Shown one piece after another: positions 1 to 34,130 of a DNA stretch of 34,130 nt. Below the pieces are notes generated by a model. The model made no database searches, had not been told where the DNA came from, and saw only the letters and a list, made by a program, of their open reading frames with translations. The stretch's first letter is position 1, and each line of letters begins with the position of its first letter. This DNA is from an uncultured Clostridia bacterium (GTDB lineage: Bacteria; Bacillota; Clostridia; Christensenellales; Pumilibacteraceae): positions 1-34,130 of the forward strand of contig CALWBH010000031.1 in assembly GCA_944376015.1 (NCBI GenBank), written 5' to 3'. The translations under genes were made by a program, and so were the position numbers.

Positions 1-400
1 CGAAGAACACGCCGCCGGCAGTGTATTTCGCGCCGTAAACTTCGCCGAGATAATTGCCGAAACCCGCGTCAAGGTATCCGTTGGTCGTGGACAATTGCAA
101 AATAAGCATAAGAAAGAAAATTATGCCGATAATGCAAACCAATTTTTTCGCGGATACCGCCGGACGGCGTTTAAGAAGCAATACGAGACCCAAAGCAAAA
201 GTAAAAGAAAGCAACGCATAAGAAAAAATACCGAAAACGCCGAGTATGACGTTACCGATCGCTAGACTCACGATGCCGAAAATAAACTTCGTAAAAACGG
301 TGCACAGCAACAAAAATGCCGATACTATCATCAGTACTATGCCCGCTATATCGTGATCTTTATATTGACGTCTGCCGTTACGGTCGGAATAATTATTCAT
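1..400 (-). CDS. FtsK/SpoIIIE-type DNA translocase, N-terminal membrane part (partial, runs off the window)
   Basis: The visible 133 codons start at an ATG and encode a short basic, polar N-terminus (MNNYSDRNGRRQYKDHD) followed by several hydrophobic segments, roughly residues 18-38, 42-75 and 86-103. The last visible residues, YTAGGVFF, resemble the 'GG-hydrophobic' stretch before the last helices of the FtsK/SpoIIIE 4TM domain. The motor and gamma domains would lie left of base 1, so the assignment rests on this short N-terminus plus context. In Bacillota a spoIIIE/ftsK gene commonly follows rpsO-pnp-deacetylase-M16 protease, which is the order seen here. FtsK/SpoIIIE proteins pump chromosomal DNA across a closing septum, at division or into the forespore. 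It has its own promoter just upstream. Another polytopic membrane protein remains possible. Confidence 0.7.
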   Translation of the reverse strand, partial: MNNYSDRNGRRQYKDHDIAGIVLMIVSAFLLLCTVFTKFIFGIVSLAIGNVILGVFGIFSYALLSFTFALGLVLLLKRRPAVSAKKLVCIIGIIFFLMLILQLSTTNGYLDAGFGNYLGEVYGAKYTAGGVFF

Positions 401-456
401 CGCTGTTTGAATTCGCCTCGCTTATCATCATGGATATAAATTATACCCCATTTATT

Positions 457-485
457 ATTATATCACAACCCTAAACCGTTTTCAA
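457..485 (-). promoter_or_regulatory. SigA-type promoter of the FtsK/SpoIIIE gene
   Basis: Reading the minus strand, TTGAAA (480-485) is followed by a 17-base spacer and TATAAT (457-462). A TG one base before the -10 box makes it an extended -10. It lies about 57 bases upstream of the ATG at 400, so the translocase gene can be transcribed separately from the M16 protease gene before it. Confidence 0.85.
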
Positions 486-589
486 TAGTTTTCAACGCAT
501 TTTGGAAAATATCTTTTTTTATTTTTTTTCGCTTTTCCTCAACGATTGTTGTCGCAGACCATAAAAGCGTTAACCGCTTTAAAATAAAC

Positions 590-629
590 AAATCGCGCCC
601 CTAAGTGCAAAACTTACAGAGTGCGATTT
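590..629 (-). terminator. Possible terminator after the M16 protease gene
   Basis: On the minus strand AAATCGC (623-629) can pair with GCGATTT (590-596). An inner partly paired stem lies between them, and a U-rich run (GTTTATTTT) follows. It sits about 60 bases after the M16 stop codon and before the next gene's promoter. The stem is interrupted, so the call is tentative. The rest of 401-688 holds the FtsK promoter and AT-rich sequence; I see no gene in it. Confidence 0.4.
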
Positions 630-688
630 TAAAAATTTTCAATCGTCCCGTCGCGTCAAAATTAAACGCGCATATTTCGGTTTATGAT

Positions 689-1951
689 TTATTTTACGAA
701 TATACCGTAAATATCATCGTCGATATACTGCTTTTTGCCTACATACGCCATGGAAGCCGCGGCAGGAACAAGATACTTCTCGCAGAAAGAAAAAGCCGCT
801 TTTCTGTCCACGTTCTCTATATCGAGCGCCGATTTGTCTATATCGTACGGCTTGCCCGTATACAAAGCGTACCTGCCGCACGCCGTCATCATTGTAAGAG
901 CGTTTTCCACGCCGAACAACATCGTGCTTTTGAGCTGTACTTTTGCGCGCGCTATTTCTTTTTCCGTCAGACCGTCGTTGACAAGACGTTCAATCTCTTC
1001 TTTAACGGCGGCTACCGCCTTAACCGTATTTTTACCGCCGGTATTGAGATATACGCCGAACACGCCGTTGTTTTTATACGCGGAAGACGAAGTATATACG
1101 TTATAAACAAGCCCCAACTGTTCGCGCAATCTCTGAAACAAACGCGAGCTCATACCCGTACCGAGACAAAAGGAAACTACGCTTTGCACCGCGCTTAAAT
1201 CGCTGTCGAATTCAAGCGACGGAAAAGCAATCGCGATATTTACCTGCTCGAAATCCTTTTCGTACTTACCGAAGCCGCCGCCGTAAACTTTCGGTGCATA
1301 AAGTTTTTCGCATTTACCGTTCCCGCAAAGCGGAAGCACATATTTTTTTGTAAGCTCTATCGCTCTCTCGTGAGAGACGTTTCCCGAAAACGCGATGACC
1401 GTATTATCCGACGTATACATCTGACCGATATATTTTTTAACGTCCGATCCTTTGAAAGACAATACGTTCGCGGTCGGTCCGAGAATGGTCTTTTCCAGCG
1501 CCGTACCCGCATAAGCTTTGCGCGCGAGAACATCGTAGCAAAGCTCTTCGGGCTCGTCTTCCACCATATTGATTTCTTCCGCTATCACCTTGCGCTCTTT
1601 ATCGAGTTCCGCTTCGTCGAATACGGATTCGTAAAGAATATGCGAGAGCAGTCCGTAGCAGCCTTCGGTGTTTTCGTCGATACATTTGAAATAATAGCAC
1701 GTAGCTTCCTTGGAAGTAAACGCGTTGAAATTCGCGCCGTAATCTTCGAACTTTTCAGCAATCTCCCGCGCAGAATACAGTTCGGTACCTTTAAACATAA
1801 CGTGCTCGGTAAAATGCGATATGCCGTTTACCGCGTCCGTCTCAAAAGCGCTGCCCGCGCCTATCCAGAATCCTACCGAAACGGATCTGACGGAAAAATT
1901 CTCGTTTGTGACAAGAGTAAGTCCGTTATCGAATTTTGTAAGTTTTATCAT
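689..1951 (-). CDS. M16 family zinc peptidase (MlpA/YmxG-like)
   Basis: A 420-residue M16 (pitrilysin/processing-peptidase) protein. The inverted zinc motif HFTEH is at residues 46-50 (ligands His46 and His50, catalytic Glu49). The distal acidic ligand lies in the AEEINMVEDEP segment around residues 124-134. The C-terminal half carries the family's Arg/Tyr substrate-binding stretch (SRLFQRLREQLGLVYNV). The length is typical of the single-chain bacterial enzymes. The ATG at 1951 is preceded by GGAG. It is the last gene of the rpsO-pnp-deacetylase-M16 group, the same position as mlpA in Bacillus. No signal peptide is visible, so a cytoplasmic enzyme is likely. The natural substrate is not predictable from sequence. 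Confidence 0.93.
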   Translation of the reverse strand: MIKLTKFDNGLTLVTNENFSVRSVSVGFWIGAGSAFETDAVNGISHFTEHVMFKGTELYSAREIAEKFEDYGANFNAFTSKEATCYYFKCIDENTEGCYGLLSHILYESVFDEAELDKERKVIAEEINMVEDEPEELCYDVLARKAYAGTALEKTILGPTANVLSFKGSDVKKYIGQMYTSDNTVIAFSGNVSHERAIELTKKYVLPLCGNGKCEKLYAPKVYGGGFGKYEKDFEQVNIAIAFPSLEFDSDLSAVQSVVSFCLGTGMSSRLFQRLREQLGLVYNVYTSSSAYKNNGVFGVYLNTGGKNTVKAVAAVKEEIERLVNDGLTEKEIARAKVQLKSTMLFGVENALTMMTACGRYALYTGKPYDIDKSALDIENVDRKAAFSFCEKYLVPAAASMAYVGKKQYIDDDIYGIFVK

Positions 1952-1975
1952 TTGTTTCTCCGTGTGTTAAAACGT

Positions 1976-2677
1976 TTATATAACTTGGGAAACGCAAAGC
2001 ATTTCCAATCCTTCCGCTTTTATTTTATCGATTATTTGTGGCAAAGCTTCGGCGGTGTTTTCAGTCGGATGCATAAGTATCAGATCGCCGCCGCTTATGT
2101 TTTTGGTAGCTCTTTCGCAGATCAGTTGCGTATCGTGGTCTCTCCAATCTATCGTATCCTTCGACCACAAAACGGTAGAATATCCCATATCCTCCGCCGC
2201 GTCCAAAGTGACCGAAGAATAAGCGCCGCTCGGAGGAGCGAATAATTTTACGTCAACGTTCGTTATGCTCTTGATAAGCTTGTGCGTAACGTCCATTTCT
2301 TCGTAATTTTCTTTGTACCCGAGTTTGGAATGATCTTTGTGAAAGTAACCGTGACTGCCTATTTCCATACCGTTATCTACTATGTCAGTCAGAGTACTTT
2401 GGTTTTTTTCCGCCCAAATACCCCCTATAAAGAATGTGGCGACGGCACCGTTCTGTTTTAGTGTCTGCATTATGTCGGGTATATATTCCGTACCGGAATA
2501 TACGTTAAACATTAATCCCACCGCTTTTTCGTTGGAACCCGCATAAACGGCGCGCGAGTCGGTCGATACTTTTGTAGCGACGCCCGTTCCTACCCATACC
2601 GCAAGTATGCCGCAAAAGATAAACACGCAAGCGAAACTCGTGAGAAAATATCCGAACCTTTTTACGTTTTTAACCAT
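1976..2677 (-). CDS. Polysaccharide deacetylase (NodB) family protein, YlxY/PdaB-like, with degenerate catalytic motif
   Basis: A membrane-anchored NodB-fold protein of 233 residues: basic N-terminus, one signal-anchor helix at about 9-34, then the domain. Motif 2 (His109, His113), motif 3 (APPSG, 147-151) and the late LILMHP histidine (His203) are present. Motif 1, normally TFDDG with the base and a metal Asp, reads MFNVYSG (Asn58, Val59), so both acidic residues are missing. Family members act on peptidoglycan or other cell-surface sugars, often in sporulation; here catalysis may be lost or altered. I chose the ATG at 2677 because GGGGTG sits at proper spacing. An in-frame GTG at 2704 has no ribosome site and lies in a hairpin. 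The gene sits between pnp and the M16 gene, as ylxY does. Confidence 0.82.
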   Translation of the reverse strand: MVKNVKRFGYFLTSFACVFIFCGILAVWVGTGVATKVSTDSRAVYAGSNEKAVGLMFNVYSGTEYIPDIMQTLKQNGAVATFFIGGIWAEKNQSTLTDIVDNGMEIGSHGYFHKDHSKLGYKENYEEMDVTHKLIKSITNVDVKLFAPPSGAYSSVTLDAAEDMGYSTVLWSKDTIDWRDHDTQLICERATKNISGGDLILMHPTENTAEALPQIIDKIKAEGLEMLCVSQVI

Positions 2678-2678
2678 A

Positions 2679-2713
2679 CAACACCCCGTGTTATAAATAT
2701 TCACGAGGTGTTG
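2679..2713 (-). promoter_or_regulatory. Hairpin that sequesters the ribosome-binding site of the deacetylase gene
   Basis: In the transcript, 12 bases (2702-2713) pair with 12 bases (2679-2690) around an 11-base loop; one pair is G-U. The 3' arm contains the GGGGUG Shine-Dalgarno, and the stem ends one base before the AUG at 2677. No U-run follows, so it does not look like an intrinsic terminator. It could lower translation of the deacetylase or protect the pnp mRNA 3' end. Confidence 0.7.
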
Positions 2714-2739
2714 CGATTATATCAATTATTTATGCGGAC

Positions 2740-4932
2740 TTATTCGGCTTTTTCCAGCACTTCAAGAAGTTTAAGATCTATTCTGCCTTTTTCGTCCACT
2801 TTGATGACTTCCACTTTCACTTTGTCCCCGACATTTATAACGTCCGTAACCTTAGCTACTCGTTTGTTTGAAAGCTTCGAAATGTGGATCATACCGTCTT
2901 TGCCGGGCGCAATATTGACAAATGCGCCGAGTTCCTGCGGTTCTTCGTCTTTCTTTTCTTCCTTATCCGATTTCTTGTCCTTTCTCATTCTGCCGCGGTT
3001 TCCGTTTGCACGGTCGGGATTGCTCATGAGTATTTTAACGACGGGTCCTTCGTATACCTTTCCGACTACGACGTCTTCGACAATAGAAAGTATAATATTC
3101 TTTGCTTTCTCGCCCATCTCCGCGTCGGTATACGCGATATATACGCTGCCGTCTTCCTGAATATCGATCTTAACGCCGGTATCTTCGACTATCTTGTTTA
3201 TAGTCTCGCCACCCTTTCCTATGACTTTGCCGATCTTGTCCTGATCTATCTTGATAACGGTTATCTTGGGCGCCCACTTGGAAAGCTCCGCGCGCGGTCC
3301 GGGAATCACGTCAAGCATTTTTCCGAGTATGAAAAGTCTGCCTTTACGAGCCTGTTCAAGCGCGGTAGTAAGTATTTCTTTGTCTATGCCCTTGATTTTT
3401 ATATCCATCTGTATCGCCGTGATACCTTTTGCGGTACCCGCGACCTTAAAGTCCATATCGCCAAGGAAATCTTCGAGACCCTGGATATCGGAAAGTATTG
3501 CGACGCGGTGATGTTCGGGGTCCTTTATAAGTCCCATTGCAATGCCGGCCACCGGAGCTTTGATGGGTACGCCCGCGTCCATAAGCGCAAGACAAGAACC
3601 GCATACGCTCGCCTGCGAAGTAGAACCGTTGGAGCTCACGATTTCGCTTACCGTTCTTATTGCGTACGGGAATTCTTCCTCGGAAGGAATGACGGGTTCG
3701 AGCGCGCGTTCGGCAAGCGCGCCGTGACCGATCTCGCGACGGCCGGGCGCACGAAGCGGTTTAGCTTCGCCCGTGGAGTATCCGGGCATGTTATACTGAT
3801 GCATATATCTCTTTTTTACATCTTCTTCGTCAAGGTTCTCCAACTTCTGCGAGTCGCCTATCGTACCGAGCGTACAGGTCGACATCGCCTGCGACTGACC
3901 TCTCGTGAATACTGCGGACCCGTGCACGCGCGGAAGAATTCCGACTTCGCACCAGATTTCACGTATTTCGTCGAGTTTACGCCCGTCGGGACGTTCGCCG
4001 CGATCGAGTATTTTAGCGCGTACTTTTTCCTTGGTCATATAATACAGCGCGTCTTTGATTTCCCTTTCTTTATCGGGATATTTTTCGGCAAAGTGTTCGA
4101 GCGCCAATGCGTCCACTTTATCCTGGTTTTCCTGTCTTTCGGTGCGGTCATGCGTTGCAAGCGCGTCGTCAAGCAATTTATCCGCAAAAGCGCGTACGTC
4201 TGCGTCGATATCTTCGGGAACGTCATAATACTCCATTTCCTGTTTGGGTTTTCCGATCTGAGCGACGATATCGTTAATAAACGCGACAATTTTTTTGATT
4301 TCTTCGTGAGCGTAAAGTATGCCGTTAAGCATAACCTCTTCGCTTACCTCGTTTGCTCCGGCTTCAACCATCATAATTGCGTCGGCAGTACCTGCAACGG
4401 TAACGTGCATCTGGCTTGCTTCGCGCTGCGCGGAACCGGGATTGATGACATACTGTCCGTCGACGTACCCTACGACTACCGCGCCGGTAGGTCCTGCAAA
4501 AGGTATGTCGGAGATCGACAACGCGACGGACGAACCCACCATGCCCCATACTTCGGGCGGGATATCGGGTTCAACCGAAAGCGCGGTGCAAACTACCGTA
4601 ACATCGTTGAAAAGTCCTTTGGGAAACAACGGGCGTATGGGTCTGTCGATCAGACGCGACGTCAGTATGGCTTTATCGCTTGCGCGACCTTCCCTTCTTT
4701 TGAAGCTGCCGGGTATTTTACCGATAGCATACAGTTTTTCTTCGAAATCGACACTGAGCGGGAAAAAGTCCATTCCGGGACGGGGCGCGTCGGACATACA
4801 AACGTTGGTCATTACAACGGTATCGCCGCACCTTACGATGCAGTGACCGTTTGCCTGTTCGCCGTACTTACCCGTCTCGACCGTAACTTCACGTCCGCCG
4901 ATAGTGGTTTTGAAAATGTGTCCTTCTCTCAT
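2740..4932 (-). CDS. pnp: Polyribonucleotide nucleotidyltransferase (PNPase)
   Basis: A 730-residue 3'-5' phosphorolytic exoribonuclease with complete PNPase architecture: first RNase PH core (about 12-210), helical linker (about 240-313), second RNase PH core (about 316-525), KH domain (about 552-613, IGKGG at 571-575) and S1 domain (about 622-725). The second core has the catalytic segment SDIQGLEDFLGDMDFK, with Asp482 and Asp488 matching the family's acidic residues. The S1 domain carries an unusual insert, about residues 637-668, rich in Arg, Lys, Asp and Glu, between its first strand and the GAFV strand. The ATG at 4932 has AGGAG upstream. It follows rpsO in the same transcript, a widespread arrangement. 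It acts in mRNA and sRNA turnover. Confidence 0.98.
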   Translation of the reverse strand: MREGHIFKTTIGGREVTVETGKYGEQANGHCIVRCGDTVVMTNVCMSDAPRPGMDFFPLSVDFEEKLYAIGKIPGSFKRREGRASDKAILTSRLIDRPIRPLFPKGLFNDVTVVCTALSVEPDIPPEVWGMVGSSVALSISDIPFAGPTGAVVVGYVDGQYVINPGSAQREASQMHVTVAGTADAIMMVEAGANEVSEEVMLNGILYAHEEIKKIVAFINDIVAQIGKPKQEMEYYDVPEDIDADVRAFADKLLDDALATHDRTERQENQDKVDALALEHFAEKYPDKEREIKDALYYMTKEKVRAKILDRGERPDGRKLDEIREIWCEVGILPRVHGSAVFTRGQSQAMSTCTLGTIGDSQKLENLDEEDVKKRYMHQYNMPGYSTGEAKPLRAPGRREIGHGALAERALEPVIPSEEEFPYAIRTVSEIVSSNGSTSQASVCGSCLALMDAGVPIKAPVAGIAMGLIKDPEHHRVAILSDIQGLEDFLGDMDFKVAGTAKGITAIQMDIKIKGIDKEILTTALEQARKGRLFILGKMLDVIPGPRAELSKWAPKITVIKIDQDKIGKVIGKGGETINKIVEDTGVKIDIQEDGSVYIAYTDAEMGEKAKNIILSIVEDVVVGKVYEGPVVKILMSNPDRANGNRGRMRKDKKSDKEEKKDEEPQELGAFVNIAPGKDGMIHISKLSNKRVAKVTDVINVGDKVKVEVIKVDEKGRIDLKLLEVLEKAE

Positions 4933-4975
4933 TTTCTTATATATCTCCTGTTTTATTACTCTCTTTCATGGAAAT

Positions 4976-4996
4976 GGGACGAACAATGTTCGCCCC
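4976..4996 (-). promoter_or_regulatory. Intercistronic hairpin between rpsO and pnp
   Basis: In the minus-strand RNA nine bases (4988-4996) pair with nine bases (4976-4984), one pair being G-U, around a 3-base loop. No U-run follows, so it is more likely an RNA processing or stability element than a terminator. It lies between the rpsO stop and the pnp ribosome site. Confidence 0.6.
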
Positions 4997-5013
4997 ATCC
5001 GTTCGGTCTAATC

Positions 5014-5277
5014 TTATTTTCTCAAATCCAACTCAGCGACGATTTTTCTGTATCTCTCGATGTCGAGATCTTTGAGATAATTAAGCAAACTACGTCTCGA
5101 ACCTACCATTTGCAACAATCCTCTGCGAGAATGGTGGTCTTTCTGATGTACCTTGAGATGTTCCGTAAGGTGATTGATTCTGCTCGTAAGAAGCGCGATC
5201 TGCACCTCGGGGCTACCCGTATCTCCCGGATGGGTAGCGAATTTAGCGATAATTTCCGCCTTCTGATTCTTATCCAT
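5014..5277 (-). CDS. rpsO: 30S ribosomal protein S15
   Basis: An 87-residue protein with the S15 signature throughout: [22 protein letters not shown] near residues 20-41 and [21 protein letters not shown] near 48-68. S15 binds the central domain of 16S rRNA early in small-subunit assembly. The length is normal for the family. AGGAGG lies at good spacing before the ATG at 5277. It is the first gene of the rpsO-pnp operon, with a promoter about 100 bases upstream. The roughly 90-base leader is long enough for the S15 autoregulation known from other bacteria. I could not recognise a specific S15-binding fold in it. Confidence 0.98.
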
Positions 5278-5373
5278 TTTTTTATCCTCCTATGGATTTA
5301 ATACGCCACGGAACTGAGTAATCGAGTGGAGAGCTCGCAAACCCGAAGTACCATGGTAATTTTAATTTATATC

Positions 5374-5402
5374 AGTATATCACAATAAATTTAAAATGTA
5401 AA
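5374..5402 (-). promoter_or_regulatory. SigA-type promoter of the rpsO-pnp operon
   Basis: On the minus strand TTTACA (5397-5402), a 17-base spacer and TATACT (5374-5379) form a near-consensus promoter. The predicted start leaves a leader of about 90 bases before rpsO. Confidence 0.88.
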
Positions 5403-5427
5403 CAGATTTTACCCGATATGCGCGATT

Positions 5428-6831
5428 TTATAATCGAGATGTTGACGCCGCTCCCTCTTTAAAGAAAGTTTCTTTCGCCGCCATTCTCTCATCCGCCTGC
5501 TCTATGTAAAGTTTTATGTCTTTAGGCATGGCATATCTCGAAATTACTCCTCCGGTACGTTTACTTATGCTTCCGGCACCGCAAGCATATACGGGAACGA
5601 GCTCTTCCATCACGGTCACGTTGTTAACGCATACATACCCGTCTCGGCAAAAACCGATATTTTCGAGATTTCCCGTCATATATTTCTGCCTGTAAAGATA
5701 ATAAGGTTCATAGTCGTAAAACCTTTCGTATGCGTATTCCATCATTTCCGCAATATCTTCGCAATCGGTATTGCCCGACGCAAGCAAAGACGCACGTTTC
5801 CTACTGAGCGTATGCACGGTGACGTTTTGCGGCAAAAGCGCGTATATACCGTCGGCAGTTCGTTTGAAATCCGAAAAATTTTCTCCGCTGAGCCCCGCTA
5901 TAATATCGGTATTTATTACGAAATCCCTTTCTCGCGCAAGCTCGTAGGCATGACAGAACTGTTCCGCAGTATGCCTTCGACCTATAATCGCAAGCGTTTT
6001 ATCGTTTAATGTCTGAGGATTTATACATACTCTGTTAACGCCGCCCGCTTTCATCGCGTCGAGTTTTTCTTTGGTAACGCTGTCTGCCCGACCCGCTTCG
6101 AACGTAAATTCTATTCCGCGTACGCCCACGGCGTCAAGCAATCTCTCCATTTGTCCGACCTTCAATACCGAAGGAGTCCCGCCGCCGACATACACGGAAA
6201 GCAGTTTTTTACCGGATTCGTTTATTAGTTTTTTAGTCTTTATAATCTCTCGGCAAAGCACGTCCACATATTCGTCGACAAGCTCTCCCGCCCCGCGCGC
6301 GTTTATATCCGCGCTCGGAAACGAACAATAATTGCATCTTCCGTCGCAAAAAGGCACGTGGACATACAGATTTGCGTAATTGTCCGAATATTCCGAGATA
6401 TCACCGCGCACCGCTATGATCCGACTAATAAGACGCGCTTTTTTGTCGCTTACGCCAAAAGCGGAAGTAAGATACTCGACGATCCCGTTTACGCTACCGC
6501 CGCCTGCCATATATGCGTAAGCAAGCTTGGTAGGACGTATACCCGTAAGACTACCCCACGGCAAACAAACGCCGTAGCGGGCAGAGAGCGCCTTATAAAG
6601 CGAATGTTTGACAAAACGCTTGTATAAGCGTTTTATTTCAAGCGGGTCGCCGCACGGCACAGCGGTATCGTATAACGCACCTTCTTCGCCGATCGTCACC
6701 ATAACGCGCAAAACGTTTTCGTCGCAAATATGCACGTTAACGGGCTCGCCGCCATAATATTTCTCAAACAATTTCAGTTCGTCGAGCAATTCGGCGAACA
6801 ACCATTCTTTATTGGTAGTCAGATCATACAT
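5428..6831 (-). CDS. hemZ: Radical SAM protein of the HemZ/HemN family (putative coproporphyrinogen dehydrogenase)
   Basis: A 467-residue radical SAM enzyme. The [4Fe-4S] motif CDGRCNYC gives Cys162, Cys166 and Cys169 from the chosen start. A glycine-rich YVGGGTPS segment and a NPQTLN motif follow, as in HemN-like proteins. The roughly 150-residue N-terminal extension containing PWGSLTGIRPTKL matches the HemZ subfamily. HemN oxidatively decarboxylates coproporphyrinogen III; HemZ's own substrate is less certain, and no other haem gene is in the window. I placed the start at the ATG at 6831, overlapping the hydrolase stop by 8 bases. A longer frame from 6912 would overlap the neighbour by 89 bases. 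The recJ-relA-hydrolase-hemZ order is common in Clostridia. No strong ribosome site is visible, so translational coupling is likely. Confidence 0.85.
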   Translation of the reverse strand: MYDLTTNKEWLFAELLDELKLFEKYYGGEPVNVHICDENVLRVMVTIGEEGALYDTAVPCGDPLEIKRLYKRFVKHSLYKALSARYGVCLPWGSLTGIRPTKLAYAYMAGGGSVNGIVEYLTSAFGVSDKKARLISRIIAVRGDISEYSDNYANLYVHVPFCDGRCNYCSFPSADINARGAGELVDEYVDVLCREIIKTKKLINESGKKLLSVYVGGGTPSVLKVGQMERLLDAVGVRGIEFTFEAGRADSVTKEKLDAMKAGGVNRVCINPQTLNDKTLAIIGRRHTAEQFCHAYELARERDFVINTDIIAGLSGENFSDFKRTADGIYALLPQNVTVHTLSRKRASLLASGNTDCEDIAEMMEYAYERFYDYEPYYLYRQKYMTGNLENIGFCRDGYVCVNNVTVMEELVPVYACGAGSISKRTGGVISRYAMPKDIKLYIEQADERMAAKETFFKEGAASTSRL

Positions 6832-7438
6832 AAGGATTATGCCGCCGTTCGAATTCGAGCGAAGTGGGTTCGCCGTGTCCCGGAAAAACGTTATAATCGC
6901 CTTCAAGCGCAAACAACACGTTTTTTAACGAATCTTCAAGCGCACGGACATTTCCCGTAGGTAAATCCGTTCTTCCCACGCCCATGCAAAACAGCGTATC
7001 GCCGGTAAAAATATTATTGTCAAGAATGTAACAAACGCTCCCGACAGTGTGTCCGGGAGTATAAATGACTTTAAATGTCATTCCGCACTCGCGTATTACG
7101 GTACCGTCCGTAACAAGCACATCGGGATCAAACGAACGAAACGGCTCGTTCGTGAGCGAAGACATATTATAATCCGTTTCGAGCAGAAGTTTATCCGCTT
7201 CATGTATATAAACCTTAGCGCCGTCGCGACGAAAGTCTCTTGCCGCATTGCAATGATCGAAATGTCCGTGCGTGAGCAAAACCGCTTTTACTTTCATCCC
7301 GTCAACGTCGAGCTGTCGCTTGATCCTGCCGTATTCGCTACCCGGATCGATCACTACCGCTTCGCAAGTATCCGAATTGTACACGAGATAACAATTGGCT
7401 CCGAGTAAGCCCACCGGCATCATTTTTATTTTTATCAT
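6824..7438 (-). CDS. MBL-fold metallo-hydrolase (glyoxalase II-like)
   Basis: A 204-residue metallo-beta-lactamase-fold hydrolase. The metal motif THGHFDH lies at 56-62 (His57, His59, Asp61, His62). Later metal-site segments are YTPGHTVGS, FTGDTLF and VFPGHGEPT. This matches the short glyoxalase II-like subgroup, whose members act on thioesters or other small substrates in the cytoplasm; the true substrate is unknown. Its ATG at 7438 overlaps the relA stop in an ATGA junction, and its own stop overlaps hemZ, so the three are probably co-translated. A linked metabolic role with RelA or HemZ is not established; the pairing is a conserved neighbourhood. Confidence 0.92.
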   Translation of the reverse strand: MIKIKMMPVGLLGANCYLVYNSDTCEAVVIDPGSEYGRIKRQLDVDGMKVKAVLLTHGHFDHCNAARDFRRDGAKVYIHEADKLLLETDYNMSSLTNEPFRSFDPDVLVTDGTVIRECGMTFKVIYTPGHTVGSVCYILDNNIFTGDTLFCMGVGRTDLPTGNVRALEDSLKNVLFALEGDYNVFPGHGEPTSLEFERRHNPYV

Positions 7439-9579
7439 ACGCCCGTACTCCTGAAAACGTTGCGTACGCCCTCTAATTGCTGCAATTTAGACACAAGCAG
7501 ATCTATTTCGTGAATATTGTTGACGTTTACACCTATTGTAAGGATCGCGGTATCGTTTTTGTCCACTCTTCCGTTAATAGAGCTTATTGAAAGTTTCATT
7601 CCAGATATTACCGTAGACACGTCTACAATGAGACTTGATTTGTTGTTTGCGAGAATTTGCAAAGAAACCACAAAAGAGCTTTCCGTTTTCTCTCCCCAAC
7701 TCGCCTTTATCAGTTTTTTGTGATCGACATTTTTAAGGTTCGGACACTCCTTTCGGTGTATAGTAACTCCCCTGCCGGTAGACACGTATCCCACTATTTC
7801 GTCGCCCGGAACGGGATTGCAACACTTGCTTATTCGGCAAAGCATATCAGGCTCGCCGTCTATCAGGATGCCCGCCGTTTCGCGTTTACGTAATCCGCTG
7901 TTTCCCGCAAGAGAAGGCTCTTTGGATTTGCGGTCTTTTTTATAAAAATCTATCAGCTTAGGCAGGATCTGATGAACGGAATAACCGCCGTAACCTATTG
8001 ACGCGTAAAGATCGTCCATCGAAGAAATCGAATACCGTTGCATTACGATATTTAACCATTCGGGAACCATTAGCGAAGAAAGATTATATCCCAGCCGCTT
8101 TGCTTCCAATTCGAGCATTTCACGACCTTTGCGTATATTCTCTTCCTTCATTTCTTTCTTGAAGTAAGCGCGGATTTTTGTGCGCGCCTGAGTCGTCTTT
8201 ACCACTCTGAGCCAATCGCGACTCGGTCCCTTTGCACTGTTGGAAGTAATAATTTCCACATAGTCGCCCGTTTCGAGCTTTGTTTCGAGCGGAACGATTC
8301 GGCTGTTTATTTTAGCTCCGACGCACCTGTTGCCTATTTCACTGTGAACGCTGTATGCAAAATCTATCGGCGTCGAGCCTTCCGGCAACACCACGACGTC
8401 GCCCTTGGGAGTAAAAATAAACACCTGACCTTCGTAAAGATCCACTTTAAGCGATTCGTAAAGCTCCTGCGGATCGGTAGCTTCTCCCTGTGCGTCCATT
8501 ACTCCGCGCAACCATGTGAGCTGTTCGTCGGAATTTTCCACGCTCGCTTTACCCGAACGTTCTTTATACTTCCAATGCGCCGCTATACCGTATTCGGCTA
8601 TCCTGTGCATTTCGTAAGTACGGATCTGTATCTCGAAAGGAGTACCGAAATTAGTCATGACGGTAGTGTGCAACGACTGATAATTGTTGGGTTTGGGAAC
8701 GGCGATATAATCTTTAAATCGACCGGGTATAGGTTTCCAACGGGAATGAATCAGACCGAGTACTTCGTAGCACGCTTCAACGCTGTTAACGATTATTCGG
8801 ACAGCCGTCAAATCGTAAATTTGTTCGAACGTCTTATGCTTTTCGGTCATTTTTTTATAAATGCTGTAAAAGTGCTTGGGACGCCCGCTTACTTCGCCTT
8901 CTATACCGTGCTCCTGCATCAAGGTACGCAGATCCGTGCAAAGCCTGTCGACTATTTCCTGTCTTTCCGCGCGTTTGAGCGAAACTTCGTGGACGAGCTT
9001 ATCGTATGCCTCGGGATGAAGCACTTTAAGACAGATATCCTCCATCTCGCATTTCATATAACTCAGACCGAGTCTCGAAGCAAGCCGAGAGTATATTTCC
9101 AGCGTTTCGTTGGCAAGCGCCTCTTTCCGTTCTTTCGAAAGCACGTCCACCGTACGCATGTTGTGCAACCTGTCCGCAAGCTTTATGATCAGCACGCGGA
9201 TATCCTTCGCCATGGCAAAAAACATTTTACGGAAATTCTCCGCCTGCTCTTGCTCTTTGGACTTAAAGGATATTTTTTTAAGCTTGGTAACGCCCACCAC
9301 AAGATCTGCGATACTATTGCCGAAACGTTTACGTATGTCTTCTTCCGTCACATCGGTATCTTCGATAAGATCGTGAAGCAATGCGGCGCATACCGAGCTG
9401 CAATCCATTCCGAGATCGAGAAGTATATTCGCAACGGCTATCGGATGCGTAACATAAGGCTCGCCCGAAACTCTGTATTGTCCGTCGTGCTTTTGAGTGG
9501 CGTATTCGAGTGCGGCAGATACAAGTTCCTGCTGCTCTTTCGTATAGATTAATTGACAGCGTGCGAGTAATCTTTGCAT
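7435..9579 (-). CDS. relA: Bifunctional (p)ppGpp synthetase/hydrolase, RelA/SpoT family
   Basis: A long RSH protein (714 residues from the chosen start) controlling the stringent response. Numbered from the upstream ATG at 9585, the HD hydrolase site is intact (His47, His71-Asp72, Asp138 in KLADRLHNM). The synthetase domain has GRPKHFYSIYKKM (235-246), YDLTAVRII and FEIQIRT, so both activities look functional. TGS (roughly 385-450, FIFTPKGDVVVLPEGSTPIDF) and a C-terminal ACT domain follow. Two ATGs compete: one at 9585 gives an ATGA overlap with recJ but has GGGAGGTG only one base away; the one at 9579 has normal spacing and is preferred. It lies downstream of recJ, as in many Clostridia, although the apt gene often found between them is absent. 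Confidence 0.97.
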   Translation of the reverse strand: MQRLLARCQLIYTKEQQELVSAALEYATQKHDGQYRVSGEPYVTHPIAVANILLDLGMDCSSVCAALLHDLIEDTDVTEEDIRKRFGNSIADLVVGVTKLKKISFKSKEQEQAENFRKMFFAMAKDIRVLIIKLADRLHNMRTVDVLSKERKEALANETLEIYSRLASRLGLSYMKCEMEDICLKVLHPEAYDKLVHEVSLKRAERQEIVDRLCTDLRTLMQEHGIEGEVSGRPKHFYSIYKKMTEKHKTFEQIYDLTAVRIIVNSVEACYEVLGLIHSRWKPIPGRFKDYIAVPKPNNYQSLHTTVMTNFGTPFEIQIRTYEMHRIAEYGIAAHWKYKERSGKASVENSDEQLTWLRGVMDAQGEATDPQELYESLKVDLYEGQVFIFTPKGDVVVLPEGSTPIDFAYSVHSEIGNRCVGAKINSRIVPLETKLETGDYVEIITSNSAKGPSRDWLRVVKTTQARTKIRAYFKKEMKEENIRKGREMLELEAKRLGYNLSSLMVPEWLNIVMQRYSISSMDDLYASIGYGGYSVHQILPKLIDFYKKDRKSKEPSLAGNSGLRKRETAGILIDGEPDMLCRISKCCNPVPGDEIVGYVSTGRGVTIHRKECPNLKNVDHKKLIKASWGEKTESSFVVSLQILANNKSSLIVDVSTVISGMKLSISSINGRVDKNDTAILTIGVNVNNIHEIDLLVSKLQQLEGVRNVFRSTGV

Positions 9580-9581
9580 TT

Positions 9582-11921
9582 TCATACACCTCCCGATATT
9601 TTTCCGTACAAAAGCGAATCAGACAACGGACGACGTACGCCTTCGTTAATAACGAGTTTACCGTTTTTTAAATCCACGAAGCCAAGCTCTCGGAATACCG
9701 AAAGACAAACGGCAAACTGACGCGCGTTAAGACCGCTTTTCAAAGTGCTGAGACGTTTGAAATATAAAACAATGTTTGCGTTTGCCGCGGATGCATTATT
9801 GACTATCGCGGAATAGTACATAGCGAAAACGTTTCTGTCCGCACTGATACCAGCAAATATACGTTCGTCCGAAGTTTCGGGCACGAAAATGTCCGCCGAA
9901 GTGACCGTATTAAGCCGCGCTATCACGTTTTCGGACGGCGGAGCGTCTACAAAAACTATCTTCGAATAATTCTTAAAATCCGTCGCTAAAATATCGGGAG
10001 AAACAATTATCCCCGAATAGTTGTTGATTTCAGAAAAATACATATAATCGCAGGTCACAAACCTACCTTTCAATTCCAGAACTTTTTCCATCGATACGCC
10101 GTCTGCGCATATAAACGCCGTACCGTAAACGGACGAAGGCAGTAATTTATCAAGCTCCGAGGGTTTAAAAGTTTTGTATACGGCTTTACCGTGACCGTCA
10201 AGCATGGCATAAGCCAAAAAATTAGCAAGCGCGTATTCGTCGTTGAATTTAGGCTTTTGCGTGCCTACCGCTCTGACATAACCCGATACTCCTCCGCCAA
10301 GACCTTCGCTAAGCTCCACTACGATGTCTTTTTTCCCGTCGCCGACTAAAAACTGATTTTTATTATAAAAATTAAATGCGTAAGTCTGCAACCGAGCAAT
10401 CTGTACCGACGTATGAACGGGGTTTCTGCAAGGTGCTATACGGACATTATCCGTGCTTATTTTAAGAAGCGGTTTGCTGTTACCGTTGCCTGTAGGCTCT
10501 ATCATACTCAATGCGTCCGCAAGCGCATTATTGCATTCGTCTGCTTCCACTTCGAGATCATACTCCGCAAAAGGCAAAAAATACTCTTCGGGTAGCGTTT
10601 CAAGATACTCGTTCATACGCGCTTTGAACGCAGGAATGTTTTCTTCGCAAAGCGAAAAACCCGCGGCGCCCGTATGACCGCCAAACTCGACAAGTAAATC
10701 CGAGCAGTACGAAAGCGCTTCGTAAATATTAATGTTTTTTATTCCGCGCGCAGTACCTTTGTAAACCCCTTCTTCATTCCTGTCTACGATTATAAATGTG
10801 GGACGATTGTATTCCGCACTTAATCTTGCCGCGGCAATCCCCGTTACGCCCTTTGCCCATTCGGGATTGCATAAAATAATCGCGCGATTATTTGTGAGGT
10901 CTTCGAACGCCAAATCCGCCACGGCTTCTTCGTATATTGTATCGCAAAGCTGTTTGCGCCGCTCATTGTCCGCGTCAATTTCCCCGATCAGCTCGGTTAT
11001 CTTTTTTTCGTCCGGAGACGTCAGTATTTCGAATGCGCGATAAGCGTCCCCCATTCTTCCCGCCGCGTTGATACGCGGCGCTATCTTGTATGCAATATCC
11101 GTACTTGTTACCGCGCCGCCCATTCCTTGCGAACGAAGCAGTAATTTCAAGCCGAAATTAAACTTACCCGACGATATCGCTTCGAGACCGAGCTGCACTA
11201 TCAGTCTGTTTTCGTTGAGTAAAGGCACAAGATCGGCTATAGTGGCGATCGCCGCAATGTCAATAAACTGTTTATAAGTATCGTCGCCCGTTAAAGCATG
11301 CACGAATTTAAGCGCCACTCCCGCGCCGCAGAGATATTTATCCGGATATTCGTCGCCCTGTTGTTTGGGATTTACAACCACGCAATCGGGTAATTCGGAA
11401 CCGGGTTCATGATGATCGGTTACTATGATATCGACCCCGAGATCGCGGCAATGCTCCACTTCCGCTATGCCCGAAATACCGCAATCGCAAGTAACTATGA
11501 GATCGGGATTATGATTTTCTATAAGGTTTTCGATAGAATTCACGTTAAGACCGTAACCGTCCGTAACGCGGCTGGGAATATGGACTATGACGTCAGATCC
11601 CAAAGATTTAAAACACAACGACAAAATCGCCGACGCGCATACTCCGTCGGCGTCATAATCGCCGTATACGACAATCGTTTCTCCGTCGTCTATCGCTTGT
11701 TTTACCCTTTCGACGGCTTGACGCATTCCCTTCATCAAAAAAGGATCGTACAATCCCGAAATATCCGGTTCGAGAAAAGCCCGCACGGCGTCCGCGCCTT
11801 TAATACCGCGAGAAAAAAGCAACTCCACCAATCTGGGATGAAGTCTGAGTTCTTCGGAAATACGTTTTACATAATCGCTTTCCGGAACCGAATCGGATTT
11901 TCTCTTCAATACGGTGTTCAT
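9582..11921 (-). CDS. recJ: Single-stranded-DNA-specific exonuclease RecJ
   Basis: A 779-residue 5'-3' ssDNA exonuclease used in recombination and base-excision repair. The DHH-superfamily motifs are clear: VVYGDYDADGV (Asp88, Asp90, Asp92), TCDCGIS (Asp146) and TDHHEPG (168-174). The DHHA1 region includes GHTGAAGFSL near residues 415-425. About 200 C-terminal residues beyond the core match the extra domain of Firmicutes RecJ, seen here as a diverged region. The ATG at 11921 has only a weak ribosome site (AAGGT). A strong terminator separates the gene from secF upstream, so it probably has its own promoter in 11,935-12,068 and begins the recJ-relA-hydrolase-hemZ operon. Confidence 0.96.
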   Translation of the reverse strand: MNTVLKRKSDSVPESDYVKRISEELRLHPRLVELLFSRGIKGADAVRAFLEPDISGLYDPFLMKGMRQAVERVKQAIDDGETIVVYGDYDADGVCASAILSLCFKSLGSDVIVHIPSRVTDGYGLNVNSIENLIENHNPDLIVTCDCGISGIAEVEHCRDLGVDIIVTDHHEPGSELPDCVVVNPKQQGDEYPDKYLCGAGVALKFVHALTGDDTYKQFIDIAAIATIADLVPLLNENRLIVQLGLEAISSGKFNFGLKLLLRSQGMGGAVTSTDIAYKIAPRINAAGRMGDAYRAFEILTSPDEKKITELIGEIDADNERRKQLCDTIYEEAVADLAFEDLTNNRAIILCNPEWAKGVTGIAAARLSAEYNRPTFIIVDRNEEGVYKGTARGIKNINIYEALSYCSDLLVEFGGHTGAAGFSLCEENIPAFKARMNEYLETLPEEYFLPFAEYDLEVEADECNNALADALSMIEPTGNGNSKPLLKISTDNVRIAPCRNPVHTSVQIARLQTYAFNFYNKNQFLVGDGKKDIVVELSEGLGGGVSGYVRAVGTQKPKFNDEYALANFLAYAMLDGHGKAVYKTFKPSELDKLLPSSVYGTAFICADGVSMEKVLELKGRFVTCDYMYFSEINNYSGIIVSPDILATDFKNYSKIVFVDAPPSENVIARLNTVTSADIFVPETSDERIFAGISADRNVFAMYYSAIVNNASAANANIVLYFKRLSTLKSGLNARQFAVCLSVFRELGFVDLKNGKLVINEGVRRPLSDSLLYGKISGGV

Positions 11922-12005
11922 ATCTTCTGACCTTGTGTTCTATCTATTATTGCAGTAAGTCGAATATACAAAGCAAGCAGACGACCGAAACGGTCTCACT
12001 ACTCG

Positions 12006-12011
12006 ATTATA
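12006..12011 (-). promoter_or_regulatory. Possible -10 box for the recJ operon
   Basis: A perfect TATAAT on the minus strand lies about 85 bases upstream of recJ, after the secF terminator, where a promoter is needed. No good -35 hexamer stands 16-18 bases further up, so the call is weak. Confidence 0.3.
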
Positions 12012-12068
12012 CACTTCGATTGCCTGCGCTAATACGGCTTAATATTTATCTTGAAAAACGGAATTTAT

Positions 12069-12110
12069 AAATAAATCATAAGCCTTCGAACGAAGGCTTA
12101 TGATTTATTT
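12069..12110 (-). terminator. Bidirectional intrinsic terminator after secF
   Basis: A perfect 20-base inverted repeat (12069-12088 and 12091-12110) has only two bases between the arms. The stem ends are A/T-rich, so a U-rich tail follows on either strand. It begins 8 bases after the secF stop and should end the secD-secF transcript. Confidence 0.85.
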
Positions 12111-12118
12111 GTTAATTG

Positions 12119-13426
12119 TTACGCGTTATTATCTTTATCCGTCTCGTTGTTTTCCTCGGCAACCGAGTCGCTTTCGTCTGACGATTCGTCTTCCTTCGAA
12201 GTAACGCCTTCCGACGTCTCGTTCATTCCGTCAGACTGTTCCGTCGGCGATAAAGCCTCGTTTTCCTCCGAGGAAGTTTCCTGAACGCTCTGCGGCTTAT
12301 CCGCAAAGAAACTTTCCAACGCTTCGTCCCGCGATGCCGTCTCGCTATTGCCCACCGTTTTAACGACGTTAACGGCAGATTTTTTTGCAAGATGCCCTTT
12401 CCACATTGCCCAAAGCGAAGGAGCAATAAGAACGGACGAGAACATACCTGCTATAAGTCCGGCTATAAGCGGCAAACAGAAAGTAAGCAAATCTCCGACG
12501 CCGAAAATAACGCTCATCAACGCGATCATGGCGACGGTAACGAAAGTCGTTAAAGTCGTATTGATCGAGCGAACCATGGTGTCGCGTACCGATATATTGG
12601 CTATTTTATCGTAACCCATATCGGGATTCAGCTTTATATTATCCCTTATTTTGTCGAATATAATTATGGTGTTGTTTATCGAATAACCGAGTATTGTTAT
12701 CAGCGCCGCGACAAACGTACTTGCAATTTCTATGTGGAATATACACATGAAAAGCGTCATAATAATCACATCGTGCACCAAGCATATCAGCGCGACGACG
12801 CCCGAAAGCAATTCAAAACGCACGGCGATATATATAAGCATCAGAGCCAACGACATTACTACGCCGCATATTGCGGTCACAATAAGGTCGGTACTAACCG
12901 TTGCCGTTGTTCTGTCGCCGGGAGTAACGCTGCCGGAATAAGGTTCGTCCGCAAACAACGTTTTTCTTATTGCTTCGCAAAGCAAATCGATGATGCTTTC
13001 TTCGCTGTCTTCTTCTCCCGTGCCCACCATTTCGACGTCGCTGTAATCGGGAGCGACAAACTGTACTCTGAGCGATTTGTTCGCGCCTTCGCCCTGAGCG
13101 GAAATATCTTTGACCGACAGACCGGATATTTCGCGATCCGAGCTCATCAGGTCATAGTAATTTTCCGGATGTTCGATAATATCGGTAATTTTTTCCTCAT
13201 AAACCGAACGCTTGGCTTCGTCATCGAGATCGGTGCCGATCTCAACCGTAAGCGCATAACCGCCCGTAAAGTCCATACCGATATTGAAAACTTCACCTTT
13301 GAGCACTATTCCGTATATGGCGCCTGCCACAATAGCTATAATAAGCACGATAAGCGGGATAGTAAACCATTTCTTCTTATTTTCTACCACACGCATATCG
13401 GCGGAATGGAAATCAAACGTTTTCAT
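12119..13426 (-). CDS. secF: Protein translocase subunit SecF
   Basis: A 435-residue RND-type accessory subunit of the Sec translocon. TM1 lies at about 21-42, followed by GMDFTGG (50-56), a periplasmic-type loop, then five helices between about 180 and 345. The conserved TM4 segment reads GYSINNTIIIFDKIRDN (247-263). The family usually has Asp after the first Asn (GYSIND), so residue 252 is Asn where a proton-pathway Asp is expected. The matching RSINTTLTT segment (286-294) is intact. Residues 345-435 form an acidic low-complexity tail rich in Glu, Ser, Asp and Thr. The start overlaps the secD stop as ATGA, and GGAGGTGA precedes it. SecDF uses the ion gradient to pull exported proteins through the channel. 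Confidence 0.95.
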   Translation of the reverse strand: MKTFDFHSADMRVVENKKKWFTIPLIVLIIAIVAGAIYGIVLKGEVFNIGMDFTGGYALTVEIGTDLDDEAKRSVYEEKITDIIEHPENYYDLMSSDREISGLSVKDISAQGEGANKSLRVQFVAPDYSDVEMVGTGEEDSEESIIDLLCEAIRKTLFADEPYSGSVTPGDRTTATVSTDLIVTAICGVVMSLALMLIYIAVRFELLSGVVALICLVHDVIIMTLFMCIFHIEIASTFVAALITILGYSINNTIIIFDKIRDNIKLNPDMGYDKIANISVRDTMVRSINTTLTTFVTVAMIALMSVIFGVGDLLTFCLPLIAGLIAGMFSSVLIAPSLWAMWKGHLAKKSAVNVVKTVGNSETASRDEALESFFADKPQSVQETSSEENEALSPTEQSDGMNETSEGVTSKEDESSDESDSVAEENNETDKDNNA

Positions 13427-14940
13427 CGCTTGTCACCTCCGTCGATAGGTCCGAAAATGTCGTCAAAATCATCTTCGGCTTTCTCTTTGCTTTCTTTACG
13501 GTCGTTCGACTCATCCGGCAATTGCTCTGCGGCATTAACCAATGCGTCGAAAGGCACGGAATCGTTTTTCACATCAGCTACCGCTTTCGCGCGTTTAGCT
13601 TTTTTGGGCTTCGGAACATACTGTATTTCTTCGGATTCGTCGAAGCCGGGACGACGATGGAGATGATAAAGTTCGGGATTTTTATCGCCCCATATCGCTA
13701 TCGTCCATTTAAGAAGGAATCTTGTGAGTATCAAAGACGAGAACAGCGAAAGTATCAAACCGATAAGCAACGTCATTCCGAAACCGGAAACGGTTCCCGT
13801 ACCGAATATAAGCAACATTACCGCAGCGATTATAGTGGTGACGTTTCCGTCGACTATTGCGGAAACGGCTTTCCTGAATCCCGCATGATATGCCGCAAGT
13901 ATGGATTTACCGCTTCTGTATTCGTCCTTAATACGCTCGTAAATGATGACGTTACCGTCTATCATCATACCGAGCGAAAGAATAATACCCGCTATGCCGG
14001 GAAGTGAAAGCTGTACAAGCGGGAAAACCGCAAGGAAGAACAGCATCAATATCATGTATATCAACATGGATATACATGCCACCATTCCCATCATTCGGTA
14101 AAATACCGACATAAACACCATTATCATTACCAACGCTATAATGCCGCCCACGAGCCCCGCTATAAGCGCGTTCGTACCCAAAGTAGGATCCACGATAGAC
14201 GTTTCGATAAGCGTTAAAGGAACCGAGAAAGTACCGCTCATTATGCGGTCGGCAAGATTCTGCGCGTCTTCATACGTAAAATCACCCGATATGGTTGCTT
14301 CGCCGTTCGTTATAGCCTCGTTTATAGTCGCTACGGATATCGGATTGCCCGTTATTTCGTCGTTTTGAGTCTCGTATATCATTATATACCAACCGACGTT
14401 ATCGGACGTAACCTCTCTGAAAATGCTCGCGCCTTCCGAATTAAGAGAAAGCGACACGGCATATTCGTTATTAGCGATGACTGCGGCAGCGTTATTCACA
14501 ACGTCGCCCTTGAATATAAGTCTGTCGGAAGCGTCAAGCGTACTGTCTTCGGAAAGATAGAAAACAAGTTCCGCAGGATCGCCTATGATCTCGAAAATCT
14601 CGCTCGGATCGTCAACGTCGGGCACTTCGACACGGATACGGGACGAACCTTCCCTGACTACCGTCGCCTCGGTATAACCCTTCGACGTAAGCATATCCGT
14701 AAGCTGAGAAACGGTACCGTTCATTCGCGTGTCTTCGGGATTGCCTACCGACGATTCGTAGACCGCATATACGCCGCCTTTCAGATCGAGACCGAGATTT
14801 ATGGCGAATGCAAATCCGTTATATTTCCATCTGTTGCCCCCGGGACTGTTAAAATTAAACGAAACAAAAGAAGCGACAAGCCCTATTGCCGTTAGTATGA
14901 GCACCAGTATGAATTTGACCAATGATGATGTTCTTTTCAT
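13423..14940 (-). CDS. secD: Protein translocase subunit SecD
   Basis: A 505-residue partner of SecF. TM1 lies at about 8-28, the LGLDLKGG motif at 49-56, then a large extracytoplasmic domain to about 255. Five helices follow, from about 258 to 417. The TM4 ion-pathway motif GMMIDGNVIIYERIKDE (324-340) keeps the key Asp328. The last ~85 residues are a charged cytoplasmic tail, first basic (PKKAKRAK) and then acidic. Separate secD and secF genes, rather than a fused secDF, are usual in Clostridia. The ATG at 14940 has no canonical Shine-Dalgarno, only GGCAAAG further upstream. A strong promoter stands 46 bases upstream, so secD-secF can be transcribed independently of the SCIFF genes. Confidence 0.97.
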   Translation of the reverse strand: MKRTSSLVKFILVLILTAIGLVASFVSFNFNSPGGNRWKYNGFAFAINLGLDLKGGVYAVYESSVGNPEDTRMNGTVSQLTDMLTSKGYTEATVVREGSSRIRVEVPDVDDPSEIFEIIGDPAELVFYLSEDSTLDASDRLIFKGDVVNNAAAVIANNEYAVSLSLNSEGASIFREVTSDNVGWYIMIYETQNDEITGNPISVATINEAITNGEATISGDFTYEDAQNLADRIMSGTFSVPLTLIETSIVDPTLGTNALIAGLVGGIIALVMIMVFMSVFYRMMGMVACISMLIYMILMLFFLAVFPLVQLSLPGIAGIILSLGMMIDGNVIIYERIKDEYRSGKSILAAYHAGFRKAVSAIVDGNVTTIIAAVMLLIFGTGTVSGFGMTLLIGLILSLFSSLILTRFLLKWTIAIWGDKNPELYHLHRRPGFDESEEIQYVPKPKKAKRAKAVADVKNDSVPFDALVNAAEQLPDESNDRKESKEKAEDDFDDIFGPIDGGDKR

Positions 14941-14985
14941 TATAAGTAAACTTTGCCTTTATTTCGCGCACTTACGTACCATAAA

Positions 14986-15014
14986 ATTATATACAAAACG
15001 GACGGTCAAGTCAA
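14986..15014 (-). promoter_or_regulatory. SigA-type promoter of secD-secF
   Basis: On the minus strand TTGACT (15009-15014), a 17-base spacer and TATAAT (14986-14991) form a near-consensus promoter between the maturase stop and the secD start. Confidence 0.9.
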
Positions 15015-15053
15015 ACAAATATATATAATATGCGGCGAATTTTTTTATTAAAT

Positions 15054-16400
15054 TTATTCTTTTCTACCGTCATTTTCGATAGCTGCCACGGCAAGCGCGC
15101 ACTCTACCCTTTTTTTCATAAGCTCGCATCCGAGCTTATAAGGCTTTTTTATGTCGCCGCACAACATAATCGAATTTGCCGCACAGCCGCCGCTGCAATA
15201 ATATTTTGCCCAGCAACCGTTGCATTCTTCTTTTTTCGTAAGGTTGGTACAAGCGAACATGACGGGTAAAGCGTCGTCGAAAGTCTTATCGTTAACATTG
15301 CCGATAACGTATTTTTCAAGCCCGTCGAAGCGATGGCAGGGATATATGTTGCCGTTAGGCGCAACGGCGAGATATTCGTCCCCCGCGTTACAACCGACAA
15401 GCCTTTTAGCGGCGCAAGGACCGTTGTATATATCGATGTTAAAGTGAAAAAATCCGAATTCTTTTCCGGCAGCGCGGCGTTTTACATATTCTTCCGCAAG
15501 CGTTTCGTACTGGGCGCAAAGCGTTTCCGTCATGCTTTCCGTAAGCGCAAGCGGATCGCCGTCTGGCAATACGACAGGTTCGAGCGATATTTGTCCGAAA
15601 CCGTAATCGTTCAAAGCGAGCGCGTCTTTTGCAAAATCGGGATTTAGCGCAGTGAACGTACCGCGGACGTAATAGCTTTTATTCCCTCGCTTGCCTACCA
15701 GTTTAAGCGCGTTTTCAAGCACCCTGTCGAAAGAACCTTTTCCGGAAGCGTCCTTTCGGACTGCGTCGTGTACCGTTTTACGTCCGTCTATACTGAGAAC
15801 GACGTTATACATTTCGTCGTTGAAATAATCTATCAATTCGTCTGTCAATGCAAGCGCATTTGTCGTTACGGTAAAACGAAATTCTTTGCCTGCCGCTTTC
15901 TCTATACTGCGTGCGTAATCCACCGTAGCTTTTACGGCTTTCATATTGAGAGTGGGTTCGCCGCCGAAAAAGTCCACTTCGAGTCTTTTGCGCTTTCCGC
16001 TTTTTTCAATAAGAAAGTCTATAGCGTTCCGAGCGGTGCTCTCGCTCATAAAGTCAAGTGCGCCGTGATACTGCCCGTCGTCCGCAAAACAGTATTTGCA
16101 ACGCAGGTTGCAACCGTGCGCAATGTTGAGACAAAGCGCTTTGACTATACCTTTGTATTCAGGCTCGGGATGCACGGGTTCCGCCGTAAAAAGCACGCCG
16201 TCGGAAACAAGCGTATCTATTTCGCTTTCCGACTCTGCGATCTCTTCTTTCGTATAACGAGAAAAATCTCCCGTTGCTTCAGCAAGAGGAGATATCCTTT
16301 TCTCTATCAATTTTGCGGTAAGTTCATCGGTTTCGAAAAAAGAGCCGCTTTCGACGTCGAGAACGAACCATCGCCCTAAACATTTATAAACGTGTACCAT
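15054..16400 (-). CDS. scfB: SCIFF peptide radical SAM/SPASM maturase (thioether-forming)
   Basis: A 448-residue radical SAM enzyme of the SCIFF maturase family (CteB-like), which installs thioether bonds in the six-cysteine SCIFF peptide. The N-terminal ~85 residues resemble a peptide-recognition (RRE-like) domain. The SAM cluster motif CNLRCKYC gives Cys97, Cys101 and Cys104; DFFGGEPTLN follows at 143-152. The C-terminal SPASM region supplies Cys329, Cys337, Cys355, Cys384, Cys393, Cys396, Cys402, Cys406, Cys414 and Cys425 for two auxiliary clusters. It begins four bases after the precursor stop (TAAACGAATG) with only a weak ribosome site, so translation is probably coupled to scfA. The adjacent precursor makes the assignment firm. 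Confidence 0.95.
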   Translation of the reverse strand: MVHVYKCLGRWFVLDVESGSFFETDELTAKLIEKRISPLAEATGDFSRYTKEEIAESESEIDTLVSDGVLFTAEPVHPEPEYKGIVKALCLNIAHGCNLRCKYCFADDGQYHGALDFMSESTARNAIDFLIEKSGKRKRLEVDFFGGEPTLNMKAVKATVDYARSIEKAAGKEFRFTVTTNALALTDELIDYFNDEMYNVVLSIDGRKTVHDAVRKDASGKGSFDRVLENALKLVGKRGNKSYYVRGTFTALNPDFAKDALALNDYGFGQISLEPVVLPDGDPLALTESMTETLCAQYETLAEEYVKRRAAGKEFGFFHFNIDIYNGPCAAKRLVGCNAGDEYLAVAPNGNIYPCHRFDGLEKYVIGNVNDKTFDDALPVMFACTNLTKKEECNGCWAKYYCSGGCAANSIMLCGDIKKPYKLGCELMKKRVECALAVAAIENDGRKE

Positions 16401-16404
16401 TCGT

Positions 16405-16578
16405 TTATTTTTCCGTTACGGTTTTTTCTGTTCTGTGCGTTTTTTTCTGTTCGCAGGACTGATTTCCAACGGTGCAACTCGTTTTGCATGCAGACTGGCA
16501 TCCGGTCTGACATTCTCCGCAACCCGTTCCCTTTTCTTTGCAAATGGTGTTTGTAGCTATTACTTTAATATGTTTCAT
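16405..16578 (-). CDS. scfA: SCIFF ranthipeptide precursor
   Basis: A 57-residue peptide beginning MKHIKVIATNTIC and containing CGECQTGCQSACKTSC followed by TVGNQSC, the hallmark of SCIFF ('six cysteines in forty-five') precursors. The six family cysteines are Cys20, 23, 27, 31, 35 and 42. By analogy with CteA, a Cys31-Thr36 thioether is the likely product of the adjacent maturase. Two departures are visible: an additional cysteine at residue 13, and about 12-14 hydrophilic residues after the usual end (QKKTHRTEKTVTEK). GGAGG stands eight bases before the ATG at 16578. It has its own promoter and lies directly before the maturase gene. The biological role of SCIFF peptides is still poorly defined; signalling has been proposed. 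Confidence 0.94.
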   Translation of the reverse strand: MKHIKVIATNTICKEKGTGCGECQTGCQSACKTSCTVGNQSCEQKKTHRTEKTVTEK

Positions 16579-16633
16579 ATAAAAACCTCCGACGGAAAAT
16601 CTTCTTTATAAAGTTCTCCGAACAATTTTTTAT

Positions 16634-16662
16634 ATTATACATTATTAAGCTACAAAATGCAA
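16634..16662 (-). promoter_or_regulatory. SigA-type promoter of scfA-scfB
   Basis: On the minus strand TTGCAT (16657-16662), a 17-base spacer and TATAAT (16634-16639) lie between the TIGR04086 gene and scfA. The leader would be about 50 bases. Confidence 0.85.
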
Positions 16663-16679
16663 GTGAAATTTATTTATTT

Positions 16680-17081
16680 TCAGTTTCTTCTTATAAGCAT
16701 AGCCATAACGCCGCCTAAAAAACCCGTCACTACGCCGTTTACCGTATTGTTGAGCAACGTAAGATCGAAATCGAAGCTTCCGCCTATAAGCGAAAAGACG
16801 ACGAACGAGATAACGGCATAAACAAAGCCGACGGCTATGCCGCGCAACCAACCGTTACCGGGTAAACGCAACGATATAAGACATCCGAGAAGTACGCATA
16901 AAGATCGTATTATCTGATTTATAATCGGCACGGCACCCGAAGAAAGATTGAAAAATTTAATAATAAACGCCGCTAAAAGAACGCAAAGCAATGACGCAAC
17001 GGTAGCTATTATCACCGCCTTTACAATTTCGATAACATAACGCGAAACGCCGCCGTTACGCGCTTTTACAGTATCGCTCAT
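16680..17081 (-). CDS. TIGR04086 family membrane protein
   Basis: A 133-residue protein with four predicted transmembrane helices (about 17-43, 52-72, 78-100 and 110-130), a basic N-terminus and a very short C-terminus (RRN). Size, the middle SLRLPGNGWLRGIAVGFVYA segment and position next to a SCIFF cassette match TIGR04086 (YrzE-like), a family of unknown function often seen beside scfA/scfB. Association with peptide export or immunity is conceivable but unproven. The only ribosome site, GGAGG, lies inside the 3' arm of a terminator-like hairpin ending at the start codon. No promoter is visible between that hairpin and the gene, so expression probably depends on read-through from yajC. Confidence 0.85.
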   Translation of the reverse strand: MSDTVKARNGGVSRYVIEIVKAVIIATVASLLCVLLAAFIIKFFNLSSGAVPIINQIIRSLCVLLGCLISLRLPGNGWLRGIAVGFVYAVISFVVFSLIGGSFDFDLTLLNNTVNGVVTGFLGGVMAMLIRRN

Positions 17082-17131
17082 AAAAAAACCTCCGCATAAT
17101 CGTTATTCTAAATTATGCGGAAGTGTTTTTT
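17082..17131 (-). terminator. Terminator-like hairpin containing the Shine-Dalgarno of the TIGR04086 gene
   Basis: In the minus-strand RNA 13 bases (17112-17124) pair with 13 (17088-17100), one pair G-U, around an 11-base loop. Seven U's follow, running straight into the AUG at 17081. The 3' arm contains GGAGG. The opposite strand also ends the stem near a six-T run, so it may terminate in both directions. It lies about 60 bases after yajC. Confidence 0.85.
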
Positions 17132-17182
17132 ATTATAACGCAAGCGACGACTTTAGTTTGTCGTATACCCGACTGATTTGTA

Positions 17183-17674
17183 TTATTTTTGGTTTTTTTT
17201 CTGATCTGCCTGTTCGGTTTCGACGGTATCGTCGGATTTCTGTTTAACGGGAGCGGACGACAATCCGTCCACGTCGGGTTTGCTTATCGCGGGTTTGACG
17301 TCAGCCGTCGGCTCGGGCGTTTTTGTAAACACTCGATAAAGCGCCTGCATATCCACAGTCAAAGTCGTTGCTCTGTCGGGTTCGCCCGTTTCGATAACGA
17401 ACTCGGTACCGCCGTTTGCCGACGGTCTGATAAGCACGATTTTTCCTATAATTCCGCCCACGGTTTCGATGAGATCGCCGGGTTTAAGCGCGCTTTTTTG
17501 TTTCTCGCTTTCTTTCTGCTGTTTGCGCTTGTTTATATTTGAAAATATAAATACGGCTATGACGGCAACGACAAGAACGCCCAAAACAATAAACAGAAAA
17601 ATATTGCTTTCTCCGGATTTTCCTTCTTCGCCTGTTGCGTCGGACTCAAGCAGCAAATTTATGAAATTTAACAT
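17183..17674 (-). CDS. yajC: Preprotein translocase subunit YajC
   Basis: A 163-residue single-pass membrane protein. The transmembrane helix spans about 24-46, followed by a basic stop-transfer (NKRKQQK) and the YajC core LKPGDLIETVGGIIGKIVLI (63-82), running to about 116. Family members are usually about 85-120 residues, so residues 117-163 are an extra tail rich in Pro, Asp, Lys and Gln. YajC associates with SecDF at the Sec translocon. The ATG at 17674 has GGAG at about ten bases, and a clear promoter stands just upstream. It precedes the SCIFF and secDF genes; in Clostridia yajC is commonly near both. Confidence 0.93.
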   Translation of the reverse strand: MLNFINLLLESDATGEEGKSGESNIFLFIVLGVLVVAVIAVFIFSNINKRKQQKESEKQKSALKPGDLIETVGGIIGKIVLIRPSANGGTEFVIETGEPDRATTLTVDMQALYRVFTKTPEPTADVKPAISKPDVDGLSSAPVKQKSDDTVETEQADQKKNQK

Positions 17675-17705
17675 AAATATATACTCCGTAAATAAATTTG
17701 TATAT

Positions 17706-17735
17706 ATTATATATCAAAATCAAAGTAAATTGCAA
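17706..17735 (-). promoter_or_regulatory. SigA-type promoter of yajC
   Basis: On the minus strand TTGCAA (17730-17735), an 18-base spacer and TATAAT (17706-17711) lie about 32 bases upstream of yajC, immediately after the preceding gene's stop. Confidence 0.78.
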
Positions 17736-17750
17736 GCATTTTTCGGCAGA

Positions 17751-18485
17751 CTATTGCGAAATATCACACGTCGCGTCGAAAATGTTGTTAAGTTTTCGAT
17801 AGTCCGCGTCAAAGTCGAAACCTCTCAGTATCGTCTCGCAAGGCGCAAAATCAATAAGTCCGCAAATAAGATCGTCGAACGCGTCGAAATATTTTTCCAC
17901 CGTACGGGCGTCTTCGCGTTTTTCTACCAATCTGTAACGACCGTCAAGACGGCTCACTTCGGCGCGGCTGCCGCTTTTTTTGCTCGACTCGATAAGAAAT
18001 TTGAGTAAATCGTTAAAAGTATCTTCGTTCAAAAGAAATGCGCCGTGCTGCCCTGCAAGATCGCACATTTCTTTCCATCGAGAATAAAACTCCCGCATAC
18101 GGAAAAAACGAAACCCGTCTATATCGAAAAACTTTCGGACGCGTAAGCTGTTCTTCATCATTTTTTCTTCGGCTTCCCTGTCGAAACCCGTAAGCGCATG
18201 GACAAGCAGCTTTTTCGACAGAGAGCTGATTTTGAGTTTTTCCACGCCTTTGGTCAAGAATCCTATCTTTTCCCTTTCGAGAAAAAGGTCGGTAAGCACT
18301 CGTTTTACCGTTGCCGCAGTACGCTTTTCCGCTTTACCGTCCGCGCCTATGCAAAGATACGCAAACCTTTTCTCCGCACTCAATGCGGTAACGGTTTCCG
18401 AATCCGTAACGGATCTTATCCTACGTTCTGTTTCTTTAAGCCAATCGACGTGTTTTACGCCGACGCTGATAACCGTTTCATACAT
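17751..18485 (-). CDS. Probable YtxC-like sporulation protein
   Basis: A 244-residue soluble-looking protein with no signal peptide or clear membrane helix. I match it tentatively to the YtxC family (putative sporulation proteins in Bacilli and Clostridia): a DGFRFFRM segment (123-130) resembles the family's 'GFINFR' motif, DGRYRLVEK (181-189) resembles its 'Y-L' strand, and IDFAPCETIL (211-220) resembles the 'LAP-IIIH' segment near the C-terminus. No catalytic motif is evident, and no biochemical role is established for the family. The start has only a poor ribosome site (AGAGAAG immediately before the ATG). It stands alone, with the divergent tRNA promoter upstream and yajC's promoter downstream. 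An unrelated hypothetical protein remains possible. Confidence 0.55.
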   Translation of the reverse strand: MYETVISVGVKHVDWLKETERRIRSVTDSETVTALSAEKRFAYLCIGADGKAEKRTAATVKRVLTDLFLEREKIGFLTKGVEKLKISSLSKKLLVHALTGFDREAEEKMMKNSLRVRKFFDIDGFRFFRMREFYSRWKEMCDLAGQHGAFLLNEDTFNDLLKFLIESSKKSGSRAEVSRLDGRYRLVEKREDARTVEKYFDAFDDLICGLIDFAPCETILRGFDFDADYRKLNNIFDATCDISQ

Positions 18486-18600
18486 ACTTCTCTAATATTG
18501 TATGCATAAGACGGAAATTTACACACCGTTTTATAAGCGAAAAATAGCAAAATTTCTTCCCGTCGCATAAAAATATATACAAATACCCGCTTAAAATCAC

Positions 18601-18629
18601 TTGCATTTTACTCTGAGTTTTGGTATATT
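18601..18629 (+). promoter_or_regulatory. Promoter of the tRNA-Cys/tRNA-Leu pair
   Basis: TTGCAT (18601-18606), a 17-base spacer and TATATT (18624-18629) lie about 28 bases upstream of the first tRNA. This is the only plus-strand promoter with a matching gene in the window. The remaining bases 18486-18600 are AT-rich, and I see no gene there. Confidence 0.8.
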
Positions 18630-18657
18630 ATATTAGCGATTGGAAAGTGACCCGTAA

Positions 18658-18732
18658 GGTACCATAGCCAAGCGGTAAGGCGTGGGCCTGCAAAGCCCTG
18701 ATTCCCCGGTTCAAATCCGGGTGGTACCTCCA
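18658..18732 (+). tRNA. tRNA-Cys (anticodon GCA)
   Basis: A full cloverleaf: acceptor GGTACCA/TGGTACC, D arm with GCC/GGC, anticodon loop CTGCAAA (GCA at 18690-18692), T arm CCCGG/CCGGG and encoded CCA. The discriminator is U73, the expected cysteine identity base. The outermost anticodon-stem pair (27-43) is a U-U mismatch. Confidence 0.97.
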
Positions 18733-18736
18733 ATAT

Positions 18737-18822
18737 GCCCGAATGGCGGAATGGCAGACGCGACGGACTTAAAATCCGTTTGTGGAAACACAGTGTCGGT
18801 TCAAGTCCGACTTCGGGCACCA
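18737..18822 (+). tRNA. tRNA-Leu (anticodon UAA)
   Basis: An 86-base class II tRNA with acceptor GCCCGAA/TTCGGGC, anticodon stem ACGGA/TCCGT around CTTAAAA (anticodon TAA at 18770-18772), a long variable arm (TGTGGAAACACA) typical of tRNA-Leu, discriminator A and encoded CCA. It starts four bases after tRNA-Cys, so the two are co-transcribed. Confidence 0.97.
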
Positions 18823-18835
18823 CTGATAAAATCGC

Positions 18836-18870
18836 AACGTCCGAAAATTTCTTTTCGGACGTTTTTCTTT
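18836..18870 (+). terminator. Intrinsic terminator of the tRNA pair
   Basis: A perfect 12-base stem (18836-18847 with 18852-18863) with a 4-base loop is followed by a T-rich run. It lies 13 bases after the tRNA-Leu CCA end. Confidence 0.92.
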
Positions 18871-18997
18871 GAGTAAAATTCGCTACCTTGCGCAAAAGGC
18901 GGAAACGAAAAAAAGTTTATCGTAAAACGTTTGCAACAAGGTTCGAATTATTTTAAATAATGATTGATAAGTTCGCGGTTTTTTAAAATCGCGGTTT

Positions 18998-20656
18998 TTA
19001 ATCGCCGCGCTCGAAGCCTGCCGTAACTACCGTCATGTCGAGCAATACGTTCCCTTTTTCCGAAAAAACATATCTTACTTCCGCCGCGGCGGTTTCGTAA
19101 ATAGTTCTGCTCATTGAACCGCTTTCGGGAGCCGCCAACGCATGCGCGTGTTCTTTAAGCGGAATTATTTCCAGCTTTTTACCGAAACGTTCGATGACGA
19201 CGCGTTCTGCGTCGTTTCTTTTTATTTTCACTCCGTTATACGTCGCCAGCCTGTACTCCCTGCCGCCTATATAAACAAAAGCGATACAACCCGTAAATCT
19301 CAAACCGAGATACGGAATACGCGCGATAGAAAGCATTACGGAGTTAAAACCGTCCGAAGCCTGAGTCCACAAATATGACGACGGAAAAGACGAACCGAAA
19401 TCCTTTTCGATGTAACCGCTTGCGTTATCGAAGTTAAAAAGCCTGCCGTCTACGGTTATACTGCCGCTTACGTCGTGACGCATTGACAACACGCCGTGTT
19501 TACATTGCATAAAAGGAAACCCAGCGAAAAATCCCATAATATCTTTTTTGGGCGGAGTAATGCCGTTGAATTTTATATTTCCGATCAGAGTATGCCCGTC
19601 ACGCTCTAAAGAAAAAGCTATGCCGTCATACGAAAAGCGGCAACCAGGCAAAGCCACGTCGAAGACGTCTTCTTTTGCGTCAAACTCGTCGGCGTCGAAA
19701 ACAAATTTGAGCGGCTTGTCCGTCCCGGTCACTTGCAACATCGCATAAAGTTTTCCGTTGCTGTCAACATGGTAAGACGGAATAAACGCAAGCACCTCGT
19801 TTTTGTTAAAAAGTTTAAGATACCAACCCTCGAAATAACTTTTTTTACGTCTGTACCCGCTGAAATACAGCAAGGTTCTGTTTCCGTATACAACTCTGCC
19901 TATAACGAAAAATATAAACGTAAGAGCGAGAAAAGCTATCAGAAAATAATTGGGAGTTTCCGAAAACCGAAGAACGAACAGCGTTATGTCCGCCGCAACG
20001 GCATAAAGCATGCTTGCGAGCCCGAAATTAGTCAAACCTCCGCTTCGATAGAAACCGGCAAGCTTGAAACAAAAAACAAAAACCAGCAACAGCGCCGTAA
20101 CTATTTCAAGCGGAACGAAAACTTTCCAGGCGGAAATTTCCGTACTGTACACAACGGGTATCGCCATGGAAAGACAGACTATATAGGCGTAAGAAACGAC
20201 AAGCCTTCCTTTCGTAACGTCGGGACGAAAGAGTCTCGCCGCCGTTACCGTCCTTATCAACATGGACAACAAAAGCGCTCCGTATGAAACGAACTGTAGC
20301 CACAACAAAGTGTAATTGGTATGCGTCATGCCTCCAAGCAGCACCGCTCCTGCCGTTATCGCCATACTGCCGTAATCCGTTTTCTGTTTGTGTTCTTCGG
20401 AACGGGTAAAAAGCAATACGAATACGTACCTGTTTAAAGTAACGGCGGTAATCAGACATCCGAGTAACCCGATCGCCGTCAGAATATGAGTATACCATTG
20501 AACAAAATCGTTCGAATCGTAAAAAATAAATTCCGGATCGACAAGACCCTTTACGAGCGCTATCGTTCTTTCCGCAAAAAGTATTACGACGTATAGCGCG
20601 TAAAACAAAAACACGAAATATTCCGCAATATTCAACTTAGCGTTATTCTTTTTCAT
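18998..20656 (-). CDS. Multi-pass membrane domain fused to a tocopherol-cyclase-like domain
   Basis: A 552-residue protein in two parts. Residues 1-265 hold about seven or eight hydrophobic helices (near 11-30, 54-78, 96-118, 117-137, 152-172, 178-198, 211-231 and 236-258) of no family I recognise. From about 272 the sequence matches the tocopherol-cyclase-like family: YFEGWYLKL (274-282), GYIEKDFGSSFPSSYLWTQ (414-432) and SIARIPYLGLRF (443-454). Bacterial members are usually stand-alone proteins of about 300 residues with no assigned function; plant VTE1 cyclises a prenylquinol. A membrane quinone or lipid role is inference only. The ATG at 20656 overlaps the cation transporter by 14 bases and has no ribosome site, so coupling is likely. 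It is the last gene of the five-gene operon. Confidence 0.82.
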   Translation of the reverse strand: MKKNNAKLNIAEYFVFLFYALYVVILFAERTIALVKGLVDPEFIFYDSNDFVQWYTHILTAIGLLGCLITAVTLNRYVFVLLFTRSEEHKQKTDYGSMAITAGAVLLGGMTHTNYTLLWLQFVSYGALLLSMLIRTVTAARLFRPDVTKGRLVVSYAYIVCLSMAIPVVYSTEISAWKVFVPLEIVTALLLVFVFCFKLAGFYRSGGLTNFGLASMLYAVAADITLFVLRFSETPNYFLIAFLALTFIFFVIGRVVYGNRTLLYFSGYRRKKSYFEGWYLKLFNKNEVLAFIPSYHVDSNGKLYAMLQVTGTDKPLKFVFDADEFDAKEDVFDVALPGCRFSYDGIAFSLERDGHTLIGNIKFNGITPPKKDIMGFFAGFPFMQCKHGVLSMRHDVSGSITVDGRLFNFDNASGYIEKDFGSSFPSSYLWTQASDGFNSVMLSIARIPYLGLRFTGCIAFVYIGGREYRLATYNGVKIKRNDAERVVIERFGKKLEIIPLKEHAHALAAPESGSMSRTIYETAAAEVRYVFSEKGNVLLDMTVVTAGFERGD

Positions 20657-21614
20657 TGTTATTTACTTTTTCACCTTCCGAGTTACCGTCGGACGTCCCC
20701 GCGTCCGAATCTGTGGACATCACATAGGGATTTACATGGACCATGCAATGTTTTACGTCAGTAAAATTATGTTCTATAAGGTCGTGTACGTTCTCCGCAA
20801 TAGTGTGGGCTTTTTTCAATGCGGCGTTTTCATCCACGGAAATTTCTATTTCCACATACACTTTATTGCCGAAAATACGCGTCTTTATAACGTCAAGCGA
20901 CATCACACCGTCCTGCGCTAAGATGAGTTCGCGCATTTTGTCTTCCGTGCTGCGGTCGCACGCTCTGTCCACCATCTTGCCTATAGAGCTTCTGAATATA
21001 TCTATCGCCACTTTAAGCACGAAAAGGCAAATAATTATCGACGCTATGGAATCGAGTATTTTTGCCCCGAGCATCGAACCGAGTATGCCCGCAAACGCGC
21101 CCACGGAAGAAAAAGCGTCGGATCTGTGATGCCAGGCGTCAGCCATAAGCGCGTCCGACTTTATAAGTTTCGCCGCGGAACGAGTATACCAGTACATCCC
21201 TTCTTTCACCGCTATGGAAATTATAGCGGCTATTAATGCCGGCCATCCGGGGAATGTCTGCACATACTCGCGGTTCACTATATTCATAATTCCAGCGTAA
21301 CCCATCGCAACACCGGTACCGCCGAGCACTATGGCGAGTATTATCGCCGCAACGCATTCCATACGCTCATGTCCGTAAGGATGATCTTTGTCCGAAGCCT
21401 TCGCGCTGATTTTTATCCCGATAATTACAATTATCGTACTGAAAACGTCCGATGCGGAATGTATTGCGTCGGATATCATGGCGCTTGACGAATCGAGTAT
21501 ACCGACGATGAGTTTCCCGCCCGAAAGCACGGCGTTAACGATAATAGTGACTATCGATACGGTTATCGCTATTTTCGCAACGTCGTGACTTTTCGTTTCT
21601 TTGGATTCGGTCAT
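20643..21614 (-). CDS. Cation diffusion facilitator (CDF) family transporter
   Basis: A 323-residue divalent-metal/proton antiporter. The transport-site pairs are visible: DAIHSASDVF in TM2 (His52, Asp56) and ADAWHHRSDAFSS in TM5 (His162, Asp166), with HPYGHERMECV (78-88) between. Six membrane helices occupy about 15-205, followed by the cytoplasmic metal-sensing ferredoxin-like domain, then a hydrophilic Ser/Asp/Asn-rich tail. The substrate could be Zn, Mn or Fe; an HxxxD arrangement does not decide it. Its start lies four bases after the purB stop, without a clear ribosome site, and its end overlaps the next gene by 14 bases. It is translated as part of the purB operon. Confidence 0.94.
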   Translation of the reverse strand: MTESKETKSHDVAKIAITVSIVTIIVNAVLSGGKLIVGILDSSSAMISDAIHSASDVFSTIIVIIGIKISAKASDKDHPYGHERMECVAAIILAIVLGGTGVAMGYAGIMNIVNREYVQTFPGWPALIAAIISIAVKEGMYWYTRSAAKLIKSDALMADAWHHRSDAFSSVGAFAGILGSMLGAKILDSIASIIICLFVLKVAIDIFRSSIGKMVDRACDRSTEDKMRELILAQDGVMSLDVIKTRIFGNKVYVEIEISVDENAALKKAHTIAENVHDLIEHNFTDVKHCMVHVNPYVMSTDSDAGTSDGNSEGEKVNNNEKE

Positions 21615-21618
21615 AATT

Positions 21619-23046
21619 TCACACTTTGATTTCGGTCTCTTCCGATGATATTTCGTTTGCGCTCAGTATCGGCAATATATGCTGCGAAACGAATTCTTCC
21701 GTCTGTTTATCGGCACGCCCGATGAAATTGGACGGATCCATTATCGAATCGATATCGTTTTTAACCGCAGCGAAAGCTTTATCCGCTTTTATTCTTGAAA
21801 TAAGGTCGTTCTCGCCGCCTTCCTGCTTTACCACCTTACCTGCGTCCATTGAATGACGCCTTATAAGCTCGTGCAGCTCCTGACGGTTGCCGCCCGCCTT
21901 CACGCACTCCATAAGTATTGTTTCGGTAGCCATAAAAGGAAGCTCCGCCGCTATATGTTTGGAGATAACTTTATCGTAAACTACCATTCCGCCGGTAATG
22001 TTAACGTAAAGATTGAGTATTCCGTCTACGGCAAGGAATGCCTGCGGTATCGTTATTCTTTTGTTTGCACTGTCGTCGAGCGTTCTCTCGAACCATTGAG
22101 TGGACGCGGTTATCGCTTCGTTTTCCGGCAATGTAATCACATATCTCGCAAGCGCGCATATTCGTTCGCTGCGCATGGGATTGCGTTTGTAAGCCATTGC
22201 GGAAGAACCTATCTGATTCTTTTCGAAAGGCTCTTCCATTTCTTTCATATTCTGTAAAATCCGAAGATCGTTTGCGAATTTATATGCGCTCTGAGCGATC
22301 ATGGACAATACGCAAAGCACGTTATAATCAAGTTTCCTGGTATAAGTCTGCCCGGATACCGCAAAAGCGGAATCGAATCCCATTTTTTCGACCACATACT
22401 TTTCGAGCGCCTTAACTTTTTCTCCGTCACCTTCGAAAAGCGTTAAAAAGCTCGCTTGCGTACCCGTAGTGCCTTTAACGCCGCGCAGTTTGAGTCCGCT
22501 GATGACCGCGCAAAGATTTTCATAATCCATAAGCAGATCCTGAAGCCACAAACAAGCGCGTTTCCCGACGGTGGTAAGCTGCGCCGGTTGAAGATGAGTA
22601 AAGCCGAGCGTAGGCATGCTCTTATATTTCAATGCAAAATCGGACAGTTTTTTCATCACTTGAAGCAGCTTCTTTTTTACAAGCATAAGCGCTTCGCGCA
22701 TAAGTATAATCTCGGCGTTGTCGGTAACGTAACAGCTGGTAGCGCCGAGATGAATGATTGGCATTGCTTTGGGAGCAAGCGCGCCGAACGCGTAAACGTG
22801 CGCCATAACGTCGTGACGTACTTCCTTTTCTTTTGCGGCGGCAACGTCGTAGTTGATATCCGAGACATGCTCTTTCATTTCGGCGATCTGCTCGTCCGAT
22901 ATATTGATACCGAGCGCTTTCTCCCCTTCGGCAAGCGCTATCCACAGTTTACGCCAAGTGGTGAATCTGTTGTCGTCCGAAAAAACACCGGACATTTCCG
23001 CAGACGCATATCTTGTTATAAGAGGGTTTTCGTATACGTTTTTCAT
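21619..23046 (-). CDS. purB: Adenylosuccinate lyase
   Basis: A 475-residue member of the fumarase/aspartase superfamily. It cleaves SAICAR in purine synthesis and adenylosuccinate in AMP synthesis, in both cases releasing fumarate. The flexible signature loop is GSSAMAYKRNPMRSE (280-294), with the catalytic serine in it. HLGATSCYVTDN (99-110) and GFTHLQPAQ (148-156, His151) complete the active site. The length is typical of the longer lyase type found in Clostridia and eukaryotes. AAGGAG precedes the ATG at 23046. It follows the dipeptidase by nine bases and precedes the cation transporter by four, an arrangement with no obvious metabolic link. Confidence 0.97.
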   Translation of the reverse strand: MKNVYENPLITRYASAEMSGVFSDDNRFTTWRKLWIALAEGEKALGINISDEQIAEMKEHVSDINYDVAAAKEKEVRHDVMAHVYAFGALAPKAMPIIHLGATSCYVTDNAEIILMREALMLVKKKLLQVMKKLSDFALKYKSMPTLGFTHLQPAQLTTVGKRACLWLQDLLMDYENLCAVISGLKLRGVKGTTGTQASFLTLFEGDGEKVKALEKYVVEKMGFDSAFAVSGQTYTRKLDYNVLCVLSMIAQSAYKFANDLRILQNMKEMEEPFEKNQIGSSAMAYKRNPMRSERICALARYVITLPENEAITASTQWFERTLDDSANKRITIPQAFLAVDGILNLYVNITGGMVVYDKVISKHIAAELPFMATETILMECVKAGGNRQELHELIRRHSMDAGKVVKQEGGENDLISRIKADKAFAAVKNDIDSIMDPSNFIGRADKQTEEFVSQHILPILSANEISSEETEIKV

Positions 23047-23055
23047 TATCGCTCC

Positions 23056-23877
23056 TTAACGCATGAAATTTCTAGCGTTTTCGTAAAAAATATTTTTTAT
23101 TTCTTTCCCGTTTAGACCGCGCCGCGCAAGCGCGTCAGCCACTTTATCAAAATCTTTGTAATTTTCCAGCCCCGTCGGCGTATATGCCGTGCCGTAATAA
23201 TCCGTTCCTACGGCAGCTCTATTCGCGCCCGCAACCGAACATAAATGCATTATATGATCCGCATATTTGTTCACGTCGCAGTTTTCGCCGTAAGATAACC
23301 CGTGTTCCAGAAAATTCGGTACTGCCGCAACACCTATTAACCCGTTTCTCGCCGCGATTTCTCTCGCCATTTCATCGGTAAGATTGCGCGGATGCGAACA
23401 CAGCGCACGCGCGGCAGTATGAGTTACGAGCACTCGCGCGCCTCGTTTATCCGCTTCTTCCAAAGCGGAATAAAACGCTTTGTCGGACAGATGCGAAAGA
23501 TCCAACGGAATCCCAGCCTTTGCAAGCATGGCGACTGCGGTTTTTCCCTTTTCCGTAAGCGGACTTTCGTATCCACAACCGCCGCCAAGCGGATTTTCTC
23601 CGTTCCACGTAAGCGAAACATAAGTCGGTCTCATCTCGGCAAACAATTGTTCGTATTCTTCCGTTTCGCACTTTACGCTTCCGAGATCTTCTACGGCGAC
23701 GGACGCGGAAAATCCGCATTCGGGAATGTGCATATCGCACAATTGCCGTAAAGACGGCTTCAAAACGGAAGTCCAAACTGCAAAAACGACATGTAACGGA
23801 GCGTCGTCATATTTTTTCAAAGCCTCGACGGCAGGTATTCCCGCCGTCAAAAGATCGTTATGAAGATCGTATACCAT
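23056..23877 (-). CDS. Membrane dipeptidase-like protein, peptidase family M19
   Basis: A 273-residue renal-dipeptidase-family enzyme. All residues corresponding to the binuclear zinc site and substrate contacts can be placed: His6 and Asp8 in DLHNDLL, Glu63 in AVEDLG, His129 in DLSHLS, His153 in VTHTAAR, Arg164 in SHPRN and Asp226 in GTDYYG. It is shorter than the usual 310-400 residues; only about 57 residues separate the first histidine from the bridging Glu, against about 100 in the mammalian enzyme. It should hydrolyse dipeptides, perhaps including D-amino-acid forms. No signal peptide is visible, so despite the family name it is likely cytoplasmic. There is no strong ribosome site, and it starts eight bases after the zinc-ribbon gene. 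Confidence 0.93.
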   Translation of the reverse strand: MVYDLHNDLLTAGIPAVEALKKYDDAPLHVVFAVWTSVLKPSLRQLCDMHIPECGFSASVAVEDLGSVKCETEEYEQLFAEMRPTYVSLTWNGENPLGGGCGYESPLTEKGKTAVAMLAKAGIPLDLSHLSDKAFYSALEEADKRGARVLVTHTAARALCSHPRNLTDEMAREIAARNGLIGVAAVPNFLEHGLSYGENCDVNKYADHIMHLCSVAGANRAAVGTDYYGTAYTPTGLENYKDFDKVADALARRGLNGKEIKNIFYENARNFMR

Positions 23878-23885
23878 AAAATATC

Positions 23886-25415
23886 TTATGATATCGCTTT
23901 CAGGTCGGTGTTTATAAAGCCGTAAATTTTAGTCAGATCCGCAAACTTAGCCGCTTTTTCTATCTCTTCGGTCTTGAAATTGAAAAGATACAAAAGATCT
24001 TCCGCCGCCTGTTTTCCGAGTCTTAAAAGCTTGATTCTTTCCCCCGATCTCGGCGCAACGTACGAAACGGACTGCGTCAACGCAATTACGCTTGAACAAA
24101 CTATACCGTAAAGAAAGTTGCGACAGAAAAAATATTGCTTGTTTTTCAGTATTCGTATATCCGAAAATTCTCTTTTCGCCGACTGTATAACTTCCGTATA
24201 ATGATATCTGGCAAGATCGTATATATCCGAATACATGTCTTCGAGCTCGGCGTTAAGTCCCGCTTTATCCGTTTTTTCAAGCTCCGCGCATATCAAATTA
24301 AGCTTACGGCATATATCACGCAAGGTTATTATATCGGCGGAGTCGAATACTAATTGACCGTCCGCGCCCTTATATACGCGCGGCATCACAAGTTCACGCG
24401 CAAAAAAGACTGCGTCTTTTAAAAGTTCTCCGCCTGCCGAAGACCCCGATCTTACCCCGAGCGAACCGAATATCGTGTTATAAGTATAATCGAATGCCGA
24501 TCGGCAGTGATACAGCATATCCGTAAGTCGCGCTCCGCTTTCACACAGACGAGAGGAATGATCGACGCATTCGGACCCGTATTTCTCTACCTCATTCTCC
24601 GCAAGTTTGTTGTATTGCGAATTTTCCTTATATATGTGTTCGGGATAAGACGGCTTGTATTCCGCGTCCAGCGAACGTACGAAATGATAGTAAACGCCGA
24701 AGTACGCCCGCGCTTCCTCGCATTTTGTCGCGTCAGGTATGTTGATTCGCCCTTCGGTAAACTTGTAGGCGACTACGCTCTGCAATCCTTTCATGACGGT
24801 ATTACATAACACGATAAGATGCGAAGCGATCTCTTTATCGTCGAGCATAGCCGTTTTTCTATCCAGCAAAGTCAGTCTGCGGCAATCGCGCGCCATTGAA
24901 AGAAATTCTTTTCTTCCGTTCGACACTTCGTCGGCTTTTGAAAAAAGATTGTCTATCGTTTCGTATAACGCATTTATAAGCGACTCGACTTCGGCAAATG
25001 CGTGGAGCAGAAATCCGCGTTTTATCTGATCGGGCTGATCGGTATTGCTCATTTTTGCAAGAGGCGCTTCGATGAGCTCGACTATAAATTCCGCGCCGCA
25101 AAGCTTGCCCGTCTGCCTGAGATGGCGTATCCCCGAAAGCCGATAAAAATACTCTGCGAAAAAATTGTTTTTGTCTATTTCACGCACTTTTCCGAAGCAC
25201 TTTTCCGCCGACTGAAATTCGCCGCGAGAAAAATATTCGTGCGCTCTGCCGTACTCGGTTTTTGCCCTGTCGACGTCTATAAGATTTCCGCTCGCCATTA
25301 GCTCCGAAAAAGTAACGGACCTACCGCAAAACGGGCAGACATATATATCTTCCCTGTTACTTTCGAGATATAGACTTTTTCCGCACGCGGGGCATATAGC
25401 GTGAAAAGCCGACAT
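23886..25415 (-). CDS. Zinc-ribbon and TPR-like protein of unknown function
   Basis: I do not recognise this 509-residue protein as a named family. The N-terminus is a zinc ribbon with two CPxCG knuckles (Cys8/Cys11 and Cys27/Cys30). A TPR-like helical pair follows at about 53-90 (RAHEYFSRGEFQSAEKCFGKVREID). The rest, about 90-509, is predicted alpha-helical, charged and without membrane segments or catalytic motifs. Such zinc-ribbon-plus-helical proteins are common hypotheticals in Clostridia and may be scaffolds. It is the first gene of the operon with the M19 peptidase and purB. AAAGGAAAGG lies before the ATG at 25415, and a near-consensus promoter stands about 30 bases upstream. Confidence 0.8.
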   Translation of the reverse strand: MSAFHAICPACGKSLYLESNREDIYVCPFCGRSVTFSELMASGNLIDVDRAKTEYGRAHEYFSRGEFQSAEKCFGKVREIDKNNFFAEYFYRLSGIRHLRQTGKLCGAEFIVELIEAPLAKMSNTDQPDQIKRGFLLHAFAEVESLINALYETIDNLFSKADEVSNGRKEFLSMARDCRRLTLLDRKTAMLDDKEIASHLIVLCNTVMKGLQSVVAYKFTEGRINIPDATKCEEARAYFGVYYHFVRSLDAEYKPSYPEHIYKENSQYNKLAENEVEKYGSECVDHSSRLCESGARLTDMLYHCRSAFDYTYNTIFGSLGVRSGSSAGGELLKDAVFFARELVMPRVYKGADGQLVFDSADIITLRDICRKLNLICAELEKTDKAGLNAELEDMYSDIYDLARYHYTEVIQSAKREFSDIRILKNKQYFFCRNFLYGIVCSSVIALTQSVSYVAPRSGERIKLLRLGKQAAEDLLYLFNFKTEEIEKAAKFADLTKIYGFINTDLKAIS

Positions 25416-25444
25416 AAACCTTTCCTTTTAACGAGATTTAAAAT

Positions 25445-25473
25445 ATTATACTACATAGATAAGCCGTTGTAAA
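25445..25473 (-). promoter_or_regulatory. SigA-type promoter of the zinc-ribbon/dipeptidase/purB operon
   Basis: On the minus strand TTTACA (25468-25473), a 17-base spacer and TATAAT (25445-25450) precede the operon by about 30 bases. The remaining bases up to 25561 are AT-rich, and I see no gene there. Confidence 0.9.
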
Positions 25474-25561
25474 GAAAAAACGCAAGCTCTTGTTTTTTCT
25501 TGTGCGGTCTGTATTTTTAACCGATCGGGCGGAAGTCGTTACATAACGCCAAAAATATTAA

Positions 25562-25589
25562 GACCGTTACGGAATGTACCGTAACGGTC
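25562..25589 (-). terminator. Probable terminator after ispH-rpsA
   Basis: An 11-base perfect stem (25562-25572 with 25579-25589) and a 6-base loop lie 14 bases after the stop codon. The following minus-strand sequence is U-rich but interrupted (TCTTAATATTTTT). Confidence 0.7.
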
Positions 25590-25603
25590 CGATAAAAAAC
25601 ATA

Positions 25604-27655
25604 TTACTTCTTGACTTCGAGATCTTTGAGCAAGTCCGCAAAAGGATTGTTGCCTGCGTCCTCGCTCCATTCCGCTTCGGCGTCTTTTTCGACGTCTTTC
25701 TTTCTGGGAGCGCGGGATTTGGTATCTTTCTTTTCGGGCTTGGCTTTTTCCTCCGCCGGAAGCTCGGGCATACATGCTTTTGCACTGAGAGTGAACTTCT
25801 TGTGCTCGGAGTCTATTGCAAGGACTTTTACTTCGACTTCGTCGCCCACTTTGTAAATGTCTTCGATATTCTTGACATAAGTGTTGGAAGCTTCGGACAC
25901 ATGGACAAGTCCTTCCACACCGGGTTCGATCTCGACAAACGCGCCGAACGACATTATAGACGTGATCTTACCGGTGAACACCGAACCTACGGGATGCGCT
26001 TCGACGGCTAAATCAAACGGATGCTTTTGAAGCTGTTTGTAACCGAGAGAAACTTTGCCCTTTTCTCTGTCTGCTTTAAGCACGACGAAATCGTATTTCT
26101 TACCGACGTGAAGGATATCTTCGATAGACTTGAATTTGGTCCAGGAAACGTCACTTATATGGACAAGGCAATCAAAACCGTCAACGCTGACAAACGCGCC
26201 GAAACCGGAAATACTCTTTACTTTACCGTTTACGATAACGCCGGGTACGACGTTCGTCCAGAATACATCTTCTTTTTCTTTACGTTCTCTTTCGAGAATT
26301 ATTTTCTGGCTCGCTACGATTCTGCGTTTTTCGTCGTTAATCTCAAGCTGCGTAAGTCTGAGCGTCTTACCGATGAACGGTTTAAGGTCGCGAATATATT
26401 TTTCTTTAATCTGAGAAGCAGGCACAAAAACCGTATAAGTACCGAGATGACCGAGCAAACCGCCTTTCGTATCGCGCTCTACCGTAAGCTCGAACACTTC
26501 GCCGTTACGAATAGTTTCAACGATCTTGTTGCCTTCTTTGATCTTGTCCACTTTTTTCTTTGAGAAAAGGTAAACGCCGCCGTCCGCTTTAGCGTTAAGC
26601 AGAATTACGTCGAGCACTTCCCCTTCGGGATAATCGACGGGATTATACGAGTCGTCCAACGTCGCTTCTTCGGCAGGAATAAAGCCGTCAAGTTTTCCGT
26701 CGAAATTTACGGTAATACCTTTTTCGTCGGCACCGGTCACCGTAACTTTCATTTGCTTGCCTTCTCTCAGTTTGCCGTTTGTTCCAACGGCGTCGACCGC
26801 TTGCAGAAATTCTTCATTCTGTGCATCGGTAAAGTTGTTTCCCATGTATTGAATTACCTCCGTTATCAACTCCTCGGGAGTCGACGCGCCGGCGACGATT
26901 CCTATTTTATCGTCGGCATTAAATTTTATTCTTTCAACGTCCTTTACGTCGCTCACGAGATATGCCGTACAACGTTTTTCGCATATATCTTTCAGCTTAA
27001 GCGTATTGGAACTTTTGACGTCGCCTATGACAAGCACTTTATCGCAGATCCGCGACAAAGATTCCGCTTCACTCTGACGTTCTTGTGTAGTATAACAAAT
27101 TGTGTCAAATATTTCAACTGTTTTTAATCTATCTTTTGCAAATTTATCGATTATATTTGAATATTTTTGCGCGGAAGCCGTAGTCTGAGCCACTACGCAC
27201 ACTTTTTCATACCCCTTGAGTCGCTCGATATCGTAATTTTCATCGATTATGTCCGCGGTGTACCCGCACAAAGAGTTGATTCCTATTACTTCGGGATGAT
27301 CTTTTTTTCCGAATATCACGATTTTGTAGCCTTCGGCATATTTTTGAGCTACGATATTTCTTGTCTTCTGAACGAACGGACAAGTAGCGTCAACGATATG
27401 AAGCCCTTTCGCTTTCGCCTTTTCTATACTTTCGGCAGGCGCACCGTGAGAACGGATTACCACCGTTCCGCAATCTATTTCGGAAACATCGGATATCGCG
27501 CGTATACCCTCCGAAGCAAGACGATCGACGATAACGGAATTATGTATAAGCTCGCCCAAAGTATAGACAGGCGCGGCGTATTCGCCGCGCGCAAGCGCTA
27601 TCGATCTTTTTACCCCGTAACAAAAACCGAGATTTTCCGCTTTGTATATGACCAA
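25604..27655 (-). CDS. ispH: Fused 4-hydroxy-3-methylbut-2-enyl diphosphate reductase (IspH) and ribosomal protein S1
   Basis: A 683-residue two-part protein. Residues 1-275 are IspH (LytB), the last enzyme of the MEP isoprenoid pathway, with iron-sulphur cysteines Cys12, Cys92 and Cys187 and active-site segments RSHGAP and KKDHPE. Residues ~295-630 contain four S1 RNA-binding repeats, the third and fourth closest to consensus (SGFGAFVSVDGFDCLVHIS and MSFGAFVEIEPGVEGLVHVS). A basic/acidic tail follows, rich in Lys, Asp and Glu. This IspH-S1 fusion is known in Clostridia, so it is not a local artefact. The start is a TTG at 27655, supported by GGGAG seven bases upstream and by position, one base after the plsC stop. 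It is the last gene of the long operon. Confidence 0.96.
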   Translation of the reverse strand: MVIYKAENLGFCYGVKRSIALARGEYAAPVYTLGELIHNSVIVDRLASEGIRAISDVSEIDCGTVVIRSHGAPAESIEKAKAKGLHIVDATCPFVQKTRNIVAQKYAEGYKIVIFGKKDHPEVIGINSLCGYTADIIDENYDIERLKGYEKVCVVAQTTASAQKYSNIIDKFAKDRLKTVEIFDTICYTTQERQSEAESLSRICDKVLVIGDVKSSNTLKLKDICEKRCTAYLVSDVKDVERIKFNADDKIGIVAGASTPEELITEVIQYMGNNFTDAQNEEFLQAVDAVGTNGKLREGKQMKVTVTGADEKGITVNFDGKLDGFIPAEEATLDDSYNPVDYPEGEVLDVILLNAKADGGVYLFSKKKVDKIKEGNKIVETIRNGEVFELTVERDTKGGLLGHLGTYTVFVPASQIKEKYIRDLKPFIGKTLRLTQLEINDEKRRIVASQKIILERERKEKEDVFWTNVVPGVIVNGKVKSISGFGAFVSVDGFDCLVHISDVSWTKFKSIEDILHVGKKYDFVVLKADREKGKVSLGYKQLQKHPFDLAVEAHPVGSVFTGKITSIMSFGAFVEIEPGVEGLVHVSEASNTYVKNIEDIYKVGDEVEVKVLAIDSEHKKFTLSAKACMPELPAEEKAKPEKKDTKSRAPRKKDVEKDAEAEWSEDAGNNPFADLLKDLEVKK

Positions 27656-27656
27656 A

Positions 27657-28490
27657 TCAATTCTCCCGATCTTCCGGCGGAACTTTCTTCCGCGTACTCT
27701 TTTCCCGTTTTTTCAAAAGCTTTTCTTCCGCTTTTCTGCGTTTCGCGTCTGCTTTTTCCGCTTTACGGCGAGCTTTCATGCGTTTTTTTTCGGCACGTAT
27801 CTCTTTTCCGTAACGCTTTTCGCGCATGACGGTATTGAGATAACCGCGCGCCTCTTCCATGCCTTCGCTTATGGCGGATGCGCACAAATCGAGCTTATCT
27901 TTCGTCAACGGACCGCTTACCAAAGAGGATACGTCTATCGGTTTTCCTATATAAAGATAACTTCTGCGGAAAAATTTAGTTTTACGGTATATGTAAACGG
28001 GCAAAACGGGAACTTTGCCGCGCACTGCAAACATAGCCGCGCCGTTCTTCATTTCAAGCATGGTATCTTCTTCGTCCGCAAGATTACGGGTGCCTTCGGG
28101 AAATATTCCTATGACTTCGCCGTTTTTCAGTATGTTTACGCTCTTTCTGATTGTCGAAAGATCTATGTCGGTACGATTTACGGCTACGACTCCGAGCCGC
28201 GGCAATAACCAACGCATTATAGCCGAATTATATAATTCTTCTTTAGCTATGAAATGCCAATAGCCGGGTATTGCGGAAAACGCCATAGGTGCGTCCAGCA
28301 AACTCCTGTGATTGAACGCGAGAATATAACCGCCTTTTTCGGGAATATTCTCACGACCGAGCGCGCGTGCCGGAAGCAATAATTTCAAAAGCGGAAAAAG
28401 CATGGCTTTAAGGAATCCGAACCATGCTTTATAATTGCATTTTTTATCGATGGCTTTTCGATATTTTTCTTTTTTAAGTACGCTGCTCAT
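27657..28490 (-). CDS. plsC: 1-acyl-sn-glycerol-3-phosphate acyltransferase (PlsC family)
   Basis: A 277-residue lysophosphatidate acyltransferase, making phosphatidic acid for membrane lipids. The catalytic HX4D motif is NHRSLLD (His61, Asp66), and the substrate motif FPEGTRN is at 130-136. A hydrophobic N-terminal segment at about 28-42 should attach it to the membrane. The C-terminal ~55 residues are an unusually basic, Lys/Arg-rich helical tail (KKRMKARRKAEKADAKRRK) ending in EDREN. Its ATG at 28490 abuts the cmk stop directly. The cmk-plsC-ispH-rpsA order is common in Clostridia. The acyl donor, acyl-ACP or acyl-CoA, cannot be read from sequence. Confidence 0.93.
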   Translation of the reverse strand: MSSVLKKEKYRKAIDKKCNYKAWFGFLKAMLFPLLKLLLPARALGRENIPEKGGYILAFNHRSLLDAPMAFSAIPGYWHFIAKEELYNSAIMRWLLPRLGVVAVNRTDIDLSTIRKSVNILKNGEVIGIFPEGTRNLADEEDTMLEMKNGAAMFAVRGKVPVLPVYIYRKTKFFRRSYLYIGKPIDVSSLVSGPLTKDKLDLCASAISEGMEEARGYLNTVMREKRYGKEIRAEKKRMKARRKAEKADAKRRKAEEKLLKKREKSTRKKVPPEDREN

Positions 28491-29150
28491 TTACTCCGAA
28501 ATACATGAAAGCATTTTTTGAACTACTTCTTCCGCGCCGATATCGTCGGAATCGATCTCGATCGCGTCATCGGCTTTTTTCAAAGGCGATACCGCGCGAT
28601 GGATATCCCTATAATCGCGAGCTTCGATATCCGATCTTACCTTTTCGTAATCGGCAGGCAATCCCTTGCTTCTCAATTCATTATACCTGCGAAAGGCGCG
28701 TTTGTCAACGGAAGCGGTAAGAAAAAATTTATACTTTGCTTCCGGAAGCACGCACGTGCCTATATCTCTTCCGTCAAGAACGGAAGAATATTCGGAAGCG
28801 ATTCTGCGTTGAAGTCCGAGCAATGCAGCTCTGACCGACGGCAACGCGGAAAACCGACTTCCCCAACCCGAAACTTCGTCTACTCGTATTTTTTCCGTTA
28901 CGTCTTCTCCGTCCAAAAAAACTTTCTGTTTACCGCCGTCATACGATACGCCGATGTCGGTATGTTTAAGCTTTTCCGAGACGAAAGCGTCGTTTTCTTC
29001 CCAATTTTCGCGCATGGCTTTAAGTCCCACCGCGCGGTAAAGCGCGCCCGTATCCAGATAAGCTATGCCGAGCCGAGCCGCAAGACTGCGTGCCACGGTA
29101 CTTTTGCCTGCACCCGAAGGTCCGTCTATCGCAATATTATACACTTTCAT
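28491..29150 (-). CDS. cmk: Cytidylate kinase
   Basis: A 219-residue nucleoside monophosphate kinase converting CMP and dCMP to diphosphates. The P-loop GPSGAGKST is at 10-18. DTGALYRAV and the DGRDIGT segment, both diagnostic of Cmk, follow. RAFRRYNELRSKG and RDYRDIHRAVSPLKKADDAI mark the lid and C-terminal part. I chose the ATG at 29150 because AAAGGA stands eight bases upstream. A TTG at 29156 is too close to that ribosome site. The start lies inside the aroH reading frame (14-base overlap), and the stop abuts plsC. Confidence 0.96.
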   Translation of the reverse strand: MKVYNIAIDGPSGAGKSTVARSLAARLGIAYLDTGALYRAVGLKAMRENWEENDAFVSEKLKHTDIGVSYDGGKQKVFLDGEDVTEKIRVDEVSGWGSRFSALPSVRAALLGLQRRIASEYSSVLDGRDIGTCVLPEAKYKFFLTASVDKRAFRRYNELRSKGLPADYEKVRSDIEARDYRDIHRAVSPLKKADDAIEIDSDDIGAEEVVQKMLSCISE

Positions 29151-29502
29151 CCGCAAGATCCTTTCTGAGCATTTTAGCTCCGCGTAAATATACGTGACGT
29201 GCGCTCACGTCGTCGGAATCGGACGCTACCGTCAACATCATTCTTATGCAAAGCGGTAAAGCGCCTTTAATATCGGGTTCTGCGCACGAAAACAAAGGCA
29301 CGTCTATCGCGCCGGATTCCCTGACCGCTTTGGCAGGATATGACGCCGTGACGTCTTTGGTCGTCGAAATCGTAAGACTGATCGCCTGTTCGAAACGGTT
29401 GGTTTCCAATATTCTTTTTATAAGCTCGACGGAACGTTCCGCTATATCTTTTTCGGTATCGCCGTCTACCGTCGTAGCTCCTCTTATCGCATAAATTTTC
29501 AT
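29137..29502 (-). CDS. aroH: Chorismate mutase, AroH type
   Basis: A 121-residue monofunctional chorismate mutase of the trimeric AroH fold, converting chorismate to prephenate for Phe and Tyr synthesis. MKIYAIRGATTV places the active-site Arg at residue 7. CAEPDIKGALPLCIRMM matches the family segment containing the catalytic Glu and Arg (B. subtilis Glu78, Arg90). ARHVYLRGAKMLRKDL matches the C-terminal 'HVYL-A-LRPDL' region. The ATG at 29502 overlaps the flavoprotein stop as ATGA, with GGGAG about ten bases upstream. A longer frame from 29556 would run far into the neighbour and is rejected. Confidence 0.94.
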   Translation of the reverse strand: MKIYAIRGATTVDGDTEKDIAERSVELIKRILETNRFEQAISLTISTTKDVTASYPAKAVRESGAIDVPLFSCAEPDIKGALPLCIRMMLTVASDSDDVSARHVYLRGAKMLRKDLADESV

Positions 29503-30716
29503 TCTTTGTTTCTCCCTGCCGCAATACCTGCCGCCCTTCCGGTAGCGAAAGCGCATCCGAGATTGAATCCTCCGGTCAAAGCGTCGACGTCAAGCACTTC
29601 TCCCGCAAAATACAGTCCTTCGACAAGCTTGCTTTCCATCGTGGAAGGATTTATTTCTTTCAAAGATACTCCGCCGCTTGTAATTATCGCCGTGTTTATA
29701 TCGGCTAAACTTCTGACGATAAACTTTAAATGCTTTACGCAGTATCCCAACGCAAACCGCATTTCGCGCGTAACCGAATTGCCCTTTACGTGCGGCGAAA
29801 CGCCGCTCTGCGACAATACCCGAGGTATCACCGCTTTCGGTAAAAGCGAAGTCAGAATGTTGGCGAGATCTTTGTTCCTCATTTCGCCGAAATCGCTCGA
29901 CAAACGCTCGTCGAGAGTTTCCGGAGAAAGCGCCGGTTTGAAATCTATCGACAACGCCGCGCCGCTCAAAGGCAAACGATTGACGTAACTGCTTAAAGTA
30001 AGAATGACGGGGCCGCTAACTCCGCTTTCGGTAAAAAGCATTTCTCCGAATTCTGTAAATTCTTTACCACCGGCTTTTACGGTAGCACGGACGTTCTTCA
30101 ATGAAAGACCTTGCAAAGATCTGACGTCGTCTTCCAGCTCGATGGCGCAAAGTCCCGGACGAGGCTCCGATACCGTATGACCGAACGAGCGCGCAATACC
30201 GTATCCGTCGCCCGTGCTGCCCGTTGAGCTATAACTAACGCCGCCGGTCGCAACGATTACGTTATCAAATTTATACTCGCCGCAATCCGTCGCAACGATA
30301 AAAATACCGTTTTCTTTTTTTACCGAAATTACGCGCGTATTCAGTTTTATTTCCGTACCCGAGCTTTCCGCCGCCCGTACGAGCGTTTTTATAACGTCGC
30401 TCGATTTATCCGAAACGGGAAAAACGCGGTTGCCGCGCTCCGTTTTCATTCGCAGTCCGTATTTACCGAGAAACGCCATTAGCTCTTGCGGCGGAAAAGC
30501 GGTGAGCGCGCTTATCATAAATTTTTGTCCGTTAACGATATTGGGATAAAACTCGTAAAGCGCGCAGTTGTTCGTAAGATTACACCTGCCTTTACCCGTA
30601 ATATACAGTTTCTTCCCCGTTTTTTCGTTACGCTCGAAAAGCGTGACTTCGGCGTTTTCGCAAAATGCCGCTGCCATCATGCCGGCAGCACCGCCGCCTA
30701 TTATAGCCGTTTTCAC
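29499..30716 (-). CDS. NAD(P)/FAD-dependent oxidoreductase, HI0933/BaiN-like
   Basis: A 405-residue flavoprotein with a Rossmann FAD-binding start (IIGGGAAGMMAA, residues 5-16), the GKGRCNLTN motif (56-64) typical of the HI0933/BaiN family, a VIVATGGVSYSSTGSTGDGY segment, and the C-terminal FAD motif LYFAGEVLDVDALTGGFNLGCAFATG. BaiN in gut Clostridia is linked to bile-acid dehydroxylation, but most members are of unknown substrate; the housekeeping context here argues against a bile-acid role. Translation starts at a GTG at 30716, with AAAGGA upstream and a GTGA overlap with surE. Confidence 0.93.
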   Translation of the reverse strand: MKTAIIGGGAAGMMAAAFCENAEVTLFERNEKTGKKLYITGKGRCNLTNNCALYEFYPNIVNGQKFMISALTAFPPQELMAFLGKYGLRMKTERGNRVFPVSDKSSDVIKTLVRAAESSGTEIKLNTRVISVKKENGIFIVATDCGEYKFDNVIVATGGVSYSSTGSTGDGYGIARSFGHTVSEPRPGLCAIELEDDVRSLQGLSLKNVRATVKAGGKEFTEFGEMLFTESGVSGPVILTLSSYVNRLPLSGAALSIDFKPALSPETLDERLSSDFGEMRNKDLANILTSLLPKAVIPRVLSQSGVSPHVKGNSVTREMRFALGYCVKHLKFIVRSLADINTAIITSGGVSLKEINPSTMESKLVEGLYFAGEVLDVDALTGGFNLGCAFATGRAAGIAAGRNKE

Positions 30717-31456
30717 CGCAATGCCGTTCCTTTTTTAAGTTTTTCGAGGCAATCGTAATCGTTTCTGTCCAGCCGAACGGGAGAAACGGTCACCATTCCT
30801 TTTCTTATCTGTATAATATCCGTATTTTCGTCCGCACCGTCCGTCTTGGGAAAACCGCTTATTTGCAGCACGCCTTCTTCCACTTCTGAAAAACTGTCGG
30901 AATACATATTCATTCCTACCGGCACAATCGCAACGCCCCTGTGCCGCACGGGCGGATAATTGATATTGAGAACCGTATAAGCGGGCATATCGAAAGCGAC
31001 GATTTTTTCAAGATTATCGCTTATAAAACAAGCGGCAAGCTCATAGCCCTCTTTAAAATACCTGTCGGCATTGCTTACGGCTATGGATCGCAACCCCATA
31101 TACGCTCCTTCGAGAGCGGCGCTCACCGTGCCGCTGTAAATAACGTCGCTGCCGATATTGGAGCCCTCGTTAATACCCGAAATAACCAAATCGGGCAGCC
31201 TGTCCTTCATAAAGTACAGAGCTGCCAGTTTGACGCAATCCGCAGGCGTTCCGTCTGCGGCAATGCGGAGTTTGCAATTTTCCGACGAAAGACGGGTATA
31301 CGTTATAGGAGAATGAACGGATATACCGTGTCCTGCCGCCGACTTCTGAGTCTTGGGCGCTATAACGTATACCTGATGTTTTTCGCTGAGTTTATCCGCA
31401 ATCGAGCGTATTCCGACCGCTTCGATGCCGTCGTCGTTGGTTATGAGAATTCTCAT
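30713..31456 (-). CDS. surE: 5'/3'-nucleotidase SurE
   Basis: A 247-residue metal-dependent phosphatase acting on nucleoside monophosphates and sometimes polyphosphate. MRILITNDDG gives Asp8 and Asp9; the KSAAGHGIS segment provides Ser39; SGINEGSNIG carries the metal-binding Asn96. DGTPADCV (68-75) is another family signature. The length is normal. The start overlaps the oadA stop as ATGA, and no Shine-Dalgarno is visible, so translation probably relies on reinitiation after oadA. Its own stop overlaps the flavoprotein start. Confidence 0.96.
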   Translation of the reverse strand: MRILITNDDGIEAVGIRSIADKLSEKHQVYVIAPKTQKSAAGHGISVHSPITYTRLSSENCKLRIAADGTPADCVKLAALYFMKDRLPDLVISGINEGSNIGSDVIYSGTVSAALEGAYMGLRSIAVSNADRYFKEGYELAACFISDNLEKIVAFDMPAYTVLNINYPPVRHRGVAIVPVGMNMYSDSFSEVEEGVLQISGFPKTDGADENTDIIQIRKGMVTVSPVRLDRNDYDCLEKLKKGTALR

Positions 31457-32853
31457 ACGGGATGAACTTGATTCTTTTCGTCGAATACGGACATATCCAC
31501 GCCGTGTTTACGCGCATAACGCGCCTTGAAGAAAGGCATGGAAACCTGCGGGAACAAAGCGTACGTAAGCACGTCTTCTTCCTGCTCGTAATACATTCCG
31601 AGTTCGTCGCGCAGTTTGTCGAGCTCGGGCGGCAGATCGTGAGGACTGTATTTTATAGGTTTCTCGTCGCCGAGTATCTTCTTAACGATTTCGTCGGATA
31701 TAGGTACGGGCAGTTTACCGTACTCGCCGCGCACGACGCCTTTGGTCTCTTTCGTGACCATTTTATATCTTTCTCCGCAAATAACGTTAAGCACAGCCTG
31801 CGTTCCGACAATCTGGCTGGAAGGCGTAACGAGCGGCGGATAACCGAGATCCGCTCTGACGCGCGGTACTTCCTGTAAAACCTCTTCGAGTTTTTCGCTC
31901 TTTCCCTGCTCTTTAAGCTGGTTGATAAGGTTGGAAAGCATACCGCCGGGAACCTGATATATAAGCGCGTTAACGTCGACTTTAAGCACTTTTTCGCTGA
32001 GGAAGCCGTCGTTTTTAAGACGCTCCGCGACTCCGCGGAAATATACGGTAAGCTCGTTGAGCTTTTTAAGATCGATACCCGTATCGTAATCCGTGCCTTT
32101 CAAAGTCGCGACGAGCGGCTCCGTAGCAGGCTGACTGGTACCGTTTCCGAGAGGAGAAAGCGCCGTGTCGACGATATCGCATCCGGCTTCAATCGCTTTA
32201 AGATTGGTCATGTCTCCGATACCCGCCGTATTGTGAGTATGCAAATGAACGGGCATGTCGACTTCGTCTTTTATTTTCTTGACAAGATCGTAAGCGTCGT
32301 AAGGAAGAAGCAGGTTTGCCATATCCTTTATGCAGATTATGTCCGCGCCCATCGCTTTGAGCTCTTTTGCGAGTTTAACGAAATATTCGGGAGAATATAC
32401 GGGACCGGTCGTATAAGACAATGCGGCTTCTACGGTACCGCCCGCTTCTTTGGTCGCGGTTATTGCCGTTTCCAGATTGTGTATGTCGTTAAGCGCGTCG
32501 AAGATACGGAGCACGTCGATGCCGTTCTTCACGGTAAGCTCGCAGAACTTTTTGACAACGTCGTCGCTGTAATGACGATAACCGAGCAGATTCTGTCCGC
32601 GAAGGAGCATTTGAAGCTTGGTGTTTGGAACGGCTTTTCTGAGCGCGCGCAATCTCTCCCACGGGTCTTCGCCCAGGAAACGTATGCATGAGTCAAACGT
32701 TGCGCCGCCCCACGCTTCGAGCGCATAGTAGCCTATTTTATCGAGTTTATCCGCGATAGGAAGCATTTCGTCCAATCTCATACGCGTTGCCGCCTGAGAC
32801 TGATGCGCGTCGCGAAGTATGGTTTCCATTATTTTTACAGGTCTTTTTGCCAT
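31453..32853 (-). CDS. oadA: Oxaloacetate/pyruvate carboxyltransferase, OadA-type alpha subunit without biotin domain
   Basis: A 466-residue carboxyltransferase. The TILRDAHQS segment (11-19) gives the metal Asp15; QMLLRGQNLLGYRHY (81-95), IICIKDMANLL and MPVHLHTHNTAGIG supply the lysine and histidine metal ligands. The PYC/OadA second domain follows, to about residue 440. It ends without the C-terminal biotinyl-lysine (MKM) domain present in Klebsiella OadA, so a separate biotin carrier protein is required and is not in this window. With OadB it would form a Na+-pumping oxaloacetate (or related) decarboxylase. AAGGAG stands upstream of the ATG at 32853. OadB lies 26 bases upstream. Confidence 0.95.
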   Translation of the reverse strand: MAKRPVKIMETILRDAHQSQAATRMRLDEMLPIADKLDKIGYYALEAWGGATFDSCIRFLGEDPWERLRALRKAVPNTKLQMLLRGQNLLGYRHYSDDVVKKFCELTVKNGIDVLRIFDALNDIHNLETAITATKEAGGTVEAALSYTTGPVYSPEYFVKLAKELKAMGADIICIKDMANLLLPYDAYDLVKKIKDEVDMPVHLHTHNTAGIGDMTNLKAIEAGCDIVDTALSPLGNGTSQPATEPLVATLKGTDYDTGIDLKKLNELTVYFRGVAERLKNDGFLSEKVLKVDVNALIYQVPGGMLSNLINQLKEQGKSEKLEEVLQEVPRVRADLGYPPLVTPSSQIVGTQAVLNVICGERYKMVTKETKGVVRGEYGKLPVPISDEIVKKILGDEKPIKYSPHDLPPELDKLRDELGMYYEQEEDVLTYALFPQVSMPFFKARYARKHGVDMSVFDEKNQVHPV

Positions 32854-32879
32854 AATGATTTCTCCTTGATTTTATCGGC

Positions 32880-34118
32880 TTAACCGAACAAAGCTATAAG
32901 TATACCTGCGGCAACCGCCGAACCTATGACGCCCGCCACATTGGGTCCCATCGCGTGCATAAGCAGATAGTTGTCGGGAACTTCTTTCTGCCCCATTCTC
33001 TGCGACACGCGCGCCGCCATGGGAACGGCGGAAACACCCGCGCTGCCGATGAGCGGATTGATCTTTTCTTTGAGGAAAAGATTCATGAACTTGGCGATAA
33101 GCACTCCGCCGACGGTACCGAACATGAACGCGGCAAGACCGAGTCCGATGATACCGAGAGTGAGCGGTTGAAGGAAAGTATCCGATACCGCTTTAAATCC
33201 GACGCATGTGCCGAGCAGTATGGTAATGACGTTGCAAAGCCCGTTGCTCGCCGTATCGGCAAGACGTCCCGTAACGCCGCTTTCTTTAAGCAGATTACCG
33301 AGCATAAGCATTCCGAGCAAAGGTAATGCGTCCGGCAAAATAAGTCCGCAAAGTACTACGACCACTATAGGGAAAATTATTTTTTCCTTTTTCGATACGA
33401 CACGAAGCTGTTTCATCCTTATCTGACGTTCTTTCTTCGTGGTAAGCAATTTCATAATGGGCGGCTGTATCGCAGGAATGAGCGCCATGTACGAATACGC
33501 GGCGATCGAAATAGCTCCGAGATTAGCGGCTTCGCCGAGCGTGGTCGTAACGTATATCGCCGTAGGTCCGTCCGCACCGCCTATTATGGCAACGGACGCC
33601 GCAAGCGACGCGTTCTCGCCCATAGCGCCGAATATGAAGTACCCTCCGAAAAGCGCCACGAATATACCGAGCTGAGCGCCCGCGCCCATTATAAGGCTCT
33701 TGGGATTCGCGATAAGCGGTCCGAAGTCCGTCATCGCACCTATTCCGAGGAAAATAAGCGGCGGGAAAATCACCCATTCAACGCCCTTGGACAAATAATA
33801 GAACAATCCGCCGGTGCGAACCACTTCCGTTACGTACCCGCCCGTATCCGGATCGAGCGTGTATTTTACGGCAGGTTCCATATACAGGATCTCGTGCGCG
33901 CCGGGAATGTTTGCAAGCATCATTCCGAACGCGATGGGTACCAGAAGCAACGGTTCGAAACCCCTTGCGATGGCGAGATAGAAAAGTACGAACGATATAA
34001 GGAGCATTAAGTAGTCCTGCCAGTTTGACTGCGCAAAACCCGTACTGTTCCAAAGATTTATCATACTCTCGCCGAGATTCGCACCGAGATCGCCCGATGA
34101 GACTATGGATTCAAGCAT
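32880..34118 (-). CDS. oadB: Sodium-ion-translocating decarboxylase beta subunit (OadB family)
   Basis: A 412-residue polytopic membrane protein, complete within the window. GGADGPTAIY (180-189) is the family signature and contains the ion-site Asp183; the second conserved region includes SAGVSAVPMAARVSQ near 365-380. About nine to eleven membrane segments are visible. It decarboxylates carboxybiotin while pumping Na+ out, conserving energy as a sodium gradient. The substrate may be oxaloacetate, methylmalonyl-CoA or glutaconyl-CoA; the adjacent OadA-type subunit favours oxaloacetate. GAGGAT lies eight bases before the ATG at 34118. The delta/gamma and biotin-carrier genes expected upstream would be beyond the right edge. 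Confidence 0.95.
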   Translation of the reverse strand: MLESIVSSGDLGANLGESMINLWNSTGFAQSNWQDYLMLLISFVLFYLAIARGFEPLLLVPIAFGMMLANIPGAHEILYMEPAVKYTLDPDTGGYVTEVVRTGGLFYYLSKGVEWVIFPPLIFLGIGAMTDFGPLIANPKSLIMGAGAQLGIFVALFGGYFIFGAMGENASLAASVAIIGGADGPTAIYVTTTLGEAANLGAISIAAYSYMALIPAIQPPIMKLLTTKKERQIRMKQLRVVSKKEKIIFPIVVVVLCGLILPDALPLLGMLMLGNLLKESGVTGRLADTASNGLCNVITILLGTCVGFKAVSDTFLQPLTLGIIGLGLAAFMFGTVGGVLIAKFMNLFLKEKINPLIGSAGVSAVPMAARVSQRMGQKEVPDNYLLMHAMGPNVAGVIGSAVAAGILIALFG

Positions 34119-34130
34119 TAAACTATCCTC

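Follow-up and report, generated by a model that had tools for sequence, protein, structure and literature searches.

The closest described counterparts of the protein reported here belong to the tocopherol cyclase family and to a set of enzymes with the same double-barrel fold. VTE1, the tocopherol cyclase of plants and cyanobacteria, matches it at the level of the family: the VTE1 motifs YxEKNWG and FPxxWxW correspond to YIEKDFG and FPSSYLW, with Asn replaced by Asp and Trp by Phe in the first of these. VTE1 is not known to have the transmembrane domain described below, and genes of the prenylquinone pathway were not found in the genus that carries our protein. Bacterial members of the family (PF14249) are stand-alone proteins of about 300 residues with no membrane domain, whereas our protein has one; among them, a 'tocopherol cyclase family protein' of Pusillibacter faecalis (WP_228300613.1) is 39% identical to it over residues 264-549, the whole barrel. 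The possible function of tocopherol-cyclase-like proteins in heterotrophic bacteria 'deserves further study' (PMC4963081). Kievitone hydratase, the pericyclases CghA, Fsa2 and Phm7, the 25-phosphosteroid lyase and AttH NE1406 share the double-barrel fold of our structural model, and the carotenoid 1,2-hydratase CrtC may be likened to our barrel by family. These double-barrel relatives differ from our protein in being only 8-12% identical to it, in catalyzing various other reactions, and in having solved chains without a membrane domain.

Here we describe a gene in which such a barrel is joined to an eight-helix membrane domain, found in a 34,130-nucleotide stretch of DNA (the window, meaning the whole stretch that was analyzed). 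The fusion is well supported as a new, genus-level domain architecture within that branch of the tocopherol cyclase family which is known from bacteria.

The fused gene and its neighborhood

The locus comprises the following features:

18658-18822 (+): tRNA-Cys and tRNA-Leu genes, between the fusion and ytxC
18998..20656 (-): fusion gene of 552 aa, eight-TM domain plus tocopherol-cyclase-like barrel (open reading frame, Pfam, same frame in relatives)
20643..20656 (-): 14-base overlap of the CDF stop and the fusion start (ORF coordinates)
20643..21614 (-): CDF cation transporter gene upstream of the fusion, an adjacency not conserved in the genus
21619..23046 (-): purB, the conserved upstream neighbor (scans of the window and related loci)

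The reading frame of the fusion opens with ATG, and a Pfam scan placed Tocopherol_cycl (PF14249) on residues 370-435 (6.9e-10; 39 bits, with a cut-off of 26.6). Residues 1-258 had no match in Pfam, NCBIfam or PDB sequences, an NCBIfam scan of the whole protein returned no match, and fewer than 10 residues separate the last transmembrane helix from the barrel. The first-pass annotation had assigned the C-terminal half to the tocopherol cyclase family and had called the N-terminal half an unrecognized membrane domain of seven or eight helices; the Pfam score and a model match over the whole barrel bear out the former, and the latter stands with eight helices. It had also raised the possibility that an assembly error joined two genes. 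This explanation was rejected, as the frame is uninterrupted in seven further species (G046, G047, G041, G040, G035, G045 and G036; 37-72% identity). Because independent genomes carry the same continuous frame, chance and assembly error are both excluded, and the fusion is genuine.

Genes for an M19 peptidase, purB, the CDF transporter and the fusion follow one another on one strand with successive gaps of 9, 4 and -14 bases. As the two tRNA genes behind the fusion lie on the opposite strand, this operon probably ends with it. In eight of the nine genomes with the fusion, purB stands directly upstream of it or upstream of the CDF gene, and ytxC-yajC-scfB-secDF lies downstream in most of them; the downstream genes differ in G035, and in G036 the fusion sits on a short contig. 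The overlap with the metal transporter gene measures exactly 14 bases, as first reported, but a functional tie to that transporter is not supported: only the window and its sister species G046 have the CDF gene placed between purB and the fusion, and no CDF of the window type was found in the seven remaining genomes with the fusion, so the link is incidental.

Elsewhere in the window, a SCIFF-type six-cysteine peptide (MKHIKVIATNTICKEKGTGCGECQTGCQSACKTSCTVGNQSCEQKK..., 16405-16578 (-)) is encoded directly before a ScfB thioether maturase (15054-16400 (-); TIGR03974, 3e-168), and an ORF at 25604-27655 (-) resembles, by eye, IspH followed by S1 repeats.

Distribution of the fusion and of its separate halves

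The fusion is carried by 9 of the 14 genomes of the genus, comprising that of the window (G000), the seven other intact cases and an eighth further species, G039, where it is cut by contig ends. No match was found in G037, G038, G043 and G044, all four of which are incomplete, as are the genomes of the genus in general (73-95%). Among the 74 genomes of the family that were searched, the fused form was confined to this genus, and a scan of genome contigs for the fusion matched in the sister species only. Across the order, a PF14249 match was present in 39 of 396 genomes (about 10%) and a match to the N-terminal domain in 19 of 396, in scattered genera, and no protein outside the genus combined both halves among those inspected. 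Wider searches, of 391 genomes from the class and a further set of 398 from the phylum, added no convincing match to the N-terminal domain, and none was found in viral contigs or plasmids; the plasmids held stand-alone relatives of the barrel only and no fusion. Longer barrel-type ORFs in G095, G182 and G105 were rejected as other fusions, as they had no match to the transmembrane domain and their extra length seems to come from early start codons.

Outside the genus the halves are thus found only apart, and the fusion is therefore a joining, at the level of the genus, of two parts that occur separately elsewhere. In a tree of the barrels the genus formed a single group (support 95/92). That the fusion is unusual beside its stand-alone bacterial relatives, as had been proposed, is supported; its CDF neighbor was not conserved across the nine genomes.

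A separate arrangement was seen in G042, where the barrel stands alone behind a CDF gene and an N-type protein is encoded on another contig. This N-type protein was rejected as a fission product of the fusion because it clustered with a stand-alone protein of G364 (support 99/99).

The C-terminal barrel and its candidate substrates

Three features mark the C-terminal half:

19001..19867 (-): tocopherol-cyclase/CrtC/AttH-type double lipocalin-like barrel, residues 264-552 (Pfam and model comparison)
19394..19414 (-): YIEKDFG, residues 415-421, counterpart of plant YxEKNWG (alignment of 23 homologues)
19496..19498 (-): H387, invariant, 28 residues before Y415

The two-domain model of the C-terminal half had a pLDDT of 75. 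Its residues 264-552 matched CghA, Fsa2, Phm7, AttH NE1406, kievitone hydratase and the 25-phosphosteroid lyase with VIA-align Z scores of 15-19 (about 243-267 residues aligned, rmsd 3.3-4.2), the next unrelated row reaching Z 6.2, and Foldseek gave a probability of 1.00; a search of PDB sequences with the barrel profile returned chance matches only. Judged by the model, this half is a full-length double lipocalin-like barrel of the AttH/kievitone hydratase/CrtC superfamily. By its sequence the protein belongs to PF14249 as a sequence family only; since no UbiA prenyltransferase turned up in the genus (see below), we do not file it as a tocopherol cyclase.

Across 23 homologues, 23 alignment columns are invariant, including H387, Y415, E417, D419 and G421. 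YxEKNWG is the likely catalytic motif of the plant cyclases and is 'more or less' kept in heterotrophs (PMC4963081); in our protein its Y, E, K and G are retained, D419 stands for the Asn and F420 for the Trp. In CrtC, alanine mutants showed His239, Trp241, Tyr266 and Asp268 to be essential, Asp268 being the proposed proton donor for the double bond (PMC4717167). The spacing of H387, Y415 and E417 (28/30) resembles that in CrtC (27/29), and the position of the CrtC Trp is occupied by V389. Loss of the Trp in both comparisons speaks against the enzyme reading. Judged by spacing and motif, E417 may be the counterpart of Asp268, and H387, Y415 and E417 may form the same catalytic set as in CrtC.

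AttH NE1406 has been proposed to be a ligand-binding, membrane-peripheral barrel (PMC2954199), and the barrel of the fusion might similarly be a catalytically idle, lipid-binding lipocalin, with the membrane domain as sensor or transporter. The N-terminal profile did weakly match a single sensor protein, of the MASE3-GGDEF type, in G916 (L130 820-2079; E 2.2e-6 per genome); however, hhalign gave a probability of 1.4% and the MASE3 profile PF17159 matched none of the 23 members at E<=1, so that a relation to such sensors was not upheld. With its catalytic-type residues invariant in 23 of 23 homologues, we consider an idle barrel unlikely.

The pathway genes constrain the substrate of an active barrel. 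UbiA prenyltransferase (PF01040) was found in 0 of the 14 genomes of the genus, with controls positive in 14 of 14, and squalene/phytoene synthase (SQS_PSY) likewise in 0 of 14, with positive controls. As the genomes are incomplete (73-95%), the lack of UbiA carries weight only through its recurrence in all 14. With neither gene found in any of the 14 genomes, it is unlikely that the substrate is a tocopherol, quinone or carotenoid of the cell's own making, and a plain tocopherol or plastochromanol cyclase acting in a home-made pathway, for which PF14249 membership would speak, is barely credible and close to refuted. The suggestion of the first-pass annotation that the fusion brings the barrel near prenyl or quinone substrates survives in part: a barrel placed at a membrane-dissolved lipid is the best reading, and home-made prenyl compounds or quinones are not supported as substrates.

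Chromanols and quinones could still be supplied from outside. The barrel might act on tocopherol, tocopherolquinone or menaquinone derived from the diet or from neighbors, closing or opening a chromanol ring, with an FAD/Rieske oxidoreductase setting the quinone redox state in relatives of the family. Rumen Butyrivibrio holds alpha-tocopherolquinol, and stand-alone relatives overlap or abut a gene for an FAD (DAO) and Rieske oxidoreductase in G071, G065, G070 and G066 as well as in Monoglobus pectinilyticus, a member of another order. These loci, drawn from M. pectinilyticus and from two genera of this family, are:

L032 5547-7741: stand-alone barrel and FAD (DAO)/Rieske genes
L033 8514-10734: the same
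L034 1165-3421: the same
L037 9816-12435: the same
L132 4698-6786: the same

The paired genes likely form a two-enzyme unit, and their adjacency favors redox-active substrates in those other genera. However, no FAD/Rieske gene was seen beside the fusion at the loci viewed in its own genus, and we found no literature tying these tocopherol-cyclase-like proteins to quinones and nothing direct on tocopherol cyclases or tocopherolquinol in gut clostridia. For the fusion, such exogenous chemistry appears rather improbable.

If prenylquinones and carotenoids made by the cell are thus probably not the substrate, the candidates are undecaprenyl lipids, unsaturated or vinyl-ether lipids that the cell itself makes, and gut-derived lipids. 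A DUF2229 protein is encoded in all 14 genomes, with and without the fusion, and in most of them its frame runs to about 1450 codons, a size suggestive of the plasmalogen enzyme PlsA; vinyl-ether lipids are therefore possible substrates, though not singled out. A barrel joined to the membrane, in a genus where prenylquinone and carotenoid genes were not found, narrows the range of substrates and points to lipids dissolved in the membrane.

The membrane domain and a proposed mechanism

Two features mark the N-terminal half:

19883..20656 (-): eight-helix membrane domain, residues 1-258 (model and profile searches; family not seen beyond this order in any sample searched)
20318..20335 (-): GGMTHT, residues 108-113, at the predicted extracytoplasmic end of helix 3 (conservation and model)

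The domain was modeled with 23 sequences (pLDDT 92), and eight helices are predicted (residues 10-39, 51-73/76-84, 95-109, 118-140, 149-164, 177-204, 213-230 and 237-257). Pfam matches in this part of the 23 homologues were limited to single weak chance matches. Lys and Arg are enriched in the predicted-inside loops of 22 of 23 members (mean 10.7 vs 2.7), which would place both termini in the cytoplasm and, with the short linker, the barrel on the inner surface of the membrane.

GGMTHT is the most conserved motif of the domain. Its conserved polar residues, which lie inside helices or where these reach the outer side, include T60 and, kept by almost every member, E29, R30, H112, Q121, Y125, E184 and N236. 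This conservation suggests that the domain is more than an anchor and that it probably binds or presents a lipid. The fused protein of G036 (L029 813-2435) keeps all barrel motifs but has an extremely divergent membrane domain, without GGMxHT, E184 and other polar residues, and a specific role of these residues is thus not universal.

Motifs and model together make acid/base chemistry on a membrane lipid the likely mechanism. In its fuller form, which we put first although tentatively, an acid/base enzyme tethered to the membrane and needing no cofactor (a hydratase, a cyclase or the reverse) would act on an unsaturated lipid of the membrane. The chain would run from a cytoplasmic N-terminus to a cytoplasmic C-terminus, with the barrel at the inner face. 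From the inner leaflet the barrel would take up a lipid whose double bond is isolated or activated. Protonation of this bond would fall to E417, together with Y415 and H387, and either water or an internal hydroxyl would then capture the cation, giving hydration, cyclization or the reverse with no cofactor. The transmembrane domain would hold the barrel on the membrane and would probably bind or present the lipid.

The membrane domain might instead be an XKR-like scramblase or flippase that feeds the barrel with lipids. XKR proteins have eight transmembrane helices in two repeats (PMC8298096) of four helices each, along with two half-inserted helices. In VIA-align, rXKR9 (Z 9.8, 227 residues) and XKR8 (Z 9.4, 232 residues; rmsd 4.4 each) headed the rows, whereas the remaining chains with an alignment longer than 135 residues reached a Z of about 5.5; the tool itself notes, however, that values below about 13 are common for helical bundles, and the likeness falls short of excluding chance. 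Foldseek found nothing in the PDB (best E 0.55), and neither a sequence match to XKR nor an internal sequence repeat was found, which leaves this assignment very doubtful. A broader version, only slightly less improbable, is a prokaryotic module that moves or presents lipids, possibly distantly XKR-like, and delivers them into an acid-catalytic cytoplasmic barrel, the single chain then modifying gut-derived or plasmalogen-type lipids in anaerobes apparently devoid of prenylquinones.

The N-terminal domain represents an uncatalogued membrane protein family, which within the samples searched was confined to this order of Clostridia. In G364 a stand-alone gene for it (L093 9903-10682) lies about 3 kb from that of a distant tocopherol-cyclase/CrtC-like protein with the motif YADKNWG (L093 5532-6704), with opposite-strand genes between them.
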